DNA of 49,658 nucleotides from NCBI GenBank assembly GCA_944320795.1, contig CALUIU010000023.1, positions 1 through 49,658 on the forward strand, given 5' to 3'. The translations under genes and the position numbers were made by a program. The DNA is from Candidatus Paraprevotella stercoravium (GTDB taxonomy: Bacteria > Bacteroidota > Bacteroidia > Bacteroidales > Bacteroidaceae). The first letter of the stretch is position 1. Every line of letters starts with the position of its first letter. This document shows positions 1 to 49,658 of this stretch, in pieces. Below the pieces are notes generated by a model, which saw only the letters and a program-made list of their open reading frames with translations, searched no databases and was not told where the DNA came from.

Positions 1-48
1 ATATGGCCACTTTATAAGAAAGTTCGGCTATATAGCGATCTTCTGTTA

Positions 49-86
49 TAAAGAGGGTATTTTGACACACCCTCTTTATTTCGTTT
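49..86 (+). terminator. Hairpin with T-rich tail near left edge
   Basis: A perfect 10-bp stem (49-58 with 69-78) with a 10-base loop is followed on the plus strand by a T-rich run, as in an intrinsic terminator for a plus-strand gene left of the window. It also lies downstream of a leftward promoter at 139-170, so it could instead be part of the 5' leader of a minus-strand transcript; on that strand it has no U tract. Confidence 0.5.
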
Positions 87-138
87 TTAGGTATTAGTTT
101 CGTTTTAAGGTAAAAAGATTGTTTTCAGGATAACGATG

Positions 139-170
139 CAAAGGTAATTGTATTTTTCTAACATAACAAA
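139..170 (-). promoter_or_regulatory. Bacteroides-type promoter firing leftward out of the window
   Basis: On the minus strand TTTG (167-170) is followed after exactly 20 bases by TACCTTTG (139-146), matching the TTTG/TAnnTTTG consensus of Bacteroides primary sigma promoters. No ORF begins between it and base 1, so the transcribed gene should lie outside the window behind a leader longer than 130 bases. Confidence 0.6.
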
Positions 171-239
171 TAAAAAATTATGTTATAAAACATATTTGTG
201 TTTTATTCTGTAAAAACCCCTGAAATGCCTTTAACATTT

Positions 240-1097
240 TTACTTTATCAAGTAATATTCCAGCAATCCGTCCATCGGATCCCGAATGACACGTTCCATT
301 TGAAAACCTCTGTTTTTCAGACAACTGTCTAATTCTTCCTGAAAATAAAAAGCGATGCTTCCAATAAAAGAAACTTTATTGCTTTTTGTTCGATAGGATT
401 CCAGATTAAAGAATATAAAATCATCAAAGGCGTTGCAAAGCAGTTCATGAATCTCTTTTTCCGTCCGATACTGATGCAGAAAAGGAGTGAGCGACGCTAA
501 AAAACGATTGGCCATCGGAGTGCGATAAGTGCGCTCGATGACAGTAGGCAAGTCCAGTTGGTACTCTTTCTGAAAGGCTTGCAGAAGATGTGCCGGCATT
601 CTTCCCTTGAACAGAGCTCTCACCAGCATTTTTCCCAGGTAAGCTCCGCTGCCTTCGTCTCCTAATATATATCCCATGGCTGGAGTTTGAGCTATGATGT
701 CTTCTCCGTTGTACAGGCAAGAGTTGGCTCCGGTTCCCAAAATGCAGGCTATTCCGGTGTTTCGTTGAAACATACTGCGAGCTGCTCCCAACATATCGCT
801 ATACACTTCTATGATTTCTGTTCCGAAACACTCTTGCAGGATTTCAGCCATAAAGTTTTTTCTGGCTTCCGTGCAGCCGGCACCGTAGAAGAATATTTTT
901 TCCGGTTTTGCGGCAGAAAAGATGCTTTCCTGTTTCTGAAGTGCCGGAAACAGTTCCTGCCGGATAATCTGCAGAATGACTTCACGTTCCTGTGTTGAAG
1001 GATTGATTCCTGTTGTTGTGATTCGTATTTGTTTTTCGGTTCCTTGAGCAAAGCACCAGGTACATTTGCTGGAACCGCTGTCTGTAATCAGTATCAT
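240..1097 (-). CDS. BadF/BadG-family sugar kinase (N-acetylglucosamine kinase-like)
   Basis: A 285-residue ASKHA-fold kinase of the BadF/BadG/BcrA/BcrD group, resembling N-acetylglucosamine kinases. The phosphate-1 loop DSGSSK is at residues 6-11, a probable catalytic aspartate at 101 (SDMLGAAR), the phosphate-2 loop GTGANS at 121-126 and GDEGSG at 146-151. It probably phosphorylates an amino sugar in the cytoplasm with ATP. Relatives act on GlcNAc, and some on N-acetylmuramic acid (MurK type); the sequence does not decide which. It is a single-gene unit, with no etherase or other sugar gene beside it. A TATTTTTG -7 element on the minus strand at 1124-1131 would give a leader of about 20 bases. 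Family is confident, substrate is not. Confidence 0.8.
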   Translation of the reverse strand: MILITDSGSSKCTWCFAQGTEKQIRITTTGINPSTQEREVILQIIRQELFPALQKQESIFSAAKPEKIFFYGAGCTEARKNFMAEILQECFGTEIIEVYSDMLGAARSMFQRNTGIACILGTGANSCLYNGEDIIAQTPAMGYILGDEGSGAYLGKMLVRALFKGRMPAHLLQAFQKEYQLDLPTVIERTYRTPMANRFLASLTPFLHQYRTEKEIHELLCNAFDDFIFFNLESYRTKSNKVSFIGSIAFYFQEELDSCLKNRGFQMERVIRDPMDGLLEYYLIK

Positions 1098-1123
1098 GGT
1101 CTTTTGTTTTTTGGCTTTTATTG

Positions 1124-1131
1124 CAAAAATA
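1124..1131 (-). promoter_or_regulatory. -7 element for the BadF-family kinase
   Basis: TATTTTTG on the minus strand followed by C, matching TAnnTTTGC, 27 bases before the start codon. No clear -33 TTTG is visible at the right distance. Confidence 0.45.
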
Positions 1132-1273
1132 GTAAAAAGACTATTTTGTTATATGAATTCCCCGATTAATCTTTTACGGCAGAGTTGTAATTCGGAATCG
1201 GGATTAGGATAAGAAATGCGGTTTTCTATAGATTTATCCTACTATATTCTGTGGTAGTTTACCCGATTTTGTG

Positions 1274-1282
1274 TAAATTTGC
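1274..1282 (+). promoter_or_regulatory. -7 element for valS
   Basis: TAAATTTGC matches the Bacteroides -7 consensus 33 bases before the valS start codon. The -33 region is only weakly matched (TTCTG near 1247-1251). Confidence 0.5.
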
Positions 1283-1315
1283 AACAAAATATGAATAGAT
1301 AAACAACAAATTTAT

Positions 1316-3961
1316 ATGGAATTAGCAAGTAAGTACAATCCTGCAGATGTAGAGGAAAAATGGTATCAGTATTGGCTTGACAACAAGTTGTTCAGTTCTA
1401 AGCCCGATGGCCGCGAGCCATATACCGTGGTGATCCCGCCGCCAAACGTAACCGGTGTGTTGCATATGGGACACGTTCTGAACAATACCATTCAAGATAT
1501 TCTGGTGCGTCGCGCCCGTATGGAAGGCAAGAATGCCTGCTGGGTGCCGGGTACCGACCACGCTTCTATTGCCACTGAGGCCAAGGTGGTGAATCGTCTG
1601 GCTGCACAGGGCATCAAGAAAACTGACCTGACCCGTGAGGAGTTCCTGAAGCATGCCTGGGCATGGACCGAGGAGCACGGAGGTATCATTCTGAAGCAGT
1701 TGCGCAAGTTGGGTGCCAGCTGCGACTGGGACCGCACCGGTTTTACTATGGATGAGATCCGCAGCAAGAGCGTCATCAAGGTGTTCTGCGACCTGTATAA
1801 CAAGGGACTCATCTACCGCGGCGTGCGCATGGTGAACTGGGACCCGAAGGCATTGACTGCCCTTTCTGATGAGGAGGTTATCTATAAGGAAGAGAATAGC
1901 AAACTGTATTATCTGAAATATATGGTAGCTGACGAGAACGGTCAGCCGGATGGAAGCGGACGTTATGCTGTGGTAGCTACCACACGTCCTGAAACCATTA
2001 TGGGTGATACCGCTATGTGTATCAATCCGGAGGACCCGAAGAACACCTGGTTGAAGGGCAAGCGTGTGATTGTTCCTCTGGTGGGCCGTTGCATTCCGGT
2101 CATCGAGGATACTTATGTAGATATCGAGTTCGGTACTGGATGTCTGAAGGTAACTCCGGCGCACGACATCAATGACCACATGCTCGGTGAGAAATACAAT
2201 CTGGAAACTATTGATATCTTCAACGACAACGGTACCATCAGTGAGGCTGCCGGTATGTACGTTGGCATGGACCGTTTCGATGTGCGTAAGCAGATTGCCA
2301 TCGATCTGGAGAAGGCCGGTCTGTTGGAGAAGATCGAAGACTATAATAATAAGGTAGGTTTCTCTGAGCGTACCAACGTGCCTATCGAGCCGAAGTTGTC
2401 TATGCAGTGGTTCCTCAAGATGGAACACCTGGCCAAGATCGCTTTGGGACCGGTGATGAACGATGAGATCAAGTTCTATCCGGCCAAATACAAGAACACC
2501 TACAAGCACTGGATGGATAACATCAAGGACTGGTGCATCAGCCGTCAGCTGTGGTGGGGACACCGCATTCCGGCTTACTTCCTGCCGCAGGGCGGTTTCG
2601 TAGTAGCCGAGACTCCGGAGCAGGCTTTGGAACTGGCTAAGGAGAAGACCGGTAATGCCGATCTGACTCTGGCCGATCTGCGTCAGGACGAGGATGCGCT
2701 CGACACCTGGTTCTCTTCTTGGTTGTGGCCTATTTCTCTGTTTGACGGTATCAACAATCCGGGCAACGAGGAAATCAGCTACTATTATCCGACTGCCGAC
2801 CTCGTAACCGGTCCGGATATTATCTTCTTCTGGGTGGCCCGAATGATTATGGCGGGTTATGAGTACGAAGGCAAGATGCCGTTCAAGAACGTTTACTTCA
2901 CCGGTATCGTGCGCGATAAGTTGGGACGTAAGATGAGTAAGTCACTGGGTAACAGTCCGGATCCTCTGGATCTGATCGAGCGTTTCGGTGCTGACGGTGT
3001 GCGTATGGGTATGATGCTTTCTGCACCGGCCGGTAACGATATTCTTTTCGACGAGGCACTGTGCGAGCAGGGACGTAACTTCAACAACAAGATCTGGAAT
3101 GCCTTCCGTCTGGTACAGGGCTGGAACACTGCTGCCGTGGAACAGCCGGAGAGCGCGAAGATTGCTGTGGAGTGGTTCGACGCCATGTTGAAGAAGACCG
3201 CTGCCGAAGTGGCCGACCTGTTCAAGAAATATCGTCTGAGCGAGGCCCTGATGGTGGTTTACAAACTCTTCTGGGACGAGTTCTCAAGCTGGTATCTGGA
3301 AATGATCAAGCCGGCATACGGTGAGCCGATCGACGGGCAGACTTATGCCAAGACCCTGTCTTTCTTCAACTCACTGCTCAAGTTGCTGCATCCGTTCATG
3401 CCATTCATCACCGAGGAGTTGTGGCAGCATCTGTACGACCGCAAGGCCGGTGAGAGCATCATGGTTGATGTTCTTGACTTTGTCGCACCGACAGAACAGG
3501 ATGAGGCTCTGGTAGCCGCTATCGAGCAGGCTAAGGAAATCGTAGCCGGTGTGCGTACCGTACGCAACCAGAAGAATATCTCTCCGAAGGAACTGCTCGC
3601 CCTTGAGGTGGTAGGAAGCAATCCGGTTACCGCTCTGAACAGTGTCATCATGAAGATGGCCAACTTGAAGAGCATCGACACCGTAGAGCAGAAGGGTAGC
3701 GGAGCCGCTTCATTCATGGTCGGTACTACCGAGTATGCCGTAATTTTGGGCGACCTGATCGATGTTGAGGCCGAGAAGGCAAAACTCGAAGCCGAGCTGA
3801 AGTATCTGCAGGGCTTCCTGACAGGAGTACAGAAAAAGCTGTCGAACGAGAAGTTCGTGGCCAATGCGCCTCAGGCTGTTGTGGAGATGGAGCGCAAGAA
3901 ACAGGCCGATGCCGAGAGCAAGATCGCCTCTATCAAGGAGAGTCTGGCTCAGCTGGGATAA
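1316..3961 (+). CDS. valS: Valyl-tRNA synthetase
   Basis: An 881-residue class Ia aminoacyl-tRNA synthetase that charges tRNA-Val in the cytoplasm, of usual bacterial length. The Rossmann domain has the HIGH motif as HMGH at 50-53 after PPPNVTG, and the KMSKS loop is at 539-543 ([10 protein letters not shown]). Between them lies the CP1 editing domain that hydrolyses mischarged threonine. The last 70 residues or so ([15 protein letters not shown]) form the C-terminal coiled coil typical of ValRS. The start follows a -7 box by 33 bases. A strong hairpin terminator lies 26 bases past the stop, so valS and the following mazG may be transcribed separately or with read-through. Its strongly translationally biased codon use creates long false antisense ORFs. 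Confidence 0.98.
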
Positions 3962-3987
3962 TGACTTTATAGCAAGAAAATACGGAC

Positions 3988-4026
3988 AATCACGGCAGGG
4001 GCTTGTTTCCCTGTCGTGATTTTTTA
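3988..4026 (+). terminator. Intrinsic terminator after valS
   Basis: Arms 3988-4000 and 4009-4021 form a 13-bp stem with one G-U pair and an 8-base loop, followed by a T run. It lies between valS and mazG. Confidence 0.8.
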
Positions 4027-4048
4027 ATAAACGAAAAAGACAAGAATC

Positions 4049-4849
4049 ATGCATACAAGAGAAGAACAAATGGCGGCATTCGGGCGTTTTCTGGATGTGC
4101 TCGACACGCTGCGCGAACAGTGCCCGTGGGACAAGAAGCAGACCAACGAAAGCCTGCGCCCTAACACGATAGAGGAAACCTTTGAGCTGTGCGATGCCCT
4201 GATGAAGGACGATACAAAGGACATCTGCAAGGAACTGGGCGATGTACTCCTTCATGTGGCGTTCTATGCCCGCATTGCCAGCGAGAAAGAGCAGTTTGAC
4301 ATAGCCGATGTATGTGACCGCCTAGTGGAGAAACTCAGGTTCCGTCATCCGCATATTTACGGAGATGTGCAGGCGCAGACGGCCGATGAGGTGAGCCGCA
4401 ACTGGGAACAGATCAAGCAGAAGGAGAAGGACGGAAACAAGACCGTGCTTTCCGGAGTGCCCAATGCTCTGCCTTCGCTCATCAAGGCCTATCGTATTCA
4501 GGACAAGGCGCGCAATGTTGGTTTCGACTGGCAGGAGCGTGCCGATGTTTGGGACAAGGTTCGCGAAGAACTGGGAGAGCTTCAGGTGGAGTTGGAGAAA
4601 GAAGACAAGGAAAAGTCAACCGAGGAATTTGGCGATTTCCTGTTCAGTCTGATCAATGCGGCCCGCCTGTATCATATAAATCCCGACAATGCGCTGGAGC
4701 ATACCAACCAGAAGTTTATTCGTCGCTTCAACTATCTGGAACAGAAAGTCAAGGAGAGCGGAAAGGATTTCAAGGATCTGACTCTGGAGCAGATGGATGT
4801 TTATTGGAACGAGGCCAAGGCTTTGGAACGGGAAAACGACAAAAAATAA
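4049..4849 (+). CDS. mazG: Nucleoside triphosphate pyrophosphohydrolase MazG
   Basis: A 266-residue MazG protein, which hydrolyses nucleoside triphosphates to monophosphates and pyrophosphate and is regarded as house-cleaning. The first all-alpha domain carries the metal-binding pattern E43-E46 and E62-D65 (IEETFELCDAL, then KELGDVLLH). A second MazG-like domain is seen around residues 170-215 (REELGELQVELEKE followed by EEFGDFLFSLINAARLY), giving the two-domain layout of the E. coli type. It lies 87 bases after valS, separated by a terminator. The ATG at 4049 opens directly into the conserved N-terminal helix, so the start is well supported. A hairpin terminator follows about 135 bases after the stop. 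Confidence 0.95.
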   Translation: MHTREEQMAAFGRFLDVLDTLREQCPWDKKQTNESLRPNTIEETFELCDALMKDDTKDICKELGDVLLHVAFYARIASEKEQFDIADVCDRLVEKLRFRHPHIYGDVQAQTADEVSRNWEQIKQKEKDGNKTVLSGVPNALPSLIKAYRIQDKARNVGFDWQERADVWDKVREELGELQVELEKEDKEKSTEEFGDFLFSLINAARLYHINPDNALEHTNQKFIRRFNYLEQKVKESGKDFKDLTLEQMDVYWNEAKALERENDKK

Positions 4850-4962
4850 TAGAAAAATATTCTGACAAATTATTTTTTGTCCAATAAATGGATTAGATTT
4901 TGTTAATGGTTTGAAAAATAGCAAGTTAGACGCAAGATTTTTTTCTTCCTGAACTTTTTGGA

Positions 4963-5002
4963 AAATCGTCCCGACAATTTAATCAAATCGTCCTGATGAA
5001 TT
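4963..5002 (+). repeat. Direct repeat of the terminator left arm
   Basis: AAATCGTCC-GA-AATT occurs at 4963-4979 and again as the left arm of the downstream hairpin (about 4985-5002), differing at a few positions. The first copy could compete for the right arm. Confidence 0.5.
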
Positions 5003-5028
5003 GATGAATTCGTCAGGACGATTTTTTT
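4985..5028 (+). terminator. Probable terminator downstream of mazG
   Basis: Arms AATCGTCCTGATGAATT (4986-5002) and AATTCGTCAGGACGATT (about 5007-5023) form a 17-bp stem with one G-U pair and a 4-base loop, followed by a T run. It lies about 135 bases past the mazG stop. Confidence 0.75.
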
Positions 5029-5296
5029 GTTTGTCTATGTCTGACGGATTTTATTGGATTTTTATTTACATATAGGCTGTGTCCGTGTCTGTCTCAGATC
5101 TTTTTTGACTGATTTACTTTACATATTATAAAAAGGTTTCTGCTTTACTTTATTTTTCGGACATGGTCATGGCTTGATCTCCATGTCATGTTCAGTCTCT
5201 GAAATTCCATCAAATTCTGTATGCCTGGCGGATATTTTCAGAACTTGATAGTTATAATGCTACTGGAGTGAATAATATAAACTCTGATATAATAAG

Positions 5297-5347
5297 CTCC
5301 CTGTATTCAGATCTTATATGTAAGAATTGAAATCTGAATATAGGGAG
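5297..5347. repeat. Long hairpin without T tract
   Basis: Two 16-base arms (5297-5312 and 5332-5347) pair with a single G-U and a 19-base loop. No T run follows on either strand, so it is not a standard terminator; it may be an RNA structure or an extended 3' end of the opposing transcript. Confidence 0.5.
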
Positions 5348-5382
5348 ATTTGTATGAGCCTGTGATAATAAGAAGGCAATAA

Positions 5383-5417
5383 AAAAAACTGCATCGTAAA
5401 GCACGATGCAGTTTTTT
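5383..5417 (-). terminator. Terminator of the GH109-type gene
   Basis: A perfect 10-bp stem (5388-5397 and 5403-5412) with a 5-base loop is flanked by A and T runs, so it can act on both strands. It lies about 20 bases beyond the stop of the minus-strand gene. Confidence 0.85.
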
Positions 5418-5435
5418 ATTTATATGGTCAGATGA

Positions 5436-6941
5436 TTAATACCAAGTGTTTGCAGTCTTGTACATCTTGAAACCGTCAATCTTGTTCCAGTATCCACGAG
5501 TGAAGTCAGGAATTTCAACTGGAGCACATCCGTTAGACATTGACAGGTAACCCAACTCTGCCAAGCAGCACCATTCAGCCAAGTCGTAAACGTCCATATC
5601 CATTGGCAAACCGTTCTGCAAGCAATAAATCATACGATAGTCCATGATGAAGTCCATACCGCCGTGACCACCTACGTTCTTAGCCTTTTCACCGACCTCA
5701 GTGATCAATGGGTGCTGATACTGCTTAACCAATGCCTGCTGAGCTTCAGCTGGCAAGAAGCCGTGAGCTGACAAGTTCTCGTGGTTAGGTACACCTTCCA
5801 ATTTTACTTCCTTACCCTGCAAAGCATAACCCTCTACCGGATACTTGTTGGCAAAACCTTTAGTACCAGTCAGCTGATACTTACGGTTGTATGGCTGAGG
5901 AGTCATTACGTTGTGCTGGATTTCGATAACCTTACCCTTTGCAGTACGCAACAAAGTAGTTGTGTGGTCACCGTTCTGGAAATCATTGCACTCTTTACCG
6001 GTTGCCTTCTCAACCAGACCCTTACCGATAACAGACTTAGTATCCATAGCAACCAAAGTTGTCAGACGGTCGCCACGGTGAATATCCATAGCCTGTGCTA
6101 CAGGGCCAAGGCCGTGAGTAGCGTATACGTCACCTCTGTGCAACTTGTTGTATTCCAAACGCCATCCTAACTTGTCGTTTGCATCCTTCTTCCAGTAGTA
6201 AGCCCAGAAGTCGCTCAAATCGTGGATGTAAGCACCTTCACCGCGGATTACTTCACCGAACAGACCTTTCTTAGCCATGTTCAAAGTGTTCAACTCGAAG
6301 AAGTCATAGCAGCAGTTCTCCAACTGGATGCAGTGCTTGCGAGTCTTCTCTGACATATTGATCAGATCCCAGCAGTCTTTCAAGCTCATTGCAGAAGGCA
6401 CCTCGATAGCAGCATGTTTGCCGTGCTCCATAGCATAGAGAGCTACAGGTACGTGGTGGTTCCAGTCTGTTGCAATGTAAACCAAGTCGATATCATTGCG
6501 CTCGCACAGCTGCTTGTAACCTTCCGGACCGCTGTAGATGTCTGCAGCTGGCAAACCGGCTTTCTTCACGATATTTTCGTTTACACCTTTTGCGCGTGCT
6601 TCTTCGTGGTCACAAAGTGCTACGATCTGTACATTCAGACCTACATCTTTCATGTGGGTGAAACGCTCTACGGCACCAGGACCACGCATACCCAAACCAA
6701 CGAATCCTACGCGTACGGTCTTCAGGGCTGGAGTCTTCAATTCCAGAACATTTTCCTGTCCTTTTTCGCGCTGTGGAACAACTGTACGGATAACACCGTC
6801 TTTTCCACGTTTCCACTTAGTTGTAAAATGGTAATTCAAGGCAGTTTCATTGCCTTTACTGGCTGCAGAAGTACTCTGTACCGGACACCAAGTAAGCATC
6901 ATAGCAAAAGCACCAGCCAATAAATAATTCATTTTTTTCAT
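5436..6941 (-). CDS. Secreted Gfo/Idh/MocA-family protein, GH109-type (alpha-N-acetylgalactosaminidase-like)
   Basis: A 501-residue exported protein with an N-terminal signal segment (about residues 1-27) and a Rossmann NAD-binding domain with GFVGLGMRGPG at 79-89. IATDWNHHVP around 157-165, IEVP at 179-182 and ATHGLGPVAQ at 274-283 fit the Gfo/Idh/MocA fold as used by GH109 enzymes. GH109 members keep a tightly bound NAD and cleave terminal alpha-GalNAc, as on blood-group A glycans, by an oxidation/elimination mechanism. Length and exported context favour GH109 over a soluble sugar dehydrogenase. A textbook promoter lies 44 bases upstream, a terminator follows, and no SusC/SusD or sulfatase neighbours exist, so it is monocistronic. 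Family is confident; the actual glycan is inferred. Confidence 0.85.
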   Translation of the reverse strand: MKKMNYLLAGAFAMMLTWCPVQSTSAASKGNETALNYHFTTKWKRGKDGVIRTVVPQREKGQENVLELKTPALKTVRVGFVGLGMRGPGAVERFTHMKDVGLNVQIVALCDHEEARAKGVNENIVKKAGLPAADIYSGPEGYKQLCERNDIDLVYIATDWNHHVPVALYAMEHGKHAAIEVPSAMSLKDCWDLINMSEKTRKHCIQLENCCYDFFELNTLNMAKKGLFGEVIRGEGAYIHDLSDFWAYYWKKDANDKLGWRLEYNKLHRGDVYATHGLGPVAQAMDIHRGDRLTTLVAMDTKSVIGKGLVEKATGKECNDFQNGDHTTTLLRTAKGKVIEIQHNVMTPQPYNRKYQLTGTKGFANKYPVEGYALQGKEVKLEGVPNHENLSAHGFLPAEAQQALVKQYQHPLITEVGEKAKNVGGHGGMDFIMDYRMIYCLQNGLPMDMDVYDLAEWCCLAELGYLSMSNGCAPVEIPDFTRGYWNKIDGFKMYKTANTWY

Positions 6942-6984
6942 GTGAATTTTGTTTAATTAGGGTGTTGTTTATTTCTTCGAGCAA

Positions 6985-7016
6985 CAAAGATAGAGTAATG
7001 ATTTAATTATTCCAAA
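6985..7016 (-). promoter_or_regulatory. Consensus promoter for the GH109-type gene
   Basis: On the minus strand TTTG (7013-7016), 20 bases, then TATCTTTG (6985-6992): an exact match to the Bacteroides promoter. The -33 TTTG lies inside a second TATCTTTG (7013-7020), so two -7-like boxes stand 28 bases apart. Confidence 0.8.
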
Positions 7017-7077
7017 GATAGAACTTCTAAAAGCGAATATTTCTTTGTTTTTTTAGTTTCTTTAAAAAAAGATTTCT

Positions 7078-8346
7078 TTATTTTTTCCCAAATTGAGGAT
7101 CAATCTTTAAAAGTGAAGATACCCAGATGGTAAGCGGACAGCAGGCCATGACAAACAGGAAAAAGTAAAAATACCCGATCTGTTCCTGTATCCAGCCGGC
7201 AAACATGCCGGGAATCATCATGGACAATGCCATGAAAGCCGTACAGATGGCATAATGCGCGGCCTGATATTTGCCGCGGCAATAATAGATCAGATAAAGC
7301 ATATAAGCCGAGAATCCGAATCCGTAGCCGAACTGTTCCAGGAAGATGCAGCTGCTGATAAGCAGAAGCGAATCCGGATAGCAGTAACTCATGTATACGT
7401 AGACCAGATTGGGCAAGGTGATGCTCCAGGTCATGGGCCATAACCATTTGCGCAGACCTCCATGGGCGATGGCAATACCGCCAATGATGCCTCCTACAGT
7501 CAGTCCCAGCACGCCGATGGTTCCTTGCACCAGCCCGACTTCCTGAGTGCTTAGCCCTAATCCGCCTTTATTTATGGGATCAATGAGGTACATGTTCGCG
7601 ACTTTTATAAGCAGTGCTTCCGGAAATCGGAACAAAAGCATAAAAAGTACCCCGGCTATAAACTGGCGTTTTCGGAAAAAACTGACGAATGCTTCCATGA
7701 AGTTTCTCAGAAAATGCCGGTCGGAGACTTTTTCTGAAACCACCGTCTTTTCGTTCTTAGGCAGGATAATCTGATGATATAAGGCCATCAGCAGAAGCAG
7801 TGCTGCCAGGATATAGAACATCAGGCTCCAGGACCGGGCAATGTTGCCGGTATATACTTCCAATGTGCCTGCCAGCATAATCAGCAGCCCCTGTCCGGCA
7901 ATAGTGCCGATGCGGTAAAAGGTACTGCGAACACCGACATAGAGCGCCTGTTCATGTTCTTTAAGCACACTCATGTAATAGCTGTCGGCGGCAATGTCGT
8001 GTGTGGCACTGCTAAAGGCCACCAGCCAAAAGAATGCAAGTGTGCTTTGTATGAAATGCGAAGTCGGTATGGTGAATGCCACACCGGCCAGTCCGGCTCC
8101 CAAAAGAATCTGGGTGATGATAATCCACCAGCGCTTGTTGCGGAGCAGGTCCACAACCGGGCTCCAAAATGGTTTGATGACCCAAGGCAGATAAAGCCAG
8201 CTGGTATAAAGGGCGATTTCCGCATTGGAAAGCTCCAGCCTTTTATACATCACCACTGAAATACTCATTACCGTGACATAGGGTAGAGCTTCGGTGATAT
8301 AAAGTGTAGGTATCCATTGCCATGGATTGGTTTTTCTGATTTTCAT
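7078..8346 (-). CDS. AmpG-like MFS permease (muropeptide transporter family)
   Basis: A 422-residue inner-membrane protein of the major facilitator superfamily with about 12 membrane segments. The opening (NPWQWIPTLYITEALPYVTV), an early WSPVVDLLRNKRWW loop and an HDIAADSYYMS segment are typical of AmpG-type permeases, which import anhydro-muropeptides released by lytic transglycosylases. It is the last gene of a minus-strand operon, 14 bases after the DUF4922-SpoIID fusion, and that SpoIID neighbour supports a role in cell-wall fragment uptake. Bacteroidetes carry several AmpG-like paralogues and the substrate cannot be read from the sequence. The ATG at 8346 leads straight into the first conserved segment. 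Confidence 0.8.
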   Translation of the reverse strand: MKIRKTNPWQWIPTLYITEALPYVTVMSISVVMYKRLELSNAEIALYTSWLYLPWVIKPFWSPVVDLLRNKRWWIIITQILLGAGLAGVAFTIPTSHFIQSTLAFFWLVAFSSATHDIAADSYYMSVLKEHEQALYVGVRSTFYRIGTIAGQGLLIMLAGTLEVYTGNIARSWSLMFYILAALLLLMALYHQIILPKNEKTVVSEKVSDRHFLRNFMEAFVSFFRKRQFIAGVLFMLLFRFPEALLIKVANMYLIDPINKGGLGLSTQEVGLVQGTIGVLGLTVGGIIGGIAIAHGGLRKWLWPMTWSITLPNLVYVYMSYCYPDSLLLISSCIFLEQFGYGFGFSAYMLYLIYYCRGKYQAAHYAICTAFMALSMMIPGMFAGWIQEQIGYFYFFLFVMACCPLTIWVSSLLKIDPQFGKK

Positions 8347-8360
8347 GATATTTTTGATGA

Positions 8361-10622
8361 TTAATAGAGTTTTTTGATGATGGCATGGGGGTAGTAGTGC
8401 GCCAGAATCTGTCTGTAGTCATAGCCTTTCTTACCCATAACTGCGGCTCCTATCTGACACATACCCACTCCGTGTCCCCAACCGGCACCATATAAGGTGA
8501 AGTGCTGTGGGGCACCATCTTTATTTTCTCCTTTTTCCACAATAAACGCAGAACTGTACAGGTGGCTTTGGCTAAGCATTTTCCGGATTTCCAGTTCTTT
8601 GCCCACAATCCGGGTGCATAGGCTTCCTATTATTTTAAGGCGTGAGATATGTCCTCCGGGGCCTCGTTCGATAGGAACAATATCAAGCACCGTTCCGAAA
8701 TCCACCTGCATTTTTTCTTTTAGTAACCGGCTGATTTCCGATTGGGTATAGGTGACTTTCCAGCGGAAAAAATCCTGAGTACTCTGGTCGTAATGATTCA
8801 GGATCTGTTTCAGCAGTGTCGCGTCTTGTGTATTGCAGAAACATGATGGAGTTTCTTTAATCCATTGTTCCGCTGCCGTTTCCGAACTGAGCTGACCCCG
8901 TGTGGAGGGAATACTGTCGCTATGTGATATCAGATAAGGGATTTTTCGGTCCTCCCAGCAATAGGCGTATTCCTCGGTCATGCCGCCACAACATTTGGAG
9001 AATCGGGCATCACAGATTTCTCCGTCAAAGAGCAGAACTTCTCCCTGGGTTTCGGTTACAGCCTGTAAACTTTTTCCCGATTTGATCCGGCCTATGCCCT
9101 GATAGCGCTGGCAATGGTCATCAGCGCACACATCAAACAGTTTATGGTCGCTTTGTTCATACCATCGGATAATTTCCTGTTCCTTGCTGTAACCACAGAT
9201 TCCGGTAGAGGAGCGCTTTTCATTTTTCTGCAGGATTTGGGACAGCACCCAGCTTCGGCTGATAATAGCCGAGGCCTTGAGAAACTCATACGGGCATTCC
9301 GAATTCATCTCGCTGCAAATGACGCTGCTTAGATAGGTCTCTACTTTTACCTTGTTGATAAAAACTACTTTGTCTTGATGGCATAGCAGACGGATTCCTC
9401 CTTTGAAAGTCTGTTCTTCTTTTTTCTGCCAGTGGAATTGTATGCCGATGGTCACTTCCGGTAAGGAAAAACAGCCTTCACCCTCAGGAGTCAGTTCAAT
9501 CTGGTCATATAACTTTCCGTTCCAAAGTAGCCGGTTGTCTTGACAACTTACGGTTTGCTTGCCGGAAACAGGTTCGTCATGAAAAAGATAAGGCTCCTTT
9601 AATAGAAAGGAGATGGTAGGATCGCTCAGAATTCCGACCTGAATTTCAGGCTCGGCCGATGGCAACTCTTGCGATGAGTTATGAATCTGTTGCCAAATCT
9701 CATCGGCTTGCTCCAATGTGATTCCCACTTCTTTCAGGATGTGACTGGCAGTTGAGGCAGTGACTTTCTGATAGTCCTGTTCGTTGATGGCAATGAGCAG
9801 GCCTCCCATATCAATGGCGCCCGGACTGATGGAGATCTGGCGGTCGTCTTCGTAAAAATAGGCATCGGGCCGGTGCTTCTTACGGGGGAAGACCAGAATG
9901 ATCTGTTCTCCGTTTTCTTCTTGCCATCCCAACAGGTTCAGCATAGGTTCTTCTCCGTTGGCCTTGTCTGTATTCAGAGCCTGATATAAATTCCGGAAAA
10001 TGGGAGTGGCATTGTTATCTCGGTGTGTCCGGATGACAAAGACGGGGACCGGAAACTGACGGAGCAGAAAGATGCCGTGAGATGAGACTTTCAGATTGCT
10101 TTCGTAAACAGATTTCCAGTCTGCTTCAATGGGAACATACCCTCGGCTTCCGGCTTGAAAGTGCAGATGGTCCGGAGCGGAAGCACCGCATTTGGGTCCG
10201 TTGTAAAATACGATGAATCCTGACAGCTTGTCCAGAAGAGTCTGATAGGCGGTAAATTCGCGGAGGATCTCCTGAGGACGATGCCGGGTAGAGACAATGG
10301 TGAAATGGACCGGAAGGATGGGAAAGGGGTTTACCAAAAGCTGATAGCCTTCGAGAATAGGCAGACTGGTCTGTTCTGCCGGACGATTGGCTTCACAAAG
10401 AAAGCAAGGGCGTTGCCGGATGGACGCCTTGTCGGTTTTTGCTTTGGCCGATTGTACGCGTGCCGGATTATACTGCACGGAAATGCGGCACTCATTTACC
10501 GATAGATTTTTGGTTTTGCATTGCTGCTGCAGAGCCGTAAAGCGTTGGTTTACGGCCGGCCATTCATGCATCTGTTTTTGAAAAAAAGAGATGCACTCCG
10601 TATCGAATCTGGTATTGTTCAT
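8361..10622 (-). CDS. DUF4922 (HIT-like nucleotidyltransferase) fused to SpoIID/LytB domain
   Basis: A 753-residue two-part protein. The N-terminal 300 residues or so look like DUF4922, related to GalT/Ap4A-phosphorylase enzymes: CFLC at 73-76, a [14 protein letters not shown] strand segment near 97-110, and the HxHxQ signature DHLHFQAG at 151-158. The C-terminal part from about residue 400 is SpoIID/LytB-like: [26 protein letters not shown] and, in the last 44 residues, [19 protein letters not shown] followed by [10 protein letters not shown]. SpoIID proteins cleave glycan strands lacking stem peptides. No signal peptide or membrane segment is seen, odd for a wall lytic domain. The start overlaps the upstream GT2 stop by four bases (ATGA), so the two are translationally coupled. 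Domain calls are confident; the joint function is unknown. Confidence 0.85.
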
Positions 10623-12088
10623 TGTTTGTTCCTGTTCTGGCGCGCTTTGATTTCCAGAGTGCGTAATTTGTCTTTGTAGTGGTTGTTACGGTTTATTTGC
10701 TCAATGTTGAGCGCCGCGTCCGAGTTTCCTTCCCAACGGCGGCACAGATAGAGCTCGTCATAGATACGGGCTATGTGATAGTTTCTGGAAAACATGAGTC
10801 CCAACGCGTAGTCCTCGCCATAACTAGTGTTGGGTATCTGGAGTTCGCGTAATAATGGTGTGAAAAACGCTCTGGGAGCTCCCAGTCCGTTTATGCGCAG
10901 GGCGTTGTTATGTCCGTTTTCCGGAGTCCATTCCTTGTGGTCGATCCGTCCGGGAGGCAAGGTGTTGAGTTGGAAATCGGTCATTCGGTAAGAGCCGATT
11001 ACCATCGCTGCCTGTTCGCGGTGGAAAATGTCTGCAATGGCTTGCAGGGTATTGGGACTGCTGTACAGATCATCGGAATCGAGTTGAACGGAAAAACGTC
11101 CGCACAGAGGATGATGGACTGCCAGAGACCAGCATCCTCCGATACCCAGATGCCCCTCTTCGGGAATCAGGTGTATCACGCGCTTTTCTTCGTGGAAAGA
11201 TCGTATGATTTCTGTTGTTCCGTCGGTTGAATGATTGTCAACGACAAAGATATTGTATTCAAAATCTGTCTGTTGGGACAAGGCGCTTTCGATAGCGTCC
11301 TTGATGGTACGGGCCCGGTTCCGTACGGGAATGATGACCGAGACTTCTACCGGAAAATCGCCCGAATGCTCTATTCTTCGGATTTGTGAGGGATGAAGGT
11401 AGGCATTGATCTGTTTCAGATGCTCTGTGCATGCCTGCTCCATCTCTATCTGTGCCTTTCTGTTTTTTGGATCAACATAGTCAAAATTCTTTTGGCCGCT
11501 GAGGCGCAGGTCTTCTTCCTGTTCGGTATAAAGCATTTCGTCCAGATGAACGATATTGCCGTAACGGCTCAGGTATAAGCGTAGATCATATAAGCCGGCA
11601 AACAGATAGTCGTTGCCTGCCGCTTCTTTCAGATAAGCTTTTAGTGCTTCGGTGCGGAACAGCAGCAAGGAACCCATCTGAAAATCATCGCGTACGCTGC
11701 CTTCCTGATAATCGTTTACCGGATGAGGCAGGAGTTCCCCGTTCTTGATTTCCCGATAATCGGAATAAAGCAAAACGGCATGGGCGTCGTCTGCCACCCG
11801 GACCATCCGTTCCAGGGAGTAGGGCTCAAGCTCAACTGGGGTAGTCTTGGTATAAAGCAGACAGTATTCGGCTGTGGCTTCCTGAGCCATTTTACGTATG
11901 CTGTCTGATGAGAAAATTCCGTCAGAGACATTCAGTGTCTTGATTCCGGACCATTCCGGTTTTGTGGATTCTTGCGGGCAGAACAGGTGGATTTGATGTA
12001 TGAGGGGATGTTTTCCGAATGTGCGGAGCATGGCTTGGGCCTGTTCTGCAGAAAGGTAAGGAAAAAAACAGTCAACCAGGTGTTTCAT
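10619..12088 (-). CDS. Family 2 glycosyltransferase with extra N-terminal GT-like half
   Basis: A 489-residue protein whose C-terminal half is a GT-A fold family 2 glycosyltransferase: [15 protein letters not shown] from about 248, [10 protein letters not shown] at 282-291, and LDSDD near 336-340 as the metal-binding DxD-type motif. A late acidic ED (SYGEDYALG) could be the catalytic base. The first 235 residues look like a partial second GT2 unit ([11 protein letters not shown] near 108-118, then [11 protein letters not shown]), so the protein may be a tandem or decayed double transferase. No membrane segment is seen. It is the first gene of the operon and overlaps the DUF4922-SpoIID start by four bases. 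Acceptor and sugar are not deducible. Confidence 0.85.
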
Positions 12089-12126
12089 GTGTAAATGATT
12101 TTAGTATTCAATATAAATAATAAATG

Positions 12127-12134
12127 CAAATATA
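12127..12134 (-). promoter_or_regulatory. -7 element for the GT2/SpoIID/AmpG operon
   Basis: TATATTTG followed by C on the minus strand, 38 bases before the GT2 start codon. The -33 match is poor. Confidence 0.45.
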
Positions 12135-12177
12135 ATAATAAGCCACGGATTGCTATGAAAGTTTTCTGTTTTTTCCG

Positions 12178-12185
12178 TAACTTTG
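12178..12185 (+). promoter_or_regulatory. -7 element for the rlmN operon
   Basis: TAACTTTG followed by C, 25 bases before the rlmN start; TATG at 12154-12157, 20 bases upstream, may serve as the -33. It is divergent from the minus-strand -7 at 12127-12134. Confidence 0.55.
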
Positions 12186-12210
12186 CCTACGAACGAGAAT
12201 ATTTTTTGAT

Positions 12211-13266
12211 ATGAATGAATCGAAGCAACCCTTGTTGGGAATGAATATGGAGCAACTCAAGGGCGTTGTTGCAGGATTAGGCATGCCAGCCTTTACCGCC
12301 AAACAGATCGCCGAATGGATCTATGTAAAAAAGGTGCGGTCCATTGATGAGATGACTTCCATATCTTTAAAGAACAGAGAAAAACTGAATGAGAATTATC
12401 AGATAGGATGTTCCGAACCGGTATCTTGCCAGCGCTCGGTTGATGGTACTGTAAAATATTTGTATATGACACTGGCCGGCGGATTTATTGAAACGGTGTA
12501 TATTCCCGATGGCGACCGTGCCACACTGTGCGTGTCTTCGCAGGTGGGATGCAAGATGAACTGCCGGTTCTGTATGACCGGAAAACAGGGATTCTCCGGA
12601 AATCTTTCGGTGACTGACATCCTGAACCAGCTTTATTCCTTGCCCGAGAAAGACAATCTGACCAATGTGGTTTTTATGGGACAAGGGGAGCCGTTCGATA
12701 ATCTGGACGAGGTCTTGAAGGCAACACATCTGCTGACGGTACCTTATGGCTATGGTTGGAGTCCGAAGCGTATTACGGTTTCTTCCGTAGGTCTGAAGAA
12801 AGGACTGAAGCGCTTCTTGGATGAAAGCGACTGCCATCTGGCCATCAGTCTGCATAATCCTTTCCCGCAACAACGCGGTCAGATTATGCCGGCAGAAAAG
12901 GCTTACTCGATCCGTGAGATCGTTGATTTGCTGAAAACGTATGATTTTACCCATCAACGCCGTCTCTCATTTGAATACATTGTGTTTCATGGGGTAAATG
13001 ATTCCATGGAGCATGCCCGTGAGTTGGTTTCTTTATTACGCGGACTGGAGTGCCGGATCAATCTGATCCGTTTTCACAAGATACCGGGAGTGGATGAACT
13101 GGACGGCGCTCCGGAGGATGTGATGGTGCGCTTCCGCGATTATCTCACCAAACACGGAGTGTTTACCACCATCCGGGCATCGCGCGGAGAAGATATCTTT
13201 GCCGCGTGCGGTCTGTTGAGTACCGCCAAACAACTGGAACTGGAAGAGAACAAAACAAAAGGATAA
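12211..13266 (+). CDS. rlmN: Dual-specificity RNA methyltransferase RlmN (23S rRNA A2503 / tRNA A37)
   Basis: A 351-residue radical SAM methyltransferase that makes C2-methyladenosine at A2503 of 23S rRNA and usually A37 of some tRNAs. The radical SAM cluster motif CxxxCxxC is C114-C118-C121 (CKMNCRFCMTG). The methyl-carrying cysteine is probably C333 in EDIFAACGLLS near the C-terminus. VVFMGQGEP and the ISLHNP segment are family hallmarks, and length is normal. It opens a plus-strand operon; the DUF4837 lipoprotein gene starts 6 bases after its stop. The ATG at 12211 lies 25 bases after a -7 box. Confidence 0.97.
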   Translation: MNESKQPLLGMNMEQLKGVVAGLGMPAFTAKQIAEWIYVKKVRSIDEMTSISLKNREKLNENYQIGCSEPVSCQRSVDGTVKYLYMTLAGGFIETVYIPDGDRATLCVSSQVGCKMNCRFCMTGKQGFSGNLSVTDILNQLYSLPEKDNLTNVVFMGQGEPFDNLDEVLKATHLLTVPYGYGWSPKRITVSSVGLKKGLKRFLDESDCHLAISLHNPFPQQRGQIMPAEKAYSIREIVDLLKTYDFTHQRRLSFEYIVFHGVNDSMEHARELVSLLRGLECRINLIRFHKIPGVDELDGAPEDVMVRFRDYLTKHGVFTTIRASRGEDIFAACGLLSTAKQLELEENKTKG

Positions 13267-13272
13267 AGAGCG

Positions 13273-14319
13273 ATGAAAAAACTGAAATATTTTATATTGG
13301 GGGTATGTTCCCTGTCTTTTCTCGCTTCGTGCGAGAGCAGTCTTACCAAGCCGACAGCCAGCGGACGGCCTTATGAGATGTTGGTGGTTGTGGGCGATTC
13401 TCTTTGGCAGCGTCCCGCCGGAAGAGCTTTGTTTGATGTGCTGGATACCGATATTCCCGGTTTGCCCCAGCCGGAGCGGTCATTCCGCATTTCGCAGACA
13501 GACCCTTCACGATTCAACCAGATTCTGAATATATTCCGCAATATTATTCTGGTGGACATCAACAAAAAGGAATATACGCAGACCAAGATGCGCTTTGTGC
13601 GTGACGAGTATGCACGTTCACAGATTATTCTTCATATTCAAAGTCCGACCGAGGAGGAGTTCCGGCAGTTTGTATCATCCCATTCCCAGCAGATTATCGA
13701 TTTCTTTGTGCGGGTAGAGATGAACCGTCTGATCAAGCAGCTCAAGGACAAGCATTCGGTTATGGTTTCCGATCTGGCAAAGAATATGTTTGACTGCGAA
13801 TTTATGGCACCCGAGGAAATTCAGAGTTATAAGAAAGGAAAGGATTTCTTCTGGACTTCTTCCAATTCGGCCACAGCCATGGTGAACATCTGTATGTATT
13901 CTTATCCTTACGAAGGACCGCAGACCTTTACGAAACAATATGTCCTGAACAAGCGGGATTCGGTAATGAAAAAGAATATTCCGGGATCACAGCCTAATAT
14001 GTACATGGCTACGGATACGATGGCTACTTTCTGCCGTCCGATTTCCGTTAAAGGAAATTATGCCTATGAAACCCGAGGTCTGTGGTATATGGAAAATGAT
14101 GGCATGGGCGGACCGTTTGTGAGTCATTCACGTGTAGATACGGTAAATAATAAAGTAATTGTAGTGGAGGGATTCGTTTTTGCTCCTGAAAAAATGAAAC
14201 GTGGACTGATCCGGCGTGTGGAGGGAGCTTTGTACACTTTGAATCTGCCCAAGGAAAAAGAGGAAGAACTGGAACTGGGTATTCCCGAGATCGAAATATC
14301 CGCTAAAAAGCAAAACTAA
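13273..14319 (+). CDS. DUF4837 family lipoprotein
   Basis: A 348-residue predicted lipoprotein with a type II signal peptide whose lipobox FLASC puts the acylated cysteine at residue 20. The following segment (SGRPYEMLVVVGDSLW, then GLPQPERSF) matches my memory of the Bacteroidetes DUF4837 family, which has no known function. There is no internal membrane span, so it should sit in the periplasm anchored to a membrane. It lies in an operon, 6 bases after rlmN and 21 before pdxA; that arrangement is not informative about its job. Family assignment is by recollection of sequence, without a database search. Confidence 0.8.
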   Translation: MKKLKYFILGVCSLSFLASCESSLTKPTASGRPYEMLVVVGDSLWQRPAGRALFDVLDTDIPGLPQPERSFRISQTDPSRFNQILNIFRNIILVDINKKEYTQTKMRFVRDEYARSQIILHIQSPTEEEFRQFVSSHSQQIIDFFVRVEMNRLIKQLKDKHSVMVSDLAKNMFDCEFMAPEEIQSYKKGKDFFWTSSNSATAMVNICMYSYPYEGPQTFTKQYVLNKRDSVMKKNIPGSQPNMYMATDTMATFCRPISVKGNYAYETRGLWYMENDGMGGPFVSHSRVDTVNNKVIVVEGFVFAPEKMKRGLIRRVEGALYTLNLPKEKEEELELGIPEIEISAKKQN

Positions 14320-14340
14320 TATTTTGAATGTTATTTGAAT

Positions 14341-15441
14341 ATGGAAAATAGAAAGATTCGTGTGGGTATCACACAAGGAGATATAAATGGAGTGGGATAT
14401 GAGGTTATTTTGAAAGTGTTTCAGGAGGCTGGAATGCTGGAACTCTGTACTCCGATTATCTACGGCTCACCTAAGATCGCGTCTTTTCACCGTAAGGCTC
14501 TTGAGCTGAATACCAATTTCCTGACTGTAGATCAGGCTGAAGATGCGGTTGACGGAAAAGTAAATCTGGTGTCTTGTATCGAAGAAGAGGTCAAGATTGA
14601 TTTGGGAAAGCCGACGAAAGAAAGCGGTCAGGCTGCTTTGGCCGCATTAGAGCGTTCCATCATTGATTATCGTTCGGGACTGATTGATGTATTGGTAACC
14701 GGGCCGATCAACAAGTATACCATCCAAAGTCAGGAGTTCCAGTTCCCCGGGCATACAGAATATATTCAGGCTTGTTTGGGTGACGGGCAGGAGGCGCTGA
14801 TGGTACTGATGAACCGTACTTTGCGTGTGGCCTTGGTAACGACCCATCTTCCGATACGTAAGGTGGCTGATGCCATTACTCAGGAAGCCATTGTGCAGAA
14901 ACTGCGTATCTTCAACAAGGCGCTGAAGCGTGACTTGGGATTTGAATCGCCTCGTATTGCTGTGCTTGGACTGAATCCGCATGCCGGTGATCAGGGATTG
15001 CTGGGAGAAGAGGAGCAGACTGTTATCAAGCCGGCAATGGAGCAGGCCATGAGTGAGGGAATCTTCTGCTTCGGACCTTTTGCGGCCGACGGCTTTTTCG
15101 GATCGCGTGCCTATGAGGCGTATGACGGTGTGCTGGCCATGTATCACGATCAGGGACTGGCGCCGTTCAAGGCCTTGGCAATGAATGATGGCATTAATTA
15201 TACTGCCGGGTTGCCCGTGGTGCGCACTTCGCCCGATCACGGTACGGCATATGACATTGCCGGCAAAGGACTTGCCGATCCTACTTCGCTGCGCGAGGCA
15301 ATCTATACGGCAATAGATGTGTATCGCAACAGAATGCGTTATGATGAGGCATATGCTCATCCGCTCCGGAAAATGTATTACGAGAAACGTGATGACAGTG
15401 ATTCTTTGAAACTGGATGCTCCTGAGGAAGAGAACGCATGA
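14341..15441 (+). CDS. pdxA: 4-hydroxythreonine-4-phosphate dehydrogenase
   Basis: A 366-residue cytoplasmic enzyme of deoxyxylulose-5-phosphate-dependent vitamin B6 synthesis, oxidising 4-phospho-hydroxy-L-threonine with NAD(P) before PdxJ. Family motifs are clear: GITQGDINGVGYE at 9-21, VTGPINKY at 119-126, FPGHTEYI with metal ligand His138, GLNPHAGDQG, MYHDQGLAPFK and RTSPDHGTAYDIAG with further metal-binding histidines. The frame can be opened two codons earlier with TTG, but the ATG at 14341 gives the normal N-terminus. Its stop overlaps the start of the flippase-like gene (ATGA at 15438-15441), so the two are translationally coupled. Confidence 0.96.
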   Translation: MENRKIRVGITQGDINGVGYEVILKVFQEAGMLELCTPIIYGSPKIASFHRKALELNTNFLTVDQAEDAVDGKVNLVSCIEEEVKIDLGKPTKESGQAALAALERSIIDYRSGLIDVLVTGPINKYTIQSQEFQFPGHTEYIQACLGDGQEALMVLMNRTLRVALVTTHLPIRKVADAITQEAIVQKLRIFNKALKRDLGFESPRIAVLGLNPHAGDQGLLGEEEQTVIKPAMEQAMSEGIFCFGPFAADGFFGSRAYEAYDGVLAMYHDQGLAPFKALAMNDGINYTAGLPVVRTSPDHGTAYDIAGKGLADPTSLREAIYTAIDVYRNRMRYDEAYAHPLRKMYYEKRDDSDSLKLDAPEEENA

Positions 15442-16448
15442 AGAACAAACTGAGAAATCTCTTTTTCCTGATCGGTGTAGTGGCGGTGGCCGTTATGCTC
15501 TGGAAATTCGAGATGCCTTATGATCAGGTGCTGCAGAATGTACAGCGTGCCGGAATATGGTTTCCGGCCGTGTTGCTTCTGTGGGGTATCATTTATTTTA
15601 TGAACACTTGTGCCTGGCAGGTAATCCTCAATGCCGGCGACACTCAGACTCAGGCAAGGGTTCCTTTCTGGAAAGTATATAAATATACGGTGACAGGCTT
15701 CTCACTCAATTATGTCACTCCGGTCGGATTGTTGGGTGGTGAGCCTTACCGTATTATGGAGGTCAGTGCCTATGTGGGTAAAGAGCGTGCTACTTCGAGT
15801 GTGATACTGCATGCAATGATGCACATCTTTTCGCATTTTTGCTTTTGGGCTTTTTCCATAGTGCTTTATCTGTTGCTTTATGGAGAGCAGATGGGCTGGG
15901 GAATGGGAATCATGATGTTGCTGATTGCGGCCTTCTGCGTTTTGGGCATTTACTTCTTTATGAAAGGTTACCGAAACGGACTCGCACTGAATGTGCTGCA
16001 TTTTTTTGCGCGTATTCCCTTTTGCAGGAAAAAAATCAATGGCTTTATCGAACGTAATCTTCCTGCTATCGAACGGGTGGATCAGCAGATAGCAGCCTTG
16101 CATGCACAAAGCAGGAGAGTGTTCTATCTTTCTTTGTCTTTGGAGTTTTTTGCCCGGATTGTGGGATGTCTGGAGATTCTGTTCATCCTTTATATTATGA
16201 CTGATCAGGTTTCCTTTTGGGACTGTATCCTGATACAGGCGTTTACGTCTTTATTTGCCAATCTGTTTTTCTTTATGCCGATGCAGATGGGAGCGCGGGA
16301 AGGCGGTTTTGCCTTGGCGACCGGCGGGCTGGCTATGACAAAGGCTTTTGGGGTATATACCAGTTTGATTGTACGTCTGCGTGAGATTGTTTGGATAGTT
16401 ATCGGTATAGCTTTAATGAAAGTAGGAAATAAAATCCGGAAATCTTGA
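15438..16448 (+). CDS. Flippase-like membrane protein (lysylphosphatidylglycerol synthase TM region / UPF0104)
   Basis: A 336-residue integral membrane protein with about eight hydrophobic segments, resembling the membrane part of MprF/AglD/YbhN proteins without any catalytic aminoacyl-transferase domain. The FSLNYVTPVGLLGGEPYRI loop (about residues 89-107) and PMQMGAREGGFALA near 280-293 are the conserved polar spots of that family. Members are thought to move lipids or lipid-linked molecules across the inner membrane, but function is proven for few. It is the last gene of the rlmN operon and is coupled to pdxA by a four-base overlap. A terminator shared with the opposing gene follows. Confidence 0.85.
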   Translation: MKNKLRNLFFLIGVVAVAVMLWKFEMPYDQVLQNVQRAGIWFPAVLLLWGIIYFMNTCAWQVILNAGDTQTQARVPFWKVYKYTVTGFSLNYVTPVGLLGGEPYRIMEVSAYVGKERATSSVILHAMMHIFSHFCFWAFSIVLYLLLYGEQMGWGMGIMMLLIAAFCVLGIYFFMKGYRNGLALNVLHFFARIPFCRKKINGFIERNLPAIERVDQQIAALHAQSRRVFYLSLSLEFFARIVGCLEILFILYIMTDQVSFWDCILIQAFTSLFANLFFFMPMQMGAREGGFALATGGLAMTKAFGVYTSLIVRLREIVWIVIGIALMKVGNKIRKS

Positions 16449-16498
16449 TTTCAGTCGGAAAGAGAAACACTTGTTCTCGTTTTGGACTTTAGAGATAC

Positions 16499-16535
16499 AA
16501 AAAAGTGATCCCCTTTGATGGTGATCACTTTTTTT
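16499..16535. terminator. Bidirectional terminator between convergent genes
   Basis: Arms 16499-16510 and 16523-16534 form a 12-bp perfect stem whose outer pairs are A and T runs, so it can end both the flippase operon (plus) and the cytidylyltransferase operon (minus). Confidence 0.85.
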
Positions 16536-16575
16536 ATAATGATATTTTTATCAGATACTATTTTGTATGAGACGG

Positions 16576-17298
16576 TTATTTTTGTTCTCTACGCCAGCAT
16601 AGAATGGCTTCTGCCATATCTATGTCTGCCGGGACTGTTACCTTAAAATTATAATTATCTCCCCGGGATATATGTAAGGGTGTATTTCCCCATTTTGTCA
16701 TTAGGGTATACAGCGATTGTGCGCTTTGCAGGTCCTGCTGGCTCCGTTGTTTCAGTACGGGAAGAAGATCTTTCATATAAAATGTCTGAGGTGTCTGCGC
16801 CCGAAAAAGTTTTTCTCTTTCGATCAGTCCTTCAGAGTGCAACTGGTCTTTGCTGATCATATAAGCTTCATTGCTCTGTATTCCTGTTATGGCATTTCCA
16901 AATGTAGTGCATATTTCGAGGTTATGGGAAATGACCGTTTCAGAAATTAGAGGACGTACAGAATCGTGTGTCAGAATCAGATCGTTATCTTTGTAGCCCC
17001 GTTCCTCCAGACCGATAATTCCGTTGTAAAGTGATTGCATACTGGTGTCTCCGGAAGGGATGCAATCTCGGAATTTCTGAATACCTTCCTGTTTTGAGAT
17101 TATTTGTACGGTTTCTTCCCATGCGTGATCACAAACCACAAATATGTCATCAATGCCAGGATGAATTTCAAAAGCTTTCAGAGTATAGGCTATGAGTGGC
17201 TTTCCGGCTATCTCTATAAATTGTTTCGGTTTTTGCTGGTGCATTCTGCAACCTTTTCCACCTGCCAGCAATAGAGCGATGTGTCTGTTTCTTCTCAT
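16576..17298 (-). CDS. IspD/TarI-family cytidylyltransferase
   Basis: A 240-residue CTP-dependent nucleotidyltransferase of the IspD/TarI family. LLAGGKGCRM (10-19) and PKQF (24-27) bind CTP, HDSVRP is at 111-116, RAQTPQTF is in the middle, and the C-terminal RGDNYNFKVTVPADIDMAEAI fits TarI-type ribitol-5-phosphate cytidylyltransferases at least as well as IspD. It should make a CDP-activated polyol or methylerythritol phosphate. The usual arginine of the GG-ER-SV loop is absent (GDTSMQSLYN at 83-92). Its start overlaps the stop of the CDP-alcohol phosphotransferase gene by four bases, so the pair is coupled and the CDP product may feed that enzyme. IspD proper remains possible. Confidence 0.75.
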   Translation of the reverse strand: MRRNRHIALLLAGGKGCRMHQQKPKQFIEIAGKPLIAYTLKAFEIHPGIDDIFVVCDHAWEETVQIISKQEGIQKFRDCIPSGDTSMQSLYNGIIGLEERGYKDNDLILTHDSVRPLISETVISHNLEICTTFGNAITGIQSNEAYMISKDQLHSEGLIEREKLFRAQTPQTFYMKDLLPVLKQRSQQDLQSAQSLYTLMTKWGNTPLHISRGDNYNFKVTVPADIDMAEAILCWRREQK

Positions 17299-18218
17299 TG
17301 TTCTTCTTGTAGTTCTTCTGTAAATCTTTCACAGAATCTCTCGTGAGTTCTCTGTGTATAGAATCGAACAGCTTCGAGTACAATAATTTCAAAGCAGAAA
17401 AATATCCATGGTTCTCCAACCAGTAGAGAGAGAAAAAGTACGCCTACACGGGTGTCGAATGTCAGGATATTCGTATATTTCATCAGAGGCAGACTGGCCT
17501 GACGAAAGCGGTTGCGCAAATCCTGAGGAAGGGCATCCGGATATTTATTACGCAATGCTTTATAGAATTTCTGGAATTTCGGAGTCATTTTTTCCTGACT
17601 CCGGGTATAGTTACTGTAAAAATACAGATATATTTTATGAAACCATTCTTTTTTATTCCAAGGTAGCGAATACATTAAATCACGCTGTTGGCGATAGTGA
17701 TCCAGCTCGCTGCCATTTTCTCCTTTCAGAAAAAGCAAATGAATATTCCGGTAATAATCCGCCAGAGCGCATTGGCGTGAGTGGCAGTGGAAACCCGAGT
17801 AAGCCGCAATGATCCATATCCAGTATCCCCATTCAGCGTTCAGACGGAGACAGATGAAAAAGTAAATGGAAAAGAACCATACATCACCGGCAAATCCATC
17901 CAGAATTCGTCCAATCAATGTTTTTTTTCCGGTCATTCTGGCCAGTTGTCCGTCGGCGCAGTCGTACCAGTTTGCCCAGATGAGCAGAAACATACCGATC
18001 AGATTCATTTTTATGTCGTCAAACCAAAAGAAATAACCGGCTGCCGCGCCGATAACGATAGACAGTAATGTGACAGCGATGGGATGCACGTTTAATTTTT
18101 GGAACAGCAACGCCCAAAGGTATCCGGGAGTGCGTGTGACATATAGCTCAAACTTACCTTCTGTATCTTCTGATTTCATGGTGGCGCGCACTCTTTCCTC
18201 TAAATCACAGAATTTCAT
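17295..18218 (-). CDS. CDP-alcohol phosphotransferase-like membrane protein
   Basis: A 307-residue membrane protein of the CDP-alcohol phosphatidyltransferase family, which moves a phospho-alcohol from a CDP donor to an acceptor alcohol at the membrane, often in phospholipid synthesis. The signature reads D86-D89-G90, A93-R94, then G103 and D107 (DCADGQLARMT and IGRILDGFAGD). In the standard pattern the last aspartate comes four residues after D107; here that position is Gly111 and the aspartate is 112. About six hydrophobic segments are present, with a longer N-terminus and a charged 130-residue insert between them. It is co-transcribed with the cytidylyltransferase that follows (ATGA overlap). 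Substrates are unknown. Confidence 0.85.
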   Translation of the reverse strand: MKFCDLEERVRATMKSEDTEGKFELYVTRTPGYLWALLFQKLNVHPIAVTLLSIVIGAAAGYFFWFDDIKMNLIGMFLLIWANWYDCADGQLARMTGKKTLIGRILDGFAGDVWFFSIYFFICLRLNAEWGYWIWIIAAYSGFHCHSRQCALADYYRNIHLLFLKGENGSELDHYRQQRDLMYSLPWNKKEWFHKIYLYFYSNYTRSQEKMTPKFQKFYKALRNKYPDALPQDLRNRFRQASLPLMKYTNILTFDTRVGVLFLSLLVGEPWIFFCFEIIVLEAVRFYTQRTHERFCERFTEELQEEQ

Positions 18219-18361
18219 ATTTCTAATAAATCTAGTCTGTAAAACGAATAAATGTGAGCATTGTGCTAGGACAGAATGCTCTTTAAAAACGATGCAATAT
18301 TCGCAAAAAAAAGTGAGATATGCAAGTGATGACTACAAATTTCAAAAATAGTGCTGTCATA

Positions 18362-18394
18362 ATTGCAGACCCTGAATTTTTTTATGTAATTTTG
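18362..18394 (+). promoter_or_regulatory. Promoter for the sigma-54 activator/lptE/secG operon
   Basis: ATTG at 18362-18365, 21 bases, then TAATTTTG at 18387-18394, fitting the Bacteroides housekeeping promoter, 29 bases before the start codon. No sigma-54 type -24/-12 site is seen here. Confidence 0.6.
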
Positions 18395-18423
18395 TCAGAA
18401 CATGAATAAAAACGAGGTTTTAT

Positions 18424-19710
18424 ATGAATACGCCTGAAGTACAGTTGCAAAAGAAAAAATATGGTATAGTCGGCAATTCCGACGGATTAAACCATGCGTT
18501 GGATATTGCCTTGCAGGTGGCCAAAACTGATCTTTCTGTGCTGATAACAGGGGAAAGCGGTGTGGGAAAGGAAGCTATACCCCGATTGATTCACGATAAC
18601 AGTCTGCGTAAAAACAAAAAATATTTTGCAGTAAACTGCGGTTCAATTCCGGAGGGTACTATCGATTCTGAATTGTTCGGACACGAAAAGGGTGCTTTTA
18701 CCGGTGCCGTCGGCGAGCGTGAAGGATATTTTGGCGCGGCCAATGGAGGCACTTTGTTTTTGGATGAGGTAGGTGAGTTGCCGTTGTCCACTCAGGCACG
18801 TTTGTTACGTGTTCTGGAAACAGGTGAGTATATCCGTGTGGGATCCAGCGAAGTGCGTAAAACAGATGTGCGTATTGTTGCCGCTACCAATGTAAATATG
18901 GCGCAGGCTATTAAAGAAGGCAAATTTCGTGAAGATTTGTACTATCGCTTGAATACCATTCCCATCAAGATGCCGGCATTGCGCGAGCGTCCCGATGATA
19001 TCGTTCTTCTGTTTAAGAAGTTTGCCATGGATACGGCCGAAAAGTATAATATGCCGGAACCTGTGGAATTGAGCGAAGAAGCAAAAATTAGAATGAAAGC
19101 TTATCCTTGGCCCGGAAATGTGCGTCAGTTGAAAAATGTTACCGAGCAGATTTCCATTCTGTCTCGGGAAAGATACATAACTCCTGAGATTCTGGCAGAA
19201 TATGTGCCCGAACAGCCGGTTTCGCATGATCTTATTCAGTTGAACGCTTCGGGAAAGGAACAGCATTCCTTTGAAAATGAGCGTGAAATTCTTTATAAGA
19301 TCCTTTTTGATTTGCGAAACGATGTAACTGAGTTGAAAAAACTGGTACACAGTCAGCAGTCTGCAAATTCCTCTGTCGTTACAAATTCTTCGGTTCCGGC
19401 GGTACCGATGCAGAATCCTGCTCCGTATTACGGAACCGGTGTCGCTTATCCGCAAGATCATCCGGCCTCTTCCGTAGTTCCGGCGCAGGTCAAGGTGGTT
19501 TCGGCTGGAAAACCGGTACATGAGGATGAAGATATCCAGACTCCCGAGGAGTACGTCGAGGAATCTTTGTCGCTGGACGATTGGGAGCGCCAGATGATCA
19601 TCAAGGCGCTTGAGAAGAACGGCGGCCGGAGAAAAGGCGCAGCACATGATCTCAATATTTCAGAAAGAACACTTTATCGAAAAATCAAGGAATATGGACT
19701 TGAAAAATAA
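18424..19710 (+). CDS. Sigma-54-dependent AAA+ transcriptional activator without receiver domain
   Basis: A 428-residue bacterial enhancer-binding protein. The AAA+ domain starts almost at once (KYGIVGNSDGLN), with Walker A GESGVGKE at 43-50, the sigma-54-contacting loop GAFTGA at 90-95, Walker B LFLDEVGE at 111-118, and arginine fingers in the YYRLNTIPIKMPALRERPDD segment. A linker of about 100 residues rich in Ser, Pro and Val (300-400) is followed by a Fis-type helix-turn-helix at the C-terminus (GGRRKGAAHDLNISERTLYRKI). There is no response-regulator or GAF domain, so activity must be set by expression, partner proteins or nucleotide. The lptE start lies inside its last codons (17-base overlap), linking it to envelope genes. 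Confidence 0.95.
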   Translation: MNTPEVQLQKKKYGIVGNSDGLNHALDIALQVAKTDLSVLITGESGVGKEAIPRLIHDNSLRKNKKYFAVNCGSIPEGTIDSELFGHEKGAFTGAVGEREGYFGAANGGTLFLDEVGELPLSTQARLLRVLETGEYIRVGSSEVRKTDVRIVAATNVNMAQAIKEGKFREDLYYRLNTIPIKMPALRERPDDIVLLFKKFAMDTAEKYNMPEPVELSEEAKIRMKAYPWPGNVRQLKNVTEQISILSRERYITPEILAEYVPEQPVSHDLIQLNASGKEQHSFENEREILYKILFDLRNDVTELKKLVHSQQSANSSVVTNSSVPAVPMQNPAPYYGTGVAYPQDHPASSVVPAQVKVVSAGKPVHEDEDIQTPEEYVEESLSLDDWERQMIIKALEKNGGRRKGAAHDLNISERTLYRKIKEYGLEK

Positions 19711-20221
19711 AAGCAAACAAATCCGTTGGGGCTGGCTGGCAGTGATGGTCATCTTGCTTGCCTCTTGTACGGTGACCTATAAATTTAACGGAGCTTCAAT
19801 TGACTATCAGAAGACAAAGACGATTCAGATTACTCCTTTCCCCTTGCGGTCGGCTTATGTTTGGGCTCCTATGCAATCTATCTTTAATAACCGTCTGACC
19901 GATGTTTTTGCGTCTCAGACCCGTTTGATACAGGTACCGAGAAATGGAGACTTGCAGATTGCCGGTGAGATCACAGGATACGAACAATACAATAAGGCCA
20001 TCTCGGCGGACGGTATGTCTTCTCAGGTGCAGTTAAAGATGACTGTAAATGTGCGTTTCGTTAATAATAAAAATCATACGGAAGATTTCGAGCGCCAGTT
20101 TACGGCAACAGCTGAGTATGACGCTACGCAGCAGCTTACTGCCGTTCAGGAGGAGCTGGTTACTCAGATGGTAAGAGATATTGTAGACCAGATCTTTAAT
20201 GCTACTGTGGCGAACTGGTAA
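19694..20221 (+). CDS. lptE: LptE-like LPS assembly lipoprotein
   Basis: A 175-residue outer-membrane lipoprotein of the Bacteroidetes LptE family, the plug-like partner of LptD in placing lipopolysaccharide in the outer leaflet. The signal segment ends in the lipobox LLASC with the cysteine at residue 25. The next 150 residues (IQITPFPLRSAYVWAPM, then FNNRLTDVFASQTRL and the GDLQIAGEITGYE strand) fit the LptE fold. The frame is open for 28 codons further upstream, inside the sigma-54 activator gene, but the ATG at 19694 is chosen because it opens directly onto the signal peptide. The 17-base overlap suggests coupled translation. Confidence 0.85.
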   Translation: MDLKNKSKQIRWGWLAVMVILLASCTVTYKFNGASIDYQKTKTIQITPFPLRSAYVWAPMQSIFNNRLTDVFASQTRLIQVPRNGDLQIAGEITGYEQYNKAISADGMSSQVQLKMTVNVRFVNNKNHTEDFERQFTATAEYDATQQLTAVQEELVTQMVRDIVDQIFNATVANW

Positions 20222-20252
20222 GGTGATGTGTGGATGATTTAATGCTATTGTC

Positions 20253-21008
20253 ATGGATAAGATGACTGTTTGGGAATATATTCAGCAACCGGATAAACTG
20301 GATAACGATTCTCTTGCGTATTTGGAGGATCTGGTCAACCGTTACCCTTATTTTGCTGTTGCCCAATGTTTGTATGTACGTAATCTGAAGAATCTGCATC
20401 ATCGTTCTTTTGAAACAGCCTTGGGAAAAGCCGCTTTATATGTTCCTGCCCGTGACCGGCTGTTTGCCTTTTTGGATCCTGATGCTTATGTCTTGAAGCC
20501 TGAGGTGCGGAAACCGCCTGTAGCAACATCTGTTTCTCCCGTAAATCGTGCGGATAATCTGATAGATTCTTTTCTGACCGGAAATCAGGTCTCGGAACGT
20601 CCCGCTCGTACGCGCGGCCGAGTGGCCGATGTCCGTACGGATTATATCGGGTATCTGTTGCAAATGGAAGAACAGCAGACGGATACTTCTTCCACTTCTT
20701 CGTCAACGGAGTCTGTGCCCCGATTGAATCATCAGGATTTGATCGATGATTTTATCGGTCAGGGAGACAAACGTATTGTCTTGTCTCAGGAAGAGACTGT
20801 TTCTCATCCTGAGATTGAGGAACAGAGCATGGGAGAGGGTGACTGTTTTACGGAAACTTTGGCAAAAATCTATATTAAACAGGGGAGATATGAAAAAGCC
20901 ATTGAAATTATACGTAAATTAAGTTTGAAAAATCCAAAAAAAAATTGTTACTTTGCAGATCAAATACGTTTCTTAGAGAAACTGATTATTAATAACAAAA
21001 ACAAATAA
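20253..21008 (+). CDS. Tetratricopeptide-like protein of unknown function
   Basis: A 251-residue protein without signal peptide or membrane segment, probably cytoplasmic. The N-terminal 75 residues (WEYIQQPDKLDNDSLAYLEDLV, YPYFAVAQCLYVRNLK) look helical and repeat-like; the middle is low in order and rich in Ser and Thr (EEQQTDTSSTSSSTES); the end holds one clear TPR-type helix pair (FTETLAKIYIKQGRYEKAIEIIRKLSLKNP). I do not recognise a named family. It sits between lptE (31 bases) and secG (7 bases) on one strand, so it is part of that envelope/secretion operon and may be an adaptor. Confidence 0.75.
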   Translation: MDKMTVWEYIQQPDKLDNDSLAYLEDLVNRYPYFAVAQCLYVRNLKNLHHRSFETALGKAALYVPARDRLFAFLDPDAYVLKPEVRKPPVATSVSPVNRADNLIDSFLTGNQVSERPARTRGRVADVRTDYIGYLLQMEEQQTDTSSTSSSTESVPRLNHQDLIDDFIGQGDKRIVLSQEETVSHPEIEEQSMGEGDCFTETLAKIYIKQGRYEKAIEIIRKLSLKNPKKNCYFADQIRFLEKLIINNKNK

Positions 21009-21015
21009 TTAATCA

Positions 21016-21405
21016 ATGTACACAATTCTTTTAATTTTAACGATCGTTATTTCTGTCTTGATGTGTCTGATCGTGTTGATTCAAGAATCAAAAGGTGGAG
21101 GTCTGGCTTCAAGCTTTTCATCTTCAAACCAGATTATGGGTGTGAGAAAAACAACAGATGTAGTAGAGAAGACCACTTGGGCATTGGCTATCGCATTGGT
21201 AGTGTTAAGTGTGCTTACTGTGTTCTTTATTCCTAAAACTACTGCAACTGAATCTGTCATCATGAATCAGGCTAAAGAGCAGAGCGCAACAAATGCAAAC
21301 AACATTCAGGGATTTGGTGCCAGTCAGCAGCCGGCACAGCAAGGAGCTACACCAGCTCAGCCTGCAACACAACCGGCTCAGCCTGCCAGTCAGCCTGCTC
21401 AATAA
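21016..21405 (+). CDS. secG: Preprotein translocase subunit SecG
   Basis: A 129-residue accessory subunit of the SecYEG translocon. Two membrane segments (about 2-22 and 53-73) flank the conserved loop ESKGGGLASSFSSSNQIMGVRKTTD, which is diagnostic of SecG. The C-terminal tail of about 45 residues is low-complexity and built of Gln-Pro-Ala units, longer than in proteobacterial SecG. It is the last gene of the sigma-54 activator/lptE operon, and a terminator follows. Confidence 0.93.
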   Translation: MYTILLILTIVISVLMCLIVLIQESKGGGLASSFSSSNQIMGVRKTTDVVEKTTWALAIALVVLSVLTVFFIPKTTATESVIMNQAKEQSATNANNIQGFGASQQPAQQGATPAQPATQPAQPASQPAQ

Positions 21406-21475
21406 TCTTTGAGGTGTTAGCTGTCTGGGGTTCCAGATTGATATTTCATATAAGGCTGTTTAAAAAAGGTTATAA

Positions 21476-21508
21476 AAGAAGACATCTGCTATGCGGATGT
21501 CTTTTTTT
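21476..21508 (+). terminator. Terminator after secG
   Basis: AAGACATC (21479-21486) pairs with GATGTCTT (21496-21503), with extra GC pairs in the loop, followed by a run of T. Confidence 0.85.
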
Positions 21509-21511
21509 GTA

Positions 21512-21519
21512 TATCTTTG
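21512..21519 (+). promoter_or_regulatory. -7 element for the TlpA-like gene
   Basis: TATCTTTG 27 bases before the start codon and directly after the secG terminator. The -33 region falls inside the terminator and shows no clear TTTG. Confidence 0.5.
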
Positions 21520-21545
21520 TTTCATAACCAATATAATTTTAGGAT

Positions 21546-22070
21546 ATGAAGAAAATGATTTTGGGCGTAGCCCTTGTTTTAGGTTTGGGTCTGTCTTATT
21601 CTTCAGTGGTTTACGCTTCTGCTCCGGAATCTGTATTGTCGCAGGGAGATTTGAAGAAAGGTGACGCTTCTCCATCCTTTTCATATAAGGATATCAATGG
21701 TAAGACAGTTACGTTAGAAAGTTTAAAGGGTAAGATTGTTTATATTGATGTTTGGGCTACTTGGTGCCCTCCGTGCCGTGCCGAACTTCCCGCATTAAAG
21801 GAACTGGAGGAAAAGTATGGCGAGAAAATGCATTTTGTGAGCATTTCCTGTGACCAGGACAAAACGAAGTGGGAAACCATGGTGAAGGAAAAAGAATTGA
21901 AGGGCATTCAATTGCATATCGGTACGGACCGTTCATTCATGCAGGCTTATGCGATAAGTGGGATTCCACGTTTCATCTTGTTGGATGAGGCTGGTAAGAT
22001 TATCTCTAGTGATATGACCCGTCCTTCAAATCCGGAAACCGGGAAAGTTTTAGAGTCTTTATTGAAGTAA
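21546..22070 (+). CDS. Exported TlpA/ResA-like thioredoxin-fold protein
   Basis: A 174-residue protein with a signal peptide (about 1-25, cleavage near VYASA) and a thioredoxin fold of the TlpA/ResA/AhpC-TSA type. The active site is WCPPC with cysteines 74 and 77, and the cis-proline is in SGIPRF. The FSYKDINGKTVTLESLKGK lead-in is typical of Bacteroidetes periplasmic thioredoxins. It probably reduces or exchanges disulfides of envelope proteins; the partner is unknown. Monocistronic: terminators lie on both sides. Confidence 0.88.
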   Translation: MKKMILGVALVLGLGLSYSSVVYASAPESVLSQGDLKKGDASPSFSYKDINGKTVTLESLKGKIVYIDVWATWCPPCRAELPALKELEEKYGEKMHFVSISCDQDKTKWETMVKEKELKGIQLHIGTDRSFMQAYAISGIPRFILLDEAGKIISSDMTRPSNPETGKVLESLLK

Positions 22071-22102
22071 ATCGATAGGATAATATAAGACGTAGAAATT
22101 AG

Positions 22103-22158
22103 AGCAGGATAGAATTCGGTTACAGATTCATTTCGGCTGGATTCTGTTCTGTTTTTTT
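22103..22158 (+). terminator. Terminator after the TlpA-like gene
   Basis: CAGGATAGAAT (22105-22115) pairs with ATTCTGTTCTG (22141-22151) over 11 bp with two G-U pairs, followed by a T run. Confidence 0.65.
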
Positions 22159-22228
22159 ATAATAGAGTCAAGTAACGGGTGGGGTCCTGAATTTTTTGTT
22201 GCGGTTGTATCTTGTGTTTTTATATATG

Positions 22229-22262
22229 AAAAGAGGAAATCCATTGCTGAATTTCCTCTTTT
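22229..22262 (-). terminator. Terminator of the tRNA-His pair
   Basis: A perfect 12-bp stem (22229-22240 and 22251-22262) with a 10-base loop begins four bases beyond the 3' end of the downstream tRNA-His; its outer pairs give a T-rich 3' end on the minus strand. Confidence 0.75.
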
Positions 22263-22265
22263 GTG

Positions 22266-22340
22266 GGTGGCAGATGGGACTCGAACCCACGACATTCAGA
22301 ACCACAATCTGACGCTCTAACCAACTGAACTACAGCCACC
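22266..22340 (-). tRNA. tRNA-His (GTG), downstream copy
   Basis: A complete cloverleaf read on the minus strand: D arm GTTC..GAGC, anticodon loop with GTG, and T arm GTGGGTTCGAGTCCCAT. The extra 5' G (G-1) pairs with discriminator C73, the identity mark of bacterial tRNA-His. Acceptor pair 6-67 is a T-T mismatch. CCA is not encoded. Identical to the copy at 22377-22451. Confidence 0.97.
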
Positions 22341-22376
22341 ATTTAAAATATTTGAGAATTTCCCATCCGAAAGATG

Positions 22377-22451
22377 GGTGGCAGATGGGACTCGAACCCA
22401 CGACATTCAGAACCACAATCTGACGCTCTAACCAACTGAACTACAGCCACC
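22377..22451 (-). tRNA. tRNA-His (GTG), upstream copy
   Basis: Base-for-base identical to the neighbouring tRNA-His, with the same G-1/C73 pair and GTG anticodon. It is nearer the shared promoter. The 36-base spacer carries a short hairpin formed with the tRNA 3' end (CCCATC and GATGGG). Confidence 0.97.
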
Positions 22452-22490
22452 ATTTAAAAATTCTCTCGAGATGTTTCCCGATTGCGATTG

Positions 22491-22521
22491 CAAAGGTACT
22501 ACTTTTTTCTGAAAATCCAAA
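22491..22521 (-). promoter_or_regulatory. Promoter for the tRNA-His pair
   Basis: On the minus strand TTTG (22518-22521), 19 bases, then TACCTTTG (22491-22498) followed by C: a full match to the Bacteroides promoter, about 40 bases upstream of the first tRNA. Confidence 0.75.
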
Positions 22522-22580
22522 GATTTTGCGGCTTTTTTTATCCTTAATCTTAATTTTTTGGGCCAAGTATCTTGTGATAT

Positions 22581-22629
22581 AAAAAAACAGAGTCTGCTTT
22601 CTGTGCATTTGAAAAGCAGACTCTGTTTT
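22581..22629 (-). terminator. Terminator of folD/ffh
   Basis: A perfect 17-bp stem (22584-22600 and 22613-22629) with a 12-base loop and A/T outer runs, 14 bases beyond the folD stop on the minus strand. Confidence 0.85.
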
Positions 22630-22642
22630 CTTGGTTTGTAAT

Positions 22643-23521
22643 TTATGGATAAATTTCTTTTTTCCCTGCAGCCAATGTATTTTTCATAAGCATGCAAATG
22701 GTCATAGGACCGACTCCGCCTGGTACTGGCGTAATAAAACTACATTTAGGGGCCACCTCATCAAATTTTACGTCTCCATTTAATCGGAAACCGTTTTTAC
22801 GCGTTTTATCCGGTACACGGGTGGTGCCAACATCAATAACTGTTGCGCCTTCCTTCACCATGTCTGCTGTGACAAAATCCGGTTGGCCGATTGCAGCAAT
22901 AAGAATATCGGCTTCACTGCATTCCTTCTTCAGATTCAGGCTATGGCTATGACACACTGTTACAGTGGCATCGCCATATTGTTTCTGCATCATGAGTTGT
23001 GCCATAGGTTTGCCTACGATGTTGCTTCTACCTAATACCACGCATTTCTTTCCGCTTGTTTCGATCTGATACCGTTTCAGCAATTCCAGAATACCTTTGG
23101 GAGTTGCTGAGATATAGCAGGGGAGTCCGATAGCCATGCGGCCGACATTGATTGGGTGAAAACCGTCCACATCCTTTTTATAGTCTATGGCTTCGATAAC
23201 CTTCTGCTCGGATATATGTTTAGGTAACGGTAATTGCACGATGAAACCGTCTACATCCTCATCCTGATTCAGCTTTTCTACTTCGGCCAATAACTCTTTT
23301 TCACTGATAGTTTCTTCAAAGCGTAACAGAGTTGATTTAAAACCACAAGCTTCACAAGCCAGTACCTTATTCTTGACATAGGTTTCGCTTCCGCCATCGT
23401 GGCCAACCAGAATGGCTGCCAAATGCGGGCGTTTTCCACCTGCAGCAACGATTTTCTGTACTTCTTCGGCTATTTCCGCTTTGATTTGTGCAGCGGTAGC
23501 CTTTCCGTCAATCAGTTTCAT
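22643..23521 (-). CDS. folD: Methylenetetrahydrofolate dehydrogenase/cyclohydrolase FolD
   Basis: A 292-residue bifunctional cytoplasmic enzyme that converts 5,10-methylene-THF to 5,10-methenyl-THF and on to 10-formyl-THF. Family signatures are complete: the [13 protein letters not shown] segment near residues 45-57 with the catalytic lysine, [25 protein letters not shown], the nucleotide-binding [14 protein letters not shown], and [15 protein letters not shown] at the C-terminus. It starts 9 bases after ffh, so the two form an operon, and a strong terminator follows. Confidence 0.97.
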
Positions 23522-23530
23522 TGCGTTTGG

Positions 23531-24886
23531 TTATTTAAGTTTTGGCATTTTGGGCATACCCGGCATCTTCGGCATGTTTGCCATCATTTTGCCCATTTTA
23601 CTGCCGGTAACCATCTTCATCATCTTTCGGGTCTGGTCGAATTGCTTGATCAGCCGGTTTACATCCTGAATATTGGTTCCGGATCCTTTGGCAATACGCT
23701 GGCGGCGGCTTCCGTTCAGAATCTCCGGGTTAGTACGTTCTTTAGGAGTCATACTTTGGATGATAGCCTCGATGCCTTTGAACGCATTGTCATCAATTTC
23801 GATGTCTTTGATGGCTTTTCCTACACCTGGGATCATGCTTGCCAGGTCTTTCAGATTACCCATTTTCTTGATTTGCTGGATCTGTGACATAAAGTCATTG
23901 AAATCGAACTGATTCTTGGCGATTTTTTTCTGGAGTCTCTTGGCTTCCTCTTCGTCATATTGTTCCTGAGCTTTTTCTACCAAGGAAACGATGTCACCCA
24001 TACCCAAAATACGGTCGGCCATACGCGACGGGTGGAACGGATCAATAGCATCCATCTTTTCACCGGTTCCAACAAACTTGATCGGTTTGTTAACTACAGT
24101 ACGGATTGAGAGAGCCGCACCACCGCGTGTGTCACCATCAAGTTTGGTCAGTACGACACCGTCAAAATCCAGGCGGTCATTGAATTCCTTTGCAGTATTT
24201 ACAGCATCCTGTCCGGTCATGGCATCCACTACGAACAAGGTTTCATCCGGTTGGATCGCATTCTTGATTGCCGCAATTTCCTGCATCATTTCTTCGTCAA
24301 CAGCCAAACGTCCGGCCGTATCGACGATGACCACATCATAGCCTTTGGCTTTGGCTTGCTGTATGGCGTTGAGTGCTATCTGGACAGGATCTTTGCTTCC
24401 TTCTTCTTCGTAAACCGGGATGTCCATTTGCTGTCCCAGAACCTTTAACTGTTCGATTGCTGCCGGACGATATACGTCGCAAGCTGCCATCAATGGCTTC
24501 TTGTTCTTCTTGTTCTTGAGCATCAGGGCCAGCTTTCCGGAGAATGTAGTTTTTCCGGCACCATTCAAACCGGCCATCAATATGACTGCCGGATGTCCCT
24601 TCAGATTCAATTCTGCCGTTTCGCTACCCATCAGGACAGTCAGTTCATCGTGTACGATTTTAACCAGCAACTGACTCGGTTTTACGGCTGTGAGCACATT
24701 CTGTCCCAGTGCTTTTTCTTTCACCTTGTCGGTAAAGTTTTTGGCTACCTTATAGTTTACATCGGCATCCAACAGAGCGCGGCGCACATCTTTAAGTGTT
24801 TCCGCTACGTTTATTTCTGTTATTTTACCTTCTCCCTTGAGAATTTTGAAAGAACGTTCCAGTCTTTCGCTAAGATTGTCGAACAT
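23531..24886 (-). CDS. ffh: Signal recognition particle protein Ffh
   Basis: A 451-residue SRP54 GTPase that binds signal sequences and 4.5S RNA and delivers ribosomes to FtsY. The N domain (about 1-95) is followed by the G domain with the P-loop GLNGAGKTT at 106-114, DTAGRL, TKLDGD and the [12 protein letters not shown] box. The M domain has the RNA-binding segment [13 protein letters not shown] and ends in a methionine-rich tail of repeated KMP/GMP units. A -7 box (24942-24949) lies 55 bases upstream. It is the first gene of the ffh-folD operon. Confidence 0.98.
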
Positions 24887-24941
24887 ATCTGTTTTTGATT
24901 ATTTGATTATTATCTTTTATTCGTTACTATAATTCAGGATG

Positions 24942-24949
24942 CAAAGATA
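24942..24949 (-). promoter_or_regulatory. -7 element for ffh-folD
   Basis: TATCTTTG followed by C on the minus strand. No -33 TTTG at standard spacing; the region where it should lie is occupied by the hairpin ending the upstream gene. Confidence 0.5.
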
Positions 24950-24951
24950 TG

Positions 24952-24993
24952 AAAAAAAAGCTATCTTTCGGGTATGCCGGTCTAAAAAGCTTT
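24952..24993 (-). terminator. Possible terminator of the GH95-like gene
   Basis: On the minus strand AAAGCT (24988-24993) pairs with AGCTTT at the other end, with an inner CCG/CGG pairing, and a run of eight T follows. It nearly abuts the ffh -7 box. Confidence 0.5.
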
Positions 24994-25021
24994 ATCGGAA
25001 TATCTTTGCCTGGTTCTTTAA

Positions 25022-27214
25022 TTATCGTTTTTTGCCAAAAAAGTTTCCTGCACCGTTTTTAACGCTACGGATTTCAAAATCAGGGTGGCTTTTTTGTGGA
25101 TAGATTCGTACGGATTCTCCTTTACGTATCGGAATATTGTAAGTGCGTTTACCGATTCTGGTAATACGGATGCGTCGGGAGGTATCAAAGACTGGGTTGT
25201 CAAAATCCAGTTCTATTGTACACAGCTCGCCGGCGGTATTGGTTACTTCCACAAATGTTGTCTGTCCCTTTTCCTTTTTCGCGCTGACCAGAAAAGCTCC
25301 TTCTGTGCGTAAGTGGTAGAATGCTATGTCTTGCCATTTGTCGGATATGGCCGGAAATACTCGTATGATACCGTTCCAGCTTTGAATCAGCATGTTCAGT
25401 ATGGCTTGTGCGCCGGCGAGTCCGGGGGTATAGTCATCTGCGTTGGTCGTGGAATTGCATTCCACCTGATTGTGTATCATTTTATGGAGCTGTTCTAAAG
25501 CTTTATTTCCATTCCTTTCTGTCGCATAAAGTGAGGCGGCCGTTACAAAAGGAAAATTATTCGTGCATTCATTCTTTTTTATCCAGTCAGTAATGGATTT
25601 GCGGATAAGTGGCCGATTCTCCTTTACCTCCACATTCAGGGTATAAAGTGGATATATACTCAACAAATGCAAGGGCAGTTCGGGATGAATAAGATCGGGC
25701 GTTAATATTCCATGTTGGGTGTTCAACGGGGTCAGTCTCTTCAGAATACGTTGCCATAAGGTAATTTGCGGATCTTCAATTTGCAGGCGTCGGCTCATGG
25801 AAAGCATAGTCTGGCATCCCCAACGTAACATGGCCAGATCGAAATTGTTGTCGGTTACGGTATCTTTTCCCCGATGGTAAAAAGTGGTTAGATGATAGGT
25901 TCCGTCGCTTTCGTGTAACTGGTTGATATATCGGTTGGTTGCTTCGCGCAATAACGGATATAATTTGTAGCGCAGAAGATTGTCATCCATTTTGTGGCGA
26001 TAGATGGTCCATAAGTTTTGGCATGCCCATACCAGTTGCCCGTTTTCAATTTCCTTTTCATTGATGACAGGAGACTGTATATTATTGTTCTTACGGGAAA
26101 GTCGGGTCAGGATTTTTTTCCATGTGCTCGTTGTGTCACCGTTCTCTCCCGTTGTGTCGTAGAATGCCTTTTCCAGTGGCAGAGCCAGTTCATTGTGATT
26201 GGTTCCGTTTATAGGAATATAAATGGAATGAACATTAAAATTCCACAGACGATTAGGCCATTGCTTATATATGGCATAGGGCTCACCGTGTATAATACCA
26301 ATTCCGTCTTCACGCATGGATGATCCCATCTTATACATTTGTGCCCAGTAAAAATTTTCAACCACGGCATCAGGCAGGCTGACAAAGCTGGCCGAATAAA
26401 AATTGTGCCACCAGTTTCGGTGTGAGTTGCGAGCTCGTTTGTATCCTTTTCTTAAAATCATCCGGAATTCATTTTTACCCAGTTCGGTAGCCAGTGTGTC
26501 CGGATAGGCGTGATTGATTGTGATATATAGTGTATTGTTTTCCTTCTGGCGGGACAAGTACCATAGGGCTGCTGTTTCTCCTCCGGAATTGCTTTTGAAT
26601 GTGCTGATTCCTCCTTCCGGATAAGTATTGGAGCGGACAAAACGTCTTTTGTATCTTCTCTTTCTGCTTTGGCTTTTCTGCTCATTGCTTGCCGGTTTCC
26701 AGGTCCATTCCGGTTGAGGTTCGTTTCCTTCGGTCGTGATGCGGTTGATAATCATCTGGTCATCAGCATGCACAAATGAGATAATGTTGATTCTTCCTTG
26801 ATCTGTCCAGATTTCTGTTGTTGTTTCAGCATTCCATAAATCAAGGGTCATATGTCCTCTCAGGATTTTTCCTTTCGGGGTCAGAATGAAATTACCGGTC
26901 GGCAGCAATTCTCCTCCAAGAATGCTCGCGTCTTTGAGATGATTGGTTGCTTCGGCATGTCCGGTGGCGAAAAGCAGTGCGTTGTTTTGTGGGTCCTTAT
27001 AAATAAGTAGCCCCAGTTTTCCGTTTCCCATGAAAGGGGCTTCATTGCGTGTTGTAGGCAGCACCTCCCATACCATGTTCTGTCTGTTCATAAACAATTC
27101 CCAGTTCAGGGCCAATGTTGTCTTTTCACGTTCCGGAAGTACCTGTCCTTTTATTGTCTGTGGTAAAAGAACAATCAAAAGGCATAGTTTGATGACGAAG
27201 GTTATTTTTTTCAT
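25022..27214 (-). CDS. Secreted GH95-like glycoside hydrolase
   Basis: A 730-residue exported protein with a signal peptide (about 1-24). The N-terminal beta domain has PFMGNGKLGLLIY, a form of the GNGRLGA motif of family 95 enzymes. The middle is a helical (alpha/alpha)6-type barrel, and the end (AILNMLIQSWNGIIRVFPAI, then HLRTEGAFLVSAKKEKG) closely follows the GH95 C-terminal pattern. GH95 enzymes act on alpha-L-fucosides or alpha-L-galactosides; this divergent member need not share that activity and I cannot place its catalytic acids. The frame can open 12 codons earlier with TTG, but that codon overlaps the -7 box, so the ATG at 27214 is preferred. No SusC/D pair or other carbohydrate genes adjoin it. 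Confidence 0.78.
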   Translation of the reverse strand: MKKITFVIKLCLLIVLLPQTIKGQVLPEREKTTLALNWELFMNRQNMVWEVLPTTRNEAPFMGNGKLGLLIYKDPQNNALLFATGHAEATNHLKDASILGGELLPTGNFILTPKGKILRGHMTLDLWNAETTTEIWTDQGRINIISFVHADDQMIINRITTEGNEPQPEWTWKPASNEQKSQSRKRRYKRRFVRSNTYPEGGISTFKSNSGGETAALWYLSRQKENNTLYITINHAYPDTLATELGKNEFRMILRKGYKRARNSHRNWWHNFYSASFVSLPDAVVENFYWAQMYKMGSSMREDGIGIIHGEPYAIYKQWPNRLWNFNVHSIYIPINGTNHNELALPLEKAFYDTTGENGDTTSTWKKILTRLSRKNNNIQSPVINEKEIENGQLVWACQNLWTIYRHKMDDNLLRYKLYPLLREATNRYINQLHESDGTYHLTTFYHRGKDTVTDNNFDLAMLRWGCQTMLSMSRRLQIEDPQITLWQRILKRLTPLNTQHGILTPDLIHPELPLHLLSIYPLYTLNVEVKENRPLIRKSITDWIKKNECTNNFPFVTAASLYATERNGNKALEQLHKMIHNQVECNSTTNADDYTPGLAGAQAILNMLIQSWNGIIRVFPAISDKWQDIAFYHLRTEGAFLVSAKKEKGQTTFVEVTNTAGELCTIELDFDNPVFDTSRRIRITRIGKRTYNIPIRKGESVRIYPQKSHPDFEIRSVKNGAGNFFGKKR

Positions 27215-27247
27215 GCAATAGCAGTTCTTATTCTGTGGAATTTTTCG

Positions 27248-27278
27248 CAAAAATACGGATAAAGTGCCTTAATTCAAA
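27248..27278 (-). promoter_or_regulatory. Promoter for the GH95-like gene
   Basis: On the minus strand TTTG (27275-27278), 19 bases, then TATTTTTG (27248-27255) followed by C. It puts the transcript start about 27 bases before the ATG at 27214 and rules out the upstream TTG start. Confidence 0.7.
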
Positions 27279-27447
27279 GCAATCCGTTTGATTCTTCTTG
27301 CAAAAAATATGCTAAAGTATAAGGTCGCGAATATTTTATTGTTCGGATGTTTTTGGTCTGTTGGCCAGAATCCTTTCCCAGACCAGACTAAGATCTTATA
27401 GCCTATGGAAAATTCGGGTTAAATGGATATTATCGTTTTTAAATTCA

Positions 27448-27455
27448 TATCTTTG
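27448..27455 (+). promoter_or_regulatory. -7 element for the LysR gene
   Basis: TATCTTTG 50 bases before the start codon; no convincing -33 box, as often seen for regulated or weak promoters. Confidence 0.45.
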
Positions 27456-27504
27456 TAAATGATAGATTTGTATTTACGCCATACAGAGATAAAGATTTGC
27501 ATTT

Positions 27505-28404
27505 ATGTCAGATTTTAGATTGAAAGTTTTTCGTTCGGCTGCCCGTCATCTTAGTTTTACCAAAGCTTCTGAAGAATTGTATGTGTCGCAGCCTTCGGTC
27601 ACCCGCCATATCCGTGAATTGGAGACCGAATACGGTCAGCGTCTTTTTGAGCGCACCGGCGGTCGTCTGTTGCTTACATTGGCCGGTGAGCGTATGTTGG
27701 AACATGTAGAGCGTATACTGGAAGCCTATTCGGCTTTGGATTATGAGATGAAAAAAATGTCGGGTACACAGGGTGGGACCTTGCGTATTGGTGCCAGTAC
27801 AACTATTGCGCAATATGTTTTGCCACAGGCTTTGGCGCTGTTTTCAGAAAAGCATAGCCAGGCTTCGATTTATTTGCGCAATGGAAATACAGAAGAAATA
27901 GAACAGGCCCTTTTAACGCATGAGATTGATTTGGGATTGGTTGAGGGGGGGAGCCGGCAAAGGGTTCTCAGTTATATACCTTTTATGAAGGACGAACTAG
28001 TGGTTGTGGTGCGTACTCATAATGGCTTGGATTTGCCCGAAGAATTGTCGGTGGCTGATTTGGCGGCATATCCGTTGGTTTTGCGCGAACAGGGATCCGG
28101 GACGTTGGATGTGCTGGCCGCGGCGCTTCAGGCTCATGGTATCCCTTTGACTCAGCTACAATCGTATGTACACTTGGGGAGTACGGAAAGCATCAAGCGC
28201 TTTTTGCAATATACCGATTCCATTGGATTTTTGTCTATTCGGGCGGTACGTGATGAATTGGCCTCAGGGGTACTGAAACTGATTGAAGTGCATGATTTGC
28301 CTTTGACACGGGAGTTTTCTGTGGTAACCCGTCAGGGAATGCAATCAGGGCTGTCTGCCGATTTTGTGGATTTTCTGATGAAAAATGTTCGGTTACTTAT
28401 CTAG
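27505..28404 (+). CDS. LysR-family transcriptional regulator (YeiE/CysB-like)
   Basis: A 299-residue DNA-binding regulator. The winged helix-turn-helix fills residues 1-65 (FRLKVFRSAARHLSFTKASEEL, then SQPSVTRHIRELE) and the effector-binding periplasmic-protein-like domain follows from about 90 (GTLRIGASTTIAQYVLP). The gene lies directly upstream of, and in the same direction as, a YeiH-type transporter; in enterobacteria yeiE (LysR) flanks yeiH, and YeiE responds to sulfite. By analogy this regulator probably controls the transporter, but the effector is inferred only from that pairing. Confidence 0.9.
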   Translation: MSDFRLKVFRSAARHLSFTKASEELYVSQPSVTRHIRELETEYGQRLFERTGGRLLLTLAGERMLEHVERILEAYSALDYEMKKMSGTQGGTLRIGASTTIAQYVLPQALALFSEKHSQASIYLRNGNTEEIEQALLTHEIDLGLVEGGSRQRVLSYIPFMKDELVVVVRTHNGLDLPEELSVADLAAYPLVLREQGSGTLDVLAAALQAHGIPLTQLQSYVHLGSTESIKRFLQYTDSIGFLSIRAVRDELASGVLKLIEVHDLPLTREFSVVTRQGMQSGLSADFVDFLMKNVRLLI

Positions 28405-28430
28405 AAACTAAATACCCTTATACGTTTTTG

Positions 28431-28447
28431 TTATAGCACATAGCTAA
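28431..28447 (+). promoter_or_regulatory. Possible LysR-type operator
   Basis: TTA, 11 bases, TAA: a T-N11-A type dyad 31 bases upstream of the -7 box of the YeiH-like gene, where a LysR activator would bind. Short dyads in A/T-rich DNA arise easily, so this is weak. Confidence 0.25.
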
Positions 28448-28477
28448 TTTTTAAGTATCATTTTGCTTTTCAAGCAT

Positions 28478-28485
28478 TATCTTTG
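28478..28485 (+). promoter_or_regulatory. -7 element for the YeiH-like gene
   Basis: TATCTTTG followed by C, 35 bases before the ATG at 28520. The -33 region lacks TTTG at the right distance, consistent with a promoter needing an activator. Confidence 0.55.
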
Positions 28486-28519
28486 CGGCAGAATAAAAAA
28501 TCATTTAAAACAAAGAATT

Positions 28520-29575
28520 ATGTTTAAGGAAAACAAAAGTGATGTGTTGCACGGCATTCTGCTGATTGTGTTATTTTCTTTCTCAGCATTCTACATTGCT
28601 GAGTTTCAGTTGATGAAGAGCCTTTCTTTCAGTCCGCTCATCATCGGTATCATTCTCGGTATGATTTATGCCAACAGCTTACGTAACAAGCTGCCTCAGA
28701 CCTGGGTTCCCGGTATCAAGTTCTGTACAAAGGAAGTGTTACGTGCCGGTGTGGTGCTCTACGGATTCAAACTGACTTTCCAACAAGTGATGGAAATCGG
28801 ACTTCCGGCAATCCTGGCCGATGTTATCATCATTGCAGGCACATTGCTTATTGGAGTGCTGGTGGGCAAACTCCTGAAAATGGATAGTGAGACGGCCCTG
28901 ATGACTTCAACCGGTAGTGCCATTTGTGGTGCGGCAGCTGTGCTCGGTGCCGAACCGGTGGTTAAATGTGCTCCTCACAAAACTGCGGTGGCTGTGTCTA
29001 CCGTCGTGATTTTCGGAACATTATCCATGTTCCTCTATCCGGTACTCTACCGTTCCGGGGTGTTGGGACTGGACGATCAGGCCATGGCCATCTTTACTGG
29101 TTCAACGCTGCACGAAGTGGCCCATGTGGTTGGTGCCGGTAATGCGATGGATGCTGCCGGAGGACAGGTGGCTGATGCGGCAACCATTACGAAGATGATC
29201 CGCGTGATGATGCTGGCTCCGGTATTGGTTATCATGAGTTTGTGTCTGGCACGCAAGAAGAAAAATACTTCGGGTGCCGCTCAGGAAAAAGGTAAGATTA
29301 CGATTCCGTGGTTTGCTTTCGGATTTCTGCTTGTCATCGGAATCAACTCACTGCTTCAGGGAGCCACCTTTATCCCGGCATCAGTGCTCGACCCGACAAT
29401 CAGCTTCATCAATAATTTTGATACCTTCCTTCTGACCATGGCCATGACGGCTCTCGGCGCGGAAACCAGTTTCGACAAATTCAAACAGGCCGGTGCCAAG
29501 CCTTTCCTGCTGGCCGGTATCATCTACGTGTGGCTCTTCTTCGGAGGACTGTTCATTGCCAAGTGGGTGGCCTAA
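28520..29575 (+). CDS. YeiH/UPF0324-family putative sulfate/sulfite exporter
   Basis: A 351-residue inner-membrane protein with about ten hydrophobic segments, of the YeiH (UPF0324) family. GIILGMIYANSLR near 48-60, TSTGSAICGAAAVLGAEPV and the STLHEVAHVVGAG motif are hallmarks. Family members are annotated as sulfate exporters from weak evidence; a link to sulfite or taurine breakdown is possible. The frame extends 19 codons upstream, but those residues precede the -7 box, so the ATG at 28520 is chosen. It follows its probable LysR regulator by 115 bases and ends before a strong terminator. Confidence 0.9.
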   Translation: MFKENKSDVLHGILLIVLFSFSAFYIAEFQLMKSLSFSPLIIGIILGMIYANSLRNKLPQTWVPGIKFCTKEVLRAGVVLYGFKLTFQQVMEIGLPAILADVIIIAGTLLIGVLVGKLLKMDSETALMTSTGSAICGAAAVLGAEPVVKCAPHKTAVAVSTVVIFGTLSMFLYPVLYRSGVLGLDDQAMAIFTGSTLHEVAHVVGAGNAMDAAGGQVADAATITKMIRVMMLAPVLVIMSLCLARKKKNTSGAAQEKGKITIPWFAFGFLLVIGINSLLQGATFIPASVLDPTISFINNFDTFLLTMAMTALGAETSFDKFKQAGAKPFLLAGIIYVWLFFGGLFIAKWVA

Positions 29576-29608
29576 GACGACAGACTTGCCAAACATAATA
29601 TAAAAGAT

Positions 29609-29663
29609 CAGGATGGATTTGAGAAATCATTTCGATGATATTCCAAATCCATCCTGTTTTTTT
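29609..29663 (+). terminator. Terminator after the YeiH-like gene
   Basis: A perfect 13-bp stem (29609-29621 and 29644-29656) with a 22-base loop and a run of T. Confidence 0.85.
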
Positions 29664-29684
29664 ATGATACACTCCTGACGGAAA

Positions 29685-30056
29685 TCAAGCTTGTAGAAAA
29701 GCCCATAAATTGCGTCCTATCCACCATAGTACGATGATGCCGAAACAACTCCATATTACAGCAGGATGATGGATGCGGACATAGAGTTTCGGATTACTGT
29801 TCCGCTTCCATTCTGCATAGAGTAGAGCGAGAATCAGAGGCAGTGAAAGTACCAGCAGGGCATTATAGTGAAGCGCCGCCATAATATCCAGATGGAGCAA
29901 GGCATGAATGGCGCGTTGCGAACCACACCCCGGGCATTGCAATCCTGTGAGCATCAGAAAAGGGCATTTGGGAAACAGGGCCGAGACCGAGGGATCGAAT
30001 GTAAATAAGATGATTCCGCCGATTGCAAGCAAGATAATCCATACATTTCTTTTCAT
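29685..30056 (-). CDS. DUF2752 family membrane protein
   Basis: A 123-residue membrane protein with three hydrophobic segments. CPFLMLTGLQCPGCGSQRA followed by HLDIMAALHYNALL is the DUF2752 signature, with a Cys-Pro-Gly-Cys-Gly motif facing a membrane boundary. Function is unknown. The frame is open 32 codons upstream, but that part overlaps the preceding gene in another frame; the ATG at 30056 is preferred and overlaps the CD225 gene stop by four bases (ATGA). Third gene of a three-gene operon of small membrane proteins. Confidence 0.85.
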   Translation of the reverse strand: MKRNVWIILLAIGGIILFTFDPSVSALFPKCPFLMLTGLQCPGCGSQRAIHALLHLDIMAALHYNALLVLSLPLILALLYAEWKRNSNPKLYVRIHHPAVIWSCFGIIVLWWIGRNLWAFLQA

Positions 30057-30322
30057 TGTATCGGGACCTCCTTGATGGTAAAAACAGCCAGATAAATAAA
30101 AAGATAGATCAGAATGACAACCAGACCGGTAAAGAAACTGATCTTGGTCCATTTGGCTGCATCTGCGCTTTGTTTACGGGCCATTTCATAATTTCCCATC
30201 GCAAAGAATGTGCTTACTTTTGCTGCGTGAACGACACCCACAATGCCGAATGGAAGACAGCAGAATAACGTTACCAGGATAGATTCGGCCAGCCAGGTTT
30301 TGGGACAGACTTGATTTTCCAT
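30053..30322 (-). CDS. CD225/dispanin family membrane protein
   Basis: An 89-residue protein of the CD225 (dispanin) family, to which vertebrate IFITM proteins belong. The conserved first hydrophobic hairpin carries ESILVTLFCCLPFGIVGVV (13-31), a loop of about 30 residues (MARKQSADAAKWTKIS) and a second membrane segment near 63-82. It is shorter than its upstream neighbour and lacks the GYF domain; the two share PKTWL-ESILVT-FCCLPFGIVG and look like tandem duplicates. Bacterial members have no proven role. Start and stop overlap or adjoin both neighbours. Confidence 0.85.
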   Translation of the reverse strand: MENQVCPKTWLAESILVTLFCCLPFGIVGVVHAAKVSTFFAMGNYEMARKQSADAAKWTKISFFTGLVVILIYLFIYLAVFTIKEVPIQ

Positions 30323-30338
30323 ATCCGTTAGGGTTCCG

Positions 30339-30791
30339 TTATACAGAGAAGCACAAAAAAGGGATTAAAGAAAAGCCTACTACCAGTATGATGTATAGGG
30401 CACCTATGATGAGAGAGGCGATCAGTCCCCACAATGTCCACTTCTTTGCCTGATTAGAGTAATATTCCGCCATGTCGTATTGTCCGCTCAAATACAGGTT
30501 TTCCACTTTTGTGGCGTTGATGATACCTACGATTCCAAACGGCAGACAGCAGAAAATGGTAACCAAGATAGATTCAACGAGCCATGTTTTGGGCATAATC
30601 CGGATATTTTGTGGCGGTTCCGGAGGGGTCTGTTGCAATATATCTGTCAGATCTGCTATTTCTGCTGCTTTTTTCCAGTCGCTCATGCCGGTACACCACA
30701 CCATGGTATTTCCCGTTATTCCTTTCTGAATCAGTTCTTCTTTCTGAAAGGGGCCTTGCTTGACATTATTTACTAAGATGTAATATTCCAT
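30339..30791 (-). CDS. GYF-domain plus CD225/dispanin membrane protein
   Basis: A 150-residue protein with an N-terminal GYF_2-type domain (about 1-50: YYILVNNVKQGPF, KGITGNTMVWCTGMSDWKKA), a proline-rich linker (TPPEPP at 55-60) and a CD225 region from 66 (ESILVTIFCCLPFGIVGIIN, loop, second membrane segment at about 120-140). GYF domains bind proline-rich peptides, so this may recruit a partner to the membrane. It is the first gene of the trio, 16 bases before the shorter CD225 gene. A -7 box lies about 30 bases upstream. Confidence 0.88.
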   Translation of the reverse strand: MEYYILVNNVKQGPFQKEELIQKGITGNTMVWCTGMSDWKKAAEIADLTDILQQTPPEPPQNIRIMPKTWLVESILVTIFCCLPFGIVGIINATKVENLYLSGQYDMAEYYSNQAKKWTLWGLIASLIIGALYIILVVGFSLIPFLCFSV

Positions 30792-30820
30792 GATACTGTT
30801 TTTTTAAAGTTGTTATGACG

Positions 30821-30828
30821 CAAATATA
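30821..30828 (-). promoter_or_regulatory. -7 element for the CD225 operon
   Basis: TATATTTG followed by C on the minus strand, 29 bases before the start codon. No clear -33 box. Confidence 0.5.
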
Positions 30829-30961
30829 AGAGTTTGTTTTGAAAAAAACGAAAATCCGGCTCTATATTCTTTTGTTCATTCTGTTCCTTTTCAGATTATT
30901 TGTTCCGTAGGAACAGATTTGATATGCCGTTATAGAGGTAGAAAAAAGCGGGTGAGTATCG

Positions 30962-30992
30962 CTTGCAGAATTCATAAATATGTGTATCTTTG
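30962..30992 (+). promoter_or_regulatory. Promoter for the queuosine operon
   Basis: CTTG (30962-30965), 19 bases, TATCTTTG (30985-30992) followed by C. Transcription should start near 30998, at the foot of the leader hairpin. Confidence 0.65.
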
Positions 30993-30997
30993 CATCT

Positions 30998-31054
30998 GCA
31001 TTGCCCGAGGGTGATGCGGAATGAGTGCTTGTAACCTCTTTAAAAACAAGAAAT
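30998..31054 (+). ncRNA. Candidate preQ1-I-type riboswitch
   Basis: The whole 57-base leader of the queuosine operon is structured. A 5' hairpin (GCAT 30998-31001 with ATGC 31014-31017, CC/GG inside) is followed by an H-type pseudoknot: GAG (31023-31025) with CTC (31036-31038), extended by A-T pairs around a T-T mismatch; a 10-base loop TGCTTGTAAC; an A-rich tail TTTAAAA; then ACAAG (31046-31050) pairing back to CTTGT in the loop. Element order, loop length, the C ending the loop (the ligand-pairing C in known preQ1-I RNAs) and the tail resemble the Thermoanaerobacter aptamer. The last pair is 4 bases before the start codon, suggesting translational control. GAGG (31007-31010) can instead pair with CCTC (31035-31038), a possible alternative state. 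Confidence 0.6.
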
Positions 31055-31741
31055 ATGAACGAAAAGAAAACCGTGAGTGTATCCTTCATGTTGCTGGGGA
31101 TACTCTTCTGTGTTTGCCTGATTTCGGCAAACCTTTTAGCAACAAAACAAATCATGTATGGTCCGCTGAACATCACAGCCGCCATTATTGTATTCCCGAT
31201 TTCTTATATCATCAACGACTGCATCGCCGAGGTGTGGGGATTCAAGCGTGCGCGTCTGATTATCTGGACCGGTTTCGTCATGAACTTTATTTTTGTGCTC
31301 TTCGGTGCGCTGGCCGACTGGATACCGGGTGCTCCGTATTGGAACAATGAGGAGGGCTTCCACAATCTGTTCGGACTGGCTCCGCGTGTGGCCTTTGCTT
31401 CCTTCCTGGCTTTCCTGTGCGGTTCTTTCCTGAATGCCTATATCATGAGCGCCATGAAGATTGCTTCAAACGGTAAGAACTTTTCGCTTCGTGCCATTCT
31501 TTCCACTCTGGTGGGCGAAACAGCCGATTCGCTGATCTTCTTCCCGCTAGCTTTGGGCGGTATCGTACCTTTTAAGAATCTGCTTTGGATGATGTTCTGG
31601 CAGATTACGTTGAAAACCGCCTATGAGATTGTGATTCTTCCGGTAACCATCCGTGTGGTGAAATATGTGAAGAAGACCGAACATGTGGATGTGTACGATC
31701 GAAAAATTTCTTATAACGTATTAAAGATTTCTGACTTATGA
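31055..31741 (+). CDS. Queuosine precursor transporter (YhhQ/VUT family)
   Basis: A 228-residue inner-membrane protein with about six hydrophobic segments, of the YhhQ/VUT (DUF165) family, which takes up queuosine precursors such as preQ0 or preQ1. [13 protein letters not shown] near 25-37, [17 protein letters not shown] (about 48-64) and [14 protein letters not shown] are family hallmarks. The frame opens ten codons earlier with an ATG at 31025, but that lies inside the candidate riboswitch; the ATG at 31055 gives the usual N-terminus. Its stop overlaps the queC start by four bases. Synthesis (queC, queF) and uptake genes are thus under one leader. Confidence 0.9.
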
Positions 31742-32412
31742 TGAACCATGAGACGGCCCTTGTTGTATTCAGCGGCGGGCAGGATTCTACAACCTGTCTG
31801 TTTTGGGCCAAAAAACATTTCAAGAAAGTTTATGCGCTGAGTTTCGTTTACGGACAGAAGCACCAGCAGGAAGTGGAAATTGCGCGTACGATAGCCCGTG
31901 AGGCTGACGTGGAATTCGAGGCTATGGATGTGTCTTTCATCGGTCATCTGGGGCGTAATTCGCTTACCGATCCTACGATGGTGATGGATCAGGAGAAACC
32001 TGCCGACAGTTGTCCCAACACGTTTGTGCCCGGACGCAACCTGTTTTTTCTGAGTATCGCCGCGGTCTATGCCCGCGAACGCGGCATCAATCATCTGGTG
32101 ACGGGTGTGTCGCAGACCGACTTCAGCGGTTATCCCGATTGTCGTGACAACTTTATCAAGAGTCTGACCGTGACGCTGAACTTGGCGATGGAGGAGCAGT
32201 TTGTGATTCACACTCCGCTTATGTGGATTGATAAATGCCAGACTTGGGCTTTGGCTGATGAGCTGGGAGTGCTTGATCTGGTGCGTGAACGGACACTTAC
32301 CTGTTATAATGGAGTTCCCGGAGACGGATGCGGCCACTGTCCGGCCTGCAAACTGCGTCGTGAGGGACTGGAAAAATATCTGGAACAAAAAAAGAACAAG
32401 GAAAATGAGTAA
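31738..32412 (+). CDS. queC: 7-cyano-7-deazaguanine synthase
   Basis: A 224-residue ATP-dependent enzyme that turns 7-carboxy-7-deazaguanine and ammonia into preQ0. The PP-loop SGGQDS is at 12-17. The zinc site near the C-terminus is [19 protein letters not shown] with four cysteines. [12 protein letters not shown] and [15 protein letters not shown] are conserved substrate-binding parts. Two Met codons open the frame; either start gives a normal protein. It overlaps the upstream transporter by four bases and queF by eight. queD and queE are not in this window. Confidence 0.97.
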
Positions 32413-32878
32413 TAGCGAAAGAGAAAAGGAAGGATTGCAGTCGCTCGGAAAAACCACACAGTATCGTCAGGACTATGCGCCCGAGGTGCTGGAGGCTTTT
32501 CAGAACAAACATCCTGAGAATGATTATTGGGTACGTTTCAACTGCCCTGAGTTTACCAGTCTTTGCCCCATTACCGGGCAACCGGATTTTGCGGAAATCC
32601 GTATCAGTTATCTGCCCGACCAGAAGATGGTGGAAAGCAAGAGCTTGAAACTGTATCTTTTCAGTTTCCGAAATCACGGTGACTTTCACGAAGACTGTGT
32701 GAATAAAATCATGAAGGATCTGATCCGTCTGATGGATCCCAAGTATATTGAGGTAACCGGTATCTTTACCCCGCGTGGCGGTATTTCCATTTATCCGTTT
32801 GCCAATTACGGCCGGCCGGGAACACGCTACGAGCAGATGGCCGAATACCGCCTGATGAACCACGACCTGAAGCTGTAA
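32405..32878 (+). CDS. queF: NADPH-dependent 7-cyano-7-deazaguanine reductase
   Basis: A 157-residue single-domain (YkvM-type) reductase that converts preQ0 to preQ1, the base inserted into tRNA. The catalytic cysteine C54 and aspartate D61 lie in [14 protein letters not shown], and the QueF motif ESKSLKLY is at 78-85, with His91 after it. The frame is open far upstream inside queC; the ATG at 32405, overlapping queC by eight bases, gives the standard length. Its stop codon lies in the loop of a palindrome shared with the opposing dnaX gene. Confidence 0.96.
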
Positions 32879-32887
32879 TGCTTCAGG
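32866..32887. repeat. Palindrome spanning both stop codons of queF and dnaX
   Basis: CCTGAAGC (32866-32873) and GCTTCAGG (32880-32887) form a perfect 8-bp hairpin with a 6-base loop. The queF stop is in the loop and the dnaX stop in the right arm. No T run follows on either strand. Confidence 0.6.
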
Positions 32888-34649
32888 CCAGTTCCAGTCC
32901 GAACGCTTCTTTCAGTTTGAGAAGGTTCGGATTTTTTTTTGCCATATTCTGAAATTGTTCTCCTTTGGTGTAAACCTTGGTTACGGTTTCAGCTTCTGCC
33001 ACCCGTACCGTCATGGTCAGATTCCGGTGTTGTAGACGGTTCTGCATGTGGTTCTCGATTTTAGGGGCCATTTGCATCATGAACACTTTTACCTGTTCGT
33101 TGTTTACCGTAACTTCAAAATGATCGCCGTCGGTCAGCTTGGGCTGCATGATTTTCATGCGTTTGGCAATGGCTGTTTCCTCGCGCGGCAACAGGTTGGC
33201 AAACTCATGCCAGTAGAATACGAGCTGCTCCTCGGTGACAGGAGCATTCTCCTGTTGCACGTTCTTTTGTTGTGCGGCTCCGTATTGCGCCTGCATCTCG
33301 TTGCTCTCTGCCGCCTGGTCGGAGCGCTTGTGGATGGACAATCCAAGCTGTCCCATCTTGAGTTTGGGGATTTTGGGCTTGTTGTCATCGGTTTCGGGCA
33401 GCGGACTGCTTTTTGTTTGTGCCGGTTGAGGTGCGACAGAAACTGCGGGAGTCGGTTGCGGACGGGCAGCAACGGGTTTCTCGGCCTTTCCTTGAAATGC
33501 CGAGAATATGGGTTTTAAGATCTTTCCGGGCTTACGCCCGGAGCCGATTTCATCGTCTGAGGTGAGTTGGGCCAGTTGGATAAGAGTGATTTCCACCAAC
33601 AGTCGTTTGTTCTTGCTCACCTTGTAGTTCAGGTCGCAGTCATTGCACAATTTGATGGCCCGATAGAGTTGTGTCGGTTTCCATTTTTTTGCCTGCTCTT
33701 CGTAACGCTTGCGTATGGAGTCGCTCACTTCCAGCAACGGCAGGGTGATGGCATCCTGTGACACCATGAGATCCCGCAGGTGAGAAGCCAGGCCGCTGAT
33801 GAAGTGTCCGCCTTCGAATCCCTTTTTCAGAATCTCATTGAACAGCACCATGCAATCGGCTACCTTGTTTTCCAGGAAATATTCTGTCAGTCTGAAATAA
33901 TAGTCATAATCCAGTACGTTCAGATTTTCGAGGACTTTCTGATAAGTCAGATTTCCGTTCGTAAAACTGGCTGTCTGGTCGAAAATGGACAATGCGTCAC
34001 GCATTCCTCCGTCTGCTTTCTGGGCTATCAGATCAAGAGCCTCTACCTCATAGGTGATATTTTCCTTTTCGGCCACGTGCTTCAGATGCTCCACAGTGTC
34101 CTGAATGCTCATGCGGTTGAAGTCGTAAGTCTGGCAACGGCTCAGAATGGTAGGCAGAATCTTGTGTTTCTCCGTTGTCGCCAAAATAAAGATGACATGG
34201 GCGGGCGGTTCCTCCAAGGTCTTGAGGAACGCGTTGAAAGCCGCGGTAGAAAGCATGTGTACCTCGTCGATGATAAACACCTTGTACTTTCCGATCTGAG
34301 GCGGAATGTATACCTGTTCGATCAGCGTGCGGATATCTTCCACCGAGTTGTTGGATGCCGCGTCGAGTTCATGAATGTTTAATGAACGCTGTTCGTTGAA
34401 AGCCTTACATGACTCGCACTCGTTGCAAGCCTCATGATTCGGCAGAGGTGACAGACAGTTGATGGTTTTGGCAAAGATACGTGCACAGGTGGTTTTTCCA
34501 ACCCCTCGCGGTCCGCAGAACAGATAGGCGTGTGCCAGTTTGCCGCTGGCTATGGCATTCTTCAGCGTGGTGGTCAGTGCCTGCTGGCCAATCACGTCGT
34601 CAAAAGTAGACGGTCTGTATTTTCTTGCAGAAACAATATATTCTCCCAT
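32883..34649 (-). CDS. dnaX: DNA polymerase III subunit gamma/tau
   Basis: A 588-residue AAA+ clamp-loader subunit of the replicative polymerase. Walker A is GPRGVGKTT at 46-54, the zinc module is C65, C75, C78, C81 (NHEACNECESC), Walker B is DEVHML, and sensor 1 plus the arginine finger are in LATTEKHKILPTILSRC. After the clamp-loader core (to about 370) comes a variable Pro/Gln-rich linker and a C-terminal tau-like region of about 120 residues. A run of nine A near codon 570 could permit slippage, but only the last 17 residues would change. It converges on queF with 4 bases between stop codons. A -7 box lies at 34694-34701. Confidence 0.97.
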   Translation of the reverse strand: MGEYIVSARKYRPSTFDDVIGQQALTTTLKNAIASGKLAHAYLFCGPRGVGKTTCARIFAKTINCLSPLPNHEACNECESCKAFNEQRSLNIHELDAASNNSVEDIRTLIEQVYIPPQIGKYKVFIIDEVHMLSTAAFNAFLKTLEEPPAHVIFILATTEKHKILPTILSRCQTYDFNRMSIQDTVEHLKHVAEKENITYEVEALDLIAQKADGGMRDALSIFDQTASFTNGNLTYQKVLENLNVLDYDYYFRLTEYFLENKVADCMVLFNEILKKGFEGGHFISGLASHLRDLMVSQDAITLPLLEVSDSIRKRYEEQAKKWKPTQLYRAIKLCNDCDLNYKVSKNKRLLVEITLIQLAQLTSDDEIGSGRKPGKILKPIFSAFQGKAEKPVAARPQPTPAVSVAPQPAQTKSSPLPETDDNKPKIPKLKMGQLGLSIHKRSDQAAESNEMQAQYGAAQQKNVQQENAPVTEEQLVFYWHEFANLLPREETAIAKRMKIMQPKLTDGDHFEVTVNNEQVKVFMMQMAPKIENHMQNRLQHRNLTMTVRVAEAETVTKVYTKGEQFQNMAKKNPNLLKLKEAFGLELA

Positions 34650-34693
34650 GAAAAGATGATAGTCTTTGTTGATGAATCAGTTTTACTATTCTG

Positions 34694-34701
34694 CAAAAAT
34701 A
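34694..34701 (-). promoter_or_regulatory. -7 element for dnaX
   Basis: TATTTTTG followed by C on the minus strand, 45 bases before the dnaX start; -33 not evident. Confidence 0.45.
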
Positions 34702-34746
34702 CTAAAAAAGATGGCAACAGCATACTTTTTGTATTTTAAATATCAT

Positions 34747-34754
34747 TATCTTTG
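34747..34754 (+). promoter_or_regulatory. -7 element for the FtsB/DivIC gene
   Basis: TATCTTTG 34 bases before the start codon. TTTG at 34728-34731 is only 15 bases upstream, shorter than usual. Confidence 0.5.
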
Positions 34755-34788
34755 TCCCTATATTTAATAATGTGTTACTAACTGTTAT

Positions 34789-35109
34789 ATGGGAAATAAG
34801 GTACAGACAGCATGGGCATTTATTCGGAACCATAAATATGCCTGTGTTACTTTTGTCTTTCTTCTTATCATCGGAATCATTGATGAGAATTCGCTTTTAA
34901 GCCGATATCATAATATCAAGCAAATACGTGAAATGAAAGCGGAAATCAGAAATTATACAGAAAAGTATAATTATGATACGGAACGGCTTAATGAAATGAA
35001 TACGCAACCGGATGCGGTGAAACGCATCGCGCGGGAGCAATATTTCATGAAGACGGATAATGAAGATATTTTTGTGATCATGGAGGATACAGATGAAGAA
35101 GCTGAATAA
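34789..35109 (+). CDS. FtsB/DivIC-like septum formation protein
   Basis: A 106-residue bitopic membrane protein: a short cytoplasmic N-terminus, one membrane span (about 17-33), then a coiled coil (NIKQIREMKAEIRNYTEKYN, about 41-60) and a short periplasmic end with the EQYFMKTDNEDIFVI segment typical of FtsB/DivIC. Such proteins join FtsL and FtsQ at the division septum. The next gene starts inside its last codons (17-base overlap), so translation is probably coupled. Confidence 0.88.
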   Translation: MGNKVQTAWAFIRNHKYACVTFVFLLIIGIIDENSLLSRYHNIKQIREMKAEIRNYTEKYNYDTERLNEMNTQPDAVKRIAREQYFMKTDNEDIFVIMEDTDEEAE

Positions 35110-35464
35110 ATTTCAAAATGCGGTTTATATGCTCGGAGCCTTGTTGCTTCTGGTTGGAGCGTCTCTATACATTACTCGTTGGATAGGAGCCTTTTATATG
35201 TATACAGCGGGAGCCTGTTGTTTTTCTGTGATTCAGTTTATGGCTGGTTATGAAGGAAAGAACTGGATAGTGCGACGTTTGCGTCGTCAGCAATTGTTAG
35301 GCGCCTTGTTTTTACTGGCAACGGCTGTTGCCATGTCTATGAACACCTTTCATTATGGTTTTGCCCAGCGGAATGAATGGATGTTTACATTGTGTGTCGG
35401 TTGTGTGTTTCAGTTATACACTGCTTTTCGAATACCGGCAGAACTCGAAAAAGAAGGACATTGA
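35093..35464 (+). CDS. Small four-span membrane protein of unknown function
   Basis: A 123-residue protein with about four hydrophobic segments (around 10-28, 32-50, 67-85, 96-112) and a basic loop WIVRRLRRQQLL. No signature known to me. It overlaps the FtsB/DivIC gene by 17 bases and must be co-expressed with it, so a link to the envelope or division is possible but unproven. The high share of hydrophobic residues and the overlap argue for a real gene. Confidence 0.75.
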   Translation: MKKLNKFQNAVYMLGALLLLVGASLYITRWIGAFYMYTAGACCFSVIQFMAGYEGKNWIVRRLRRQQLLGALFLLATAVAMSMNTFHYGFAQRNEWMFTLCVGCVFQLYTAFRIPAELEKEGH

Positions 35465-35506
35465 ATCCAAACGGGTTTGTATAATAATTAAAATTCGATA
35501 ATAAAT

Positions 35507-35537
35507 TTTCAGGCGTGGTCAAATGCTTGTATCTTTG
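35507..35537 (+). promoter_or_regulatory. Promoter for the DUF4369 lipoprotein
   Basis: TTTC (35507-35510), 19 bases, TATCTTTG (35530-35537). It puts the transcript start near 35543, which excludes the ATG at 35523. Confidence 0.6.
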
Positions 35538-35567
35538 AATGATGAAGATAATATGCAGATGTTTGAT

Positions 35568-36284
35568 ATGAGGAAATTTTTCGCTTTTTTGGCTGTGCCA
35601 CTCGCCTTGTTTTCCTGTTCCAAGCAATATATAATACAAGGAAATTCTACTGTTCAGAGTTTGGATGGGAAAATGCTTTACCTGAAAACGCTGAAGGATA
35701 ATCAGCTGGTGAATGTTGATTCGTGTGAGGTGATACACGGTCAGTTCGAGTTCTCCGGAACTTGGGATTCTACGATGATGGTAAATCTTTTTATGGATGA
35801 TGAGAGTATTATGCCTCTGGTACTCGAAGAAGGAAATGTGCAGATCCATATTGATCATGCAGAGCAGTCGGTTACCGGAACTCCATTGAATGATACCTTA
35901 TATTCTTTTATTCACGAGAAGAGCAGGATAGACAATCAGATAGCGGAGCTGTCTCATAAGGAAAGCCAGATGATTATGGATGGGATGGATCATGATGAAA
36001 TCCTGAAGATTTTAAATGAGGAGGCGGCTCGCCTGAATCAGAAAAATGATTCCTTGGTTATCGGTTTTATATCTAAAAATTTTGATAATGTTCTTGGTCC
36101 CGGTGTGTTTATGATTTTGACCAGTTCATTTCCATATCCGATCATTACTCCACAGATTGATTCTCTGATGTCTATCGCGACACCATATTTTCAGAATAAC
36201 AGTTATGTGAAGGAATACATGAAGCTGGCTACTGAAAACATGGAACTGATGAAAGAGCGTAGAGATGCCGGATTAGGATTCTGA
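35568..36284 (+). CDS. DUF4369-like lipoprotein
   Basis: A 238-residue predicted lipoprotein: MRKFFAFLAVPLALFSC gives a lipobox with cysteine at residue 17. The first 100 residues form a beta-rich domain (GKMLYLKTLKDNQLVNVDSCEV, GQFEFSGTWDS, PLVLEEGNVQIHI) like DUF4369, which in Bacteroidetes often precedes a thioredoxin domain; here the rest is helical with no CxxC, so it is a DUF4369 protein without the redox part. Starts at 35523 and 35553 are also in frame; the first precedes the transcript start and the third gives the cleanest signal peptide. A strong terminator follows. Confidence 0.78.
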   Translation: MRKFFAFLAVPLALFSCSKQYIIQGNSTVQSLDGKMLYLKTLKDNQLVNVDSCEVIHGQFEFSGTWDSTMMVNLFMDDESIMPLVLEEGNVQIHIDHAEQSVTGTPLNDTLYSFIHEKSRIDNQIAELSHKESQMIMDGMDHDEILKILNEEAARLNQKNDSLVIGFISKNFDNVLGPGVFMILTSSFPYPIITPQIDSLMSIATPYFQNNSYVKEYMKLATENMELMKERRDAGLGF

Positions 36285-36296
36285 TTATTCTGTAAC

Positions 36297-36350
36297 AAAC
36301 AAAAATGCCCGCAGCAAGGATCATTCCTTCTGCGGGCATTTTTGTTGTTT
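36297..36350. terminator. Bidirectional terminator
   Basis: CAAAAATGCCCGCAG (36300-36314) pairs with CTGCGGGCATTTTTG (36330-36344), with a further AAGGA/TCCTT pairing inside; A and T runs on the outside let it serve both the DUF4369 gene and the opposing plsC-like operon. Confidence 0.9.
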
Positions 36351-36370
36351 TATATTCCTGCCAACGTTCG

Positions 36371-37126
36371 TTAAGCTTGTGTTTCGTGATGCTTTTTATA
36401 TTTCTCCGGCAGGGCTGATTCTATGGCTGTATAAGATTTCTCCATAGTTGTCTTGATATCCTCAATGCCTTTTCCACAAGGAGGTATCGGGGCATGAATG
36501 GTCATAATCAGTTTGTGGCGGCGCACGAAAGAAAAGCCGGCAGTGCGGGGAAGTATTTCGAACGAGCCGTCAATGGTAACCGGAACAATCGGCAGCTGCA
36601 GTTCGTCAGCCAACTGGTAGGCTCCCTTTTTGAAAGGGATCATGCAACCGTCGTAAGTGCGTGCGCCTTCCGGAAAGACAACCAGTGAGGTACCCTCTTT
36701 CAGAATCTCACGGGCCTTACTATAGGTTTCCTGTATTTTTTTCGGTCCGGATTTGTCTACAAATATATGACGGGCGCTTTCACAGGCTTTGCCTACGAGG
36801 AAGATTTTCCGCAGGGACTTTTTCATCATCCATTTGAAATTTCTGCCCAAATATCCGTAGATGAGGAAAATGTCAAATGAACCCTGATGATTGGCGGTGA
36901 ATACATAAGATGTTTTCTTGTCCAAGTGTTCTCTGCCACGTACTTCTACAGGAATAAGCAGAACATTACAGATAATCATGGACCATATTTTGCCGGGATA
37001 ATATCCCCAAAAATGAGCGCTTCCAATCCATGAACCGATGATTGTGACGATAGCTGTAAGTGCGGTGCATACCAAAAGTATGGGCAGTGCGATGCATAAC
37101 TGATAGATCTTATAAATGATATTCAT
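36371..37126 (-). CDS. 1-acyl-sn-glycerol-3-phosphate acyltransferase (PlsC-like)
   Basis: A 251-residue membrane-bound acyltransferase. The catalytic HX4D motif is NHQGSFD (H80, D85), the glycerol-phosphate-binding motif is FPEGART near 155-161, and VPVTIDGS is the third block. One N-terminal membrane segment (about 8-33) anchors it. It should acylate lysophosphatidic acid in phospholipid synthesis; related enzymes acylate other lipids. It is the last gene of a minus-strand run, 39 bases after the metallophosphoesterase. Confidence 0.9.
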   Translation of the reverse strand: MNIIYKIYQLCIALPILLVCTALTAIVTIIGSWIGSAHFWGYYPGKIWSMIICNVLLIPVEVRGREHLDKKTSYVFTANHQGSFDIFLIYGYLGRNFKWMMKKSLRKIFLVGKACESARHIFVDKSGPKKIQETYSKAREILKEGTSLVVFPEGARTYDGCMIPFKKGAYQLADELQLPIVPVTIDGSFEILPRTAGFSFVRRHKLIMTIHAPIPPCGKGIEDIKTTMEKSYTAIESALPEKYKKHHETQA

Positions 37127-37165
37127 GAGTCTTGACTTTTTATGGCTGCAAAATTAATGTTTTTT

Positions 37166-38338
37166 TTATTTACAGTGTAATGTTATGACATTTATTTCTG
37201 GCCATGCGCCGAAACGGAAAGGTATGAGGGCGCCTCCTATACCCAGACTCACATGGAGTCCGCGGGATTTTTCCAGGTACATGCCTTTCCATTCGGGGTA
37301 CAGATATTGGGCCGGCGACCAGTTTCCGATCATGAATTGCATACCGTGGGTATGGCCCGATAATGTGAGTTGTATATCAGTGGTAGGCAGTACCTTACGT
37401 TTCCAATGGCTTGGATCATGGCTGAGTAAAAGTTTAAATAGTGGGCCGCTCTGATTCACTCCTTCCAAAGCTTTCTGCAGATCTCCCCGTTCCGGGAAGG
37501 GCGGTTTTCCGTCATTCTCTACTCCCAGAATGACAATGCTGTCCTGTCCCCGGTGAATTACCTTGTGCTCATTTTGAAGCAGGTTCCATCCCATCTTTCT
37601 TTGTAAGTCAAGCATTTCATGGAATTTTTTGGATTTTTCCAACGGAGTCATGTATTTGGCGTAAGTCATGTAGTCATGATTACCCAAAATGGAGAAAACC
37701 CCGTCCTTGGCTTTCAGTCTGCTTAATTCATCGACAAAAGGATAAAGCTCGGTAACGTCCGTACTCACCAGGTCGCCTGTAAAACAGATAGCATCGGCAT
37801 GTTGGGCATTGATGGTGCGCACCAGTTCATTGATAAACTCCGGATGAGTTTTCATACTGGTGAGATGTAGGTCACTGATTTGGACGATTTTATAGCCGTC
37901 AAATTCTTTGGGGAGTGCCTCCGACTGGAATTCGCTTTTCTGTATTTTCAGGTGTGTGGGGCCGAATGACAAGCCACAGATCATCATACAGAATACGGCA
38001 AATCCGGCTGTGAAGCTGATCGGCGTATTGGCTTTCCGGTAGGGAGGAAATATCAGGCCAATCAGTTTTCCAATAAGGGACACAAGTGTATAAGTTGTTT
38101 TAGGAAGAGCCAGAAGCATATAGGCCGAAAAATAAAGAACGATGGCGTCCATGTTCTCGGGAGTAAGACTCTCTGTATAAGTGAGCCAGACGGCAAAGAA
38201 CAGGAGTAGGGCTGTAGGTCCCCAGAATGTCACCTTGGCCCACCGGGGAATGGTGGGCTTGCGCAGATGCCAATAATAGATGTATATATCTGGCAACAGA
38301 CAGGTGAGCAACAGTAATGGTAATATTCTTAATATCAT
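37166..38338 (-). CDS. Membrane-anchored metallophosphoesterase (YkuE-like)
   Basis: A 390-residue calcineurin-like phosphoesterase. Four hydrophobic segments fill the first 125 residues, then the metal site follows: D156-H158 in ISDLHLTS, GDL at 188-190, GNHD at 219-222, LLSHDP, and SGHTHGMQ near the C-terminus. The layout is that of YkuE-type enzymes, reported for some members to remove UDP from UDP-2,3-diacylglucosamine or similar lipids. Substrate here is unknown. It lies between the MetH activation protein (13 bases) and the PlsC-like gene, probably in one operon. Confidence 0.9.
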   Translation of the reverse strand: MILRILPLLLLTCLLPDIYIYYWHLRKPTIPRWAKVTFWGPTALLLFFAVWLTYTESLTPENMDAIVLYFSAYMLLALPKTTYTLVSLIGKLIGLIFPPYRKANTPISFTAGFAVFCMMICGLSFGPTHLKIQKSEFQSEALPKEFDGYKIVQISDLHLTSMKTHPEFINELVRTINAQHADAICFTGDLVSTDVTELYPFVDELSRLKAKDGVFSILGNHDYMTYAKYMTPLEKSKKFHEMLDLQRKMGWNLLQNEHKVIHRGQDSIVILGVENDGKPPFPERGDLQKALEGVNQSGPLFKLLLSHDPSHWKRKVLPTTDIQLTLSGHTHGMQFMIGNWSPAQYLYPEWKGMYLEKSRGLHVSLGIGGALIPFRFGAWPEINVITLHCK

Positions 38339-38351
38339 AGTATAAATCTCG

Positions 38352-39275
38352 CTATAGGTTTGCTGCTAAAAACTTACGGATATATTCAACCGGTTTGCCT
38401 TTTCGCCGGGCATAATCTTGAAGCTGGTCTTCTCCGATCTTTCCCACAGCAAAATATTGTGACTTAGGGTGAGCCAGTATTAGTCCGCTGACCGAAGCGT
38501 GCGGAATCATGGCACCGGTTTCGGTGATGCGGATTCCGATCCGGCTGAAATCGAGCCAAGCGTCCAAGTCAAAATTCGTACTCTGGTCGGGCAAGGACGG
38601 ATAACCTACGGCCGGCCGGATTCCCTGAAAACGCTCTAAAAGCAGTTCCTTGATGGAGAGTTCTTCATCAGGTGCATACCCCCAATAGGTTTTCCGTACT
38701 TCTTCATGCATTTTTTCAACGGATGCTTCCGCCAATCGGTCGGCCAGTGTCTGGCAGAGCATGTGGGCAAACGGATCGTAATCCTCATCTTTTTCGTAAA
38801 GATGTTCTATAGCTTCGTCCACAGTGGCACAGAAGACTCCTACTTTATCGGGAATTCCATGTGCGATAGGCCGTACATAATCGGAAAGGCAAAGGAACGG
38901 ACCCTCTGTTTTTTTCTGTTGCTGACGAAGCAAAGGAAGACGGAATTCCTTCTTTTGTTCTTCTTCTCCTGACCAAAACACCAGATTGTCTCCATCGGAA
39001 TTTGCGTCATACAGTCCGAAACGTACATAACTGTGGTAAGTGGCATCCAGTTTGGTCAGCATCTGGCGTGCATCATCATACAGACGTATGGCCTCGGTAG
39101 CCCGTGGCTTTTCTTCTTCGGGAAACTGGTTCAACCATCCGGCTCTACATCCGGCACAATCATGAATGTCGGCTATGCCGGCAAAGCGCGGAGGAAATCC
39201 CCAGGCATGGAAGAAATAAATCCAATTGATGTAGGGGATGACATCACGCAAGTGGTAAGTTATTGTTTGTATCAT
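38352..39275 (-). CDS. Stand-alone methionine synthase activation domain protein
   Basis: A 307-residue cytoplasmic protein equal to the AdoMet-binding activation domain at the C-terminus of cobalamin-dependent methionine synthase (MetH). The AdoMet motif RPAVGYPSLPD is at 220-230, preceded by LAEASVEKMHEEVRKTYWGY (about 181-200), both hallmarks. In E. coli this domain supports reductive remethylation of oxidised cobalamin. As a separate gene it implies a MetH elsewhere lacking this domain (inference). Its start overlaps pyrC by four bases, so it is translationally coupled to a pyrimidine gene. Confidence 0.9.
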   Translation of the reverse strand: MIQTITYHLRDVIPYINWIYFFHAWGFPPRFAGIADIHDCAGCRAGWLNQFPEEEKPRATEAIRLYDDARQMLTKLDATYHSYVRFGLYDANSDGDNLVFWSGEEEQKKEFRLPLLRQQQKKTEGPFLCLSDYVRPIAHGIPDKVGVFCATVDEAIEHLYEKDEDYDPFAHMLCQTLADRLAEASVEKMHEEVRKTYWGYAPDEELSIKELLLERFQGIRPAVGYPSLPDQSTNFDLDAWLDFSRIGIRITETGAMIPHASVSGLILAHPKSQYFAVGKIGEDQLQDYARRKGKPVEYIRKFLAANL

Positions 39276-40636
39276 CTTTCAAATGTCAGGGCTTTTCCTC
39301 TATATTGTTCGTCAATTTGTCCGTTCTGATAAAGCAGGTGTCCGTTGCAGAAGGTATATTTCACTTTCCAGTTAAAGGTGTGACCTTCGAGCGGGCTCCA
39401 TCCGCATTTGCTGAGAATGCAGTCGGTGGTTACGGTCCAGGGTAGTTCCGGTTGTACCAGAACCAGATCCGCAAAATAGCCTTTACGTATAAAGCCTCGG
39501 CGGGAAATGTCGAACAGAGTTGCCGGTCCGTGGGCCATTAAGTCAACAACACGTTTCAAAGGAAGAACTCCCTGGTCTGCCAGTTCGAGCATACAGTTCA
39601 GAGAGAACTGTACCATCGGCATACCGGAAACCGCTTTCACACAGCCACCGTTCTTTTCCTGAAGCAGATGAGGTGCATGGTCAGTACCAACCACGTCGAT
39701 ACGGCCGTCGGTCAGAGCCTGACGTAGGGCATCCCGGTCGGCCGAAGTCTTGATGGCAGGATTGCATTTGATGCGTGTCCCCAGTGTCTTGTAGTCATCC
39801 TGAGTATACATCAGATGTGCTACGCAAGCTTCTCCGGTAATCTGTTTACGGGTATGTCCGCTGTAAGTGTTGTCCAAGGCCTCGTTAGAAAGCAGATCCA
39901 GTTCACGGGCTGTGGATATATGGGCAATATGCAGACGTGCTCCTGTTTCACGGGCCAGGGAAACAGCCAGTGCCGATGAACGGTAGCATGCTTCTTCACT
40001 GCGGATTTCCGGATGATGTTCTACTGAAGGGTCTTCGCCATAAAGTTCCTTGCAACGGTTCAGATTCTGACTGATGATGCCGGAATCCTCACAATGTGTC
40101 ATAATCAGCATGGGCGATTTCCGGAAAACTTCATATAAAGCCTCTTTCTGGTCTACAAGCATGTTGCCGGTGCTGCTACCCATAAACAGCTTTACACCGC
40201 AAATCTTTTTAGGGTCCAACTGCGGAAGCAGGTCTGCATTATTGTTGGTGGCTCCGAAAAAGAAAGAATAATTCACCCGGCTTTTTTCGGCGGCCAGATG
40301 GAATTTCTCCTCCAAATTTTCCAGATTGGTGGTCAACGGCTTCACATTCGGCATATCCATAAAGGAGGTTACACCACCTGCGGCGGCAGCCCGGCTTTCC
40401 GATTCTATATCAGCCTTGTGGGTGAGTCCCGGTTCGCGGAAGTGAACATGGTCATCAATGACTCCGGGGAGCAGGTACATGCCTGATGCGTCAACGGTCT
40501 GATCTGCATCATCCGGCAGAAGGTTTTCGTCTGTTCCCTCAAATATTTCTGCTATCTGTTCGTTCTCAATCAGTACAGAACCGGGATTTTGTTTTCCTTC
40601 GTTTACAATTATCGCGTTTTTTATTAATATTTTCAT
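39272..40636 (-). CDS. pyrC: Dihydroorotase
   Basis: A 454-residue class I dihydroorotase of the amidohydrolase superfamily, which closes N-carbamoyl-aspartate to dihydroorotate in pyrimidine synthesis. The metal site starts with DDHVHFREPG (H63, H65); MTHCED and IAHIST supply further histidines and GTDHAPH carries the catalytic aspartate. GVKLFMGSSTGNM is in the middle. Length fits class I (about 430-450). It opens a four-gene minus-strand run and overlaps the following gene by four bases. Allantoinase is a relative, but the residues favour dihydroorotase. Confidence 0.92.
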   Translation of the reverse strand: MKILIKNAIIVNEGKQNPGSVLIENEQIAEIFEGTDENLLPDDADQTVDASGMYLLPGVIDDHVHFREPGLTHKADIESESRAAAAGGVTSFMDMPNVKPLTTNLENLEEKFHLAAEKSRVNYSFFFGATNNNADLLPQLDPKKICGVKLFMGSSTGNMLVDQKEALYEVFRKSPMLIMTHCEDSGIISQNLNRCKELYGEDPSVEHHPEIRSEEACYRSSALAVSLARETGARLHIAHISTARELDLLSNEALDNTYSGHTRKQITGEACVAHLMYTQDDYKTLGTRIKCNPAIKTSADRDALRQALTDGRIDVVGTDHAPHLLQEKNGGCVKAVSGMPMVQFSLNCMLELADQGVLPLKRVVDLMAHGPATLFDISRRGFIRKGYFADLVLVQPELPWTVTTDCILSKCGWSPLEGHTFNWKVKYTFCNGHLLYQNGQIDEQYRGKALTFER

Positions 40637-40664
40637 TGTTGTTATTGGTATTTAATGTTTACCG

Positions 40665-40672
40665 CAAATTTA
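40665..40672 (-). promoter_or_regulatory. -7 element for pyrC operon
   Basis: TAAATTTG followed by C on the minus strand, 28 bases before the pyrC start. No standard -33. Confidence 0.5.
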
Positions 40673-40757
40673 TAAAAAACTTTGGAGAAATGGGGATAAA
40701 CCGTTTATTTTGCCAACTAAAATTATATTAATGTTTTAAGATTAACAGACACAAACA

Positions 40758-41318
40758 ATGAAGAAGTTATTTGTTACCGCCATGTTTGGCTTGATCCTGG
40801 CCAGTATCCCGGTTTTTGCATGTACCGGAAGCCAGAAACAAAATGTGCAGCAAACAGACGCTGATAAGGATGGGTATATTGTTCGCGTAGGACAGGAAGC
40901 CCCCGATTTTACCATTTTGTATACAGACGGCAGCAAGAAAAAGCTTTCAGATTTAAGGGGTAAGGTCGTGATGTTGCAGTTTACGGCCAGTTGGTGTGGA
41001 GTCTGCCGTGAGGAAATGCCTTTTATAGAAAAAGATATCTGGCAGAAACATAAAGATAATCCTGATTTTGTTTTGTTGGGAATAGACCGTGATGAGCCGG
41101 TGGAAACCGTAGAGAAGTTCCGTAAATCTACCCAGGTAACTTACCCGTTGACTTTGGATCCCGGGGCAGACATCTTTGGTCTGTTTGCCTTGAAGCAGAG
41201 CGGTATTACGAGAAATATTCTCATAGACAAGGATGGTAAAATTGTCATGCTGACACGCCTTTTCAATGAAGAGGAATTCGGCCAGCTGGTACAGAAAATA
41301 GACAGCCTTTTGAAATAG
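40758..41318 (+). CDS. TlpA-like thioredoxin-fold lipoprotein
   Basis: A 186-residue exported protein with a thioredoxin fold. The signal ends in IPVFAC with a possible lipidated cysteine at 22. The redox site is WCGVC with cysteines 80 and 83, and the cis-proline position carries Thr (SGITRN) instead of the usual Pro, which may change specificity. The RVGQEAPDFTILYTDGSKKKLSDLRGK lead-in is of the AhpC/TSA-TlpA type. It lies next to a cysteine-rich exported protein. No clear promoter motif was found in the 120 bases upstream. Confidence 0.88.
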   Translation: MKKLFVTAMFGLILASIPVFACTGSQKQNVQQTDADKDGYIVRVGQEAPDFTILYTDGSKKKLSDLRGKVVMLQFTASWCGVCREEMPFIEKDIWQKHKDNPDFVLLGIDRDEPVETVEKFRKSTQVTYPLTLDPGADIFGLFALKQSGITRNILIDKDGKIVMLTRLFNEEEFGQLVQKIDSLLK

Positions 41319-41484
41319 TCCGTTTCTGAAAAATCCGATTCTTTTCAAAAAAATTGATAGTCTGCTTAAACCTTTTCTTTTTTGTCTTGTCCTAATGATG
41401 TAATTGCTTCACGGCAGGATTTTGGTACCGACTTGCTTTGAGGCGATGTAATAAACCAGATTGTTTATTTAAAATACGACAGAT

Positions 41485-41979
41485 ATGATGAAGAAAATGT
41501 TTTTAGGCGCGGCTTTTGCCTTGATGCTTGCGATGCCGGCCAACGCTCAGAGAAATCAGAATGCTCAGAATATGTCTCCGGAACAAGCTATAGAAATGAA
41601 AACCAATCGTATGGCCAAGCGTCTGATGCTTGACGATGCGACAACTGCCAAGTTTGCTCCGATTTATAAGGAATATCTGACCGAACTACAGAATTGTGTC
41701 AAGAATTGTCCTAATGCAGCCAATTGTCCGGCTAATGGACAGAAGTGTACTGCAATGACCGATGCGGATATTGAAAAATGCATGGAGCAGCGTTTTGACA
41801 TGCAGCAGAAGAAACTGGACATTAGAAAAAATTACTACAAGAAACTGAAGTCAGTATTGAACATGAAGCAGATGCAGACTCTTTTCTGTGCTCCGGCAGG
41901 TCCGGGCAGAAATGGACAATGTCCATTGGGTAATAAGAAGCCGGCTCAGCGCAAGCAGATGAAGCGTAATATGCAGTAA
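41485..41979 (+). CDS. Cysteine-rich exported Spy/CpxP-like helical protein
   Basis: A 164-residue protein with a signal peptide (about 1-21, cleavage after ANA) and a mostly helical, Met- and Lys-rich body resembling Spy/CpxP-type or DUF4890-type periplasmic proteins (SPEQAIEMKTNRMAKRL, FDMQQKKLDIRKNYYKKLKSVL). Unlike those it has seven cysteines: 71, 75, 81 and 88 in a compact insert (CVKNCPNAANCP, QKC), then 99, 135 and 146. These could form disulfides or bind metal. The TlpA-like lipoprotein gene ends 166 bases upstream. Its role is unknown; relation to Spy is by pattern only. Confidence 0.75.
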   Translation: MMKKMFLGAAFALMLAMPANAQRNQNAQNMSPEQAIEMKTNRMAKRLMLDDATTAKFAPIYKEYLTELQNCVKNCPNAANCPANGQKCTAMTDADIEKCMEQRFDMQQKKLDIRKNYYKKLKSVLNMKQMQTLFCAPAGPGRNGQCPLGNKKPAQRKQMKRNMQ

Positions 41980-42044
41980 TTTTCAGCATAAGGTCGTTTG
42001 TTTGTTTTATGAAATAAACATAAGTGCGCCGCTTGAATGAATAT

Positions 42045-42102
42045 CAGAAAGCCATATTCAATACTCTGTAGCAGTATTGGATATGGCTTTCTGTTTGTTT
42101 TT
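42045..42102 (+). terminator. Long terminator hairpin
   Basis: A 21-bp stem (42045-42065 and 42073-42093) with one G-U pair and a 7-base loop, followed by a T-rich run, about 65 bases after the cysteine-rich gene. Confidence 0.85.
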
Positions 42103-42138
42103 TGAGGGGAGGAGTGCATGAAATGAATACAGATGTGC

Positions 42139-42146
42139 TAATTTTG
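42139..42146 (+). promoter_or_regulatory. -7 element for the histidine phosphatase gene
   Basis: TAATTTTG 42 bases before the ATG at 42188; -33 unclear. Confidence 0.45.
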
Positions 42147-42187
42147 TAGGATTGAATGAAAGTGATATATTAACTTTTTTAATATCT

Positions 42188-42751
42188 ATGAGTGTTACTT
42201 TGTTTGTGGTTCGTCACGGTGAGACAGAAGAGAATAAATTGCGTATTTTACAGGGGCATATGCCCGGAACATTGACCGCATTGGGAAAAGAGCAGGCCGT
42301 GGCTGTCGGTGCCCGACTGGCTGATGAAACCTTTGACCTGATGTATTGCAGCGACCTGCAGCGCTGTAAGGACACGGCATCCATTATGAATGAAACGTTG
42401 CATTTGCCCACGGTGTATACACCTTTGCTGCGTGAACGTGATTGGGGACGTTCTACGGGAGTAAGTCTTTTGAAAGAACGAGTTCCGATTGATCCTTCTG
42501 CGGAATCGGTTGAGGCTATGTTTGTCCGGGCGCAATCCTTTCTGCGTCTGTTGTTGGAGAAACACTCCGGTCAGCGTATTCTGGTGGTCAGTCACGGATT
42601 GTTTCTTCGCATTCTGATCTCGGTGATTGAAGGTGAATATTATAAGAAAGTACGTCCCTTGGAGAATACCGAGGTACGCACCTTTGTGGTGGATCATTTG
42701 CCTTCGGGCGATGAATTGCAAAAAGACGAGCAAGGCGCAACTGCCAATTAA
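42188..42751 (+). CDS. Histidine phosphatase (phosphoglycerate mutase-like) family protein
   Basis: A 187-residue protein of the histidine phosphatase superfamily. The phospho-accepting histidine is H10 in VVRHGETEENKLRILQG, the acid comes in LRERDWG, and the second catalytic histidine is in VVSHGLFLRIL. Size and motifs fit the CobC/GpmB/PhoE-type branch; the substrate (alpha-ribazole phosphate, phosphoglycerate or another phosphoester) cannot be told. A TTG start 12 codons upstream is at or before the transcript start and rejected. The last dozen codons form the left arm of a terminator. Confidence 0.88.
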   Translation: MSVTLFVVRHGETEENKLRILQGHMPGTLTALGKEQAVAVGARLADETFDLMYCSDLQRCKDTASIMNETLHLPTVYTPLLRERDWGRSTGVSLLKERVPIDPSAESVEAMFVRAQSFLRLLLEKHSGQRILVVSHGLFLRILISVIEGEYYKKVRPLENTEVRTFVVDHLPSGDELQKDEQGATAN

Positions 42752-42777
42752 GGAGTTGCGCCTTGCTCGTCTTTTTT
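42721..42777. terminator. Terminator built into the end of the histidine phosphatase gene
   Basis: A stem of about 22 bp (from 42721 and ending at 42775) encloses the stop codon in its 12-base loop; outer A and T runs make it bidirectional, so it also ends mfd on the minus strand. Confidence 0.9.
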
Positions 42778-42791
42778 ATGTTTCAAAGTGG

Positions 42792-45700
42792 TCAGCATTC
42801 TATTTCAGAAATCTGTTGTAGAATGCTTACGGCTTCTTTTACGTTTCCTACTTCTTCGATCACCAATGACCGCTTGTCTTTGATCTCTCTTAACCGGCAG
42901 CGGTGAGCATAAATGGATGCATATTGGATACACTGGCCGAATGACTTGCTCTTGTAATAAGCGCTGTCCGGATTGGAAACAAAGAACAGGGTCATGTTTC
43001 CACCCTTCAGATAAATCTTTTCGGCTCCTAGTTTCTTGCCGATGCGCCGCAGGCGTACCACCTCGATAAGTTCTTCGCCTTCTGGCGGAATCGGACCGAA
43101 GCGGTCCAGCATACGTGCCCGGAACTTTTCGATGTCCTGGTCTTCTTCCAGATTGTCCAGCTCTCGGTAAAGCAACATACGCTCGCTGCTGCTCGGCACA
43201 TACGTTTCCGGAAAACTCATGCGCAGGTCGCTTTCCAGAGAACATTCCTCGACGAAAGTCTCTCCGCCCAGTTCTTTTCCTTGAGCCAGTTCCTCTTCGT
43301 ACAGGTCGTTGAATTCTTCGTTTTTCAGTTCCTTGATGGCTTCGGCCAGAATCTTCTGATAGGTTTCATAACCCAAGTCGGCAATGAATCCGCTTTGTTC
43401 GGCACCTAGCAGATTTCCTGCTCCACGGATGTCGAGATCCTGCATGGCAATATGGATGCCGCTGCCCAGATCTGAGAAGTTTTCAATGGCTTGCAGTCGC
43501 CGACGCGCCTCCTGCGTGAGCGAGGAGAGTGGGGGAGCCAGCAGATAGCAGAAGGCTTTTTTGTTGCCTCGTCCCACACGGCCGCGCATCTGGTGCAGGT
43601 CGCTCAGACCAAAGTTGTGTGCTCCGTTGATGATGATCGTGTTGGCGTTCGGTATGTCGATACCACTCTCGATGATGGTTGTAGAGATCAACACATCATA
43701 ATCATAGTTGGCAAAGTCCAGAATCACCTTTTCCAGTTCTTCGGATGCTATGCGTCCATGACCGATGCAGATACGCACATCCGGAATGCGTTTGCGAATC
43801 ATGGTTTCCAGATCGTAGAGTGATGCAATGCGGTTGTTCACGATAAACACCTGTCCGTTGCGGCTCATCTCAAAGTTGATGGCTTCGCAGATTACGTCGG
43901 CGCTGAAGGTGTGTACCTCGGTCTGTATCGGGTAACGGTTGGGTGGCGGTGTCTGAATCACGCTCAGATCGCGTGCGCCCATCAGCGAGAACTGAAGGGT
44001 TCTCGGGATTGGGGTAGCTGTCAGAGTGAGTGTGTCCACATTGACTTTCATCTGACGGAGCTTTTCTTTGGTAGCTACTCCGAATTTTTGTTCCTCGTCA
44101 ATAATGAGCAGTCCCAGATCCTTGAACTTCACGGTCTTTCCGATGAGTTTGTGTGTACCGATAATGATATCTATGTTACCTTCTTGCAGGTTCTTCAAGA
44201 CAGCCCGTGTCTGTGTAGCCGTACGGGCGCGGGTCAGATAATCAATGCGTACCGGCATGTCTTTCAGTCGTTTCTTGAACGTCTGGAAATGCTGGTAGGC
44301 CAGTACGGTGGTAGGTACCATCACAGCCACCTGTTTGCTGTCGGCGCAGGCCTTGAAGGCGGCACGTATGGCCACTTCCGTTTTTCCGAATCCCACATCG
44401 CCACATACCAGACGGTCCATCGGCTTGTCCTTCTCCATATCGGCTTTTACGTCCTGAGTGGCTTTCAGCTGGTCGGGCGTATCCTCATAAAGGAAACTGG
44501 CTTCCAGCTCGTGTTGCAGGAAACTGTCCGGACTGAAGGCAAATCCTTTTTCCTCCTTTCGCAGGGAATACAGACGGATCAGGTCGCGGGCAATATCCTT
44601 GATCTTGGATTTGGTCTTTTCTTTCAGGCGCTCCCAGGCTCCAGTTCCCAACTTGTTGAGATGAGGCGGTTCACCGTCTTTTCCTTTATACTTACTTACT
44701 TTGTGCAGGGCGTGTATCGACACGAACACCACATCATCGTTCTGATAGATGATTTTGATGACCTCCTGCATGTTCTTTCCGTTCGGAATCTGAATGAGTC
44801 CGCCGAAACGTCCCACACCGTGGTCTACGTGGATCACATAATCGCCGATCTGAAACTGCTGGATTTCCTTGAGCGAGAGAGCCACTTTTCCACTGCGTGC
44901 CTTGTCGCTCTTCAGATTATATTTATGATAGCGGTCGAAGATCTGATGATCGGTAAAAAAGCACGCTTTCAGAGTATGGTCGGTAAATCCTTCATGCAGC
45001 GTATGGTTGATGGGGGTAAAAGTCAGGCACGACTGCTGCTCTTCGAAAATGGTTTGCAGACGTTCGGTCTGCTTTTCCGAGTCGGCCAGAATGTAAATCT
45101 GATATCCTTTGGCCTTGAAGTCGGAGAGAGTTTGTTGTACCAGTTCAAAATTCTTGTGGAACACCGGTTGCGGCACCATCTCAAAGCGGATGGTGGCCTG
45201 TGGGGTGCCCGTGGCAGAGGCAGCGCATTCAATTCTCCGGAAACGGGAGATACCTTTGACAAACACATCTCGTTCTACAAGCTGGCATTCACGCTTCATC
45301 TGCAGATAGATATCCTGTTCGTCCATTTCGCTTTGCGCCTGACGCTCCAGAATGGCCTGTTGGGAGAAGCCGTCTCGGTAGGCTTTTTCCACACTGTCGC
45401 ACACAAAGGTCAGGTCTTTCAGCACCAACAGAGTCTTTTCGGGCAGGAAGTCGGTAAACGGCATATTGTCACTTCCGGCTCCCGATTGCAGTTCCGGCAC
45501 GATGGCAATCTCATTCAGCTTGTCCTGCGACAGCTGGGTCTGCACGTCGAAAGAGCGGATACTGTCCACCTCATTACCGAAAAAGTCCACTCGGAACGGA
45601 TATTCCGAAGAGAAAGAGAAGATGTCCACGATGCTGCCTCGGATGGCAAACTGCCCCGGTTCGTACACATAGTCCACATTCTTGAAACCGAAATCAATCA

Positions 45701-46193
45701 GCGTCTTGCGGATATCGGTAATTTCGATGCTTTCGCCGTTGCGGATGCGCAGCGTTTTTTCCTGAAGACTTTTGCGTGACACCACCTTTTCGGCCAAAGC
45801 TTCGGGGTAGGTGACAATGAACAGAGGATAGGTTTCCGTCTGCAGGCGGCTCAGCACCTCGGTGCGCAGAATCTCGTTGGCGGCATCCTTTTGGGCAAAC
45901 TTGATGGCCCGGCGATAAGAGGAAGGGTAGTAGAATACGAAACTGTCGCCCAGTATTTGGGTCAGGTCGTGGTAGAAATAACCGGCCTCTTCGGCATCGT
46001 CCAGAATGAACAGATAGGGCATTCCGGCAGCCTCCGACACATGTTCAATCATGCTGCTGAACAGTACGGGCAGAGATGAGGCGCATGTTCCGCACAGATG
46101 GATGGATCGGATTTCCGGATCGGCAATCTGTGCGGCCAGTCCCTTGAGCAGGGGATGGTCTGCATATCGTTTTAGAATTTCTTTTATGTCCAT
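42792..46193 (-). CDS. mfd: Transcription-repair coupling factor Mfd
   Basis: A 1133-residue DNA translocase that displaces stalled RNA polymerase and recruits UvrA. The N-terminal part is UvrB-like (residues about 1-330), then comes the RNA-polymerase-interacting module (IQQFQIGDYVIHVDHGVGRF), the RecG-like motor with Walker A GDVGFGKTEVAIRAAFKA near 600 and DEEQKFGV near 700, helicase block STTIIESGIDIPNANT, and the C-terminal TRCF domain. Slightly shorter than the E. coli protein (1148). The frame begins four codons earlier with TTG; ATG at 46193 is preferred. Convergent with the phosphatase gene through a shared terminator. Confidence 0.97.
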   Translation of the reverse strand: MDIKEILKRYADHPLLKGLAAQIADPEIRSIHLCGTCASSLPVLFSSMIEHVSEAAGMPYLFILDDAEEAGYFYHDLTQILGDSFVFYYPSSYRRAIKFAQKDAANEILRTEVLSRLQTETYPLFIVTYPEALAEKVVSRKSLQEKTLRIRNGESIEITDIRKTLIDFGFKNVDYVYEPGQFAIRGSIVDIFSFSSEYPFRVDFFGNEVDSIRSFDVQTQLSQDKLNEIAIVPELQSGAGSDNMPFTDFLPEKTLLVLKDLTFVCDSVEKAYRDGFSQQAILERQAQSEMDEQDIYLQMKRECQLVERDVFVKGISRFRRIECAASATGTPQATIRFEMVPQPVFHKNFELVQQTLSDFKAKGYQIYILADSEKQTERLQTIFEEQQSCLTFTPINHTLHEGFTDHTLKACFFTDHQIFDRYHKYNLKSDKARSGKVALSLKEIQQFQIGDYVIHVDHGVGRFGGLIQIPNGKNMQEVIKIIYQNDDVVFVSIHALHKVSKYKGKDGEPPHLNKLGTGAWERLKEKTKSKIKDIARDLIRLYSLRKEEKGFAFSPDSFLQHELEASFLYEDTPDQLKATQDVKADMEKDKPMDRLVCGDVGFGKTEVAIRAAFKACADSKQVAVMVPTTVLAYQHFQTFKKRLKDMPVRIDYLTRARTATQTRAVLKNLQEGNIDIIIGTHKLIGKTVKFKDLGLLIIDEEQKFGVATKEKLRQMKVNVDTLTLTATPIPRTLQFSLMGARDLSVIQTPPPNRYPIQTEVHTFSADVICEAINFEMSRNGQVFIVNNRIASLYDLETMIRKRIPDVRICIGHGRIASEELEKVILDFANYDYDVLISTTIIESGIDIPNANTIIINGAHNFGLSDLHQMRGRVGRGNKKAFCYLLAPPLSSLTQEARRRLQAIENFSDLGSGIHIAMQDLDIRGAGNLLGAEQSGFIADLGYETYQKILAEAIKELKNEEFNDLYEEELAQGKELGGETFVEECSLESDLRMSFPETYVPSSSERMLLYRELDNLEEDQDIEKFRARMLDRFGPIPPEGEELIEVVRLRRIGKKLGAEKIYLKGGNMTLFFVSNPDSAYYKSKSFGQCIQYASIYAHRCRLREIKDKRSLVIEEVGNVKEAVSILQQISEIEC

Positions 46194-46202
46194 AATTACA
46201 GG

Positions 46203-46210
46203 CAAAATTA
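46203..46210 (-). promoter_or_regulatory. -7 element for mfd
   Basis: TAATTTTG followed by C on the minus strand, only about 10 bases before the ATG at 46193, so the leader would be very short. -33 poor. Confidence 0.4.
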
Positions 46211-46283
46211 CAAATAAAGCAGTAAAAAAAGGGAAAGAGGGGGATTTATTTCTATAAAATGATCAGGTTTCACATATTCTTTC

Positions 46284-46291
46284 TATATTTG
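46284..46291 (+). promoter_or_regulatory. -7 element for the polyprenol mannosyltransferase gene
   Basis: TATATTTG followed by C, 43 bases before the start codon; -33 not evident. Confidence 0.45.
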
Positions 46292-46334
46292 CTCATTATT
46301 TCAATTACACAACAGAAACAACATTCAGTAAAAT

Positions 46335-47078
46335 ATGCGTTCAGATAGTATTGTCATTATTCCTACCTATAATGAAAAGGAAAACATCGAGAACATTATC
46401 CGGGCCGTGCTGGGTCTGGAGCAGCCGTTCAATATTCTGATTATTGACGACGGATCGCCCGACGGTACAGCTGCCATTGTCAAGAAGCTGATGGCCGATG
46501 AGTTCAAGGACCGTCTGTTCCTGATTGAGCGTACCGGAAAGTTAGGACTGGGTACCGCTTATATCACCGGTTTCAAATGGGCCATAGAGCAGAAATATGA
46601 TTACATCTTCGAGATGGATGCCGATTTCAGCCATAACCCCGACGATCTGCCCCGTCTGTACCGTGCCTGTGCTGAGGAGGGATATGACATGTCGGTCGGC
46701 TCACGCTATATCACCGGTGTGAATGTGGTGAACTGGCCTATCGGACGTGTGCTCATGTCTTATTATGCATCAAAATATGTGCAGTGTGTTACCGGTATCG
46801 GCGTTCATGACACCACTGCCGGATTTGTATGCTACACCCGTCGTGTGCTCGAAACCATCGAACTGGACAAGGTGCGCTTCAAGGGCTATGCTTTCCAGAT
46901 CGAGATGAAGTTTACGGCCATCCAGTGCGGATTCCGTATCAAGGAAGTGCCGGTAATCTTCGTAAACCGTGAACTGGGTACCAGCAAGATGAGCGGCGGT
47001 ATCTTCGGTGAGGCCGTGCTTGGAGTGATGCGTCTGCGTCTGGACGGCTGGTTCCGCAAGTATCCGCGCAAGAAATAA
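46335..47078 (+). CDS. Polyprenol monophosphomannose synthase-like glycosyltransferase
   Basis: A 247-residue family 2 glycosyltransferase close to dolichol/polyprenol-phosphate mannose synthases. VIIPTYNEKENIENII at 7-22, LIIDDGSPDGTA at 35-46, GLGTAYITGFKWA near 71-83, and the metal-binding DADFSHNPDDLPRL (95-108) are the family motifs; no C-terminal membrane domain is present. It should attach a sugar, probably mannose from GDP-mannose, to undecaprenyl phosphate for envelope glycan or glycoprotein assembly. A weak hairpin follows and the nitroreductase gene begins soon after. Confidence 0.88.
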   Translation: MRSDSIVIIPTYNEKENIENIIRAVLGLEQPFNILIIDDGSPDGTAAIVKKLMADEFKDRLFLIERTGKLGLGTAYITGFKWAIEQKYDYIFEMDADFSHNPDDLPRLYRACAEEGYDMSVGSRYITGVNVVNWPIGRVLMSYYASKYVQCVTGIGVHDTTAGFVCYTRRVLETIELDKVRFKGYAFQIEMKFTAIQCGFRIKEVPVIFVNRELGTSKMSGGIFGEAVLGVMRLRLDGWFRKYPRKK

Positions 47079-47082
47079 ATCC

Positions 47083-47103
47083 AGAGCCAGTGCCGGCTCT
47101 TTA
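47083..47103 (+). terminator. Weak terminator-like hairpin
   Basis: AGAGCC (47083-47088) and GGCTCT (47095-47100) form a 6-bp stem with a short T run. It ends just before an in-frame ATG at 47103, so it may only attenuate read-through into the nitroreductase gene. Confidence 0.35.
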
Positions 47104-47120
47104 TGCAAAAACGATTGCTT

Positions 47121-47648
47121 ATGATCAAAAATGATACTTTAGATATAATACGTACCCGTCGCAGTGTGCGCCAATACAAGGCTAAGCCTGTTGAAGCAGA
47201 CAAACTGGAAGCGGTGCTTCAGGCCGGAACCTATGCGCCTACTTCGCGTGGTAAACAGGCTCCCTATATCGTGGCTGTGGAGAACGAGGCGCTTAAGGAG
47301 CGCCTGGCTCGCATGAATGCCGAGGTGATGGGAGTGACTACAAATCCTTATTACGACGCACCGGTTTATATTCTGGTGTTTGCTCCTGCCGATGCCAACA
47401 ATCCGATACAGGACGGCAGTTGCATTCTGGAGAACATGATGCTGGCGGCACATGCTTTGGGACTGGCCTCATGCTGGATTCACCGTGAGAAGGAGATGTT
47501 TGCCACGACGGAAGGTAAGGCTTTGATGGCCGAGATGGGTTTGCCCGAAGGCCTGATGGGTATCGGAGCATTAAGTTTGGGTTATGCCGACGGGCCGTTG
47601 CCTGAAGCGAAACCACGCAAGGAAGATTATTATCGGATTATCCGTTAA
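47121..47648 (+). CDS. Nitroreductase family protein
   Basis: A 175-residue FMN-dependent oxidoreductase of the nitroreductase superfamily. IIRTRRSVRQYKAKPVE near 8-24 is the FMN phosphate-binding start, AGTYAPTSRGKQAPYIVAV follows, and GLASCWIHRE and MGIGALSLGYAD form the later FMN contacts. Physiological substrate unknown; such proteins reduce nitro compounds, quinones or flavins. An ATG at 47103 adds six residues but overlaps a hairpin; the ATG at 47121 matches homologue N-termini better. Confidence 0.88.
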   Translation: MIKNDTLDIIRTRRSVRQYKAKPVEADKLEAVLQAGTYAPTSRGKQAPYIVAVENEALKERLARMNAEVMGVTTNPYYDAPVYILVFAPADANNPIQDGSCILENMMLAAHALGLASCWIHREKEMFATTEGKALMAEMGLPEGLMGIGALSLGYADGPLPEAKPRKEDYYRIIR

Positions 47649-47682
47649 GAGGGAATAATCCGTGTAGAGAGATAAGGGGAAG

Positions 47683-47716
47683 GGGCTGTCCGGCGGATGT
47701 AAATGGCGGGCGGCCC
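47683..47716 (+). other. GC-rich hairpin upstream of corA
   Basis: GGGCTGTCCGGC (47683-47694) pairs with GGCGGGCGGCCC (47705-47716) over 12 positions with two G-U pairs and one mismatch; 10-base loop. No proper T tract follows (TTGTTCGTTA). It sits between the nitroreductase stop and the corA start. Confidence 0.6.
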
Positions 47717-47748
47717 TTGTTCGTTACCTTAAATATAAAGAATGATTT

Positions 47749-48798
47749 ATGAGTCAGAAGATCAGAAATAATCAGTTGCAGGATGAACTGGAATATCGTG
47801 GCGACGCTTCGGTGGCCACTCATTTGCATGTATGTGCCTACGACGAGCGTGGTGTGGATATGGGCAAAGGACACCGCCTTTCGGATGTGGAAGGATTGAT
47901 TTCCAAGCGCCGGCAGCATTGGCTTCAGGTGCACGGCCTGTCGGATGTGGCTACTATAGAACAGATCTGCCGTCATTATGAAATCAATTTTCTGGTGGCT
48001 CAGGATATCCTGAATCCGCAGCATTTGGCCAAAATCGAGCAGCACGATCATTATAATGTGGTGATTCTGAAGTTGATGCTCTTGCAGCCGGATGGCGATT
48101 ATTCCCTGCATCAGATTTCGATGATTCAGGGTGAGGACTTTGTGCTGACGTTTTCCGACCGGGATATTGACTTCTTTGCTTTTGTGCCTGATGCGGTGCA
48201 GAATAATGTATCTAAGGTGCGCAACCGGGGGTGTGACTTTTTGTTGAGTGTGTTGTTGAATAGTGTTATGAGTCACTACATGGGGATTCTTTCGGATATG
48301 GAAGATCAGCTGGAGGATCTGGAGGAACAGTTATTGGCTACTTTGGGCGATACGGAAACTTCGATTGGAGATATTCAGAAATACCGCAAACTGTGCCGCA
48401 TGATCAAGAAATACATGAATCCGCTGAAAGATGGAATGCCTGTATTGTTGCATTGTGAGAATTGCCTGATACAGGATGCTACGCTTCCTTTCTTTCAGGA
48501 TGTGAACGATCATCTCAAATCAGTATTCCAGTCGCTCGACACTTGTCGCGAAATGATATCCGCCTTGGTCGACCTGTATCTGTCTAACAACGACCAGCGC
48601 ATGAACAGCATTATGAAGCAGCTAACCGTGGTGTCCACGCTCTTTATTCCGCTGACTTTCTTTGCCGGCATTTGGGGAATGAATTTTCAGGTAATGCCCG
48701 AACTGGGCTGGAAATACGGCTATGCCGGTGCCTGGGGACTGATGATTGTCATTGCCTTGGCTGTATTTTGGTATTTCAAGCGAAAGAAGTGGTATTAA
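47749..48798 (+). CDS. corA: Magnesium/cobalt transporter CorA
   Basis: A 349-residue CorA-family divalent cation channel. The N-terminal 240 residues are the cytoplasmic alpha/beta and stalk domain (LSDMEDQLEDLEEQLLATLGD), followed by two C-terminal membrane spans. The selectivity motif GMN is at 310-312 (FAGIWGMNFQVMPELGW), and the chain ends in the basic FKRKKWY. It forms pentamers in the inner membrane for Mg2+ uptake. A GC-rich hairpin sits 33 bases before the ATG. A gene-free region leading to the rRNA operon follows. Confidence 0.93.
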   Translation: MSQKIRNNQLQDELEYRGDASVATHLHVCAYDERGVDMGKGHRLSDVEGLISKRRQHWLQVHGLSDVATIEQICRHYEINFLVAQDILNPQHLAKIEQHDHYNVVILKLMLLQPDGDYSLHQISMIQGEDFVLTFSDRDIDFFAFVPDAVQNNVSKVRNRGCDFLLSVLLNSVMSHYMGILSDMEDQLEDLEEQLLATLGDTETSIGDIQKYRKLCRMIKKYMNPLKDGMPVLLHCENCLIQDATLPFFQDVNDHLKSVFQSLDTCREMISALVDLYLSNNDQRMNSIMKQLTVVSTLFIPLTFFAGIWGMNFQVMPELGWKYGYAGAWGLMIVIALAVFWYFKRKKWY

Positions 48799-49229
48799 TA
48801 CTACTCTTGATAGATTATTTATATCATAACTCCTATAATAAAATAATGACTTTATCATTATAATTTAATTGTTATATGAATCAAAGTTGTAGATTTTAAA
48901 TTATTGACGGCACAGTAATTGATTATTGTCTTGTCAATTTTAAATTACTGACGGGACAATAATTTGAGAAAGTTTGTTCTTTGATTTTGTTCAACTGGTG
49001 TGTTGGGCTTGTTGAATATAGATAATGTAAATATATAAGGAGTATGTAGTGATAAGTCTATAAGGTGGTAAAAACAGTCATAGCTTCGTTTTATTCTGAT
49101 TTTTTTTGGAGGAAAAATCAAAGTTTTTTTCTTTTTGCAAAAATGCTGTAAAACAGAGCTTTATTTCCTTTTCTTAGGTCTATCTGGACTTTTGCAAAGA
49201 TTTCCCGCTGAAAATTTTTCTGGAAAATA
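48799..49229. other. Gene-free A/T-rich interval before the rRNA promoter
   Basis: No plausible coding sequence or tRNA. It holds a cluster of three related 16-base motifs (48904-48963) and several T-rich tracts (49097-49140) that could serve as UP-like elements for the rRNA promoter. Otherwise nothing recognisable. Confidence 0.6.
48904..48963. repeat. Three copies of a 16-base motif, two direct and one inverted
   Basis: TTGACGGCACAGTAAT (48904-48919), ATTATTGTCTTGTCAA (48922-48937, inverted) and CTGACGGGACAATAAT (48948-48963) share the core TGAC..ACA.TAAT. The direct copies are each preceded by TTTTAAATTA. Confidence 0.6.
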
Positions 49230-49261
49230 TTTGGTGGGAAAGAAAAAAGTATCTATCTTTG
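49230..49261 (+). promoter_or_regulatory. Ribosomal RNA operon promoter
   Basis: TTTG (49230-49233), 20 bases, TATCTTTG (49254-49261) followed by C: an exact match to the Bacteroides promoter about 220 bases before 16S rRNA. Confidence 0.85.
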
Positions 49262-49286
49262 CAACCGCAAACGAGAAACAAACGCC

Positions 49287-49344
49287 CCTCACGGTGAGGC
49301 AAGCGGTTCTCTCGGAAGCGAATGAAGAAAGAGTTCTTTGAAAG
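49287..49344 (+). promoter_or_regulatory. rRNA leader with small hairpin and boxA-like antitermination site
   Basis: Twenty-five bases after the -7 box a hairpin CCTCA/TGAGG (49287-49299) is followed by GTTCTTTGAAAG (49333-49344), resembling the boxA element (TGCTCTTT core) at which Nus factors load on rRNA transcripts. Confidence 0.55.
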
Positions 49345-49483
49345 ATTTACATAGACAGATTAACGTAGTACAAGAGCTGGCAGTCTTTCATTAGATTGTC
49401 AGGGTAAAAAATACGAACCGTCAAGGAAACGAAATAAGATTCGGAGCCGTGGATAAACAGAATTCAAAATAAAAAGATATTTT

Positions 49484-49658
49484 ACAATGAAGAGTTTGAT
49501 CCTGGCTCAGGATGAACGCTAGCTACAGGCCTAACACATGCAAGTCGAGGGGCAGCATGGTTGAAGCTTGCTTCAACCGATGGCGACCGGCGCACGGGTG
49601 AGTAACGCGTATCCAACCTGCCCTTTACTCGGGGATAGCCTTTCGAAAGAAAGATTAA
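49484..49658 (+). rRNA. rrs: 16S ribosomal RNA, 5' part
   Basis: The first 175 bases or so of 16S rRNA, cut by the window end. TGAAGAGTTTGATCCTGGCT at 49488 aligns with E. coli position 5, so the mature 5' end is near 49484. The stretch through helix 6 (GGGGCAGCATGG...) and CGCACGGGTGAGTAACGCG reads like Bacteroides/Phocaeicola. The remainder, and presumably tRNA-Ile/Ala and 23S, lie outside. Confidence 0.97.

Follow-up and report, generated by a model that had tools for sequence, protein, structure and literature searches.

The subtype models of the preQ1-I riboswitches reportedly go back to McCown et al. 2014. In the parts of PMC11625349 available to us, an AC before the 3′ strand of helix P1 defines type II, and a G5-C16 floor and a C as the specificity base are described. 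Type II is said there to be distributed much as type I is, the phyla of the latter including Bacteroidota, and for the Tte aptamer an action on translation is given, with only two of its four P2 steps being canonical. Bacteroidetes are naturally without Shine-Dalgarno sequences, and initiation in this phylum is described, in the available part of PMC6847099, as tuned by mRNA structure and upstream bases such as an A at -3.

Here we analysed a queuosine operon of Candidatus Paraprevotella stercoravium, which lies in a 49,658-nucleotide stretch of DNA that we call, as a whole, the window. Judging from sequence, the leader RNA at 31022-31050 is very probably a preQ1-sensing switch of this known type. 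We hold it highly likely that the yhhQ-queC-queF leader contains, in this RNA, a preQ1 riboswitch of class I type II and that it would act as a ligand-driven translational OFF switch, for which we infer the ligand, the affinity, the direction and the level of control. The features of the locus are as follows.

30985 to 30992, forward strand: Bacteroides-type -7 promoter element TATCTTTG, read in the sequence against what we take to be the Bacteroides-type -7 consensus; TTG at 30963-30965, 19 nt upstream
30995 to 31020, forward strand: 5′ hairpin P0, 11 bp, ending 2 nt 5′ of P1 (fold)
31022 to 31050, forward strand: whole pseudoknot, predicted preQ1-I type II aptamer (covariance model R1 built here)
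31023 to 31025, forward strand: P1 5′ strand GAG, pairing with 31036-31038, its last G being the G5 equivalent (sequence read, covariation)
31026, forward strand: conserved U (U6 equivalent), first base of L1 (U in 78 of 78 aligned matches)
31028 to 31031, forward strand: P2 5′ strand CUUG, pairing with 31047-31050 (sequence read, covariation)
31035, forward strand: putative specificity C (C15 equivalent) with an A directly 5′, the type II AC (AC before the P1 3′ strand in 78 of 78 aligned matches)
31036 to 31038, forward strand: P1 3′ strand CUC (sequence read, covariation)
31039 to 31046, forward strand: A-rich L3, UUUAAAAA (five A invariant in 78 of 78 aligned matches)
31047 to 31050, forward strand: P2 3′ strand CAAG, with the start codon 4 nt further on (sequence read)
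31055 to 31741, forward strand: yhhQ, Vut_1 family queuosine-precursor transporter (Pfam PF02592, E 3e-47)
31738 to 32412, forward strand: queC (Pfam PF06508, E 2.7e-82)
32405 to 32878, forward strand: queF (Pfam PF14489, E 1.8e-34)

The pairings in the window follow the order P1-L1-P2-L2-P1′-L3-P2′ of an H-type pseudoknot. The parts that a preliminary description of this DNA had named, namely a P1 of GAG/CTC, a 10-base loop ending in C, an A-rich tail and a P2 four bases from the ATG, can all be read directly in the sequence, where the loop is the 10 nt at 31026-31035 and its last base a C. P1 is indeed as short and interrupted as described there, with only 3 perfect pairs and a U.U mismatch (31022/31039) between these and two more possible A-U pairs. 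The proposed P2, CTTGT/ACAAG, holds for the four pairs CUUG/CAAG and not for the fifth, U31032-A31046, which is not conserved because the base after the G of CUUG varies while the A is fixed. The alternative GAGG/CCTC pairing that had been suggested as an extra layer did not stand, GAGG being present in 1 of the 12 Paraprevotella leaders. As a separate observation, an out-of-frame AUG at 31021-31023 overlaps P1: such an AUG opens a mini-ORF (MSAW-stop) in 8 of the 12 Paraprevotella leaders, its frame continues into yhhQ in the window and its twin L009, and it is absent in 2 of the 12.

The AC directly 5′ of the second P1 strand places the window unit in class I type II. Type I was rejected, as it requires UC at this place and 31034-31035 reads AC. 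The earlier identification as preQ1-I is supported, being largely right, and gains in precision; binding of preQ1 by the window unit is putative. The end of the window's loop, GUAACC, equals that of Tte in what we take to be the Tte sequence.

The stock model for the class, which the preliminary description had proposed as a check, gave a negative answer: RF00522 matched neither at gathering nor in two lax searches, with no match in the window at gathering and none with E ≤10 on the 221-base stretch around the site; all 12 weak matches found in the window's genome lie away from it. At gathering, it also matched 0 of 20 loci of relatives, and it came over its cut-off in 0 of 196 Bacteroidales genomes (sub-cut-off matches with E ≤0.05 in 11), whereas the B. 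subtilis control does match. Given this difference, and since the comparison described below supports the fold, we judge the miss to be a limit of the model and consider that a negative Rfam result means little in Bacteroidales. The models for preQ1-II and preQ1-III (RF01054 and RF02680, larger HLout folds) gave no match at gathering or at E up to 10. On the same bases, the lax Rfam scan gave SAM-II with 13.6 bits (E 4.1) and the L19 leader with E 9.2. The SAM-II riboswitch is an H-type pseudoknot as well; it was rejected for this site (RF01726, 13.6 versus a gathering score of 44 bits), which has a queuosine operon downstream.

For the comparison of leaders, we sampled 80 named loci (the best 80 of 350) and 50 unnamed ones from the 202 family genomes with a match, L136 being a 100-base filler; the 129 leaders, the window's own included, comprise 115 distinct 120-mers, 105 distinct upstream 50-mers and 93 distinct 60-mers with a unit. 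The pairing grammar consists, in its 5′ half, of a P1 with at least 3 pairs ending in G, then U and a P2 strand ending in G, and, in its 3′ half, of AC before the C of P1′, an L3 with 4 or more A, and a P2′ that starts with C and pairs in 2 or more of its 3 further steps. We found that this grammar fits 105 of the 115 distinct leaders of homologous transporters (window included), which share ancestry and are not independent cases, compared with 20 of 2300 dinucleotide shuffles (0.87%). The 10 misses are L017, L018 and L069 with an insert in L2, L116 with an insert in L3, L020 and L050 with an intact P1 and a mostly noncanonical P2, L119-L121, which belong to a paralogue, and L130, the start of which is doubtful. 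Inserts in the aptamer loops look hairpin-like and leave the pocket bases and P1 in place (L017, L018, L069 and L168 in L2, L116 in L3). The paralogue is a second YhhQ copy in the window's genome (L119, G000:C19:5705-6379) and in two relatives (L120, L121), about 64-65% identical to the first, and no aptamer was found in the leaders L119-L121 when they were read with the pairing grammar.

Covariation was assessed in the alignment A4, which holds 36 chosen distinct units (32 of the 70 distinct scan units, plus 4 identified by eye). Units of the Bacteroides type, with CUAG/CAGG in 55 leaders, were left out because the aligner set their longer L1 out of register. Paired cells amount to 96.5% in A4 versus 83.8% in shuffles, cells changed on both sides to 27 versus 8.1 and the covariation score to 0.268 versus 0.077, with 0 of 500 shuffles reaching each of these values, while the pairs with two-sided change (4 versus 2.5, 23 of 500) and the further pair types (6 versus 4.8, 108 of 500) are weak measures, and, the sequences being related, the shuffles overstate significance throughout. 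In P1, pair 3-19 is AU in 23 units and UA in 13, and another pair is CG in 24, AU in 8, GU in 1 and UA in 1, with 2 unpaired; P2 changes from UA to CG in 3 rows and from UA to GC in 1 row, with 8 of 144 cells unpaired. Structures slid along A4 pair 17-57% of the cells. The covariation that had been named as a check is therefore present in both P1 and P2, and the loop C and a P2 strand are likewise kept across Bacteroidales. An earlier version of the alignment, A2, with one mistyped row, gives the same covariation picture; the first MAFFT alignment, A1, had P1 out of register and was excluded from the pair counts. Bacteroides-type CUAG/CAGG units carry an A.A step in P2, found in 24 of 77 units in a rough, anchor-based parse that has 42 ambiguous cases and was used solely for the approximate share of A.A at the second P2 step.

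The covariance model R1 was made from A2 with sequence and P1, without the pseudoknot, and includes the window unit as one of its rows; on that unit it scores 42.7 bits (E 5e-8), the next match in the genome having 17.7 bits (E 1.25). R1 matches 78 of the 80 named loci (best 80 of 350), each in the transporter leader, and L060 and L082, which are absent from the match list, are yet grammar-positive. Across the 78 matched loci of these best 80 of 350, the P1-closing G, the next U, the C16 equivalent, five A in L3, the P2′ C and the final G are invariant, and AC stands directly 5′ of the P1 3′ strand in 78 of 78. Judged by these comparative tests, and setting the Rfam score apart, the window holds a preQ1-I type II riboswitch.

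The same fold could nevertheless serve another ligand, with the Bacteroidales branch sensing another 7-deazapurine (preQ0, queuine or CDG), an idea that arises from the position of the element before a transporter and queC/queF. The distance of the branch from the Rfam preQ1 model, which at gathering missed it in 20 of 20 loci and 196 of 196 genomes, would be in line with this, but the residues by which class I recognizes preQ1 are kept, namely the specificity C, the U of L1 and the G-C floor, and we regard a changed ligand as unlikely. According to the available part of PMC10622847, type III, unlike type II, strongly prefers preQ1 over preQ0, so that type II may accept preQ0.

Next to the class assignment, we examined where such units occur. 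An R1 scan of 198 Bacteroidales genomes at E 0.05, run with filters that lose weak matches, gave 39 matches in 34 genomes, 30 of them before yhhQ-like genes (the window's included) and 7 before queC-like genes, these genes having been named by eye from sequence, not by Pfam. In five genomes, yhhQ and queC are each preceded by one unit. Two R1 matches, L214 and L216 (E 0.006 and 0.017), look like chance and were rejected. Over 247 genomes across the phylum at E 0.01, R1 matches 3, all in the window's own family. Other Bacteroidales have type I-like units, with UC before CUGUC and sub-cut-off RF00522 scores, 5′ of queC-like genes (L249, L250, L251 and L253). The queC leaders L197, L210 and L193 differ in that the first long queC-like ORF was found 86, 169 and 86 nt after the aptamer, respectively, and the start call or the control mode may therefore be different there. 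A search for phage copies with two patterns in viral_contigs gave 0 matches.

The operon of transporter, queC and queF named in the preliminary description is confirmed by Pfam, which gives Vut_1/YhhQ, QueC and QueF downstream of the leader. The nearest named relative of the window's transporter, among the best 80 of 350 named loci, is that of a Paraprevotella MAG, with 99% identity, which places the window in Paraprevotella. A gene for a small GYF_2 plus CD225 membrane protein lies divergent to the operon at 30339-30791 on the minus strand. Between 30850 and 31150, we found no sigma-70-type promoter and no terminator-like site. The P0 hairpin is the strongest local fold (30994-31060: MFE -18.4, z -3.36). 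A hairpin of at least 5 bp that ends 0-3 nt before P1 is found in 70 of 105 distinct upstream 50-mers, compared with a mean of 22.8% in shuffles, and one at a control position 8-11 nt away in 24 of the 105; as the same test finds no 5′ hairpin in 35 of 105 leaders, we take it to be an optional accessory. Kissing between the hairpin loop GAAUA and the L1 UAUUC in Bacteroides was considered and found unsupported because each motif also occurs alone: 80 distinct leader pieces contain GAAUA in the loop in 21 cases, UAUUC in L1 in 32 and both in 15.

Of 93 distinct leaders, 90 have 2-6 nt between the end of P2′ and the start codon, and 50 have an A at -3, more than any other base. With P2 ending this close to the start codon, and with no terminator near the leader, translational control is favoured, and translation is most likely shut off without a Shine-Dalgarno sequence. 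According to this model, a plentiful 7-deazaguanine precursor (preQ1, perhaps preQ0) would pair with C31035 between P1 and P2, upon which P2 would close and the A-rich L3 pack along P1. The resulting compact knot just 5′ of the AUG would keep ribosomes from loading, and both uptake and synthesis of the precursor would fall. Under scarcity of the precursor, the operon would be translated, with both the CAAG strand and the A-tract free.

Alternatively, the element could act mainly on transcription, through either pausing or termination, and the 5′ hairpin could belong to the expression platform. The frequency at which this hairpin abuts P1 (70 of 105 leaders versus 22.8% in shuffles) and the long distances to the ORF in the three queC leaders are in line with such a mechanism, which we nonetheless find quite improbable: the hairpin lies 5′ of the aptamer and escapes detection in a third of the leaders (35 of 105), the stretch from 30850 to 31150 has no terminator-like site, and P2 keeps its 2-6 nt spacing to the start codon in 90 of 93. 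The chances are very remote that the element acts in cis as the target of a regulatory protein, or is an intrinsic pseudoknot with a ligand-independent effect on translation. A fold of the H type next to a start codon could presumably act alone, but unpaired bases matching the class I pocket are strictly conserved and the element occurs at two different queuosine genes. As an explanation, chance pairing within an A-rich leader is practically negligible, being already contradicted by the comparison (0.87% of shuffles versus 105 of 115 leaders, and covariation), despite the short P1 of the window and the SAM-II and L19 leader models that touch the same bases at E 4.1 and 9.2.

The preferred reading, a type II preQ1-I switch acting on translation, extends to a more elaborate arrangement in g15, a sister genus in the same family. 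Its 45 genomes include 32 with the transporter, of which 30 loci were taken and 29 leaders were readable (L160 is without an upstream stretch). We found two or three pseudoknot units in 24 of the 29 yhhQ leaders (L139-L159, L161, L165 and L167). The unit finder reports three units in 15 leaders, two in 9, one in 4 and none in 1; of 870 shuffled versions of these leaders, 4 give two units. Inspection by eye shows an imperfect third unit within the gap of the doubles L144 and L159, and one unit with an insert in L168, the leader scored as having none. The spacer measures 0 nt in 35 of 39 gaps and 3, 4, 29 (L159) and 38 nt (L144) in the others; with no spacer in most gaps, stacking is possible between the P2 of a unit and the P1 of the unit that follows.

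P2 varies along the array in a compensated manner, with CCUG/CAGG in 14 of the 15 first units of triples and CUUG/CAAG in 27 of 28 last units, L145 having CUGG/CCAG. Middle units are often CCAG/CCAG, and their folding is less certain since only the outer steps are canonical. Among 36 distinct neighbour pairs, a count that includes L144 and L159 across the missed middle unit, 4 would allow full pairing of the upstream P1 with the downstream P1′, and 1 has both helices interchangeable. Neighbours thus mostly differ in the letters of P1 and P2, and mispairing is rarely possible.

A tandem pattern matched 22 of 399 family genomes, 20 of them in g15; outside it, L239 proved to be a single unit and L238 to be without an aptamer, and an extra site in a g15 genome, L226, has no aptamer either. 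The 3 matches among 395 genomes across the phylum (L169, L170 and L171) had no aptamer when read, and none of the 80 named loci (best 80 of 350) has more than one unit within 150 nt. We think it likely that the g15 element is an array of two or three preQ1-I type II pseudoknots before yhhQ, with candidate stacked ligand sites. Should each unit bind, the leader would form a rod with as many as three ligand sites, and the A-rich region of initiation would become buried step by step; if true, this would make a steep, pseudo-cooperative OFF switch in bacteria that initiate without Shine-Dalgarno sequences.

A 2022 review places PreQ1-I in its Table 3 among the classes not found in tandem (PMC9481103, as far as available to us), and the g15 arrays contradict that table. 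Among the papers listed for the topic in the open-licence literature, including the available parts of PMC9481103 and PMC11625349, we found no report of a tandem preQ1-I; as far as these papers show, the arrays would be the first case of a preQ1-I riboswitch in tandem. As a very small natural system, they lend themselves to measuring whether stacked aptamers sharpen a response. Taken together, our results probably add the Paraprevotella queuosine operon, and by comparison many of those of gut Bacteroidales, to preQ1-I control; as a group, the Bacteroidales members escape the standard Rfam model. With its 30 nt, the unit may serve as a test case for a riboswitch closing translation where ribosomes skip Shine-Dalgarno pairing.

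Compared with known systems, the locus shares with preQ1-I type II (RF00522; Thermoanaerobacter tengcongensis, Bacillus subtilis) the H-type pseudoknot, the U after P1, the AC, the G-C floor, the A-rich L3 and the queuosine genes, and the noncanonical P2 steps of the Tte aptamer fit the Bacteroides CUAG/CAGG units with their A.A step. Unlike the RF00522 systems, the window escapes RF00522 and its P1 has only 3 strict pairs; furthermore, the Bacteroidales P2 strand CAAG/CAGG adjoins the AUG in a phylum without Shine-Dalgarno use, a 5′ hairpin frequently abuts P1, some relatives have inserts in L2 or L3, and one genus has arrays. With preQ1-I type I, the locus has the pseudoknot and the gene context in common, but AC, not UC, before the P1 3′ strand. 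SAM-II (RF01726) likewise forms an H-type pseudoknot and has the best Rfam E-value at the site, with a score 30 bits below gathering. Finally, the g15 leaders resemble the tandem riboswitches (c-di-GMP-I, glutamine, SAM-I and others) described in the available part of PMC9481103 in repeating like units in one leader, but differ from them in that the units are about 30 nt long and mostly abut without a spacer.
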